A stretch of 37,030 nucleotides of DNA from a virus: IMG/VR virus record IMGVR_UViG_3300023222_000086, positions 1 through 37,030 of that record. One strand, 5' to 3'. The notes beneath the pieces were generated by a model that made no database searches, had not been told where the DNA came from, and worked only from the letters and a program-made list of their open reading frames with translations. This document shows, piece after piece, positions 1 to 37,030 of this stretch. Numbering within the stretch: position 1 is the first letter of the stretch; every line of letters starts with the position of its first letter. Position numbers and translations under genes: made by a program.

Positions 1-48
1 AACTTCTTCGTTAATCACGTCATCGTTTTGCGGAGGTGTATCACTCAT
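1..48 (-). CDS. Scaffolding protein, N-terminal part (continues at right edge)
   Basis: The ATG lies at 48-46 and the reading runs off the left edge after 16 codons (begins MSDTPPQNDD). With one copy of the ten-base terminal repeat removed, the frame continues at 37020 into the open frame ending at 36256, giving one protein of 270 aa. Acidic, Asn/Gln-rich residues dominate this end, as is common at scaffold N-termini. The junction is seen directly; the function is inferred from the position upstream of coat. Confidence 0.85.
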   Translation of the reverse strand, partial: MSDTPPQNDDVINEEV

Positions 49-195
49 GTTAAAGACCTTGTAGGCATAGGCTTGAATAGCCGGAGCAGTTATTAAAGGC
101 TAACTGTAAGCCTTGATGTATTATAAAGCTTTTGCTAGACTGACTATAGATAGGCGATAACGAGGGGTTATAGCTACTATTTACGAGGTAAGATT
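49..195. promoter_or_regulatory. Divergent promoter region between scaffold and the plus-strand island
   Basis: No gene fits in this gap. On the plus strand TTGATG (113-118) is followed after 17 nt by TAGACT (136-141), a plausible promoter for the gene at 196. On the minus strand a perfect TATAAT (125-120) has no good -35 and could serve scaffold and coat. A hairpin with a 6-bp stem (AAGGCT at 96-101, AGCCTT at 109-114, 7-nt loop) overlaps the plus-strand -35 and could be an operator. These are inferences from sequence alone. Confidence 0.5.
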
Positions 196-537
196 ATGCC
201 ATGTTACGATTCAAGAAGCTCTGAACCAAGAGTTGTTTATGTAGATAAATTACAATCAGAGGTTGACGGTCTGAATAAAGCACTAGATAAATACAAAAAT
301 TATTCAGCGCAAGTGGATGCTGCTATGTGCGCGATCCTTAACGAGCTTGAGCAAAGAAATGTAGTAGAGAGCGTTATTGCAAGCGCAAGTAGGCATGGCT
401 TAATTGATATCGTTTCTTGGTGGAAGTCACACAAGAAAGACGATAAGTCACGCTTAAATGAGTCGTTGCATAAGTATTCAGTTGATGAGCAAAGGGTTTT
501 ATTTAATTTATTAAAGGGTCAATTCAATGATACATAA
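196..537 (+). CDS. Hypothetical protein, first gene of the plus-strand island
   Basis: 113 aa, not recognised. Residues 15-35 look helical and could form a short coiled coil; the rest is charged, with a Trp-Trp pair near residues 75-76 and a basic stretch after it. The start ATG at 196 follows GAGG (184-187) at normal spacing. It is the first of eight short genes between portal and scaffold that are read opposite to the head genes. No signal peptide or membrane segment is visible. Confidence 0.75.
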   Translation: MPCYDSRSSEPRVVYVDKLQSEVDGLNKALDKYKNYSAQVDAAMCAILNELEQRNVVESVIASASRHGLIDIVSWWKSHKKDDKSRLNESLHKYSVDEQRVLFNLLKGQFNDT

Positions 538-703
538 CTTTACTAGAATTATACGCTCTCGCGGCTGGACTGTTGATGAGGCTTGTTCACACTGGGGTTT
601 ACTCTATAGCACCTACAATAGACGATGTAATAACCCTAAAATGAAAGCACAATTATTGTGTATGTGTCGCGGGTTAGAGTTAAAGGAGTGTAATGATGAG
701 TAA
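527..703 (+). CDS. Small HTH-like protein
   Basis: 58 aa, starting inside the end of the previous gene (ATG 527, overlap of 11 nt), which suggests translational coupling. The order RSRGWTVDEAC-HWGL-YSTYNRR looks like a helix-turn-helix of the XRE/Cro or phage regulator kind: helix, turn around the Trp-Gly, then a recognition helix rich in Arg and Asn. It could regulate the nearby divergent promoters, but that is a guess. The protein is Cys-rich at the C-terminus. Confidence 0.55.
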   Translation: MIHNFTRIIRSRGWTVDEACSHWGLLYSTYNRRCNNPKMKAQLLCMCRGLELKECNDE

Positions 704-884
704 CTTAAAAATAACAAAGTTTGGAACTATCCATAAAGACGAAGAGAAGGATACTTTTATTCTATCTGACTTTGAATTAGAAGGAGATTACGAAAACGGT
801 TTGCTATGCGCTGTTCTTGACGCTGTGATAGAAGAGTTCAAGCAGGCGCGAGGGGATATGATTAAGGAGTTACACAATGATTAA
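693..884 (+). CDS. Hypothetical acidic protein
   Basis: 62-63 aa. Two ATGs in a row (693 and 696) follow AAAGGAG; the second has the better spacing. It overlaps the previous stop. The protein is acidic with a probable mixed alpha/beta fold and no membrane segment. Not recognised. Confidence 0.65.
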   Translation: MMSNLKITKFGTIHKDEEKDTFILSDFELEGDYENGLLCAVLDAVIEEFKQARGDMIKELHND

Positions 885-1047
885 AAAATACACTCGCAGA
901 CTTATCAATCAGAAAGCCTTATTACATGACAAAGATTTTGTTGTGTATGAAGATGTAGAGCAGTTATTAACAGATATACTTAACGCTGCTGTTGAGGCTG
1001 GAGCAGGTATGGATAAACTTAAGGAGCTGATTGATGATGACAAGTAG
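877..1047 (+). CDS. Hypothetical protein
   Basis: 56 aa, ATG 877 overlapping the end of the previous gene. The N-terminus is basic (IKKYTRRLIN) and is followed by an acidic helical region. It belongs to the overlapping chain of small genes in this island. No family is recognised. Confidence 0.6.
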   Translation: MIKKYTRRLINQKALLHDKDFVVYEDVEQLLTDILNAAVEAGAGMDKLKELIDDDK

Positions 1048-1144
1048 GAAAGAGGGACTGATTATTATTGCAGTCTTTATATTTATGTTTGCCCTTATCG
1101 CTCTGCCGTCTATATATGTACTCATAGCAGGGATACCGCAATGA
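1034..1144 (+). CDS. Single-span membrane peptide
   Basis: 36 aa from ATG 1034 (or 1037), overlapping the previous gene by 14 nt. A short charged head (TSRKEG) leads to one hydrophobic segment of roughly 20-24 residues with a Pro near its middle. The stop overlaps the next ATG as ATGA. The role is unknown. Confidence 0.55.
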   Translation: MMTSRKEGLIIIAVFIFMFALIALPSIYVLIAGIPQ

Positions 1145-1308
1145 TAACACTTAACTTTAAATGCGGCTCATGCCAGCGCAAATACGAGAAGCGTATTGAT
1201 AGCGATACTCAAACGATTAAATGTGAGTGTGGTAGCAAAGCGGTTAGGTGTTTATCAGCGCCTAAGTTTACAGGTAATTCATTTGGTAAGAATGCGAGTT
1301 GGAGGTAG
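1141..1308 (+). CDS. Small zinc-ribbon-like protein
   Basis: 55 aa, start ATG 1141 overlapping the previous stop. It has CGSC at residues 8-11 and CEC at 28-30, spaced like an FmdB/Com-type zinc ribbon. Lambdoid and Mu-like phages often carry such single-ribbon proteins of unknown or regulatory role. Metal binding is inferred from the cysteines only. Confidence 0.6.
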   Translation: MITLNFKCGSCQRKYEKRIDSDTQTIKCECGSKAVRCLSAPKFTGNSFGKNASWR

Positions 1309-1310
1309 TT

Positions 1311-1691
1311 ATGTTTGAGTGGAAGAGGAAGCAATTAGAGAATGAGCAAGTTAAATTCTTTGGTGGTACTCAGAAGGGGTTTATTAGTTGTTATGCCAAG
1401 CAAGTCAAACCTAGAATTAAGATTAAACTTAAGCCGATTAAGAATAATAGTGTATTTACGGAAGCATACCAGTTCGATCTTATGGTTAGGGCTTCGTTAG
1501 GGCAGGCTCAGCAGTTATCTAATCTGCAACATCAGTGTGGTAGTCAATTTTTGAGTGGTAATCTAGCTGCGCAACAGCAGTTTATTGGGATGCAAAACGC
1601 TGGCACTGGTAGTTTAGCTGCTGGAATGGGTTTAGCTCATAACGCTTTGTATGGTGGGTTGGGTGCTGCCGCTGGTTATAGAGGTTATTAG
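1311..1691 (+). CDS. Hypothetical protein with Gly/Ala-rich tail
   Basis: 126 aa from ATG 1311, chosen over an upstream TTG because GGAGG (1301-1305) sits 5 nt before it. The N-terminal half is basic (FEWKRKQLEN). Residues 70-95 are rich in Gln and Ala, and the C-terminus alternates Gly, Ala and Tyr and ends GYRGY. Such low-complexity tails occur in some virion and membrane-interacting proteins, but no family is recognised. Confidence 0.7.
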   Translation: MFEWKRKQLENEQVKFFGGTQKGFISCYAKQVKPRIKIKLKPIKNNSVFTEAYQFDLMVRASLGQAQQLSNLQHQCGSQFLSGNLAAQQQFIGMQNAGTGSLAAGMGLAHNALYGGLGAAAGYRGY

Positions 1692-1693
1692 TT

Positions 1694-1867
1694 ATGAAGC
1701 CAAGAATTAGGATATATATCAAAGGCTCTGAATTAATGTGTACCATAACCCTTAAAGATGGGCGTATTGGGTATATGCTTTACGGCTTTACTTTTGGCGT
1801 ACTACATAAACCATTAGACATTCAAGATATATACAGTAGGTTATTTAATATGCACATTGAGAGCTAG
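1694..1867 (+). CDS. Hypothetical protein, last gene of the island
   Basis: 57 aa, ATG 1694 directly after the previous stop. Short beta-rich peptide beginning MKPRIRIYIKG, then a hydrophobic stretch with Tyr and Gly. Its end (TAG 1865-1867) touches the left arm of the terminator at 1866. Not recognised. Confidence 0.6.
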   Translation: MKPRIRIYIKGSELMCTITLKDGRIGYMLYGFTFGVLHKPLDIQDIYSRLFNMHIES

Positions 1868-1885
1868 CCCTACCTAAATAGGGCT
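1866..1885. terminator. Bidirectional terminator between island and portal
   Basis: A perfect 7-bp stem (AGCCCTA at 1866-1872, TAGGGCT at 1879-1885, 6-nt loop) lies in the 25-nt gap between two convergent genes. T-rich sequence follows on the plus strand. On the minus strand the flank is TAGCTC, so termination there is less certain. Confidence 0.7.
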
Positions 1886-1892
1886 TTACCTT

Positions 1893-4145
1893 TTACTGTT
1901 TACTTTGTTCCTCACTAACAATATCACTTTGAGTCTTCATGTTATCAATTAAGCCGGGGCCTATAATCGTAGCATCACCGCTGGCGTCTTGAATAGTTTT
2001 CAGGTTAGCAATAGCATCATTAATCTGCTGCTGTTGCGCCTTACCAACTGCCATGAATTCTTCAAACTCCTGCTTTCTTTGTGCTAGGTCTTGCTTCTCT
2101 GCGTTTAACTGAATGTTAGCCGCATCAACATTGAACTTGTCATCTTTCTCCCGTTGGAACTTAGCAACATCTAGTTGTATTTCTTGCTCACGTAAATCAA
2201 TCTCTCTATTAGATAATTGCAACTCTGCTATTTTAATTTGCTGATTACCTTGTATCTCTACTTGTTTGTTCTGAGCCTGAGTCATATCAGCCTGACCTTT
2301 TAACTCCTCTGCTCTAGCTAGAACCATATTAGGATCTTCTTGAGGTGGTTGGTTAGCTTGTTGCTCTGCTAAAGCTTGTTGCTCTGCTCGCTCTTCATCA
2401 GTCCATTGTGTTTCAGGTATTAAACCAGCGTTAAGTAATTCAACTCTTGCACGTTCAGCCATTTGCTCCATACCCGGTACGGCCAAGTTTTTAAGCATGA
2501 TATCTTTACCTTGCTGTAAAAAGCTAGGGTCAATCGCTGCCATATCTAAGAATGCTTGAATAGTTTCTTTCTGCTGACTGTTAAATGCTGGCCCAAAGTC
2601 ACATACAACATCATATAAACCTTTAGATAAATCATTAAGCTCTATGTTTTGCCTTGTTTGCTCGTCAAAAACATTGTCATTTAACGTAACTATTGAGCTT
2701 GTTCCATCCTCTTCAAGTATACGAACCTGTCTTTTAGAATCATAAACACGAGGTATAGCAGGAAGTAAAACTTTACCGACTTGACACTCCATTATCTTCT
2801 TAGACTCAAACCATTTAATTGAACCTGTGTTGCCTTGTTCTATTTGCTGACTGCCAGCTATACCGCTTTGTTGTGGCCCTGCATTACCTTGTAGAGCCTG
2901 AAAACTGTTAGCACTAGCAGAAATCATTTGCTGAGTATTAGCTATTGTAGTTTGCAGTCCTGAACTAACTTGTACACCACCTGACCATTGAGGCATTCCG
3001 GGCGCTTCATCGTCAGGGTTATAGAATCGCATAGGATCGCGATCTGTATTCATTTTAGAATAGTCATTATCCTGCGCTTGCTTTCTTGTTATCCAGTAGA
3101 AAGGAGAAGGACTTAAAGCGCCATCTTCAATATCACGAGACATAGCATAATTTAAAACGCGCTGTTGGTCATATAGTTTTTCAATCTTACCGAAGTATAT
3201 TAATTTGTTTTCAAATACATCAAAGTTTCCATAAATAGGAATTAGTGGAATGCTATCGAATACTGTTTCTTTTTCATCCTCTAGCCAATCGCCACCATCA
3301 AACATACGAGAATGCACGCGCCATGATTTTCTTGTTCTGCGTTTTTCTTCACCATCATCTTTTAGTTGGATAGTGATACCGACTTGAGCTAATTCATCTT
3401 TAACCTTATCGAAGTCATCGTTAACCTCGTATACTGCGCCGTTAGTCATTTCAACTAATTCAATGTTAACTTTCTTTTTGTAATACAACTTACCAACAAC
3501 TACAGATTCAGCCTTGTTAAAATAAGCTTCCGAATGCCTATCATCACCAACGCTTTGACCTGAGCCGTCTTTGTGATTCTCTTTATATTCTGCTGTCGGG
3601 ATAGCAATTAACTTAACGCCCCACCTTGAATCACTAGCATCTTGCTTAACTGAGCCTAAATCAAACCATACTGAATCGACAGCATTAGGTACGTGCTGTA
3701 TAAGTAGGTCTTGATCCATTGTATTACCATCAACCCAATCCTGAATAACCTCAACAACATCAAAGCCACCAATAACATTAGAGCGAGACGCTGCATTAGA
3801 TGCTTGCTCAAAGTTAGATATATTTTTAATATTACGGATGAGCCCATTATATATTTTAGCGGTATCCATTGAGGACTCACCACCAGCAGGAGACACGTTC
3901 AAACTAAAATCAGATTGGTCTATTTCTCCGCTTATCTGGTCTACTATCGGAGTACACATATCAAACGTACCACGAAAACGCCCATTCATTTTAGTTATCG
4001 CGTAAGGGTCCCATTGACCATCACGCTTACTTAAAAATAACTTAGCATCTCGCACACCTTGACGCATATCTGTATTAGCATCTTGAGCTTCACTAATCAT
4101 TACAAGAACGTTACTGTGCTTACTGAAATCTATATCTATCGCCAT
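1893..4145 (-). CDS. P22-type portal protein
   Basis: 750 aa, close to the 725 aa of P22 gp1. The portal is a dodecameric ring at one capsid vertex through which DNA enters and leaves; it binds the large terminase and the gp4-type tail factor. The order terS-terL-portal with 12-nt or smaller gaps supports the call. Residues roughly 600-720 form a long Gln/Glu/Lys-rich helical region like the C-terminal coiled-coil barrel of P22 portal. The middle has the Trp/Tyr-rich wing-like region typical of this family. After this gene the block is interrupted by plus-strand genes, unlike P22, where scaffold follows. Confidence 0.88.
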   Translation of the reverse strand: MAIDIDFSKHSNVLVMISEAQDANTDMRQGVRDAKLFLSKRDGQWDPYAITKMNGRFRGTFDMCTPIVDQISGEIDQSDFSLNVSPAGGESSMDTAKIYNGLIRNIKNISNFEQASNAASRSNVIGGFDVVEVIQDWVDGNTMDQDLLIQHVPNAVDSVWFDLGSVKQDASDSRWGVKLIAIPTAEYKENHKDGSGQSVGDDRHSEAYFNKAESVVVGKLYYKKKVNIELVEMTNGAVYEVNDDFDKVKDELAQVGITIQLKDDGEEKRRTRKSWRVHSRMFDGGDWLEDEKETVFDSIPLIPIYGNFDVFENKLIYFGKIEKLYDQQRVLNYAMSRDIEDGALSPSPFYWITRKQAQDNDYSKMNTDRDPMRFYNPDDEAPGMPQWSGGVQVSSGLQTTIANTQQMISASANSFQALQGNAGPQQSGIAGSQQIEQGNTGSIKWFESKKIMECQVGKVLLPAIPRVYDSKRQVRILEEDGTSSIVTLNDNVFDEQTRQNIELNDLSKGLYDVVCDFGPAFNSQQKETIQAFLDMAAIDPSFLQQGKDIMLKNLAVPGMEQMAERARVELLNAGLIPETQWTDEERAEQQALAEQQANQPPQEDPNMVLARAEELKGQADMTQAQNKQVEIQGNQQIKIAELQLSNREIDLREQEIQLDVAKFQREKDDKFNVDAANIQLNAEKQDLAQRKQEFEEFMAVGKAQQQQINDAIANLKTIQDASGDATIIGPGLIDNMKTQSDIVSEEQSKQ

Positions 4146-4157
4146 TTTCTTTTCCTG

Positions 4158-5822
4158 TTAACAAATAGAGTCAAAGGTTAATGTTTCGTGTTGAATTTTC
4201 TCTATTATACTCGCTTTATCAAATGAAAGCACAGCAGCGTCTAATATGTTAGGTGATGGTATCTTTAATCTACTACCGTCGGGCATTAGAATGCCTTTCC
4301 TTAACTCTTCTTTCGTGTAGAACTTAATCTTATCACTAGGCTTTAAAGGTAGCTTACAAGCCTCTGCACGCATCTTCTGCAACATATCAGGTTTAATTGA
4401 TTCGCTACAGAATGATATTAAATCATCAGGGTTATGATACTTACCATGAACTACAGCTTCATAAGTCTTATAAACTCGTTCAGCAAAGTTAGTAATATTC
4501 TGTGCTTTCTTATTGGCAAATACGTCTTTATTCTTTCTACCAGCAGTTATCTTTATGTTAGAGTTTTCAGATTGAAACGTTGCATTAGGGTGATGAACTT
4601 CTGAACTGCCTTTATACATGAACGTACGAACCTTAGTCCCTTTGAAATTAGCGTTAGCTTGGTCGCGTAGTATCGCACCTAAACCGTCACCATCCCAACC
4701 AAAAGCATCAGTACCAAAGTTTTTAGCCATCAGACTAGCAGCATCAAACTTTCTGTTGCCGTTCTCTGCCTCTATCTCATCCATACAAGTAAACACTATA
4801 CCTTGCCTTTCAATGTAACCAGCAGCGTCATTACCTGAATCACTAGGATCGAATCCAACCACCTTGCCACCGTTCGGAGTTATACCTAATTTCTTATGAG
4901 CATCAATACAAGCATCAAACCAATCAGATATAATTATAGAACTCTCTACGTCATCGTTAAACATACCACCCCATATATGAGCAAACCTAGATTTACTCAT
5001 CCTTCCATCATCACGCTTCTGTTTATCTTTTTCTAACTCTTGCCTTAATGATTCGTCATGCTCAAACCAAGGGTTATCTTCATGACCAACCTTAATAACT
5101 AAATGATAGTCATCTTCATAATATCCCTGCCTATCCAGCTCTGCTTGATAAGGGATAATAAACTCTGTACTCATTGGGTCTTGACTTGATTCAGGGTTCC
5201 ATAACCACCAAAGCTCAGCACCGGGTGTATCTCTTAATGTTGGCCCTAATACATCAATAGTATTTTGTTTAGTCTTGGCTGCTTCTTCCATAAGGAATAT
5301 TTTATAGTTAGATGCGCCTTTCATATCAATGATGTTTTGCATACCACCAAAGGTAAACTTGCCGCCTGTTTTGTGTCGTATCTCCCAATGAGAAGGAACA
5401 CTTCTAAATCCAGCCAAGCTTAAATCCTTTATACTCTTCTCAATTCCTGCGTAGATTGATTCTTTTAAAGCTTTCATTCTTTCACGTAATACGAATACTT
5501 TAGAGCCTTGGCTATTTACTTCGCCAGCTGTTACATCTTGAGCCATTCTTGACTTAGTACCACCACGACCACCAAACATTAGTTTATATTTTTTATGCTG
5601 TAGTATCATAGGCTCTAGCTTTTCTATTAACAAGATAGTAGGTATTTCATCACTTGGCTGCATATCGCCTATAGTGCCTTTCCATGTACGTATAATATTA
5701 GGAATTAATTCGCCGTCTATTTTATCTACCCGATCAACAATTCCATATACTGAGTGCTCTAACATACCAGCTTGTGCAAGCACCATTGGCTCAAGTACAT
5801 CTAACCTTTTACTAAGACTCAC
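4158..5822 (-). CDS. Terminase large subunit
   Basis: 554 aa: an ATPase motor plus nuclease that packages DNA through the portal. The Walker A-like loop is GGRGGTKSR at residues 84-92; the Walker B motif with catalytic Glu is IFLMEEA at 175-181; LWNPES (208-212) follows as the coupling region. The RNase H-like nuclease starts at GFDPSDSGND (Asp325), has a second acidic cluster at WDGDG (377-379), and a late Asp in NILDAA near the C-terminus. Its start overlaps the end of the small subunit by 11 nt, a usual coupling. The residues before about 60 are a longer N-terminal extension than many homologues have. Confidence 0.93.
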   Translation of the reverse strand: MSLSKRLDVLEPMVLAQAGMLEHSVYGIVDRVDKIDGELIPNIIRTWKGTIGDMQPSDEIPTILLIEKLEPMILQHKKYKLMFGGRGGTKSRMAQDVTAGEVNSQGSKVFVLRERMKALKESIYAGIEKSIKDLSLAGFRSVPSHWEIRHKTGGKFTFGGMQNIIDMKGASNYKIFLMEEAAKTKQNTIDVLGPTLRDTPGAELWWLWNPESSQDPMSTEFIIPYQAELDRQGYYEDDYHLVIKVGHEDNPWFEHDESLRQELEKDKQKRDDGRMSKSRFAHIWGGMFNDDVESSIIISDWFDACIDAHKKLGITPNGGKVVGFDPSDSGNDAAGYIERQGIVFTCMDEIEAENGNRKFDAASLMAKNFGTDAFGWDGDGLGAILRDQANANFKGTKVRTFMYKGSSEVHHPNATFQSENSNIKITAGRKNKDVFANKKAQNITNFAERVYKTYEAVVHGKYHNPDDLISFCSESIKPDMLQKMRAEACKLPLKPSDKIKFYTKEELRKGILMPDGSRLKIPSPNILDAAVLSFDKASIIEKIQHETLTFDSIC

Positions 5823-6273
5823 CGAGCAATACCTTTTCTATCTTCTCTATGCGCTCTTTTATTATTGTATTAACCTCTATGTTCATCATTGCATTGATTG
5901 ACTGTATTAATGAATTGCCAATGTCTGGAGGTATATTACCTCTTGATATAGCCTTTAGTATTTGCGCTGATTGCTTATGAACATTAGCATCCTCATCAAA
6001 GTCAAATGACACATGGTCGCTTGATGGTTTAACACTAGCCCACCCTTTATCACACAGTAGCTTTAAGCACATACCTCTGTTTTGATCTTCTAAGTTAAAC
6101 GCCGTTACAGCTACATTGTGAAAGAACGCCTTTTCTGCATCTGACTTGGTGGACTTCTCTGTTAAATTAAGGTGAGACTTCTCTCTAAACATCTCAAGAA
6201 TAAGTGTTTTGTTTGACCTGCCGCGAGGTGGTAAATTATCACCCTTCTTTAATGTTGTATTTGAAGTAGCCAT
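5812..6273 (-). CDS. Terminase small subunit (putative)
   Basis: 153 aa, near the 162 aa of P22 gp3. The N-terminus is basic (PPRGRSNKT), followed by predicted helices and a helical C-terminus (residues 125-150) that could oligomerise. The call rests mainly on size and position, immediately upstream of and overlapping the large subunit. It would recognise the packaging start site. It is the first gene after a terminator and a candidate promoter, so packaging and portal can be transcribed separately from the lysis genes. Confidence 0.75.
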   Translation of the reverse strand: MATSNTTLKKGDNLPPRGRSNKTLILEMFREKSHLNLTEKSTKSDAEKAFFHNVAVTAFNLEDQNRGMCLKLLCDKGWASVKPSSDHVSFDFDEDANVHKQSAQILKAISRGNIPPDIGNSLIQSINAMMNIEVNTIIKERIEKIEKVLLGES

Positions 6274-6305
6274 ATAACCCTTATTTAGCCCTTATCTTAA
6301 TTCAT

Positions 6306-6334
6306 AGTATACCAGAAACACGAAAACCCGTAAA
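6306..6334 (-). promoter_or_regulatory. Extended -10 promoter upstream of the terminase genes
   Basis: On the minus strand TGGTATACT (6314-6306) is an extended -10 element. TTTACG (6334-6329), 17 nt upstream, is a fair -35. The -35 lies inside the terminator hairpin at 6322-6341, so termination of the upstream unit and initiation of the terminase unit overlap. Confidence 0.55.
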
Positions 6335-6341
6335 ACGGGCT
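6322..6341 (-). terminator. Terminator after the lysis/esterase operon
   Basis: On the minus strand the stem is CCCGT with ACGGG (6339-6335 and 6331-6327) and a 3-nt loop, followed by TTTTCG. It lies between the 115-aa gene and the small terminase. Short but GC-rich in an AT-rich context. Confidence 0.55.
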
Positions 6342-6367
6342 TAATTAGTGGTTGGTTGTGATTATAA

Positions 6368-6715
6368 TTATTCCCTAGGTAGTACGGTAAAGCTAGAAAC
6401 ATCACCGCTTAAATCTTTTGGTGTTCCGTCTACATATTCACCATGAATAGACCATTGACCAGTCTCATCAAGCAAACCCGCTTCAGTTGTGTATTGAAAA
6501 TACTCATTAGCTAAAAATGTTTGTACTGTACCATTGACGCATATAGACAAGTCAACAGCAGGAGCGGTAACACCATCAGCACTTAGTTTTTCAACCACTG
6601 TTCCGAGAGGTTTTTTAAACACCATCCTCAATTCAGTATTACCAGACAAATCAAAACTTGCGTTTACTGCTAATATCCTGCCAACATCATCTTCTCTAAT
6701 TGTCGCACAACTCAT
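6368..6715 (-). CDS. Hypothetical beta-rich protein
   Basis: 115 aa, beginning MSCATIREDDVGRIL and ending VLPRE. It alternates hydrophobic and polar residues as in an immunoglobulin-like or jelly-roll fold, with segments resembling TELRMVFKKPLG. It overlaps the upstream FN3-like gene by 20 nt. Phages often place proteins of this look next to tail or capsid decoration genes. I do not recognise the family; a virion accessory role is inference. Confidence 0.65.
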   Translation of the reverse strand: MSCATIREDDVGRILAVNASFDLSGNTELRMVFKKPLGTVVEKLSADGVTAPAVDLSICVNGTVQTFLANEYFQYTTEAGLLDETGQWSIHGEYVDGTPKDLSGDVSSFTVLPRE

Positions 6716-7145
6716 TACATATACCTCCTTTAAAGCCGTTTAAATCATTAATAAAACCAATAAATCCAACAGGCTCTAATATAGTGTTATCAACTATAGT
6801 TCCTGTAAATCCGTTAAAACATTCAGTTACAGAAATTTCACCAGTTGTAAAAGGAAATGACGTAGACCATGCCCCGTTTCCATCTAAATTATAAGCTCTT
6901 ACTTCTACAGTAAATGATGTATCTGGTGCTAGTGATGATATCACAAAAGGGTTAGTCGTGAATATATCAACGGGCGATCCACCGTCTAACCTATAATCAA
7001 ATCCTGTTTGATCTGTGTTGTCATAACTAAAAGATACTGTTGCTGTAGTAGTGGTAGTTACTACGCTGTTTATAGTTACTGTGCCAACAGGGGGGTTTAA
7101 ACCACCCGCCCATGTGTTAGGAGATTGCCAAGTATTTACACTCAC
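6696..7145 (-). CDS. Fibronectin type III-like protein
   Basis: 149 aa. Residues about 20-105 read like one FN3 domain: a first strand with TATVSFSYDN, then FDYRLDGG, SSLAPDTSFTVEVRAYN with the usual Leu-Pro-Asp and Tyr-Asn positions, and SFPFTTGE at the end. FN3 domains in phages are usually on virion surfaces and bind carbohydrates weakly. The remaining C-terminal part has Cys residues and repeated Gly-Phe-Ile/Leu-Asn patterns. It overlaps both neighbours and is probably co-translated with the esterase upstream. Confidence 0.7.
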   Translation of the reverse strand: MSVNTWQSPNTWAGGLNPPVGTVTINSVVTTTTTATVSFSYDNTDQTGFDYRLDGGSPVDIFTTNPFVISSLAPDTSFTVEVRAYNLDGNGAWSTSFPFTTGEISVTECFNGFTGTIVDNTILEPVGFIGFINDLNGFKGGICNELCDN

Positions 7146-8845
7146 ACTGTTATACCTTCAAGGTATGCCCCATCCGTACTTGGGTTACTAGCATCATCAA
7201 CATAACCTTTAACTGTTGTACTTGCTGGTACAGGTAATACTAAACTTAAATTACCTGTTGTAAATGTTGCTGAATCTCTAAATATCTCCACACCATTTGC
7301 ACTAAATACAGTATCAAATGTTCCTGCTACCATTCCAGTTATTGCAATGTTTAGCGTTGAGCTTGGTAATAAACCTGCTGATTGAGATGTGAATCTTATA
7401 TCACCAGCTTGTGTTAAATCTGCATCTTGCTTTAAATGCACGCCATCATTACCCGGAGCCGTTGCAATTTCAATATCAATTACTGATAAATCACCGCCAG
7501 CTTTAGCAAACGAATTAGCGGCTATCACTGCATCGTAAGCAGCAAAAACAGTGGCAACATTGCTAGCGGGTTCTTTCATTGGGAATTTACATATATAACT
7601 ATCTGCGCTAAAGTCAGTGTCTATATCTGTTACCAGTGCTGTTAATTGAGTCTCCATGTCAATCTGAGTGATACCGTTTTGCGCGTCATTCTCACCACCA
7701 ATAGTAGTAAATAACCCTAAGCCACCAACTTTAGTAACAAACGGCGCAATCTTGGCGTAATTTGGTCCGCCTTTTTGCCATGCTGAAATTAACGAGCCAC
7801 CTACACCAATGTTATAAACGCAAATTATAGTACCTTCATCAGCGTATTTTTTAGCGATTCTAGGCCAAGTCGAGCCACCAGCACCACCAAACCCTGCAAC
7901 TGTAGCGGTTGGATCTGTTAATGTAACGATATTTACGCCATCATACATTAGCGGTACAGGGCTACTAGCACCCTGATTTACTGGCTGCGTATTTATCCCG
8001 TAACCTTGCTCATTTGATTGCCAGCCTGCCACGATTGACAGTCCAACTATTAATGTTGTAGACGGGCTAATAGTGTCAGCACCTACACCTTGAACCTGAA
8101 TGAATTGCTTACACGTTACCGTTACTGCACCTGTGAACGTTGCAGTAGGTGAGGCATCTAACACAATCCACGGGCCGAAATCTAAACGGTACTCAACTGA
8201 TGTTGGCTGTGTACCTATATTGTCTCCAGCTATCGTTATTAACTTTTGGTTTTGTAAATTATCACGGTTAAAAAAGTCACCATCACTAACTGATGTTATC
8301 ACTATAGAGTCAGCACCAGCTCCATCATAGTCACCAGTCACAAACCCGTTAAGTGTACCGTTAAAGCCGCCCGTAGTTTCTGGTAAATTCGGCGTGCCTA
8401 TTGGCTGGTTAAAGTCATATGTTCGCACTACAGATAAATCATCTGTAAATGTCCATACTCCCACAAAAGCGCCACTGAACGGGGATGCAGCGCCGGGGCC
8501 AAAACCTGAAAATAAATCCCATGGTACATTGGTTCCGCCAAAACCCAATGTAGGAGATTGAGCGTTAGCTGTAAATGTTACTATTGATCCGACACGAGCT
8601 ATAGTAAAAGGGTATTCTGTATCGGCGACCATACCTGTGATTGTGATGGTTGATGATATTTTAAGTTTTACAGTATTACCGACATCTATAAAAAGTATAT
8701 TGTTAGAGCCAGCTGTATCACCCATCATGGCCTCAAAAGCAAATACACTAGGAGTTTTAAACGTACCGGTCATGGTAAAATCACCAACACCAGTATCCCA
8801 CTGTGTAAAGCTTATGTTACCTATGCCATCGCCTACAAATGCCAT
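7142..8845 (-). CDS. SGNH/SASA-type carbohydrate esterase with LamG-like N-terminus
   Basis: 567 aa. Residues 1-150 form a beta-rich LamG/concanavalin-like region. Residues 265-480 carry all four SGNH blocks: GWQSNEQ (274-280, nucleophile Ser277), GVGGS (347-351, oxyanion Gly), GGENDA (383-388, Asn386) and NDGVH (466-470, Asp467 and His470). The block I form with GWQSN is that of sialate O-acetylesterase/CE6-like enzymes, which remove acetyl groups from glycans. A further beta domain (about 490-567) ends the protein. In phages such enzymes usually sit on tail spikes and deacetylate O-antigen or capsule. Here it is read with holin-like genes. The catalytic set is seen; the substrate is unknown. 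Confidence 0.8.
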   Translation of the reverse strand: MAFVGDGIGNISFTQWDTGVGDFTMTGTFKTPSVFAFEAMMGDTAGSNNILFIDVGNTVKLKISSTITITGMVADTEYPFTIARVGSIVTFTANAQSPTLGFGGTNVPWDLFSGFGPGAASPFSGAFVGVWTFTDDLSVVRTYDFNQPIGTPNLPETTGGFNGTLNGFVTGDYDGAGADSIVITSVSDGDFFNRDNLQNQKLITIAGDNIGTQPTSVEYRLDFGPWIVLDASPTATFTGAVTVTCKQFIQVQGVGADTISPSTTLIVGLSIVAGWQSNEQGYGINTQPVNQGASSPVPLMYDGVNIVTLTDPTATVAGFGGAGGSTWPRIAKKYADEGTIICVYNIGVGGSLISAWQKGGPNYAKIAPFVTKVGGLGLFTTIGGENDAQNGITQIDMETQLTALVTDIDTDFSADSYICKFPMKEPASNVATVFAAYDAVIAANSFAKAGGDLSVIDIEIATAPGNDGVHLKQDADLTQAGDIRFTSQSAGLLPSSTLNIAITGMVAGTFDTVFSANGVEIFRDSATFTTGNLSLVLPVPASTTVKGYVDDASNPSTDGAYLEGITV

Positions 8846-8848
8846 TAC

Positions 8849-9151
8849 TTATCCCTTATCTAATTTATTTAATATTGATTCTATACCGTTGTTTACGACT
8901 TTGAATTCTTCGCGTGTTTCTTCTATGTGAGCGTCTAACCTGTCTTTATTGTCATCTGCTAGTGTTGATTTCTTCCAGTTTAAATAGTAAAAAATCAAGC
9001 CTATAAAGCCGAATATCAAAGACAATAAAACACCAATACCCGGAGCATTAGCGTTAACAAAAGTAAACCACTCGAAATAACTACTTGCGCCAGCGCTTAC
9101 CGCTAACGTAGTTGCTCCATCCGCTAAATGTTTAACGCTCTCTTGCTTCAC
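8849..9151 (-). CDS. Probable holin
   Basis: 100 aa. Two hydrophobic segments (about 12-31 and 36-58) separated by a short turn with Asn and Pro are followed by a charged, helical cytoplasmic tail (60-100). This is the usual plan of class II holins, which open the inner membrane for the endolysin. It overlaps the membrane protein upstream by 4 nt and the esterase starts just after its stop. The endolysin-like amidase is encoded about 0.7 kb upstream. No family motif proves the call; other phage membrane proteins can look alike. Confidence 0.6.
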   Translation of the reverse strand: MKQESVKHLADGATTLAVSAGASSYFEWFTFVNANAPGIGVLLSLIFGFIGLIFYYLNWKKSTLADDNKDRLDAHIEETREEFKVVNNGIESILNKLDKG

Positions 9152-9702
9152 GTTTCACTTTCTCTTTTTGTTTGTGAAGATAAATTCTTACTAACGTAGT
9201 TGCTATAAATATAAACCCTAGATAACATCCTTTGTATATTGCTAAGTGCGCTAGTAAGTCCATTATATGACACCATCATCTGAGTTATAGCTGTTAATAT
9301 TAGTATTTCATCGTATAAAGCGTAGTTCATATAACTATACCAAGCAGAACCATTTATTAAATACAATGATAACATAACGTGGTGAAATATGATAAATGAG
9401 TATATCAATGTGTGGGCCGCTGCTTTCCTGTCATTAAATAAAATAGCGGACATTGCCAAAGCTGCTGCACCATTAATCATGATGCTTATCATTGTTTGTC
9501 TTATGAACTCCGCTTTGTATTCTGCACCCGTTAATGTTTCGTTGGCATCAGGCATTAAATAATAAATAAAACAAGAAGTCACAATAATAAACGAATGTTT
9601 TTTATATGCAGATTCCGAAAATAAAAGCAGGAACGCGAAAAACAAAAAGGTTAGGCATGGGAGCCAATACCTAACCTCGAATACTAAATCAGAATAAATC
9701 AC
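9148..9702 (-). CDS. Polytopic membrane protein, function unknown
   Basis: 184 aa with a GTG start at 9702 overlapping the previous stop as GTGA. About four or five hydrophobic segments are visible (near 12-28, 37-50, 75-90, 97-117 and 130-145). The C-terminus is polar and ends in a charged stretch, SQTKRESET. The position just before the holin-like gene suggests a lysis or membrane-remodelling role, but there is no recognised family. It is larger than ordinary holins. Confidence 0.7.
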   Translation of the reverse strand: MIYSDLVFEVRYWLPCLTFLFFAFLLLFSESAYKKHSFIIVTSCFIYYLMPDANETLTGAEYKAEFIRQTMISIMINGAAALAMSAILFNDRKAAAHTLIYSFIIFHHVMLSLYLINGSAWYSYMNYALYDEILILTAITQMMVSYNGLTSALSNIQRMLSRVYIYSNYVSKNLSSQTKRESET

Positions 9703-9827
9703 GCGACACGTCTTGCTCTAGCCGCTTTTGCTCTTGCTGCTTTTCTTTGTTTAGCAAGTTGGATTTTCTTTTCTTCCTCTTCCTTTACTTCTTGCACTGT
9801 TGGCTTGCGACCTTTAACACCTGTCAT
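9699..9827 (-). CDS. Small highly basic Ala/Arg/Lys protein
   Basis: 42 aa from ATG 9827. Almost the whole chain is one predicted helix: an acidic patch (EEEEKK) is followed by repeated Ala-Arg-Ala-Lys. It resembles small DNA- or RNA-binding phage peptides, but no family is recognised. It is the first gene after the extended -10 promoter at 9856, and its initiation region (GGGTAAATTATG) matches that of the gene at 10375. Confidence 0.6.
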   Translation of the reverse strand: MTGVKGRKPTVQEVKEEEEKKIQLAKQRKAARAKAARARRVA

Positions 9828-9855
9828 AATTTACCCTCTTTGTCGGTTAACTTTA

Positions 9856-9864
9856 ATTATATCA
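9856..9864 (-). promoter_or_regulatory. Extended -10 promoter for the holin/esterase operon
   Basis: On the minus strand TGATATAAT (9864-9856) has a perfect -10 hexamer and the TG extension. No good -35 is seen, which extended -10 promoters tolerate. It lies between the amidase stop (9867) and the gene starting at 9827. Confidence 0.6.
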
Positions 9865-9866
9865 TA

Positions 9867-10256
9867 TCAACTATGTTTAGCGTAAAACTTGTTAGTTAGC
9901 CACCATTGAACATCAAAGCCGGGGCATGATTTAGATGATATTTCGTTGTGACCTATTATTTCTAAGTCATCATATTTACAGGATAGTTTGCGCAATAAGG
10001 TATCGAGTATAGACCATTGCTCTTGATTGTATTCATCAGTTCCAATCATGCAAATACCAATTGAACCAGTATTGTGACCATAAGCGTGTGATCCTGTCCA
10101 GTATTCAGGTCTACCAGATTGAAGCTTTCCATCAACAGTAATAACATGATGATACCCTATACCGTCCCAACCTTTTTCTTTGTGCCAACGATGAATATCT
10201 TCTGCTTGGTCGTTTCTGCCGTTCGGCGTTGCGCTACAGTGAATTATTATTTTCAT
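9867..10256 (-). CDS. T7 lysozyme-type N-acetylmuramoyl-L-alanine amidase (endolysin)
   Basis: 129 aa, an amidase_2 fold that cuts the bond between N-acetylmuramic acid and L-alanine in peptidoglycan. By comparison with T7 gp3.5, the zinc ligands are His6 (IIIHCSAT), His103 (IIGHNE) and Cys111 (KSCPGFD), and the catalytic Tyr and Lys are Tyr35 (GIGYHH) and Lys109. There is no signal peptide, so it needs a holin to reach the wall. The start overlaps the stop of a small membrane protein (TAATG). It is shorter than T7 lysozyme (151 aa), mostly at the N-terminus, which removes the region used by T7 lysozyme to inhibit T7 RNA polymerase. Confidence 0.92.
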   Translation of the reverse strand: MKIIIHCSATPNGRNDQAEDIHRWHKEKGWDGIGYHHVITVDGKLQSGRPEYWTGSHAYGHNTGSIGICMIGTDEYNQEQWSILDTLLRKLSCKYDDLEIIGHNEISSKSCPGFDVQWWLTNKFYAKHS

Positions 10257-10375
10257 TATATTGTTCCTATGCTAATTAAAGAGCCTATACCCACAACCAA
10301 GAAAATAACTATTAATATAATAGCTATCTTTACATCTGCTGATATAGATGTTTTGTTCTGGTTGTGAGTAGCCAT
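10256..10375 (-). CDS. Single-span membrane peptide upstream of the endolysin
   Basis: 39 aa with a polar head (ATHNQNKTSISADVK) and one hydrophobic segment of about 22 residues to the end. It is coupled to the amidase by a one-base TAATG overlap. It could be a pinholin-like or accessory lysis peptide; that is inference from position. Its initiation region AGGGTAAATTATG is shared with the gene at 9827. Confidence 0.6.
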   Translation of the reverse strand: MATHNQNKTSISADVKIAIILIVIFLVVGIGSLISIGTI

Positions 10376-10407
10376 AATTTACCCTTGCTGTCCTTGGTGT
10401 TTGTTAG

Positions 10408-10728
10408 TTAAAAAGGGATCGTGTCATCGAATTGCTCAACGTTATGGTTTACCACTTGATTGGTTTGCTGTCTTGCTGTTTGCTGCTGTGGTGCTATTTG
10501 CTGTGCCTGAGCATCAGACCAAAACACCTTTACATTACCAAGTATAGGTGCGTTATTTTGCTCGTCCTTATCTTTCTTGTGGGCTATAAATCCGTTATTG
10601 CCATATTGATCAAGTTGGTCGATATCAATAAACGTTGTCATTGTTAGATACGTACCTTTTTGACCTTGATATAAACGAGCCTTTTCTATTTTCTTTACAT
10701 CGATTTGAACTTCTACGCCTATTTTCAT
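10408..10728 (-). CDS. Single-stranded DNA-binding protein (putative)
   Basis: 106 aa. The C-terminus EQFDDTIPF is the classical acidic SSB tail that docks replication and recombination partners. Residues 1-75 would form a compact OB-like domain, and residues 75-98 a Gln-rich flexible linker, the usual SSB layout at reduced size. It follows Gp157 and the annealing protein in one operon, which fits a role in phage recombination. The OB fold itself is not obvious from the sequence. Confidence 0.7.
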   Translation of the reverse strand: MKIGVEVQIDVKKIEKARLYQGQKGTYLTMTTFIDIDQLDQYGNNGFIAHKKDKDEQNNAPILGNVKVFWSDAQAQQIAPQQQTARQQTNQVVNHNVEQFDDTIPF

Positions 10729-10742
10729 TTTTATTTCCTTTT

Positions 10743-11234
10743 CTATTTAATTAATAATCGTGTTTTTCCATCAATAAGACCAGCGCCAGGAATATCAATA
10801 CCGTCTTTTAAATCTTTTAGTATGGCTTTTAAATCAGGCTTTGTTTCAACGCTTACCGATACGTATTCATCAGGCAAGAAATCAACATCATAAACATCAG
10901 CCTTAACAGTTGGCTTGCCAAGGGTTATCGAAAACAACGGGCATTTAATATTGGTTATTCCTGAGTCCTCCATATTTACCCGTAAGTATTCTTTAAGCCT
11001 ATCTTGATTGTTAACTACGGCTTTCTTGCGCGCCTGTAGTCGCTTTATTTCAGCACTGATTCCAGATACATCGGCATCAAGAGAATTAGCAAGAGAGACG
11101 ATGCTCAGCGCTTTATCTTGAAACTCTAGCTCCATACCTTCTAGCGTGTCTTTTATGTCATCGTTTGACATTTCGCCATCATCAACCATTTTTTGAAGCT
11201 TAGCCATTTCACCAGTTTGCTTATACAGTTGCAT
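10743..11234 (-). CDS. Siphovirus Gp157-family protein
   Basis: 163 aa, matching the Gp157 family in plan: an N-terminal helix pair with acidic residues (EGMELEFQDKALSIVSLA), a Lys/Arg-rich coiled coil (EIKRLQARKKAV) and a short beta domain with FSITLGKP, VDFLPDEY and a C-terminal IPGAGLIDGKTRLLIK-like segment. In Streptococcus phage Sfi21 the family is linked to phage resistance in the host, but its molecular function is unclear. In many phages it sits beside SSB and an annealing protein, as here. It overlaps the upstream gene by 14 nt. Confidence 0.85.
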   Translation of the reverse strand: MQLYKQTGEMAKLQKMVDDGEMSNDDIKDTLEGMELEFQDKALSIVSLANSLDADVSGISAEIKRLQARKKAVVNNQDRLKEYLRVNMEDSGITNIKCPLFSITLGKPTVKADVYDVDFLPDEYVSVSVETKPDLKAILKDLKDGIDIPGAGLIDGKTRLLIK

Positions 11235-11892
11235 TTTCTAACTCCTGCTTTCTATCGTCTTTTAATTTAGTAAAGATAATTACAGCTTGATCATCACCTC
11301 TAAGCTTTATTTTTCTGATATGTCCCGTATAGACTTTTTTCAATGCGTCCATGTTAGGTATTAATTTATATGCTTGACTCTCTTTTTGCTTCCAGTCAAT
11401 CCACACTTGATCTTGTCGCTCTTGTTCTGCGATTTTATCTTCTGCTTTTTCAAGATTCTTTTTGTTGGTTATTTCTTCAACGTAGTTCGGATCATCAAAC
11501 AGACCCATAAATATATCAGCATTAAATCCAAGCTTAGATAGTGCCTTACCCATGGTGTTAGTTTCTGCTTTCTTAGCAAAGTCCGAGTCAACTCTTGATC
11601 CTTGCTTTACAGGCCAAGTATTATTAATAGGGAATGAACCTCTTGAACCGTCAATAATATAAAAGAAAACCGCCTTTACAATTACTAACTCTAAAGTTTC
11701 AATAACACTGTAATCCATTTCTATGGACTCAAAACCCCAACCGATACCATAGGGGCCAAATTGTTTTGTAGCCTCTTGCATTTGATACTGAGGAGTTATA
11801 GCGGTATATCCTCCGCGCTGCTTTACTGCCTTTGTGAATGCTTTATCAGTTTCTTTTACTGCATCCCATAATTTTAAATTACCTTTATCCAC
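11221..11892 (-). CDS. Rad52/Sak3-like single-strand annealing protein (putative)
   Basis: 223 aa from a GTG start at 11892, with GGAGAG 7 nt before it. Residues 25-140 show a pattern known from phage annealing-type recombinases of the Rad52/Sak3/DUF1071-like group: an aromatic QFGPYGIGWGFES near residue 45-57, then a beta-sheet core and an Ala-Glu-Thr-Asn-x-x-Gly-Lys-Ala-Leu-x-x-Leu-Gly-Phe-Asn-Ala-Asp-Ile helix (residues 131-149). The C-terminal part is charged and helical. It lies in an operon with Gp157 and SSB. The family assignment comes from motif memory and context; an Erf-type protein is the main alternative. Confidence 0.65.
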   Translation of the reverse strand: MDKGNLKLWDAVKETDKAFTKAVKQRGGYTAITPQYQMQEATKQFGPYGIGWGFESIEMDYSVIETLELVIVKAVFFYIIDGSRGSFPINNTWPVKQGSRVDSDFAKKAETNTMGKALSKLGFNADIFMGLFDDPNYVEEITNKKNLEKAEDKIAEQERQDQVWIDWKQKESQAYKLIPNMDALKKVYTGHIRKIKLRGDDQAVIIFTKLKDDRKQELENATV

Positions 11893-11893
11893 C

Positions 11894-12073
11894 TTAACTC
11901 TCCAATCTATCTAAATGATTCTGTATAGCGCCATGTAAATCGCTAAACGTTTCGTATTTATACATTTTAATTTCTGTTATTAATTGCTCAAGCATAATCT
12001 TCTTACCTTCATCTAATGCCTTTGTATGCTCTTGCATTATTTCATCGAATGACTTTTCTGTGACTATTGGCAT
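11894..12073 (-). CDS. Hypothetical helical protein
   Basis: 59 aa, mostly one or two helices (MPIVTEKSFDEIMQEHTKAL start). Its stop sits 2 nt before the GTG of the annealing protein and its start overlaps the stop of the gene before it (TAATG), so it is in the same operon. Not recognised. Confidence 0.65.
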   Translation of the reverse strand: MPIVTEKSFDEIMQEHTKALDEGKKIMLEQLITEIKMYKYETFSDLHGAIQNHLDRLES

Positions 12074-12210
12074 TAGTTCAAATCCTCATCAGTATCAATT
12101 GTATGGTCGCATTCTTCACTTGCGCATTCGAGTATCGTACTGCCTAGCTCCATATACATATTTTCACCGCATAAAGGGCAAGCTGACTCTAAAGGGCTTT
12201 CAATACTCAT
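12073..12210 (-). CDS. Small four-cysteine zinc-finger-like protein
   Basis: 45 aa, first gene of the recombination operon. CPLC at residues 11-14 and a second pair (Cys29 and Cys34) would form a small zinc ribbon; the rest is acidic. Such peptides in phages are often uncharacterised regulators. It starts about 45 nt from the divergent promoter region. Confidence 0.6.
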   Translation of the reverse strand: MSIESPLESACPLCGENMYMELGSTILECASEECDHTIDTDEDLN

Positions 12211-12316
12211 TTCGTTTAATCCGTTTCGTTTGATGTAATTAATACTAAACTAATATTGACTTATTGCAAGTATTAATTTAATATTTATTACATATTAATT
12301 AAACAAGGCAAAACAA
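12211..12316. promoter_or_regulatory. Divergent promoters for the recombination operon and the plus early operon
   Basis: Plus strand: TTGACT (12256-12261), 17-nt spacer, TAATAT (12279-12284), a strong sigma70-type promoter about 33 nt before the ATG at 12317. Minus strand: TTGCAA (12269-12264), then after 16 nt TAGTAT as a weaker -10. The two -35 elements lie within 14 bp of each other, so one bound protein could control both directions. The flanks are very AT-rich. Confidence 0.65.
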
Positions 12317-12469
12317 ATGAAAAAGAATGCAGTAGCTTTAAATGCTAACACCAATAAATTACTAGACGAGCTTTGCGCTAAACGCTCTGATGAATATGAC
12401 AGAGTAAGAACAAAGGTAGCTATAGTTGAAGAGTTAATTGTTAAAGCACATAAAAAGGAAATTAAATAA
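12317..12469 (+). CDS. Ribbon-helix-helix-like DNA-binding protein
   Basis: 50 aa. The pattern AVALNANTNKLLDELCAKR followed by RTKVAIVEELIVKAHKKE matches the beta strand, helix A, turn and helix B of Arc/CopG-type repressors. It is the first gene after the divergent promoter at 12256, the usual place for an autoregulator. DNA binding is inferred from pattern only. Confidence 0.6.
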   Translation: MKKNAVALNANTNKLLDELCAKRSDEYDRVRTKVAIVEELIVKAHKKEIK

Positions 12470-12570
12470 TGACTGAATCAAATAAAGATAAATTAAGAGT
12501 TATAGCAATAGTGTCGCTTTTTATATTTGCTGGCTGTGTGGATTCTATATTACTTAGTTGGGGTATGTGA
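12469..12570 (+). CDS. Single-span membrane peptide
   Basis: 33 aa, coupled at both ends by one- or four-base overlaps (TAATG before, TGATG after). A polar head of ten residues precedes one hydrophobic segment with a Cys in AGC. The role is unknown. Confidence 0.5.
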   Translation: MTESNKDKLRVIAIVSLFIFAGCVDSILLSWGM

Positions 12571-12842
12571 TGAGTAAAGTAAATAATGGAGATATGCCAG
12601 CAAGCGCGTTATTCGATAGATACGGAAATTGTAGTTACGCGAAGGACGATAGAGGGTACACCACTACAGTTATAAATTCAGGGCTAACCAAGCGTGAAGC
12701 TTTTGCAATGGCAGCTATGCAAAACATACTTAGCCATTACAACCCTTATGAGTCAGGTGATTTTGATAGCTCGGAGTATAACGTAACCGCAAGTCATGCT
12801 GTAGGTCTTGCTGATGCTTTATTGAAGGAGTTGGAGAAGTGA
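12570..12842 (+). CDS. Conserved phage hypothetical protein
   Basis: 90 aa from ATG 12570, which overlaps the previous stop; an upstream TTG at 12558 is less likely. The pattern SGLTKREAFAMAAMQNIL ... AVGLADALLKELEK is common among small phage early proteins of unknown function. Confidence 0.75.
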   Translation: MSKVNNGDMPASALFDRYGNCSYAKDDRGYTTTVINSGLTKREAFAMAAMQNILSHYNPYESGDFDSSEYNVTASHAVGLADALLKELEK

Positions 12843-12910
12843 CTAAAGGCGATAAAGCTATACTAATCTTAATAGCGGTTACATTTTTAACTTATAAACT
12901 AATAGGGTGA
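12839..12910 (+). CDS. Very short membrane peptide
   Basis: 23 aa with GTG start overlapping the previous stop (GTGA). Beyond MTKGDK it is one hydrophobic segment. It is supported only by tight coupling to its neighbours. Confidence 0.35.
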   Translation: MTKGDKAILILIAVTFLTYKLIG

Positions 12911-12915
12911 TCACA

Positions 12916-13122
12916 ATGACAGTTACATACGAACCTAAAGGCAGCGATATTATCGACAAGTGTTTAAAGATTTTATCAAAGCCAGTACGCGTAATTAAAG
13001 ATAGTCATGCGGCTGGTTACTATAAAAACAGAAAAGTGATTGATGAAAAACGAGAAGCTAAATTATTGAAAGTTCAGATTGATGATGCTAGTTATTATGA
13101 TGAACTAAGTAAGGATTTTTAA
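12916..13122 (+). CDS. Hypothetical protein
   Basis: 68 aa from ATG 12916 (a GTG at 12907 overlapping the previous stop is possible). Basic and mixed in character, with DKCLKILSKPVRVIKDSHAA near the N-terminus. Not recognised. Confidence 0.6.
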   Translation: MTVTYEPKGSDIIDKCLKILSKPVRVIKDSHAAGYYKNRKVIDEKREAKLLKVQIDDASYYDELSKDF

Positions 13123-13124
13123 TC

Positions 13125-13277
13125 ATGAATGATAATGCAATAAGAGTAATAGGTTATTTAATTAAGAGCCATGTAGCTTGGGTGTTTTTTGAGAATGTTA
13201 TACCTAACGAGGTTAGCGAGAAATCAGCCGATATAGCTAATGAGGCAATATATAATATTATTTACGATAGTTTATAG
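13125..13277 (+). CDS. Hypothetical protein
   Basis: 50 aa, ATG 13125 right after the previous stop. Probably helical, acidic at the C-terminal half. It is the last gene before the terminator at 13298. Confidence 0.5.
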   Translation: MNDNAIRVIGYLIKSHVAWVFFENVIPNEVSEKSADIANEAIYNIIYDSL

Positions 13278-13297
13278 TTGTTAATGGATAAAAGAAT

Positions 13298-13321
13298 GCC
13301 GGAGTTACGATCCGGCTTTTT
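13298..13321 (+). terminator. Rho-independent terminator of the plus early operon
   Basis: A 6-bp stem GCCGGA/TCCGGC (13298-13303 and 13311-13316) with a 7-nt loop is followed by five T residues. It ends the unit that begins at 12317. Confidence 0.8.
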
Positions 13322-13363
13322 CTTGTCTCATTCTCGCCAAAGAATATAACCTTATTATAACAC

Positions 13364-13384
13364 AAAACCGCAATTAAGCGGGTT
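13364..13384 (-). terminator. Minus-strand terminator of the small-gene cluster
   Basis: Read on the minus strand, CCGC and GCGG pair around a TTAATT loop and are followed by TTTTG. It lies downstream of the minus gene ending at 13409 and faces the plus terminator at 13298. Confidence 0.55.
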
Positions 13385-13408
13385 ATGTTTGTATTACTCT
13401 TGTAGTAG

Positions 13409-13588
13409 TTAAATTAATTTATCAAATGCCAATCTAGCTTTAACCATATCATCACTAGCCTCATCTAAATTATTAGCTATATTTATTATTAAGCTAGTGT
13501 TATTTGTCATTGACTTGGCAACCAGTAACTTTAACAGGTTATTTGTTATCATCTGATTCTGTAGCATTAACTTTGTTTCGTCATCCAT
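13409..13588 (-). CDS. Hypothetical helical protein
   Basis: 59 aa, rich in Asn, Leu and Met; likely two helices. Last gene of the minus cluster driven from 15240-15268. Not recognised. Confidence 0.55.
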   Translation of the reverse strand: MDDETKLMLQNQMITNNLLKLLVAKSMTNNTSLIINIANNLDEASDDMVKARLAFDKLI

Positions 13589-13616
13589 CGTATTAATCCT
13601 TTTGCTTATAGGTTGG

Positions 13617-13886
13617 TTATCTATTTTTAAATGTTCTCATCTTGTAATCATGAACAGGCTTAAAGTCACCATCTATAACATATATGTTAACGTATTTACC
13701 TTTTGTTTTTGATGCAAACCTTTGAGCTAAAAGCCAAGCCTCTTCTGCTGTTTCTATTAAATTTTCGCCATCATGCTTGTCTGGAAAATAACCACCGCAC
13801 AACATAGCGCCTTCTACTTTTTCAAAGTGAACCATAAACCCTGAATCATCTTTACCTATAATTTTCATAGCTTCTTTAAGTTTCAT
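13617..13886 (-). CDS. Hypothetical phage protein
   Basis: 89 aa. The middle has GYFPDKHDGE and the stretch ETAEEAWLLAQRFA, and the end has NIYVIDGDFKPV; this order occurs in small phage and prophage proteins of unknown function. No catalytic motif is seen. It is cotranscribed with its minus-strand neighbours. Confidence 0.7.
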   Translation of the reverse strand: MKLKEAMKIIGKDDSGFMVHFEKVEGAMLCGGYFPDKHDGENLIETAEEAWLLAQRFASKTKGKYVNIYVIDGDFKPVHDYKMRTFKNR

Positions 13887-13921
13887 TTCTTTATTCCTTG
13901 TTTATGTGCTTGTTGATTGGG

Positions 13922-14125
13922 TTAATCTATAGCTTCTAAATAATCGTTAACCTCATTTAAAGTAATCAACTGGCTACTATTTAACTTGGCAATTCCAATC
14001 CTTCCTTTTATAAGTTCATTTAGGCCGTCATTAAGAAACACTTCAAGGCAATCTTTAATCGATCGCAACTCATCTTCATTTAATTCTAATTTATAAACTA
14101 TCTCTTTTATTGCTTTCATTTTCAT
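13922..14125 (-). CDS. Hypothetical helical protein
   Basis: 67 aa, beginning MKMKAIKEIVYKLELNEDEL. The residues after this read as helix-loop-helix with a C-terminal acidic helix. Not recognised. Confidence 0.6.
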   Translation of the reverse strand: MKMKAIKEIVYKLELNEDELRSIKDCLEVFLNDGLNELIKGRIGIAKLNSSQLITLNEVNDYLEAID

Positions 14126-14145
14126 TCCTCTTGTATCTTATGTAG

Positions 14146-14367
14146 TTACTTGGACTCTACGATATCGTAATCATCAACAGCCATATCATCATCAATTGCG
14201 TTATCAGAAGCCCATGCTAATTCTCTAGCAGGGTTATTTTTAATCGTGTTCACCATGTCAATAAGTTCTTTTGGCGTTTCTGGCATTTCATAACCATTTT
14301 CTTTGCTCATGACAATTTCAAAAGTCGTGGTCTTAGTTACGTAAAAAGTTATTTTTTCAATGTTCAT
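14146..14367 (-). CDS. Hypothetical acidic protein
   Basis: 73 aa with a beta-rich N-terminus (IEKITFYVTKTTTFEIVM) and a very acidic C-terminus (DDDMAVDDYD). The acidic tail could mimic DNA, but nothing else supports that. Not recognised. Confidence 0.6.
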   Translation of the reverse strand: MNIEKITFYVTKTTTFEIVMSKENGYEMPETPKELIDMVNTIKNNPARELAWASDNAIDDDMAVDDYDIVESK

Positions 14368-14392
14368 TCTTTATATCCTCTGTTTGTTGATG

Positions 14393-14893
14393 TTAACTAA
14401 TGTCTTTACCATGATTTTCATGAAACCCGTATTTAATATTTGCTTTCTTTCTTGCGGTTATAGCATCGCCTTTACAAGAAAAGTAACCCAAATAAACTGC
14501 TTTTTTATTAACATTTACACGCGCCCTCCACTTATCTTTGTTCTTATCCCAAAATACACCAACAAAACCAGAAGTATTATTTTTACTTTTACGCCTGTTC
14601 TTTGTGTTTTCCTGCTGGCTAACATCCCTTAGATTTATGATTGCATTATTTAACTTGTTACCATCTATATGATCAATCCCATTAACAGGCTCTTTCCCAT
14701 AAAAATGCATCCATATTAACCTGTGAGCCTGATATGATCTCTTTTCAGCCCATACAACTAAATACCCTTGCTTGGTGATGCAACCAACCATCTTATCCTT
14801 TCTTTTTCCTCGACCTTTAGTTTCAACAAAAGATAGCTCGCCGGTTAGTTCGTTATAATCAAACAAAGCCTTAACTCTTTCTTGCGTAATCAT
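14393..14893 (-). CDS. HNH homing-type endonuclease with AP2 domain
   Basis: 166 aa. An HNH nuclease core spans residues 50-95: Arg/His at 57-58 (AHRLIW), then GIDHIDGNKLNNAIINLR with catalytic His75 and Asn residues. Residues 107-156 form an AP2-like DNA-binding domain (SGFVGVFWDKNKDKWRARV, then KKAVYLGYF). This is the standard build of free-standing phage homing endonucleases, selfish genes that cut genomes lacking them. A good ribosome site (AGAGG) precedes ATG 14893. It sits in the middle of small hypothetical genes and is an accessory insertion by nature. Confidence 0.9.
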   Translation of the reverse strand: MITQERVKALFDYNELTGELSFVETKGRGKRKDKMVGCITKQGYLVVWAEKRSYQAHRLIWMHFYGKEPVNGIDHIDGNKLNNAIINLRDVSQQENTKNRRKSKNNTSGFVGVFWDKNKDKWRARVNVNKKAVYLGYFSCKGDAITARKKANIKYGFHENHGKDIS

Positions 14894-14943
14894 GCTCGCC
14901 TCTTTAGTTGGTAAGGTATCAGTTATAGTTGTCTCTTAGACAC

Positions 14944-14958
14944 GGTTACTTGGTAACC
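14944..14958. other. Small hairpin at the end of the 87-aa gene
   Basis: GGTTAC and GTAACC pair perfectly around a 3-nt loop and include the stop codon of the gene ending at 14946. A second short hairpin (TGTCT/AGACA) lies just beside it toward the endonuclease start. No T-run follows, so it is probably not a terminator. Confidence 0.4.
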
Positions 14959-15209
14959 ACTAAATCAGCAATCATTCTACTGAAATTTGTGTAAATTCTT
15001 TTATTGCCTTTTCTTGAGCTGCTTACATCACTTCTTAACTGCCATGTATTAGGCTTCTCTTTATGCCCTGCATGATTAGCAACTCTAATGTATTTAACCT
15101 TACAGCCAGTTAAATGAACATAACAACTACCAGTGCTAGCGATCACTAATTCAGGGTTAAATTCTGCAAGCCTTATAACTAATGCTTTTGCCTGTGATAA
15201 TAAACTCAT
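14946..15209 (-). CDS. Hypothetical phage protein
   Basis: 87 aa, first gene of the minus cluster after the promoter at 15240-15268. The basic middle (ANHAGHKEKPNTWQLRSD, then SSRKGNKRIYTN) resembles conserved small phage proteins that begin with a helix and carry a W-x-L-R-x-D segment. Function is unknown; it may bind nucleic acid given its charge. Confidence 0.7.
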   Translation of the reverse strand: MSLLSQAKALVIRLAEFNPELVIASTGSCYVHLTGCKVKYIRVANHAGHKEKPNTWQLRSDVSSSRKGNKRIYTNFSRMIADLVVTK

Positions 15210-15239
15210 ACTTAAATCCTTGCGTTGTTTCGATGATTA

Positions 15240-15287
15240 ATATTAATACAGAATAAACTTGACGTCAAGACAAAAATCAATTATTGT
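15240..15287. promoter_or_regulatory. Divergent promoter pair sharing a 12-bp palindrome
   Basis: The perfect palindrome CTTGACGTCAAG (15258-15269) supplies a TTGACG -35 box to both strands. Plus: TTGACG 15259-15264, 17-nt spacer, TATTGT 15282-15287, ahead of the gene at 15319. Minus: TTGACG 15268-15263, 17-nt spacer, TAATAT 15245-15240, ahead of the gene starting at 15209. The two polymerases could not bind together, so the unit acts as a switch or is silenced as one by a palindrome-binding protein. Confidence 0.7.
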
Positions 15288-15318
15288 GTAGTTAGTTTTT
15301 AATTAAAGGGTAAACAAA

Positions 15319-15561
15319 ATGCAATTACAGGAATTAAAGAAGTTGGTAGAATATGAGGCAGTAGGAACGCTTATGGCTACTTCTTACGGTGACAGTTGGG
15401 TGTTAATAGCACTAAAGGATAACGAGGAGCAAAGCTTTGAATCTAGTAAAGAGTTCGCTTTAGAGTTGGCTAGAGGAGGCATTAGAAAGTTTAAAACTTT
15501 AGATGCCCTTGCTAGCTTGGTAAAAGCTGAGCTTTATAAATCAACTTTTACTGTCTGCTAG
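15319..15561 (+). CDS. Hypothetical protein
   Basis: 80 aa, first plus gene from the divergent promoter, with RBS AAAGGG before ATG 15319. The order AVGTLMATSYGDSWVLIAL, ALELARGGIRKFKTLDALASLV resembles a small family found on plasmids as partition-associated proteins, but the likeness is loose. Located directly before the replication genes. Confidence 0.65.
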   Translation: MQLQELKKLVEYEAVGTLMATSYGDSWVLIALKDNEEQSFESSKEFALELARGGIRKFKTLDALASLVKAELYKSTFTVC

Positions 15562-15564
15562 AAA

Positions 15565-15586
15565 TAAAAAACGCCCTGCAAGGCGC
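15565..15586 (-). terminator. Antisense-oriented terminator before the replication genes
   Basis: Read on the minus strand, CGCC and GGCG (15585-15582 and 15575-15572) pair around a short loop and are followed by six T residues. It lies between two plus-strand genes, so it would stop leftward antisense transcripts. Rightward it lacks a T-run. Confidence 0.55.
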
Positions 15587-15614
15587 TAATTAATAAAGAC
15601 AAGGTAATTATAGC

Positions 15615-16256
15615 ATGAGCAGTAATAAGAAATCATTACTAATACATATCGACAGTTTAGATATACTGGACGATCTAACAAATGGACAAGCTGGCGTATT
15701 GTTTAAAGCGATAAAAGCTTATCAAAAAGGCGAGGACTTTCCATTAGATAGTATAGTAAAAATAGCGTTTTCACCATTCAAAAATCAGTTTATTAGGGAT
15801 GATGAGAAATACATTAAAACTTGTGAACGCCGCGCCATTGCTGGAGCTAAAGGTGGTAAGCAAAAGGTAGCAAATGCTAGCAATAGCAAGCAAAAGGTAG
15901 CAAACTTAGCAGATACAAATAATAAGAATAAGAATAAAACAAATAATAAGAATGATAATTATAGTAAAGATATATGTCAGTTAATCACTGACGAGTACAA
16001 CGACAAGTTATCAGAATTAGGTACGGTTAAAGTTTTATCTGATAAACGTAAAGCTCATATCAAAGCATCTATAAAACAATTTAAAAATTCAGAGCATAAC
16101 TTTTCAAAACTAGAAACGTGGTCTAGGCTATTTGATTACATTTCAGGTAGTGATTTTTTAATGGGTATAACTTCTGATTGGTCAGCTAGTTTTGATTTCA
16201 TTATTAACAAATCAAACTTATTAAAAATAGTAGAGGGTCAATATGATAACAAATGA
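15615..16256 (+). CDS. DUF6291-like replication/initiation protein
   Basis: 213 aa. The N-terminal domain (SLLIHIDSLDILDDLTNGQAG, KAIKAYQKGEDFPL, IAFSPFKNQFIRDDEKY, RRAIAGAKGG) is the DUF6291 pattern, found just upstream of phage helicase genes. A Lys/Asn/Ser linker (residues about 85-120) with repeated KQKVAN and NKNKNK units separates it from a helical C-terminal domain. The context suggests a role like lambda O or a helicase loader, recognising the origin. The gene overlaps the helicase by 14 nt. Confidence 0.75.
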   Translation: MSSNKKSLLIHIDSLDILDDLTNGQAGVLFKAIKAYQKGEDFPLDSIVKIAFSPFKNQFIRDDEKYIKTCERRAIAGAKGGKQKVANASNSKQKVANLADTNNKNKNKTNNKNDNYSKDICQLITDEYNDKLSELGTVKVLSDKRKAHIKASIKQFKNSEHNFSKLETWSRLFDYISGSDFLMGITSDWSASFDFIINKSNLLKIVEGQYDNK

Positions 16257-17613
16257 GCCAGCGTTTAACGTAGACGTTGAACAGCAAATATTAGGGTTAA
16301 TGGTTAAAGACTCAACACACGCTAACAGCCGTGAAGCAATGGACAGTTTAGGCATTACAGACTTTTATGGTTATCAGCATCAAAAAATATTTGAAGTTAT
16401 GAAAGGAATGTCTGAGCGTAAAGAGGTTGTTGATTTAACTATGGTGAGCGATCAACTAGATAAACTCGACGGAGATTTTGGTGGGTTTGTCTACCTTGCT
16501 CAAATAGCTAAGGCAGCTGTTAGCATTTCAAACATGGGAACGTACGTTAACACGATTAAGAAGCTAGCAAGCCTTAGAGATTTATCTTTAGTTTTGATAA
16601 ATACTAATGAACTAATTAACCAAAAAGTTAGCGCAACTGAAATCATTGAGCAACTTGGAAATGAACTAAAAGACATCTCTGTTAACTCTAACGGCAAAGA
16701 TTTACGCCATATAAGAGACATAGAAGGGTCATTCTTGGACGAACTAGATGCAAGGGCGGCTAGGGGTGGTTCAATCGCTGGTTTATCAACAGGGATTGAT
16801 GAGTTGGACGAGAGGATAAATGGAGTTGGCGATGAATGCTTAGTAGTTGTTGCTGGTTCTCCGTCAATGGGTAAGACTTTATTTTGCCAAACACTAGCTA
16901 CGAGTGTAGGAGTTGATCAAGGTAAAAACGTTATGTTCTTCTCAATGGAGATGTCAGAGAATTCATTGTTTGAAAGATTCGTTTCAGGTGTCGGTAATAT
17001 AAACCCTGCTAAATTAAAAAGCGCTAGGTTAGATAATGAGGAATTAGGTCGAATAGATAGCGCTGTAAGAATGCTTAGAAGTAGCGGATTATATTTAACT
17101 GATGAGCCTAAACAATCTGTTGGTCAAATACGCGCCAAGGTTAGACGCCATAAAATGAAACACCCTGAACTATCGGCAATATTTATTGATTACTTAGGGC
17201 TGATGAAATTAGGAAAAGCTGATAGACACGACATTGCGATCGGAAACATTACAAGAGATTTAAAAGAGCTATCAAAGGAAATGAAAGTACCTGTATTTCT
17301 TTGCGTGCAATCTCGTAGACCTCAAAACGTTAAAGATAGACCTAATATGTCAAGCCTAAAAGATTCAAGCTGTATTGAAGCTGATGCAGACGTAATTATG
17401 TTTGTACATCGTCAAGAAATAGTTGAGCCAGATACATCAATGAAAGGTGTAACTGAATTGATCATTGCCAAGGATAGGCATAACGATGGTAATGGAACTG
17501 TTTATTTAGAGAAGTGTAACGGCTCATTTAAAGCGTTAAGTATGGAAGCAGTTGGAAGAATGCAGCACGAAGAAGAAATACGAAACAAGCCAGCCAATAG
17601 AGGCTTTAATTAA
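16243..17613 (+). CDS. DnaB-type replicative helicase
   Basis: 456 aa, the usual size for DnaB. Residues 8-110 form the N-terminal helical domain (VDVEQQILGLMV, YGYQHQKIF). The RecA-like domain has Walker A AGSPSMGKT (204-212), FFSMEMS (232-238), Walker B AIFIDYLGLM (312-321) and the later segment KDSSCIEADADVIMFVHR with the arginine-finger region. It unwinds DNA ahead of the fork as a hexamer, with the host polymerase supplied since no DNA polymerase is seen. The usual QLNR motif reads VQSRRP, a modest change. Confidence 0.93.
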   Translation: MITNEPAFNVDVEQQILGLMVKDSTHANSREAMDSLGITDFYGYQHQKIFEVMKGMSERKEVVDLTMVSDQLDKLDGDFGGFVYLAQIAKAAVSISNMGTYVNTIKKLASLRDLSLVLINTNELINQKVSATEIIEQLGNELKDISVNSNGKDLRHIRDIEGSFLDELDARAARGGSIAGLSTGIDELDERINGVGDECLVVVAGSPSMGKTLFCQTLATSVGVDQGKNVMFFSMEMSENSLFERFVSGVGNINPAKLKSARLDNEELGRIDSAVRMLRSSGLYLTDEPKQSVGQIRAKVRRHKMKHPELSAIFIDYLGLMKLGKADRHDIAIGNITRDLKELSKEMKVPVFLCVQSRRPQNVKDRPNMSSLKDSSCIEADADVIMFVHRQEIVEPDTSMKGVTELIIAKDRHNDGNGTVYLEKCNGSFKALSMEAVGRMQHEEEIRNKPANRGFN

Positions 17614-17650
17614 GTTAAACACTAAACGCATTAAGTAAGGAATGATTAAA

Positions 17651-18037
17651 ATGAATAGAACAATAAAGTTTAGATCATGGCACAACACGACAATAAACGG
17701 TAACTATGTAATGTCACCACATGAAGAAATAGTTAAAAACTGTGGCGCGTACCTTTGTGATAACGATAAATTTCCAAATAGAATTATTATGCAATTCACA
17801 GGATTAACCGATAAGAACGGCGTTGATATTTATGAAGGGGATATTGTGAATATATCAGGAAGCGGATTGTGTATAACTGAAATACAACCTTATTGCGGCG
17901 TTGTTTATAAGTGCATAAATGAAAATATGTTTGATACTGATGCTCATGATGTAGCGGCAGAAAGAGACGATATATTTGTGGTAGGTAACATTCACACGCA
18001 TCCTGAATTATTAAAGACTAATAAGATAGAGGAATAA
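17651..18037 (+). CDS. YopX-family protein
   Basis: 128 aa from ATG 17651 (an earlier ATG at 17642 lies too close to the ribosome site). It begins NRTIKFRSWHN and has MQFTGLTDKNGVDIYEGDIV and a Cys-containing beta segment, the signature of YopX proteins. These are small phage and prophage proteins of unknown function that form beta-barrel-like decamers in one known structure. The final EHPELL-type segment is IHTHPELL here. Confidence 0.9.
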   Translation: MNRTIKFRSWHNTTINGNYVMSPHEEIVKNCGAYLCDNDKFPNRIIMQFTGLTDKNGVDIYEGDIVNISGSGLCITEIQPYCGVVYKCINENMFDTDAHDVAAERDDIFVVGNIHTHPELLKTNKIEE

Positions 18038-18041
18038 CAAA

Positions 18042-18230
18042 ATGTGTAAATGCAATTGCGATTTAAACCTTAAGGACGGAGAGTGTTATCAGTTTAATTA
18101 TGCTGGCTCAACGCTTAAAGGGTTTTACAGAAAAGATACAGGCAGGCTTTATCATACAGAAGGATTTATACACGCAAGCGTAGTTGGTAAAGTTATTAAA
18201 CTAACCGCTAATGATTTAAATACAGATTAG
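18042..18230 (+). CDS. Hypothetical Cys-rich protein
   Basis: 62 aa. It starts MCKCNCDLNL, with three Cys in the first six residues that may bind metal, followed by a small beta-rich region (GSTLKGFYRK). Not recognised. Confidence 0.6.
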   Translation: MCKCNCDLNLKDGECYQFNYAGSTLKGFYRKDTGRLYHTEGFIHASVVGKVIKLTANDLNTD

Positions 18231-18431
18231 ATAAGGATAAGAGATGAAACCAGAATTTAAAGCAACAAAAGATAATCTAAAAGCACTTGTTGAGGCTGCT
18301 AACAATACGGAATCAGACGGTGTGTTTTTAGAGGTTGGCGAATCTATGCCGCTTAATGATCACCCGTTAAAAGATGAAATATTTAAATTGATAGATAATG
18401 ATGAAATATTTTTTAGTTAGATAAGGATAAG
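18227..18431 (+). repeat. 15-bp direct repeat carrying stop codon and ribosome site
   Basis: TTAGATAAGGATAAG occurs at 18227-18241 and 18417-18431. Each copy holds the stop of one gene and the AAGGA ribosome site of the next, so a local duplication of this junction is likely. Confidence 0.7.
18244..18420 (+). CDS. Hypothetical protein
   Basis: 58 aa, acidic. Start ATG 18244 follows AAGGATAAGAG, part of a 15-bp sequence repeated ahead of the next gene. No family is recognised. Confidence 0.6.
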   Translation: MKPEFKATKDNLKALVEAANNTESDGVFLEVGESMPLNDHPLKDEIFKLIDNDEIFFS

Positions 18432-18436
18432 TAAAG

Positions 18437-18811
18437 ATGATAGAGCAAATATTTATATTATTAATAGCGTTTCAGGTTAAGCACTTTTTATGTGATTATC
18501 CATTACAAACGCCGTACATGTTAGGGAAGTTTAAAGAAGCTGATTGGGTTAAGCCATTATCATTACATTGCTTTGTGCATGCCGTAGGGACTTTGGTAGT
18601 ATTGTTTCTATGTACAAGCTTGGAGTATTTATTTATTTATGCCATATTGGATTATTGGTTGCACTTTGTTATGGACAGGGTTAAAGCCTCGCCTAAGATG
18701 TTAGGTAGATTTAAACCTGATGATAAATACTTTTGGTGGGCTTTAGGTGGTGATCAAGCTTGGCATCATTTAACGCATTACTTGATAATTTATTTAGTTG
18801 TAACGAGTTAA
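18437..18811 (+). CDS. DUF3307-like membrane protein
   Basis: 124 aa with three or four hydrophobic segments (about 4-16, 45-62, 63-78, 108-122). Conserved His and Asp sit at family positions: His16 and Asp20 (KHFLCDYPLQ), His44 and His48, Asp72/His76/Asp80 (DYWLHFVMD), and Asp106/His110/His114 (DQAWHHLTH). This fits the DUF3307 family of small membrane proteins, whose function is unknown though the His/Asp set hints at a metal site. The gene is the last of its stretch before a minus-strand unit. Confidence 0.8.
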   Translation: MIEQIFILLIAFQVKHFLCDYPLQTPYMLGKFKEADWVKPLSLHCFVHAVGTLVVLFLCTSLEYLFIYAILDYWLHFVMDRVKASPKMLGRFKPDDKYFWWALGGDQAWHHLTHYLIIYLVVTS

Positions 18812-18852
18812 ACCCGCAACTAAGCAGGTAATTTAAAACGCCTGCATCAGAA

Positions 18853-18918
18853 TTAAATATTTTCTGGTGGCGTTGGGTTCGGGTGTAGAGGTGGAAGATC
18901 GCCTCTTACTTCTATCAT
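18853..18918 (-). CDS. Possible Pro-rich micropeptide after the lipoprotein gene
   Basis: 22 aa with ATG 18918, 3 nt after the lipoprotein stop, containing PPLHPNPTPPEN. A competing frame (31 aa) starts at the overlapping ATG nearer the stop. Coding is uncertain. Confidence 0.3.
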   Translation of the reverse strand: MIEVRGDLPPLHPNPTPPENI

Positions 18919-18921
18919 GAT

Positions 18922-19188
18922 TCATTCTACAGAGCCTTGATTAGCTCCTTTATCCTTTATTACATTTATCTTATAACCGCACATATCAGCACGGGCTTCT
19001 TTCTTTTCTACAGTGTTAAATATGCGCTCTAAGTCTCTTGAGCGAATTAAATAGCAAATTTGATAAATAGCCGCATCAGTTACGTTAGTGCTTATTTTTT
19101 CAACCTCGTCTTTACCTGCTTCAAAGTAAGGGCTTATTCCTGCGCACCCGCTTATTAATAATACTATTGCGATTAAAGTTAATTTCAT
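18922..19188 (-). CDS. Small lipoprotein on the opposite strand
   Basis: 88 aa. A signal peptide (MKLTLIAIVLL) ends in the lipobox LISGC with Cys15 as the lipidated residue, so the mature protein is about 74 aa and membrane anchored. Two further Cys (in ICYL and DMCGY) could form a disulfide. It is read against the early genes from its own promoter, the usual sign of a phage moron. Candidates are a superinfection-exclusion lipoprotein (like T5 Llp) or an outer-membrane spanin; no sequence motif decides. Confidence 0.75.
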   Translation of the reverse strand: MKLTLIAIVLLISGCAGISPYFEAGKDEVEKISTNVTDAAIYQICYLIRSRDLERIFNTVEKKEARADMCGYKINVIKDKGANQGSVE

Positions 19189-19259
19189 GACTTTCTATCC
19201 TCGTAGCCATGAATACCCATAACACCCTCTTCGTTAATATCTAAATAGCCGTCATTCAT
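19185..19259 (-). CDS. Leader micropeptide ahead of the lipoprotein
   Basis: 24 aa with a clean AGGAG site before ATG 19259 and an ATGA overlap with the lipoprotein start. The overlap suggests translational coupling; the peptide itself is acidic with no hydrophobic part. Confidence 0.45.
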   Translation of the reverse strand: MNDGYLDINEEGVMGIHGYEDRKS

Positions 19260-19282
19260 GTTTGTATCTCCTAGTTGAGGTG

Positions 19283-19291
19283 ATTATAACA
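19283..19291 (-). promoter_or_regulatory. Extended -10 promoter for the lipoprotein unit
   Basis: On the minus strand TGTTATAAT (19291-19283) has a perfect -10 hexamer plus the TG extension; no -35 is clear. It lies about 24 nt before ATG 19259. Confidence 0.55.
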
Positions 19292-19317
19292 TTATTTAAA
19301 TTAATTTAATATTACGC

Positions 19318-19346
19318 TTGACTTGTTGCTAATCGTCATACATACT
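19318..19346 (+). promoter_or_regulatory. Promoter for the antitoxin-like gene
   Basis: TTGACT (19318-19323), a 17-nt spacer and CATACT (19341-19346). The following bases hold short repeats of ATAC/GTAT (19341-19375) that may be an operator for an autoregulating antitoxin. It is divergent from the lipoprotein promoter 27 nt away. Confidence 0.55.
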
Positions 19347-19397
19347 TCAATACGTACTCGGGTATGAACTGCAGTACAAACACAAAAAGGTATAGTT

Positions 19398-19562
19398 ATG
19401 TTTTTAAAGGAAATAAATAGTAGTGTGGCCCAGCGCCAAATAGGTAAGTTATTTGCGGCCGCTTATCGCTCTCCTGTGTTGCTAACAAGGCAGAATCACG
19501 AGGACGTTGTTGTTATGAGTAAGGTTAGATACGCAAAACTAATTAAAGCAGCTAACAAGTAA
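19398..19562 (+). CDS. Phd/YefM-like antitoxin, no partner toxin seen
   Basis: 54 aa: MFLKEINSSVAQRQIGKLF, then RSPVLLTRQNHEDVVVMS followed by a short helix with RYAKLI. This is the Phd/YefM fold: N-terminal strand-helix DNA-binding part with the P-V-x-L-T-R-x-x-x-x-x-V-V-x-x-S hallmark. Full antitoxins are 70-90 aa and have a toxin-binding tail, missing here. No RelE/ParE/Doc-like gene follows; the next gene is an endonuclease. It may be a repressor, or neutralise a host toxin. Confidence 0.7.
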   Translation: MFLKEINSSVAQRQIGKLFAAAYRSPVLLTRQNHEDVVVMSKVRYAKLIKAANK

Positions 19563-19592
19563 GGGTAAGGATAATTACGCGGAGTGCTAATC

Positions 19593-20270
19593 ATGATAGA
19601 TATAAATAAGATATACCCAACAAATAAAGCAGGAGATTTAAGGATAATAAAATACGTAAATAGTTTAAATGTATTTGTTGAATTTTTATTGACAGGATTC
19701 ACGACAAAAGCCAACTCCTCAGATATTACCAAAGGAGAGGTTAAGGATAGGATGCATCCTAGTATATGTGGCGTGGGTTACATCGGTAAAGGTACCTACA
19801 AATCAAGCGAAAATAAAAAGAACACTAAGCAATATAAAGCATGGAAAAACATGATTGAAAGGTGTTACAACGAAACTATAAGGGAAAGCGTTCCTACATA
19901 TATAGATTGCACTGTTTGCGAGGAGTGGCACAACTTCCAGAATTTTGCTAGATGGATGGATGAAAATTACATAGAAGGGTGTGAATTAGATAAGGATATA
20001 AAGGTAACGGGCAATAAAGTTTACTCTCCTGACAGTTGCATATTTGTAAGTAGAAGGGATAACAATATCAAGGCTCACGCTAAAAGCTATATTTTCATAT
20101 CTCCATTAGAGGGTGTTGTAAATATTTATAATTTAACTAAATTTTGTCGTGATAATAACCTAACCTTGACTAGTATGCAGGCAGTTCACAAAGGAAGGTC
20201 GAGTCAACATAAGGGATGGAGAGCTAACAATGACAATAAAACCAACATACCAGCAGTTAGTGAAGAATAA
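19593..20270 (+). CDS. HNH/NUMOD-type phage endonuclease-like protein
   Basis: 225 aa from ATG 19593 (GGAG at 19581, 8 nt upstream; a GTG at 19584 is less likely). The core has YKAWKNMIERCYN, a Cys pair in DCTVCEEWHNFQNFARWMDENY, then ELDKDI and the KVYSPDSCIFVSRRDNN segment; this order is typical of phage HNH-like proteins related to homing endonucleases. The C-terminus (YNLTKFCRDNNLTLTSMQAV, then RSSQHKGWR) is a NUMOD-like helix-turn-helix. Its 3' end overlaps the next gene by 41 nt, suggesting insertion. Confidence 0.75.
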   Translation: MIDINKIYPTNKAGDLRIIKYVNSLNVFVEFLLTGFTTKANSSDITKGEVKDRMHPSICGVGYIGKGTYKSSENKKNTKQYKAWKNMIERCYNETIRESVPTYIDCTVCEEWHNFQNFARWMDENYIEGCELDKDIKVTGNKVYSPDSCIFVSRRDNNIKAHAKSYIFISPLEGVVNIYNLTKFCRDNNLTLTSMQAVHKGRSSQHKGWRANNDNKTNIPAVSEE

Positions 20271-20397
20271 CTTCGAGCTAGAAAAAGAAGTTATTACGCT
20301 TAATCATTTAACTAAAGAATTGATTGATGATTTAAATACTCAATATCTTTTAGTTACTACTTTGAATATTGAATTAGGCTATAGAGGATTGCATTAA
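20230..20397 (+). CDS. Hypothetical helical protein
   Basis: 55 aa, starting inside the endonuclease gene in another frame and ending at a TAA directly followed by the ATG at 20398. Mostly helical with Leu, Asn and Glu. Not recognised. Confidence 0.55.
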   Translation: MTIKPTYQQLVKNNFELEKEVITLNHLTKELIDDLNTQYLLVTTLNIELGYRGLH

Positions 20398-20613
20398 ATG
20401 AAATGGACAAGCGTTAACGATGGATTACCAGATACAACGGAAAGGGTATTGGTAACTGATGGAAAAGGAGAGTCTTTGATTGTTGTTTACATGAAATACA
20501 AAGGAGAGATAGAGCATGGAAAGTTTCGGCATCTAGGTGAAGATTTGACGGATGTAGTAACTCACTGGATGTTATTACCAGAGATTCCAAAATACGAGGC
20601 TAACAATGAATAA
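20398..20613 (+). CDS. DUF551-family protein
   Basis: 71 aa. It has the DUF551 pattern: KWTSVNDGLPDTTERVLVTD at the start and VVTHWMLLPEIP at the end, usual in phage and prophage early regions. The function is unknown. It overlaps the next gene by 8 nt. Confidence 0.85.
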   Translation: MKWTSVNDGLPDTTERVLVTDGKGESLIVVYMKYKGEIEHGKFRHLGEDLTDVVTHWMLLPEIPKYEANNE

Positions 20614-20689
20614 ACCAGTAACTATTAAACCTTTACTATATGCAATAGCTTCGATGTTTATGATTATAATTTTTATGGTGGCAATATGA
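20606..20689 (+). CDS. Single-span membrane peptide
   Basis: 27 aa, overlapping both neighbours (ATGA at the end). A short basic head is followed by one hydrophobic segment of about 18 residues. Confidence 0.45.
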   Translation: MNKPVTIKPLLYAIASMFMIIIFMVAI

Positions 20690-20880
20690 CAATAACTCAA
20701 ATTAAAGTGACAGCTCGCAGAAAGGCCTTAGAGTGTCTTGTTAGGTATAACGATAAGATGATAACTCAAGATATAGCTTATGCGTTAAATGTAACGCCAC
20801 GGCTTATCTCGTTAGATGTAGAAGCAAGTGACTTGGTTTGGCAACAAGATAATTATTTATATTATGGAGAAAGGCTTTGA
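20686..20880 (+). CDS. Small HTH protein
   Basis: 64 aa. ARRKALECLVRYNDKMITQDI then AYALNVTPRLISLDVEAS reads as a winged-helix or HTH pattern with recognition helix around residues 36-48. Likely DNA-binding. It lies immediately before a second HTH gene with a stop/start overlap. Confidence 0.6.
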   Translation: MTITQIKVTARRKALECLVRYNDKMITQDIAYALNVTPRLISLDVEASDLVWQQDNYLYYGERL

Positions 20881-21332
20881 ACGTATCAATGATGATAGGT
20901 ATTAGCGCAATGAGAGCTGAACCTAAAATAGAAAATATTAAACCTGCAATAAATAATGATGTTGAGTTAACACCGAACAGGCAAAACATACTTAATTTAT
21001 ATTTGTCAGGCGTTAAAAGTATCATGGAAATATCCAAGAAAACTAATTTATCTGATAGTTTTGTTGGTACATCATTAAGGCAGTTTGCAGACTTAGGGTT
21101 AATTGAGCGCGAGAAGATGGTTAAAGAGTCTCAACGTGCTAATAGAAAGCAAGAGTGCTTAGTATTGGTTAAGGCTGGCGAGGATAGCATACCTACGTTA
21201 GCAGAGAAAATTAATATATCTGTTGGCGCTATTAGAAAGTATTTATTAGAGCTTAAGAATGAAAAGCATATTGTTTATCATCCCGGCGGATATAATCACG
21301 TTGCTGTTATACGCCCTGTAGTGAGTCACTAG
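20877..21332 (+). CDS. Protein with two winged-helix-like units
   Basis: 151 aa from a TTG at 20877 overlapping the previous stop, or from ATG 20889. Residues 30-80 (QNILNLYLSGVKSIMEIS, SFVGTSLRQFADLGLIE) and 95-140 (IPTLAEKINISVGAIRKYLL, then LKNEKHI) each look like a winged helix. Probably a transcriptional or replication regulator of the early region. Confidence 0.65.
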   Translation: MNVSMMIGISAMRAEPKIENIKPAINNDVELTPNRQNILNLYLSGVKSIMEISKKTNLSDSFVGTSLRQFADLGLIEREKMVKESQRANRKQECLVLVKAGEDSIPTLAEKINISVGAIRKYLLELKNEKHIVYHPGGYNHVAVIRPVVSH

Positions 21333-21763
21333 TGAAACTAATACTTACATCTAGCAATAGAGCTTACTTTAATCAAGAAGTCGACAAGTTAGATTTGACC
21401 ACTGATAAGCAGTTTGATGTTGGTGAGGTAAAGAAGGATAGAAGTATATCAGCCAACAATCAGCAACATCTATGGTACGGGCAAATAGATAAGCACAGTA
21501 AGAGTATCGGCGGTTACACTAAGCGGTTTTGTAAATACACGTTTGGATTGCCAATATTATTAAATAGCGCAAAGCATAGTGATTTTTATGAGACTCTACT
21601 TGATGCTTTAAACTTCTATAATCGACCTTATGAAGAACGGGTTAATTTAATGGAAGGCATAGAGGTTACAAGTAAATTCAATACAGCAGAGTCTAAGATT
21701 TATATGGAACAAATGATTTACTATTTTAATGATAATAATATACCGATAAAATTTAGGGATTAG
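21332..21763 (+). CDS. ninB: NinB-like recombination protein
   Basis: 143 aa with a GTG start overlapping the previous stop. The segment VKKDRSISANNQQHLWYGQI matches the R-S-x-x-Q-N-x-x-x-W pattern of NinB, and the final FNTAESKIYMEQMIYYFNDNNIP matches its C-terminal helix. NinB (lambda Orf) binds ssDNA and helps load annealing proteins in place of RecFOR. The family is usually encoded near ninG, which lies four genes downstream. Confidence 0.7.
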   Translation: MKLILTSSNRAYFNQEVDKLDLTTDKQFDVGEVKKDRSISANNQQHLWYGQIDKHSKSIGGYTKRFCKYTFGLPILLNSAKHSDFYETLLDALNFYNRPYEERVNLMEGIEVTSKFNTAESKIYMEQMIYYFNDNNIPIKFRD

Positions 21764-21765
21764 TT

Positions 21766-21888
21766 ATGTATATTAAATTAAAGAACGGTCAATATTGGGT
21801 GTGGTCGAGCAAGAAAGCGTCACTTGACTGCATGCCTTGGTATAAATTCAATTCAATTACAGAATTTAAGTGGTGGTACAAATCATGA
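21766..21888 (+). CDS. Small Trp-rich protein
   Basis: 40 aa with five Trp (QYWVWS, PWYKF, KWWYK). Coupled to the next gene by an ATGA overlap. Not recognised. Confidence 0.5.
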   Translation: MYIKLKNGQYWVWSSKKASLDCMPWYKFNSITEFKWWYKS

Positions 21889-22055
21889 GACTACTTCAAA
21901 AAGGCAAGCGTAGAACATGCCGCCATTGTAAAGATACTATATTTAGCTTTCAGGCTAGATATAAAGCAGTAGAAGGGTTTTATTGTGTAAGTGACGGCAA
22001 AGTTAAGCGATTGCATGATGGTGTAATGAAGTTTATTAAGGGGATTATAAAATGA
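21885..22055 (+). CDS. Small Cys-containing protein between ninB and ninG
   Basis: 56 aa from ATG 21885, overlapping the previous stop. A CRHC pair near residue 12 and a Cys near residue 35 could bind zinc; the rest is basic. It may be a Nin-region accessory protein. Confidence 0.6.
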   Translation: MRLLQKGKRRTCRHCKDTIFSFQARYKAVEGFYCVSDGKVKRLHDGVMKFIKGIIK

Positions 22056-22372
22056 AACAATATGGATTTACAGCATGTGAAAGAGGTGTTATTGGTGCTT
22101 GTGAAAGTGAAATTATAAGCAACCCTACTTTGATTGTGCTTGTATTGATTACGGTGATTTTATTTATTTTTATTACAAGGAGAATGCTTTCACCTAAAAA
22201 GCTTAAAGTAGTGGCAATTCAAAGAAAAATCATTGGTTTTTATGGCTTAGCTGGTTTTAGCTATGAAAGTAAAGTTGTTTCGTATGATTATTTTTACGGG
22301 AATAGCGCGGAGATGCTTTCTGGTGATTGGTGTGTGGTAGCAATTACGACAGTTATAGAAAAGTCTAACTAA
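22052..22372 (+). CDS. Single-span membrane protein
   Basis: 106 aa. One hydrophobic segment (about 25-43, NPTLIVLVLITVILFIFI) is followed by a basic RRML and a beta-rich C-terminal domain, so the domain is likely in the cytoplasm. It is coupled at both ends by four- or one-base overlaps. Not recognised. Confidence 0.65.
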   Translation: MKQYGFTACERGVIGACESEIISNPTLIVLVLITVILFIFITRRMLSPKKLKVVAIQRKIIGFYGLAGFSYESKVVSYDYFYGNSAEMLSGDWCVVAITTVIEKSN

Positions 22373-22920
22373 TGGCTAACCGTAAGCGTAGATGCTCACA
22401 ATGTAAAACATACAAGATAGCTGATGATGGAATAGTAATACATAATACTTTCTTTTGTGATTTTGATTGCGCTACTGCTAAAGCTAAAGCTGGAATTAAA
22501 AAAGGTAGTGATATTGCTCATAAGGCTAAAAAGAAGAGGTTAAAAGATAATGACAAGTCACTACGTACAAAATCTGCACAGAAGTCTTTTAATGCTTATA
22601 TACGCGCTAGAGATAGTGATTGTAGTTGTATTAGTTGCGGTCGCTCTACTGGATGCAAAGTTAATGCTGGTCATTATAAAAGCGTTGGATCATCTCCTGA
22701 GCTTAGATTTAATGAGCTTAACGTGCACCTTCAATGTGAGCACTGCAACCTGTTCAAGTCTGGCAATATAGAAAACTATCGAATTAATCTAATTAAAAAG
22801 ATAGGGCTTGATAAGGTTGAATGGCTAGAAGGGCCGCACGAACCTAAGAAGTATGCTTGTGCAGAATTGAAAGAGATAGAATTATTGTATAAACAAAAGA
22901 TAAAAAAACACCTCACATGA
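22372..22920 (+). CDS. ninG: NinG (Rap) recombination endonuclease
   Basis: 182 aa. NinG/Rap is a structure-specific nuclease that resolves recombination joints in lambdoid phages. The N-terminus has a zinc ribbon (Cys8, Cys11, Cys29, Cys33); residues 70-130 carry KSAQKSFNAYIRARD, then CISCGR (86-91), AGHYKSVG with His101, and LNVHLQCEHCN with Cys122 and Cys125. This is the family signature. It is the last gene before the terminator-like hairpin and the propeller gene. Confidence 0.93.
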   Translation: MANRKRRCSQCKTYKIADDGIVIHNTFFCDFDCATAKAKAGIKKGSDIAHKAKKKRLKDNDKSLRTKSAQKSFNAYIRARDSDCSCISCGRSTGCKVNAGHYKSVGSSPELRFNELNVHLQCEHCNLFKSGNIENYRINLIKKIGLDKVEWLEGPHEPKKYACAELKEIELLYKQKIKKHLT

Positions 22921-23023
22921 GCGAGGCACAAACAAACAAATAATACAAAGTGAATGAAAGAAGCAGTTAAGCTTCATGAAACTTTTATTATTATAGTTCA
23001 GGTTTATTAAAAAAGGAAATAAA
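22921..23023 (+). promoter_or_regulatory. Gap between ninG and the propeller gene
   Basis: A weak hairpin GAAGC/GCTTC (22960-22975) and A/T-rich flanks are all I see. A ribosome site AAGGAAA stands before ATG 23024. There is no convincing promoter. Confidence 0.3.
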
Positions 23024-24154
23024 ATGACTATTAGAACATTAAACAATGGCGATAAGCTAGATATATCATTTAGGATTCATGAATCATCATGGTATAAATT
23101 GCCGTGGTGGGAGCATAACGGATACCCTAAATACTCTGGAGCATTGGGAACGTATACCGCTAAACATATACCTATCGCCGTTAATGATGGTGATGTTGAT
23201 TATTATATTTTCTCTGATAATAATAGCGGCAACCTTGAAATATTTGTTGCAGATACGAATGGAAATAAAACCTTAGTTCATACGATTAATGACGTAACAG
23301 ACCCACACGACAACGCTGTAATAAATGTGATTGATGATTATATTTATATTGTTTGTGCTGCTCGTGGAAATAAAAGAATAGGAAGTTGTTACAAGTCAGT
23401 TAATAAAAATGATATTAGCTCTTTTGAATTGATCGACACTGGATGGTGGGCGTACCCTCAGTTATGGGAAAATACCATGCTATTTACTCGATACAGCTCT
23501 GGAAATATTAGAGAGTTATACTCAAAAGTTAATTGGGCTGAAATCAAATTAGTGTCAGGTGGTCATTATGCTACTTCGTTTTATGATGGAGAATGGGTTC
23601 ATTTAGCTTATAACTGGCATGAAGATGATAATCTGGATAAACGTACCAATGTTTATTATATGAAGTCGAGAGACGGTTACACGTGGTTTAATAAAGACGA
23701 TGAAAAGTTAACGCTTCCATTGCTGCCAGATGATAATAAAACATTAATCCATGATACAGGTGGTTATGTTTACATGAAAGATATCGAAGTAATAGACGGA
23801 GAGGTTAAAATTCTTGCTGTTGTTTCATCTTCTTTTTATCCTGATGAGGGAAGTAGGTATCTAAACTGCTTTGGCTTAAATAGTAGCGTTCAAATTTGTG
23901 AAGTTGGACACAATTACAATACAGGTGGTTTTGTCGATGGTTATATTGTAACTCCGACTATCGGAGAGTTTGGTTATTGTGGCGGAGACATTGAAGTATT
24001 TGATATTGATGGCACGCATCAATTAAAGTGTGGTTTCAGTTATAAATATAATTACATTAGAAAAGTTTATAAAGGTAGCGGGTCTTATGTAAGTGAAGCC
24101 CCAACATCAATAACCGATCAAGGGGCTTTTATTAGACGGATAGATATAGGTTAG
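23024..24154 (+). CDS. BNR/sialidase-like beta-propeller protein
   Basis: 376 aa. The repeats of short strands with aromatic residues, the segment DPHDNA (93-98), and SRDGYTW (215-221), which fits an Asp-box, match the BNR repeat-containing propellers found among glycosidases and polysaccharide lyases. No signal peptide or tail-binding domain is clear. As part of a virion it could be a receptor-binding or depolymerase spike. It is on the strand opposite the tail genes and overlaps the last of them, so it may be expressed early instead. Confidence 0.65.
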   Translation: MTIRTLNNGDKLDISFRIHESSWYKLPWWEHNGYPKYSGALGTYTAKHIPIAVNDGDVDYYIFSDNNSGNLEIFVADTNGNKTLVHTINDVTDPHDNAVINVIDDYIYIVCAARGNKRIGSCYKSVNKNDISSFELIDTGWWAYPQLWENTMLFTRYSSGNIRELYSKVNWAEIKLVSGGHYATSFYDGEWVHLAYNWHEDDNLDKRTNVYYMKSRDGYTWFNKDDEKLTLPLLPDDNKTLIHDTGGYVYMKDIEVIDGEVKILAVVSSSFYPDEGSRYLNCFGLNSSVQICEVGHNYNTGGFVDGYIVTPTIGEFGYCGGDIEVFDIDGTHQLKCGFSYKYNYIRKVYKGSGSYVSEAPTSITDQGAFIRRIDIG

Positions 24155-24306
24155 CTATCCTCTGGCCTTAACCCATTAGGAAAGTCATTGTATTGCCTTT
24201 TAGTGGTTCGTTTACCATCAATATAACAGCACCATTCACCATTAATAGGCATTCTTTCAGGGGTTACGGCTTTATCCGTTGATTTATCCCATGCGATAAT
24301 ATTCAT
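24151..24306 (-). CDS. Small hypothetical protein at the end of the tail operon
   Basis: 51 aa from ATG 24306, beginning just after the stop of the 210-aa gene. NGEWCCYIDGKRT has the feel of a small beta hairpin. Its stop overlaps the stop of the propeller gene on the other strand. Confidence 0.6.
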   Translation of the reverse strand: MNIIAWDKSTDKAVTPERMPINGEWCCYIDGKRTTKRQYNDFPNGLRPEDS

Positions 24307-24939
24307 TTATAAACCCTCTGGAATGTATGTTGAATAACAAGTGGCTGATTCTGGTCTTTGCCCGGTAGTTCCGAAATTAACAGAGCCCTGTACCGTAACT
24401 TTTAATGAAGTCTTGAATACTTGGCCTATATTACTATCCATTAAAGTTTGTATTGATGAAGGTAAGTTTAATACTGCTTCGGTTAAGCTGAACCCACCAT
24501 CTAAACTAGAGCCTCTGCCTGTTGCTGTTGTTGCTAATCCTGTGCTTTTATATCCATCATAAAAACCTAGTAAGAATCTATCCTCTGTTGATACGGATAT
24601 AGTCGGAGATATGTAGGTTGTTTCCACTCCGTCAATAGTTACTCTTATAGTGACAGTACCAGATGCGCTTAATGAAGGTGAAATAACTTGAGTTAATACA
24701 CCGTCACCACTTACATCAATGATGGTTTGCTCTGCCGTACCAGTGGCTACAGTAAAGGATACGCTCTCCCAACCAAAGGCGGTATGACTTACATCTATAG
24801 CATCCCAAAATGTTGACGCTGAATCTGCAACACTGGTGGACATTACTGACTTTAAAGTTAGATTGCCTAATGTAGTGACAGCTTGAGGGAATGTAAGACT
24901 CCCACTACCTCCGCCAACTATTGAACTTAATAATGTCAT
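24307..24939 (-). CDS. Tail-associated beta-rich protein
   Basis: 210 aa, rich in Ser, Thr, Val and Gly. It begins with a Gly-Gly-Gly-Ser-Gly-Ser flexible start, and a probable immunoglobulin-like region (residues 85-115, SASGTVTIRVTIDGVETTY) sits in the middle. It overlaps the tail-fibre gene by 4 nt and is probably a short fibre or cap attached through it. No family is recognised. Confidence 0.65.
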   Translation of the reverse strand: MTLLSSIVGGGSGSLTFPQAVTTLGNLTLKSVMSTSVADSASTFWDAIDVSHTAFGWESVSFTVATGTAEQTIIDVSGDGVLTQVISPSLSASGTVTIRVTIDGVETTYISPTISVSTEDRFLLGFYDGYKSTGLATTATGRGSSLDGGFSLTEAVLNLPSSIQTLMDSNIGQVFKTSLKVTVQGSVNFGTTGQRPESATCYSTYIPEGL

Positions 24940-25649
24940 GATACCTGCGCTCCTACTACTTCTAGTATTGTTGTGGTTTTAGCCACTAGTTGTACGGAAT
25001 TCCCGATAGCTAACTCTAAAGGTGTACCTGCTGCTATTGTTCCGTTAGGCCCTTTAATTGTTAAAGCTGCGTTTGTTATTGATATGATACCCGTGGATAC
25101 TGATTCACTGTGAATAGTAATTGAATCACCGACCGCGTAAGCAGTTTTAAAGACAGGAACCATAGCGCCGCCTGAATTATCCATTTGATACTGGCTGTTA
25201 GCCTCTACCGTAAAGTTATCTGATTTATTTATCCACGGACTAGGTAATAATACTTTATTCCAAAACCCTGTCGTTAATGTTGGATCGTTGCCTTGGTTTC
25301 CGTTTGATTCTGACTCATAAAAGAATCCATCCGAACCTTTAACAAAATCACCTTTACTATAAACCACGTTAGGGTTCCATATAGAGAAATTACCAAGCCC
25401 AACCTCTTCACCTATAGGACTTGTTGATTCGTACTGCTCGCCGAATTCATCAAGGAATACCGCCCTAGCTGAACCGCTAAAGAATATGCTTGGCAGATTA
25501 CCATCAGCGTCAACATTAATAGATAATTCATGAGGTATAGTTTCTAAATTATCCTTGAATGTTATCTTTGGTGTATTGGTAGATGCGTCAAAAAAGCTTA
25601 CGCTTCCTAACGGCTTTATTTCAGTGATCGGACTAATAAACCTAGAGAT
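24936..25649 (-). CDS. Tail fibre N-terminal (virion-attachment) protein with non-standard start
   Basis: 237 aa if started at ATC 25649. The N-terminal 60 residues have the pattern of phage tail-fibre attachment domains: SRFISPITEIKPLGSVSFFD, then STNTPKITFKDN, NVDADGNLPSIFFSGSARAV and LDEFGEQYE. A chitin-binding-like motif WNPNVVYSKGDFV and FFYES follow at about residues 90-115. GTG at 25367 would drop this domain. A Shine-Dalgarno AAAAAAGGAG stands 6 nt before the ATC. The only nearby ATG (25653) meets TAG after two codons. Confidence 0.7.
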   Translation of the reverse strand: MSRFISPITEIKPLGSVSFFDASTNTPKITFKDNLETIPHELSINVDADGNLPSIFFSGSARAVFLDEFGEQYESTSPIGEEVGLGNFSIWNPNVVYSKGDFVKGSDGFFYESESNGNQGNDPTLTTGFWNKVLLPSPWINKSDNFTVEANSQYQMDNSGGAMVPVFKTAYAVGDSITIHSESVSTGIISITNAALTIKGPNGTIAAGTPLELAIGNSVQLVAKTTTILEVVGAQVS

Positions 25650-25671
25650 ACATTTCTCCTTTTTTAACGTG

Positions 25672-25680
25672 TGCTATACT
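25672..25680 (+). promoter_or_regulatory. Extended -10 promoter for a membrane micropeptide
   Basis: TGCTATACT (25672-25680) on the plus strand is an extended -10 element 25 nt before ATG 25706. It sits in the gap before the tail-fibre gene and reads against it. Confidence 0.5.
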
Positions 25681-25705
25681 AATTTTATTTAAAGTGGATT
25701 TTATC

Positions 25706-25786
25706 ATGATTGAATTATTTTTAGCATACCTATTACTTTGTGCTGTTGTCGGTATTGCTGCTGGCGTTATTGACTCATATAAGTAA
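25706..25786 (+). CDS. Plus-strand membrane micropeptide inside the minus-strand block
   Basis: 26 aa: one hydrophobic segment with Ala, Gly and Val, ending DSYK. It has a promoter-like element in front and fits exactly between two minus genes (stop at 25786, neighbour stop at 25791). Coding is plausible but unproven. Confidence 0.45.
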   Translation: MIELFLAYLLLCAVVGIAAGVIDSYK

Positions 25787-25790
25787 ATCA

Positions 25791-27455
25791 CTAATTACCC
25801 CTTAATAGTCTTTTAATGGCTTTTAATTGATTAGCCTCGTTAATACCTCTTAACCGCTTCGCTCCTGCTTTAGCTCCTACCGCAACCGCTCCGGGTATAG
25901 TCATTTGTGATACATCAATAGCAGTATCAACTCCAGCCTTACCAACTTCGCCCCTTAGCGATGTTCTTGCGCCACTCCCGAAAACAGCATCTAGCTCATC
26001 AGAGAATATAGAAAGATTTAATATATCATCATCAAATGAGCCGCCGTATTTCTGCGCGGTATCTTCTAAGTTTTTAATAGAGGTTAATAAATTAGCTCTG
26101 CCTTTTGTATTATTAGTTTGCGATCTCAATAAAACGCCTGCCGCCTTGTCAGCGTTAGGCCCTGAGAAATCAAGCTTTCTACCTGCTACATCTTGCAAGT
26201 CATCAAGAGCGCCTATAGTATCTGAAAATCTTTTGTTAGCCTCTCTGTAACCATCAGATATATCACTTATACTATCGTTTACACCTTTTCTAAGGGATTT
26301 AACAACGCTCTCTGTTTTGCCGCTTAAGCCCTCTGTAGCAGACTTACCAAAAGCTACATTTTCATCAATGAACCTTTTAAACTGATGAGCTTCTAAAGCA
26401 TCAGGCTCAGGCTTTCTTTTAACTCTTAAAGCTATTTTGTTTATTAGGTTTTCAGCAGGAGTAACTCCTTCAATTTGTGAGCCTTGAAAGTTTGGTTTTC
26501 CATTATCATCAAAAGTTACACCTAGTTCATCAAGATCATTAATAAACTTAGTTACAGGATTGTTTATGTCAACTTCTTTTCCTTGCAATCCTTTTGCAAT
26601 CCTTCCTAGTTGCTTGCCTGCTTGCTTATTATTACTCTTAACGAAATCAATCTTTTTAACTAAAGCGTCACCAGCAACATCAGCAGTTCTAGTTAATGCC
26701 TTTGCTCTAGCGTCACCCTTTCCACTTTCAACTATAGAAACCATTCTAGCCATTTTACGCTTATCTGTAGTGCTAGCATTTGCAATCAAAGTAGTAACTG
26801 AATCGTCAAAACCCTGTTTGCGAGCCTCTTTAACCATACCGAAAATCTTAGGTTCAAATCTGTCATTACCTAATTTCTTTTCAAAGCTTTTTTTAACTTG
26901 ATCGGGGGCAGCTTCACCAAGAGCATTAAGCGCCTTGTTTTTGCTTTTAGGTAATCTAAATCCTTTTACAGCATTCAATCCGACAACTGGACCAGTACCA
27001 AGCACAGGAGGTAAAGAGCCTAAGGCCTCACCTATACCTCCAATTATTTCTTGTCCTGCCTCTGTTCGTGGTGCGAATGTTAAAGCTCCTGCTCTTTCTT
27101 GTGCAAGATTTCTAGCCTCTTCTTGAGTTAAATCACCAGCCAAGTTTCTAACCGCACCTTCGATACTACCTTCAAGAAAACCTAAAGCTCCACCTGTTGC
27201 ACCTGTCGCAGTAGTTAAAGCAGCTTCACCTAATCCTGTCAGTGTTTCACCTAAAGATCTTTCTGGTGCGGGTTGCGCTACCGATACTTGACCGCCGTCG
27301 GGGACGTCTGGATTAATTACTTGCTGTTGTTGTGGTTGTAAAGTTATCAATCCACGATTAACAGCTTCGTCAAACTTAGCCCTTGTTGCAGGATCGAAAT
27401 TATCCTGCAATCCTCTATTAGCAATCTCTTGCCATTTCTCTTTAGTAGTAGCCAT
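25791..27455 (-). CDS. Ejection protein, P22 gp16-like (putative)
   Basis: 554 aa. It is the last of three large proteins in the P22 gp7-gp20-gp16 positions; gp16 is 609 aa. Residues 85-110 (LTGLGEAALTTATGATGGALG) and 130-170 are Gly/Ala-rich and could insert in membranes; residues 170-490 are basic and helical. P22 ejection proteins leave the virion before DNA and help it cross the envelope. Identity rests on order, size and composition. ATG overlaps the previous stop (TAATG). Confidence 0.65.
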   Translation of the reverse strand: MATTKEKWQEIANRGLQDNFDPATRAKFDEAVNRGLITLQPQQQQVINPDVPDGGQVSVAQPAPERSLGETLTGLGEAALTTATGATGGALGFLEGSIEGAVRNLAGDLTQEEARNLAQERAGALTFAPRTEAGQEIIGGIGEALGSLPPVLGTGPVVGLNAVKGFRLPKSKNKALNALGEAAPDQVKKSFEKKLGNDRFEPKIFGMVKEARKQGFDDSVTTLIANASTTDKRKMARMVSIVESGKGDARAKALTRTADVAGDALVKKIDFVKSNNKQAGKQLGRIAKGLQGKEVDINNPVTKFINDLDELGVTFDDNGKPNFQGSQIEGVTPAENLINKIALRVKRKPEPDALEAHQFKRFIDENVAFGKSATEGLSGKTESVVKSLRKGVNDSISDISDGYREANKRFSDTIGALDDLQDVAGRKLDFSGPNADKAAGVLLRSQTNNTKGRANLLTSIKNLEDTAQKYGGSFDDDILNLSIFSDELDAVFGSGARTSLRGEVGKAGVDTAIDVSQMTIPGAVAVGAKAGAKRLRGINEANQLKAIKRLLRGN

Positions 27456-28579
27456 TATTTAAATAACTCATCGTCAGAAAGTGTAGAAGTATCGGTTTGT
27501 ATATTTTGTTGTGCAGGGGTAAATGTAAACTCACTTAATGCACCGCCTCTACTAGCCTCTATTAATTGGTCTAGCTCGTTATTTTGTGCGTTTTGGTCAG
27601 CGATAAAATCAGATAACAATTGAATGTTTACGTCTTTATCTCTGCCTATACCAAACATAGCTTGCTTCATGCCTTGAACGTCTGCGTCTGTTGGCCTAGT
27701 TTCGCCTGATGCTTTTAGTTGTTGCCTTGCTGCTACTTCTGAGAATGCGTTGAACTCTTCATCAAATTGACCTTGAGAAGTAAACACGCCCGGAATAAAT
27801 GATGCGCCTCTTCTGCTTGCTCCTGATGATGCCTCACCTTTCTCTAGTGCAAGTTTAAATTTAGTTGCTTTCTTGATTGATGAAACTCTGCCTGATGATG
27901 TGCCTGATAGTGTACCAAGCCTTTTAATATTACCGCGCTGTATAGATGTTTGCTGGTCAGTTAATAAACCCTCTTTAGCCTCTTCACGCCTAATTAATTG
28001 ACCTAATCTAGCGATTTCTTTCTTGCGATTAAAGGCTTGATCACGAGATACTTTAACCGCTTCTTTAGCTGCATCACCAGTTAATAGTTCGCCTGTTGGT
28101 GATATAACTCGTCTACCTCCGCGCTTAAGTACTTCGATAACAGTACCATCATCTAAAATCTTAGCAGATTGAACGCTAACAGGGCCGCCGCTAGTTAAGT
28201 CTTTCAAGAATCCTTGTTGAACTCCTACTGTTTCAGTAAGTGTTAACAATTCCTGCGCACCTTGGATATTACCAGACGCTAACAAGTCTGCAATCTCACG
28301 AGTATCAGTAGTATCACCGCCTAATTGCTCGATGATACCTACACGCTCACTGAGTACACCTAAAGCGCCGTTAACATCACCAGCACCTAAGCGAGTATTA
28401 ACTTCTCTCGCGTCTGTGAATAATGCTTTCTTGCGCTGATCGTCAAGCTGTAAGAATTGCTGACCACGTTGAAACTCTTGTTGCTCAAGATTGAACGCTT
28501 GATTTTGTTGTGCGCGTTGCTCTTGCTGTCTTTGGGCTTGTCCCTGCCCGAACTGTTGGAATATTGTACTTGCTGGCAT
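27455..28579 (-). CDS. Ejection protein, P22 gp20-like (putative)
   Basis: 374 aa. The N-terminal 50 residues are Gln/Arg-rich (GQGQAQRQQEQRAQQNQAF) and form a probable coiled coil. A helical middle carries LGAGDVNGALGVLSERVG, and residues from 225 on are basic. A lone repeat (NAQNNELDQLIEASRGG) is near the C-terminus. Position between the gp7-like and gp16-like genes suggests the gp20 role in DNA delivery. The family is not proven. Confidence 0.6.
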   Translation of the reverse strand: MPASTIFQQFGQGQAQRQQEQRAQQNQAFNLEQQEFQRGQQFLQLDDQRKKALFTDAREVNTRLGAGDVNGALGVLSERVGIIEQLGGDTTDTREIADLLASGNIQGAQELLTLTETVGVQQGFLKDLTSGGPVSVQSAKILDDGTVIEVLKRGGRRVISPTGELLTGDAAKEAVKVSRDQAFNRKKEIARLGQLIRREEAKEGLLTDQQTSIQRGNIKRLGTLSGTSSGRVSSIKKATKFKLALEKGEASSGASRRGASFIPGVFTSQGQFDEEFNAFSEVAARQQLKASGETRPTDADVQGMKQAMFGIGRDKDVNIQLLSDFIADQNAQNNELDQLIEASRGGALSEFTFTPAQQNIQTDTSTLSDDELFK

Positions 28580-28594
28580 AATTAAACCTTTTTG

Positions 28595-29950
28595 TTATGG
28601 AAATAAATCTTCCAGTATACCGCCTAAACCTATACCACCAGCTATATCACCAATAGTACCGCCAATCGCATTAGCTCCGCCAATAATACCGCCCGCTTGA
28701 GCTTGCCCTATTTGACCTGCTCCACCTGCTAACTGTGTAGCTTGACCAGTTGATAAGTTAGCTAACTGAGTCATTAACTGCTGTTGTTGTGCTGCGCTTA
28801 ATTGTCCAAACATTTGTTGTAATTGTGCTTGACTTTGTGCGCCTCCGCCTAGTATATCACTTAAACCAGTACCTTGTTGATTAGCAAGATTAGCTAAGGC
28901 TGATGAGCTAGCGCCAACTTGTCCCGCGATTTGTTCGCCTGCCCTCGTTCTACCTTGTGCAACATTTTGACCTGTATTTTGCAGTAGGTTGGCATTAAAC
29001 AATCCGCCTTGTTGCTGGAATCCAGCGCCCTGACCAGCTAAGCCAGCAGATATATTAGCACCTTGACCAAATAATTGAGCTTGTTGTCCTGCTTGTTGTA
29101 ATCCACGCCCAGCGTTTGCATTGGCTAGATTACCTAATTGCTGACCGCCTTGACTTAAAAAGCCGCCTTGCTGGTTTGCTGCTTGTAATCCTTGATTAGA
29201 TAATTGCCCTAAGTTTTGTATTTGTTGCTGTATATTTTGTGCTGCATTACCTTGACCAAACTGAATTAATTCTTTTTGGAATTGACCAGAACCCAAACCG
29301 CCACTAGCCGCTGCTTGATTTACTCTTGATTGCTCCCCTTGCTCACGTAAAAACCGTTGACCGGGATCATTAAGAAACGCTTGATCAAACGCTTCTTGTC
29401 CTTGTGCGCCACTTAATGCCGATTGTCTTTGCTGAGCCTGTACGCCAGCATCAACGAATTGACCAACACCTTGAGCAGCTTGTTGAAATAAAGGCTGACC
29501 AGTATTAGGATCGACATTAAAGTTACCACCTAAAGCTTGTTGACCTTGTGCAAGTTGACCACCAGCCAATTGATTGCCAAACATCAAAGTATTTAACGCC
29601 TGACCTGTACCTTGCTGGCTAGCACCTAAAGCACCCCGTAACCCACCCTGCAAAGCTTGTTCAGCACCAATTAAACCAGTTTGAGGAACGGCTTGTTGAA
29701 ACTGTTGCGGCTGCATTTGTTGCATTTGCTGCGGCTGCGCTGATTGAACACCGGGAGGTAATTGAGCTTGCTGTGCTCTGTTAAGTTGCCTTTCAGGTCT
29801 GCCGAATTGCTGTCTTTGCATTGCAGGATTAAACTGACCACCTTCTGTACGTTGTGGTATAAATTGCGGCGCTCTACCAGTTACGCGACCAGCACCGGGG
29901 CCACCACCTAAAGGATTGAACGGCGGAGTCTGAAATTGATTAACTGCCAT
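28595..29950 (-). CDS. Glutamine-rich ejection protein, P22 gp7-like (putative)
   Basis: 451 aa, extremely rich in Gln, Gly and Ala. Residues 185-225 (DPGQRFLREQGEQSRVNQAAA, GGLGSGQF, LIQFGQGNAAQNI) match the recurring pattern of phage DNA-transfer proteins: a D-P-x-x-x-F-x-x-E-x-x, an Ala-rich helix, then G-x-L-x-S-G and a Gly-Gln segment. P22 gp7 is 229 aa, so this is about twice as long, mainly through Gln-rich repeats such as QQGGFLSQGG. It is read with its neighbours in one operon. Confidence 0.65.
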   Translation of the reverse strand: MAVNQFQTPPFNPLGGGPGAGRVTGRAPQFIPQRTEGGQFNPAMQRQQFGRPERQLNRAQQAQLPPGVQSAQPQQMQQMQPQQFQQAVPQTGLIGAEQALQGGLRGALGASQQGTGQALNTLMFGNQLAGGQLAQGQQALGGNFNVDPNTGQPLFQQAAQGVGQFVDAGVQAQQRQSALSGAQGQEAFDQAFLNDPGQRFLREQGEQSRVNQAAASGGLGSGQFQKELIQFGQGNAAQNIQQQIQNLGQLSNQGLQAANQQGGFLSQGGQQLGNLANANAGRGLQQAGQQAQLFGQGANISAGLAGQGAGFQQQGGLFNANLLQNTGQNVAQGRTRAGEQIAGQVGASSSALANLANQQGTGLSDILGGGAQSQAQLQQMFGQLSAAQQQQLMTQLANLSTGQATQLAGGAGQIGQAQAGGIIGGANAIGGTIGDIAGGIGLGGILEDLFP

Positions 29951-29952
29951 AA

Positions 29953-30456
29953 TTATGGAGTCCTAAAGTTATTAAACTGACCGCCCAGAGGCGAAACTAT
30001 TTGACCACCAATACCACCAAGTGTATTTTGAGGTTGCGGCCCTATCGCTTGTGGTTGTGGTGCGAATGGGTTTTGAGTTTGAAACTGTTGGTTTTGCAAG
30101 AAACCAAAATCAGGTTGCTGCAATGTAGTAGGCTGAAATTGACCAAAATCTACAGGTCGTCCAAGTATCGCATTTTGAAACTGTGGTAAGCCTTGAGCAA
30201 TTTGTTGTTGTGCCGCTACGTTGCCTTGCTGAAAAACATTAGCTTGTTGAGGTATCGCTTGACCAAAGATGTTAGCCGCACCTTGAAAACCGCCATGCAA
30301 AGCCTGTTGAGCAAGAGGAAATATATCCTCTATTCTCTGTTCTGCGCGCTCAGTACCTTGTTGTATAAATTGCTGCCCTGCCTCAATTCCTTGCTGTTGT
30401 TTTTTAGCGGCTTTCTTCTCAGCGCCACCGAAAAACGTGTCTGTAATAAACCCCAT
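29953..30456 (-). CDS. Glutamine-rich structural protein upstream of the ejection genes
   Basis: 167 aa. MGFITDTFFGGAEKKAAKKQ is a typical start of phage DNA-transfer proteins, followed by Gln-rich helices and a Pro/Gln/Phe-rich tail. It may be a second gp7-like component. The start shares the AGGGGTAAATAATG initiation region with genes at 9827 and 10375. Confidence 0.6.
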   Translation of the reverse strand: MGFITDTFFGGAEKKAAKKQQQGIEAGQQFIQQGTERAEQRIEDIFPLAQQALHGGFQGAANIFGQAIPQQANVFQQGNVAAQQQIAQGLPQFQNAILGRPVDFGQFQPTTLQQPDFGFLQNQQFQTQNPFAPQPQAIGPQPQNTLGGIGGQIVSPLGGQFNNFRTP

Positions 30457-30947
30457 TATTTACCCCTTAAAAAACTTTCAATTTCTTGTTTAGTAATGCC
30501 TAGCATGTATTGATCGTATATCTTTCCATCTTTCTTGTAGCTAAGACGGTTAACACCTTCTTCTGTAAATCCATTTGATAGGCAAAACAAATAAACGTTT
30601 TCATAAATACTTGGCACTTTAGCTGTCACTTTTTCGCATTGCGGCACGTTGTTAATAATCCAATCTAGCACCTTTCTACCTGACTCTTTTGAATGTTGCT
30701 TTCTGTATTCAGGTAAAACATGTGCGTGTATTTCTATTGTGATTTGGTTTTGAGGATGAATCACATAAACGCCAATTAATTGACCATCGACAGCAAGAGA
30801 TAGAAAACAGTTTTTATAAGTGTCAAAATCTTGGTCTTCTTTCGTCTGCCCGTCCTCTGCTATTACTGCGAAGATGTCATCACGAAGCATTACGGATTCT
30901 ATTAACTCCATGTCATTCGTTCTTTTAACTATCACGTTAGAATCCAC
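30456..30947 (-). CDS. P22 gp14-like GNAT-fold protein (putative)
   Basis: 163 aa, near the 172 aa of P22 gp14. Residues 47-130 read as a GNAT acetyltransferase core: FLSLAVDGQLIGVYVIHP, EIHAHVLPEYRKQHSKESG (the acetyl-CoA loop position, degenerate), and ENVYLFCLSNGF. Gp14 is needed in P22 assembly although its enzymatic activity is unproven. The gene lies between gp10-like and gp7-like genes, as in P22, and overlaps both neighbours. Confidence 0.7.
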   Translation of the reverse strand: MDSNVIVKRTNDMELIESVMLRDDIFAVIAEDGQTKEDQDFDTYKNCFLSLAVDGQLIGVYVIHPQNQITIEIHAHVLPEYRKQHSKESGRKVLDWIINNVPQCEKVTAKVPSIYENVYLFCLSNGFTEEGVNRLSYKKDGKIYDQYMLGITKQEIESFLRGK

Positions 30948-31204
30948 CCTTTCGATTTATCTGGTGTTGGCAGTACACCATCATCGTTATCACGCTTTAA
31001 ATAATGTATATTTCCCGCTGTTCCTGCGTCATCCATATAACTAGCACCTTGTAACGCTGGAACTACACCTTCTGGGCTTCCTGTTCCAATAATTAAAGCC
31101 CTATCCATAACAGCGCGAAAGAACTTACGACTCTGGCTTGTCATCGTCCCATTAACTTCAACAATAGGCTTATTGATGTTTATTTTAGTTATATTAAGCG
31201 CCAT
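30932..31204 (-). CDS. Hypothetical structural protein
   Basis: 90 aa. TSQSRKFFRAVMDR and a C-terminal region with HYLKRDNDDGVLPT are visible. It stands where P22 has the needle gene gp26 but is far shorter and not coiled-coil. Such short proteins next to gp10 genes may stabilise the tail. Not recognised. Confidence 0.65.
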   Translation of the reverse strand: MALNITKININKPIVEVNGTMTSQSRKFFRAVMDRALIIGTGSPEGVVPALQGASYMDDAGTAGNIHYLKRDNDDGVLPTPDKSKGWILT

Positions 31205-32667
31205 TAGTTGCCACCTTTAGGTTTAGATTCTAGCTTGATAAATTCGCTTTCAACCTTGTCGCTCATTGTCAATCTTAAGAATGCCTCACGAGGAAATCTA
31301 CCTAACCTTGTCCATATACTTCTGCGATCATACTGCCCAATACCACCAATACCCCTACTAAGCGGGTTGTTAAATCCGTTACCTGTCTTTGATGTTTCTA
31401 ATCTTATTTGTGGGTTAGGAGTTTCTAGCGTGCCAACGCCGCTTTTAAATGTTGCTTCTAGCATTGGGATTGAGATAGCAGAGCCTTGATTCGTTAAAGG
31501 CTGGATAACGCAAGAGCGAATTATTTCATCTTCGTATTCTGAGTATATAAACGGACTAATTTCGCCAATACGACCATCCTGAGAATCACCGCACAATAGA
31601 AAACCATCAACGAAAGCAACTGAATTAACACGCCACCTGACAGTTTGAGTGAACCCTTTAGTGTCAAGTACTTGACTCTTTCTTTCGTTCCACTTTCTAG
31701 TGACCGTGTTAAATTCGAGTGTCAATGTAGGAAACGAAAAGCCTACAAAGTGAGCGCCGTTTTGTGAAAATGAATAACTAAACGCTGACTCAATATCTGA
31801 TGCAGGAAAGCTTTGCAATATTTTATCGATAGCGGTCGTTGAAATCTTTTCTTCCTGACTACCTAAAAGCTCCCATATAGCAGGACTGTCATTAGTTCCT
31901 GAGCCAATCCACATAAACGAATTCTTAGTGCTTTCTATAGCGAATGGAGCGGATATACCAACATCGATAAATAACCCTGTTCTTTGGTATACAGTACCGT
32001 TAAATTCTGTTTCTTCTATTGTTTCACTGCCACCTATATAAACACTGTTATTACTAGTGTGAATACCTGTGATCGTGTCTGGGTCTGACTCTGCGGTAAA
32101 CTTATTCAGAGCGCTCCAACTTGTGCCATCGTTAGCATCTGAACGAATAAACACCTTAGTATCAGTGGTTACAACAAAAAAGGAGTCATTAAAAACCACG
32201 TGTTGTGGTGCGCCATTAGCCTTAAAACTTAGGTCTGTTATTGTTACAAAATCAGCAGGAGGCGTTTGACTTTCATCAATGATAAACCCGTCACCACCAG
32301 GAACTAATATCATTAATTGAGTGCCGTTATCAGCCATACTTACACGATCTTCACCCGGTATAGTGCCAAGTGATACAGCAGCAAAGCTAGGTGCGCCTTC
32401 TTCATCAAAAGTTATATCAACTCTTACCAATGTTTCGCCGTTAAGAAAATAAGATTTGCCCGCTTTAACATGAGATCCGCGGTTAATCTGCCTGATAACG
32501 CCTGTTGTTAATTTCTCAGCAATACCAGCACTGCCACGTAATGAGATTAAACTAACATCACCTTGACTCTTAGAAATTTGACGATACCAATTCACGCACT
32601 CTTGCTCGAATATCTCAAGAGTTTCTGATTCGTAAAATCCATCTAGAGCAAGGTTAACTTTAGGCAT
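31204..32667 (-). CDS. P22 gp10-type packaged DNA stabilisation protein
   Basis: 487 aa against 472 in P22. Gp10 forms the tail-hub ring below gp4. The N-terminus has VNLALDGFYESE, then FEQECVNWYRQISKSQGD and SLRGSAGIAEKL, which are the family hallmark; repeats of beta segments (IYIGGSE, MWIGSG, AFVDGFLLCGDSQDGRIGEI) form a beta-propeller-like body. A C-terminal basic stretch ends at KGGN. Confidence 0.88.
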   Translation of the reverse strand: MPKVNLALDGFYESETLEIFEQECVNWYRQISKSQGDVSLISLRGSAGIAEKLTTGVIRQINRGSHVKAGKSYFLNGETLVRVDITFDEEGAPSFAAVSLGTIPGEDRVSMADNGTQLMILVPGGDGFIIDESQTPPADFVTITDLSFKANGAPQHVVFNDSFFVVTTDTKVFIRSDANDGTSWSALNKFTAESDPDTITGIHTSNNSVYIGGSETIEETEFNGTVYQRTGLFIDVGISAPFAIESTKNSFMWIGSGTNDSPAIWELLGSQEEKISTTAIDKILQSFPASDIESAFSYSFSQNGAHFVGFSFPTLTLEFNTVTRKWNERKSQVLDTKGFTQTVRWRVNSVAFVDGFLLCGDSQDGRIGEISPFIYSEYEDEIIRSCVIQPLTNQGSAISIPMLEATFKSGVGTLETPNPQIRLETSKTGNGFNNPLSRGIGGIGQYDRRSIWTRLGRFPREAFLRLTMSDKVESEFIKLESKPKGGN

Positions 32668-34289
32668 TATCTAGCCTCTACAATGAAGTAACTATCTGTT
32701 TCTGCTGTAACATCGTTTGTAGCTAAAACATTAGCCACTTGTAAAACTATAAAGTCATTAGCGTCTAATGTTGTATTTATGTTTACATTAAAAAAAGCAA
32801 CATCACGGCCACCAACAAAACTATTAACCTCTCTTGTCTGATCTAAAACGGTAACGAATGATGATGCTGAATCATCCCACTTACTTACTCTTAACGTTAA
32901 ATCATCACCGTTAGAGCAGTCTAAAACAAGGTTTGCTATAACTGTGAACTCTCTAGGAGTATTGCCATCATGCCTTAACTGCCCACCACTCGGATTGCTA
33001 AAGTGCTGCAGGTCTGCTGGTGTCCATAGCGTAGCGGCTAAATCTACAAATACACCGGGCGTTGTGATAGTTGTAGCCGCTTCCGTAGCTACACCAATAG
33101 AGCCGCCCACAAAAGTGTTAGGCATTCCGTTGTTAGCTGTCCAGTCTGAGACTAGGGCGCTCTCCGTTATGTTTGGTGTAATATTTGAATCAGTAGCGTC
33201 AAATACACCATCACGAGTAACAATAGCCCCCATAATTTGAAGCGTTGACGGATTAACAAAGTTACTAGCAGCAAAGTCAAAGAATGAAGCACTAGCAGGT
33301 AAATCTAAATTCATGTTAGACCTAAAGCGTGATGACATAACAAAGCCAGCACCAGCTTTAAATAAACTGTACGCGCCATCATCTAAGCTTCTAATGATTG
33401 ACGTATCAATGAAGTAACCACCAACCCAAACACCCGCTAGAGTTAATTCAGGCTTACCACCGAAGCGACCAGTCCCGATCTCTAAACCTTGACGATAGTT
33501 TGTAATAGTACCTAGTGATGAACAATCATTATAATTTATACGGGTAAACTCGAAAGCTTCAAAGCCTGTATCGCTTGTTAAATCGTAAACTTGAGAGCCT
33601 GCGCCTGTAACCTCCACGGCGTAATCCATACCTAGTACATTACCTGAACCACCAACAGGAGAGGTAAACATTGTGTAACCCGCGACACTGGATGTTAATT
33701 TAGATAGGTCAAAGCTATAACCCGTTATCGACAAGCCACCTTGAGGAACTTCAATTGATTGACTGCCCATATCAATTATCCCGTCAAGAAAGTATTGCTT
33801 TGTGCTGTCTAATGACCCTGATAAATCAGATGCCTGTGTTACTACTACGCGATTAGATAAACCAGTGGCAGGATCAACAGTATTAGTAAATACTATATTG
33901 TTATTTGTTTTTACAATGGAGATACCTAGACCAGCACTTAATGAAGCAATGTCAGGTTGTAAATTAGATAAGCCGTTAGTTAATGAAACACCTGTTGCAT
34001 CTTGTAAGATATTCCACTTTAAATTGATACCGTTTTCAGCTGATACACTTGCGATAATACCGGGGCCGTTTTCAATGTTACGAATATTATTAGCGCTGCC
34101 AATCTTCTCTAATACTGGTACAGCTAAAGAGTTGCCTACTTGATTTAACGTACCTGTTACACCTAGTGACGTTTTGAAGTTAGAAAATGATACATTTACA
34201 TTTGTACCATTACGCACAAGTGTAAATAAATCAGTACCAGCAAGTATTGATTGAGTATTAAACGAGCTTATTTTTTGACTATGACTCAT
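32667..34289 (-). CDS. Large fibre-like virion protein between gp4 and gp10 genes
   Basis: 540 aa, rich in Ser, Thr, Asn and Gly. The N-terminal 60 residues are helical with LVRNGTNVNVSFSNFKTSLG, like attachment domains of trimeric fibres. The middle (about 140-330) has many short turns typical of right-handed parallel beta-helices. Residues 410-540 (TTITTPGVFVDLAATLWTPA, RHDGNTPREFTVIANL, DFIVLQVANV) resemble C-terminal jelly-roll domains of marine phage structural proteins. It has no P22 counterpart at this place. Starts 11 nt before the gp4-like stop. Confidence 0.7.
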   Translation of the reverse strand: MSHSQKISSFNTQSILAGTDLFTLVRNGTNVNVSFSNFKTSLGVTGTLNQVGNSLAVPVLEKIGSANNIRNIENGPGIIASVSAENGINLKWNILQDATGVSLTNGLSNLQPDIASLSAGLGISIVKTNNNIVFTNTVDPATGLSNRVVVTQASDLSGSLDSTKQYFLDGIIDMGSQSIEVPQGGLSITGYSFDLSKLTSSVAGYTMFTSPVGGSGNVLGMDYAVEVTGAGSQVYDLTSDTGFEAFEFTRINYNDCSSLGTITNYRQGLEIGTGRFGGKPELTLAGVWVGGYFIDTSIIRSLDDGAYSLFKAGAGFVMSSRFRSNMNLDLPASASFFDFAASNFVNPSTLQIMGAIVTRDGVFDATDSNITPNITESALVSDWTANNGMPNTFVGGSIGVATEAATTITTPGVFVDLAATLWTPADLQHFSNPSGGQLRHDGNTPREFTVIANLVLDCSNGDDLTLRVSKWDDSASSFVTVLDQTREVNSFVGGRDVAFFNVNINTTLDANDFIVLQVANVLATNDVTAETDSYFIVEAR

Positions 34290-34758
34290 GTGTATCGCTC
34301 TCTAATAAGATTGCACCTTCTCGCTCTGTTAACAGTTCGTTATCAGGGCAAGGATAAAAGTGTTGATTGTTAAATGTGTTTTCTTGCTCGTTACCACTAC
34401 CGATAGGTAATGTACAAGGGAATGCAGTGGGTTGAACCGTTACCGCTATGCGGCGAATCTCTTGCAAGCCCTCTCTAGCAGTTGCCATTAGTTCAGTAGT
34501 TGCGGGCATATCAAAAGTAGATAGCAAATAAATAGTTAGGTTTTTAACTATGCCCATTAATGCGCCATCAGGGACGGTCATTAAATCATCAGGGTTAGTT
34601 ATATTGGTGAAGCCTAAACCATTGTAAGGAGTTAGCGCCATCATACGATTTAGATACCTACGCGCCGTTTGAAAGTCTACCGCTTCAATAGGTTGCTCAG
34701 ATGCTTGAACTAACATCTCTTGCAATGAATCGTTGATAACTTCTTGTGCAGTTTCCAT
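34279..34758 (-). CDS. P22 gp4-like tail accessory factor
   Basis: 159 aa against 166 in P22. Gp4 binds the portal and starts the tail; a peptidoglycan-cutting activity has also been reported for it. The pattern is that of the family: N-terminal helix with ETAQEVINDSLQEMLV, then ARRYLNRMMALTPYNGLGFTN, a helix with IVKNLTIYLLSTF and the C-terminal repeat of basic helices. The C-terminal 45 residues are polar and contain Cys. It is coupled to the small upstream gene by TAATG. Confidence 0.75.
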   Translation of the reverse strand: METAQEVINDSLQEMLVQASEQPIEAVDFQTARRYLNRMMALTPYNGLGFTNITNPDDLMTVPDGALMGIVKNLTIYLLSTFDMPATTELMATAREGLQEIRRIAVTVQPTAFPCTLPIGSGNEQENTFNNQHFYPCPDNELLTEREGAILLESDTHES

Positions 34759-34883
34759 TAGTCAGCCTTTTTAGCTGGTTTCTTTTTTGTGGATTTAGTC
34801 CACCCTTTATCGGCTGCAAGTTTAGCCATTTCAGGAGTGTCTTTTAATTCGATAGGTTTGCCGTTTGGTCTATTCCAAAGCAT
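34758..34883 (-). CDS. Small basic protein between coat and gp4-like genes
   Basis: 41 aa, ATG 34883 after a good GGAG site. Begins MLWNRPNGKPIEL and ends with Lys/Ala repeats (KKKPAKKAD), a likely nucleic-acid or coat-binding tail. Its stop overlaps the start of the gp4-like gene. No family is recognised. Confidence 0.65.
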   Translation of the reverse strand: MLWNRPNGKPIELKDTPEMAKLAADKGWTKSTKKKPAKKAD

Positions 34884-34910
34884 GAGTTTCTCCAATTAAT
34901 AAGCTTGATG

Positions 34911-34934
34911 ATAGCCACTCGTTAGAATGGCTAT
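34911..34934 (-). other. Strong hairpin after the coat gene
   Basis: On the minus strand, ATAGCCATTC and GAGTGGCTAT pair over 10 bp (one G-U) around a TAAC loop. No run of T follows. It lies between the coat stop and the next ribosome site, so it may act as a partial terminator or mRNA 3' stabiliser that sets coat protein high and the later genes lower. Confidence 0.65.
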
Positions 34935-34948
34935 TACAAGATTACTTA

Positions 34949-36241
34949 CTAAGGATTACCGAAACCTTGACCAGCTAGGAACGGATTCATTACACCAAGA
35001 GCGTAACGTAAATCAATACGAACCTTGTTAGTATTCTTAGTGAAGTCTGAGCCTTTACTTACTCGTAACTGAATACCGTCTTTAGTTTGCGCAAGAGTAT
35101 CAGTTGAATCTAATTTATCCATTGGTACACCAGCGATAACGAAAGCGTCACGATGGAAGAATAAGTTAGGTTGAATACGAGTATCAGCAGCACCACCAAG
35201 AGTAATAACATCACCAGCAGCAATTGCTTGACTTACAGTGTTGTATTGACCGTTAGCTTCAAATAATGCAGGGCCAGTTATAATCAAGTTACCTGCACCA
35301 GCGCCACTAAGGGTAACAGTGTCGGTAACAGTACCAGTAAATACCACTTCACTAGCTGTATCATCAATAACAGGCTCACGAGTAGCTAAGTTCAAACGAT
35401 TAACCGCACCTGATGCCGCCGTAATAGTGATAGTCTCACCAGCAGCAATAACCAAGTTAGCTTGAAATGCTGTTACACCAATAACCTGAGTCATTGTATC
35501 TTTAGCTGCTGCATAAGTAGCTAAAGGAGTACCAACAACAGTACCAGCGCGATCTGCACCTGTACCAGTTAAGTAGCTAGGCATTGTTGTTGCTGTCATA
35601 ACTTTCATGCCAGCAAAGTTCTCTTGAATGGTAGCCATTTGATTGGCTGTCATCGAACCAGTTTCACCACCTAAGCTACGCTGATCGCCTGCAAGCTTAC
35701 GTTGAGTATGAGGATTAACAACATATTTCCAGTTACCATCTTTAGGCACACCAGAAGATTCCATTACTGCGCCTGCTTCTGCTACATCATCCCAAGCATC
35801 TCCACCAGCACCAACGGCAGTACCAACAACACCAGCCAATAAAGCTGTATTCTTAGCGATAAATGAAGCGGTTTTAAGCTCCATCTTGGTAACTAAGCGT
35901 TGCGCCATATCTTGGAAGAAACGAGGATCGCCGCCGCCTTTTAATGCTTCGTCAAACTCTTTGACTGATGCAAAAACAGTTAGTTGATCTTGAACTGTCG
36001 CGGTTGCTTTACCAGTTTGATAAACCGATTCTGTTTCTGATGTTAAATCACCATCTACAGTCTCACTTACCAACCAGTCAGTAGGGCGTTTTACATCTAC
36101 ATCCTCGCCGCTTCGTACATCAAAACTACCTTGAAACATTTGTGTATTAATGTTTTTAGATAAGACTCGACTTGTTTCAAAGGGAACAAGAACCTTGTCC
36201 ATTAATTTACGTGAAAAATTACTATCAAAAGTATTAGCCAT
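34949..36241 (-). CDS. P22-type major capsid (coat) protein
   Basis: 430 aa, the same length as P22 gp5. The HK97-like fold is supported by the N-terminal arm with RVLSKNINTQMFQGS, an E-loop region with KRPTDWLVSETV, spine helix KMELKTASFIAKNTALL (residues about 118-140), and a C-terminal segment LFFHRDAFVIAGVPMD then KVRIDLRYALGV, where coat proteins usually read 'R-x-x-x-x-Y-G'. Residues 230-330 form an inserted beta domain. The gene starts 14 nt after the scaffold stop. Confidence 0.85.
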   Translation of the reverse strand: MANTFDSNFSRKLMDKVLVPFETSRVLSKNINTQMFQGSFDVRSGEDVDVKRPTDWLVSETVDGDLTSETESVYQTGKATATVQDQLTVFASVKEFDEALKGGGDPRFFQDMAQRLVTKMELKTASFIAKNTALLAGVVGTAVGAGGDAWDDVAEAGAVMESSGVPKDGNWKYVVNPHTQRKLAGDQRSLGGETGSMTANQMATIQENFAGMKVMTATTMPSYLTGTGADRAGTVVGTPLATYAAAKDTMTQVIGVTAFQANLVIAAGETITITAASGAVNRLNLATREPVIDDTASEVVFTGTVTDTVTLSGAGAGNLIITGPALFEANGQYNTVSQAIAAGDVITLGGAADTRIQPNLFFHRDAFVIAGVPMDKLDSTDTLAQTKDGIQLRVSKGSDFTKNTNKVRIDLRYALGVMNPFLAGQGFGNP

Positions 36242-36255
36242 GAGTGGCTCCTTAA

Positions 36256-37030
36256 TTAACTATATTTTACACCTTCAAGCGCTGGATGCTTCTGCTCTCC
36301 TGCGCCGTTACCCGTCAAATTAGCTGCCGGGCTTGGAGTGTTGCTTGTTTTCGGTTTTAATGCGCTTGCTTTCTGCTTTAATTCTACGAGCTTCATACCT
36401 TGCTGCATTGGGCTAAGATTATTAAATTCATTAGCTTCCTGCGGATTAGCTGCCAGATGTTTAGCAACAAAATAACCATCAGCACCAAGATCCATAATTC
36501 CTGTCGCTGTATCTACAGTCATTCCGCCATTATTAAGAGTGTTTATTACGTCATTAAACTCTTTATCTGTTGCACCTGCACCTTTAGCATTAGTTACAAA
36601 ATCACTCTGTAGTTTCATTGCCGTTTGCTGCGCTACTTGTTGTTGATTAAATTGTGTAGCTTGTTGTTGCTTTACATAGATATCATTATTAGTCGCATGT
36701 CGCTCTTGCGCTTTCACGCCATCAATATGAGCTTTCATTTTAACTTCAAAATCATCATCAAAAGCATCAGGCATTGGTGGAATATTCCCCACTTGTGCCG
36801 CTTGACGTTCTCGATCGGCGTTTTCTAGTTCTGCAATTCGAGCATCTTTCGTTGCTCCATCACGCTCTAGCTGTTTCTTTTCGCCGTACTGCTTATTAAA
36901 CGCTGCGTTAGCTTTTTCTTGTGCTACTGCTACTTCATCAACTTGTTCATTAGATTCATCTTGAACTTGATTACTAGTATCCGACTCTAGTACAGAATCA
37001 TTTGTTTCGACCTCTGTGTTAACTTCTTCG
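36256..37030 (-). CDS. Scaffolding protein, main part (continues from left edge)
   Basis: This is the C-terminal 254 aa of a 270-aa protein whose first 16 codons are at the left edge; the last ten bases of the window repeat those at the left edge. P22 gp8 is 303 aa. The chain is acidic in the first third, has a long Lys/Glu/Gln-rich helical region with QQQATQFNQQQVAQQTAM, and ends in a basic stretch (KHPALEGVKYS), the general plan of scaffolds whose C-terminus binds coat. It lies directly before coat. No sequence motif proves the call. A GTG at 36792 is only an internal codon. Confidence 0.8.
   Translation of the reverse strand, partial: EEVNTEVETNDSVLESDTSNQVQDESNEQVDEVAVAQEKANAAFNKQYGEKKQLERDGATKDARIAELENADRERQAAQVGNIPPMPDAFDDDFEVKMKAHIDGVKAQERHATNNDIYVKQQQATQFNQQQVAQQTAMKLQSDFVTNAKGAGATDKEFNDVINTLNNGGMTVDTATGIMDLGADGYFVAKHLAANPQEANEFNNLSPMQQGMKLVELKQKASALKPKTSNTPSPAANLTGNGAGEQKHPALEGVKYS
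37021..37030. repeat. Ten-base terminal repeat marking a circular assembly
   Basis: The last ten bases equal bases 1-10. Counted once, they keep the scaffold frame open across the join; counted twice, they create a stop codon. It is therefore an assembly overlap of a circular or circularly permuted molecule, not a biological repeat. Confidence 0.8.

Follow-up and report, generated by a model that had tools for sequence, protein, structure and literature searches.

An AUC start codon very probably used by the tailspike adaptor gene of a P22-like podovirus and recurring in related phage lineages

Translation of the tailspike adaptor gene of the phage studied here very probably starts at an AUC codon (25649, minus strand), as judged from sequence comparison. 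AUC stands at the equivalent position in three related phage lineages, so that it appears to reflect genuine, recurrent use of a very uncommon start signal and not a sequencing slip. The stretch of DNA analyzed (the window; 37,030 nucleotides of IMG/VR virus record IMGVR_UViG_3300023222_000086) has matches to P22-like portal, coat, tail accessory, and tail stabilization genes, and the phage is a P22-like podovirus. The gene at 24936 to 25649 (minus strand), 237 aa from the ATC, is by its open frame and homologues an intact tailspike adaptor (head-binding) gene. Its leader and start read ACGTTAAAAAAGGAGAAATGTATCTCTAGGTTTATTAGTCCG, and the start region on the minus strand is ...ACGTTAAAAAAGGAG AA ATG T ATC TCT AGG TTT ATT AGT CCG..., with the proposed start codon ATC at 25647 to 25649.

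The adaptor frame is open for 245 codons, from a stop just above 25673 to 24936 (minus strand), and its first ATG, GTG, or TTG is the GTG at 25367, 102 codons in. Homology spans the N-terminus, no usual start codon keeps this conserved part, and a start at GTG 25367 would remove the entire conserved head-binding domain. An earlier sequence-only reading had pointed to the missing start as far as this GTG, and a check of the minus-strand sequence and ORFs bore out both the absence and all of the coordinates given. When the window was scanned for homology from stop to stop, all other genuine genes lost at most about 14 residues before their first usual start, the other long losses listed being antisense frames of real genes. 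The adaptor was the only real gene with a large loss in the window and in the contigs of L005, L084, and L098, whose loss lists are filled by antisense frames and were sorted by hand. The next ORF downstream in the ORF list (24307 to 24939, minus strand; 210 aa) has an ATG overlapping the adaptor stop codon (ATGA) and is probably translationally coupled to the adaptor.

The first ~76 residues of the protein (from RFISP onward; 25416 to 25643, minus strand) represent a domain that stands at the start of tailspike genes. The family profile matched the solved head-binding domains of the tailspikes of cyanophage Pam1 (7eeq, E value of 3e-5) and Pan3 (9vyg, E value of 9e-5), and a Foldseek search with a predicted model of modest confidence (pLDDT 73, pTM 0.37) matched 9vyg and 7eeq, with weaker matches to P22 tailspike head-binding domains. 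The likeness to the Pam1, Pan3, and P22 gp9 tailspikes lies in this profile and fold match of the N-terminal domain, whereas the window protein is short, has no enzymatic body, and shows low sequence identity. Profile matches to TAL effectors, papillomavirus E2, and PLK1 covered only a few residues and were set aside. The gene adjoins ejection genes, its phage has a P22-like portal, coat, and tail hub, and the homologous tailspike of Pseudoalteromonas phage H6/1 comes after three annotated ejection proteins. Searches for similar DNA in phages and plasmids gave no match, and neither a single-protein scan of viral contigs nor the genome contigs (prophages) yielded a relative. Relatives were obtained from viral contigs by a neighbor-gene scan and family alignments; the homologues match the window adaptor at the N-terminus, and L081, L084, L086, L089, and L096 match it also at the C-terminus. 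In nine Vibrio crassostreae phage records, the region of the head-binding domain carries no annotated feature, and in the two that were read, L221 and L228 (MW824392 and MW824388; loci 2941 and 1441), the annotated gene begins about 690 nt downstream despite an ordinary ATG. These records were rejected as cases of nonusual starts, as a normal ATG was read in their sequences.

Relatives in the P22-like group share the adaptor N-terminus M-(A/S/P)-R-F-(I/V/L)-x-P, and the ATC of the window aligns codon for codon with their ATG or TTG start. Among 74 distinct leaders, 68 have ATG, 2 have TTG (L081 and L082), and 4 have ATC (the window, L098, L084, and L087). L088, from a second metagenome, has a leader identical to that of L087 and also starts with ATC, while L219, added later, starts with ATG. 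ATC is the only nonusual codon at the homologous start position, with no ATT, ATA, or CTG there in the 74 leaders. In every ATC lineage the codon stands two codons ahead of the invariant R-F of the domain, and the residue encoded after it (Ser, Gly, or Pro) is small, like those following the ATG of relatives. In-frame stops occur 4 to 8 codons upstream of the ATC in these lineages, and a long N-terminal extension is therefore impossible; the few residues in between are not conserved. Fusion to the upstream gene is ruled out by a gap of 117 to 141 nt containing stops. A search with a degenerate ATC-start pattern yielded known members and two chance matches (L212 and L213). When the remaining structural genes of the window were compared with their homologues in the same loci, the homologous starts were ATG in 53 cases, GTG in 8, and TTG in 2, with a usual start nearby in a further 26; one AGA start was a spurious alignment of an internal stretch. 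No ATC-type start was found in the other structural genes of the same phages in 89 comparisons, against 4 ATC and 17 other starts in the adaptor set (P ~0.001, for sequences that are related). The comparison with relatives, which the sequence-only reading had called for, settles the choice in favor of the ATC start and strongly supports its proposed product, (M)SRFISP.

All four ATC lineages carry a Shine-Dalgarno (SD) sequence spaced 6 to 8 nt from the ATC (AAGGAG, AAGGGAG, AAGGAGGG, and AAGGAGG). In the window, the AAGGAG at 25656 to 25661 (minus strand) lies 6 nt before ATC 25649, as previously proposed, and its predicted duplex with the anti-SD sequence has an energy of -8.7 kcal/mol, a value reached at about 3% of window positions. 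Anti-SD energies range from -8.4 to -16.7 in the ATC leaders versus a median of -5.9 in the ATG leaders, and the difference between the ATC leaders and the 16 closest non-ATC leaders has a P value of 0.009 in a small sample that is not fully independent. The ATG leaders of L085 and L116 also carry strong SDs. The trend has the same direction as the published compensation of weak start codons by stronger SDs (PMC5622118). Predicted mRNA folding around the start did not separate ATC from ATG leaders, and no match to a tRNA, Rfam family, sigma-70-like promoter, or terminator was found.

Sequence comparison thus shows the position of the proposed start, that the protein downstream of it is conserved, that ATC recurs in relatives, and that the SDs are strong, and initiation with fMet at AUC is consistent with every ATC lineage. 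A good and well-spaced SD would hold the 30S subunit over AUC 25649, where the initiator fMet-tRNA would pair with the first two bases and mismatch at the third, giving a product that begins fMet-Ser-Arg-Phe-Ile-Ser-Pro. Laboratory bacteria initiate only weakly at AUC, a shortcoming that the strong SD would offset. Initiation factor IF3 in vitro accepts no pairing other than Watson-Crick at codon positions 1 and 2 and, at the third, prefers stronger pairs and excludes weak ones (PMC10158994); AUC should therefore be IF3 sensitive. Initiation at this codon would be slower than from AUG, and its rate may limit the adaptor, and with it the gene coupled to it downstream, to a modest level, so that adaptor output may be lower and possibly IF3 sensitive.

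A programmed +1 frameshift would also bring the conserved domain into frame. In this scheme, translation would begin at ATG 25653 (or at ATG 25707, in the same frame) and slip at CTC-TAG-G to give MYLRFISP..., as at the release factor 2 gene prfB. The stop codon does come after a Leu codon near an SD-like sequence, as in prfB, and in each of the four ATC lineages the closest ATG is in the frame that needs a +1 shift. However, CTC-TAG-G is confined to the window; even L098, which shares the leader, has ATG TAT CTC ACG, so that the conserved pair of slippery codon and stop expected of a prfB-type site is absent from the relatives. The window lacks the CUU-U slip of prfB, slippage in the P site from CUC to UCU is unfavorable, and the SD spacing suits AUC initiation, with ATG 25653 only 2 nt from the SD. 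Nor does the upstream frame have a start codon served by a separate ribosome-binding site; L084 and L087 have no equivalent, their SDs lying downstream of the ATG. The N-termini would further differ in length from lineage to lineage, and ATC would have recurred at the homologous start position by coincidence. We consider frameshifting, one of the possibilities raised by the sequence-only reading, very unlikely. The distance of the nearest upstream ATG from the ATC (25653 and 25707 on the minus strand, and the leaders of L084, L087, and L098) is 1 modulo 3 each time, and these ATGs open short ORFs overlapping the start region. Their common frame possibly reflects chance (about 1 in 9 to 1 in 27), a decoy, or coupling. 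In the window, the mini-ORF ATG TAT CTC TAG (MYL; 25642 to 25653, minus strand) overlaps the ATC start and is a possible decoy; its stop is not kept in L098.

A sequencing or assembly error hiding an ordinary ATG, the third explanation that had been offered, is conceivable for a metagenome assembly in which a one-base change would yield a usual start. Such an error would need to have arisen repeatedly, in four lineages and in two metagenomes. L098, assembled independently, has the leader GGAGAAATGTATCTC as well, and ATC recurs in L084 and in L087/L088 behind unrelated leaders. The long versions of L087 and L088 (L005/L008), from two metagenomes, differ at 3 of 19,281 bases (99.98% identical) and both have ATC, and the SD spacing suits ATC in all lineages. 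Comparison of the contigs largely excludes an error, and we give it a very small probability. It is hardly more plausible that the gene is decaying or unexpressed, with start loss as an ordinary inactivating mutation and its role passing to another tail protein. In favor of decay, a weak start is expected of AUC and the window protein lies on a long branch. Against it, the frame of 245 codons is intact, conservation extends over the domain residues and the C-terminal part, the SD is retained at the right spacing, and decay would not pick ATC in each of four lineages.

Initiation at AUC may have arisen more than once. A protein tree built from 23 domains requires the start codon to have changed five times or more (ATC and TTG together), and a single ATC clade is rejected. 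L098 (ATC) pairs with L099 (ATG), and L087 (ATC) pairs with L085 (ATG); the adaptor domains of the latter two are 97% identical in protein, whereas their upstream 100 nt are only 47% identical. The window and L098 have their leader in common, and the possible number of independent ATC origins is therefore given as two to four. Leader recombination is likely. The leader pattern had 29 matches in viral contigs, and only the match in L200 (= L098) stands ahead of an adaptor gene.

Between the adaptor and the ejection-type gene upstream of it, a gap of 141 nt contains an antisense ORF of 26 aa (25706 to 25786, plus strand; MIELFLAYLLLCAVVGIAAGVIDSYK), which is hydrophobic and resembles a single membrane span. 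Antisense ORFs of 24 to 48 aa occur in the same gap in L081, L082, L083, L086, L087, L089, L092, L096, L098, L099, L116, and L117; they are mostly hydrophobic and largely unrelated in sequence. L085, unlike L087, has no gap to the upstream gene, and a cassette of leader and mini-gene appears to have been swapped or lost between the two. In P22, sieA/immI occupies this slot, and we would guess that the antisense ORF may have a role in superinfection exclusion. A motif, TGTGCTA(C/T)ACT, lies at 25670 to 25680 (plus strand) just upstream of the adaptor SD and is kept in L081, L082, L086, L089, L116, and L219. It looks like the extended -10 element of a promoter for the antisense mini-gene, and a sigma-70 consensus scan did not call it.

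Start codons of the AUN type other than AUG are a known but rare kind. The IF3 gene infC starts at ATC in Streptomyces and at ATT in Escherichia coli, in both cases with an AUN codon read by the initiator tRNA (PMC5472188). However, infC is a cellular, autoregulated gene, whereas here the gene is a phage structural gene whose close relatives use ATG or TTG. Streptomyces sigR, which has a GTC start and an extended SD, is repressed by IF3 and was missed by annotation (PMC5472188). It shares with the phage adaptor a noncanonical start and a long ribosome-binding site, AGGAGGTG (PMC5472188), but differs in its codon and in that its regulation is experimental, while that of the adaptor is inferred. 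In a reconstruction of 61,358 ancestral AUG starts, switches to GUG (363), UUG (113), CUG (2), and AUU (1) were found and none to AUC (PMC5622118), an absence to which annotation bias contributes. What appears to be new here is a phage virion gene using AUC in several lineages, with close ATG or TTG relatives and leaders with strong SDs. No earlier report of an AUC start in a phage structural gene was found among the open-access papers searched.

AUC starts are among the rarest known, and here ATC recurs across four lineages in one phage structural gene that has ATG in near relatives. Tentatively, and with a rather low probability, AUC may be a repeatedly evolved translational control in P22-like phages, in which an IF3-repressed start with a strong SD would restrict or postpone expression of the adaptor and of the gene coupled to it downstream until conditions for initiation shift late in infection; the ATG mini-ORF that overlaps the start may serve as a decoy. 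The natural series of ATG, TTG, and ATC leaders offers a test of how SD strength compensates for a poor start codon, and gene finders limited to ATG, GTG, and TTG would truncate or miss the head-binding domain in such phages.
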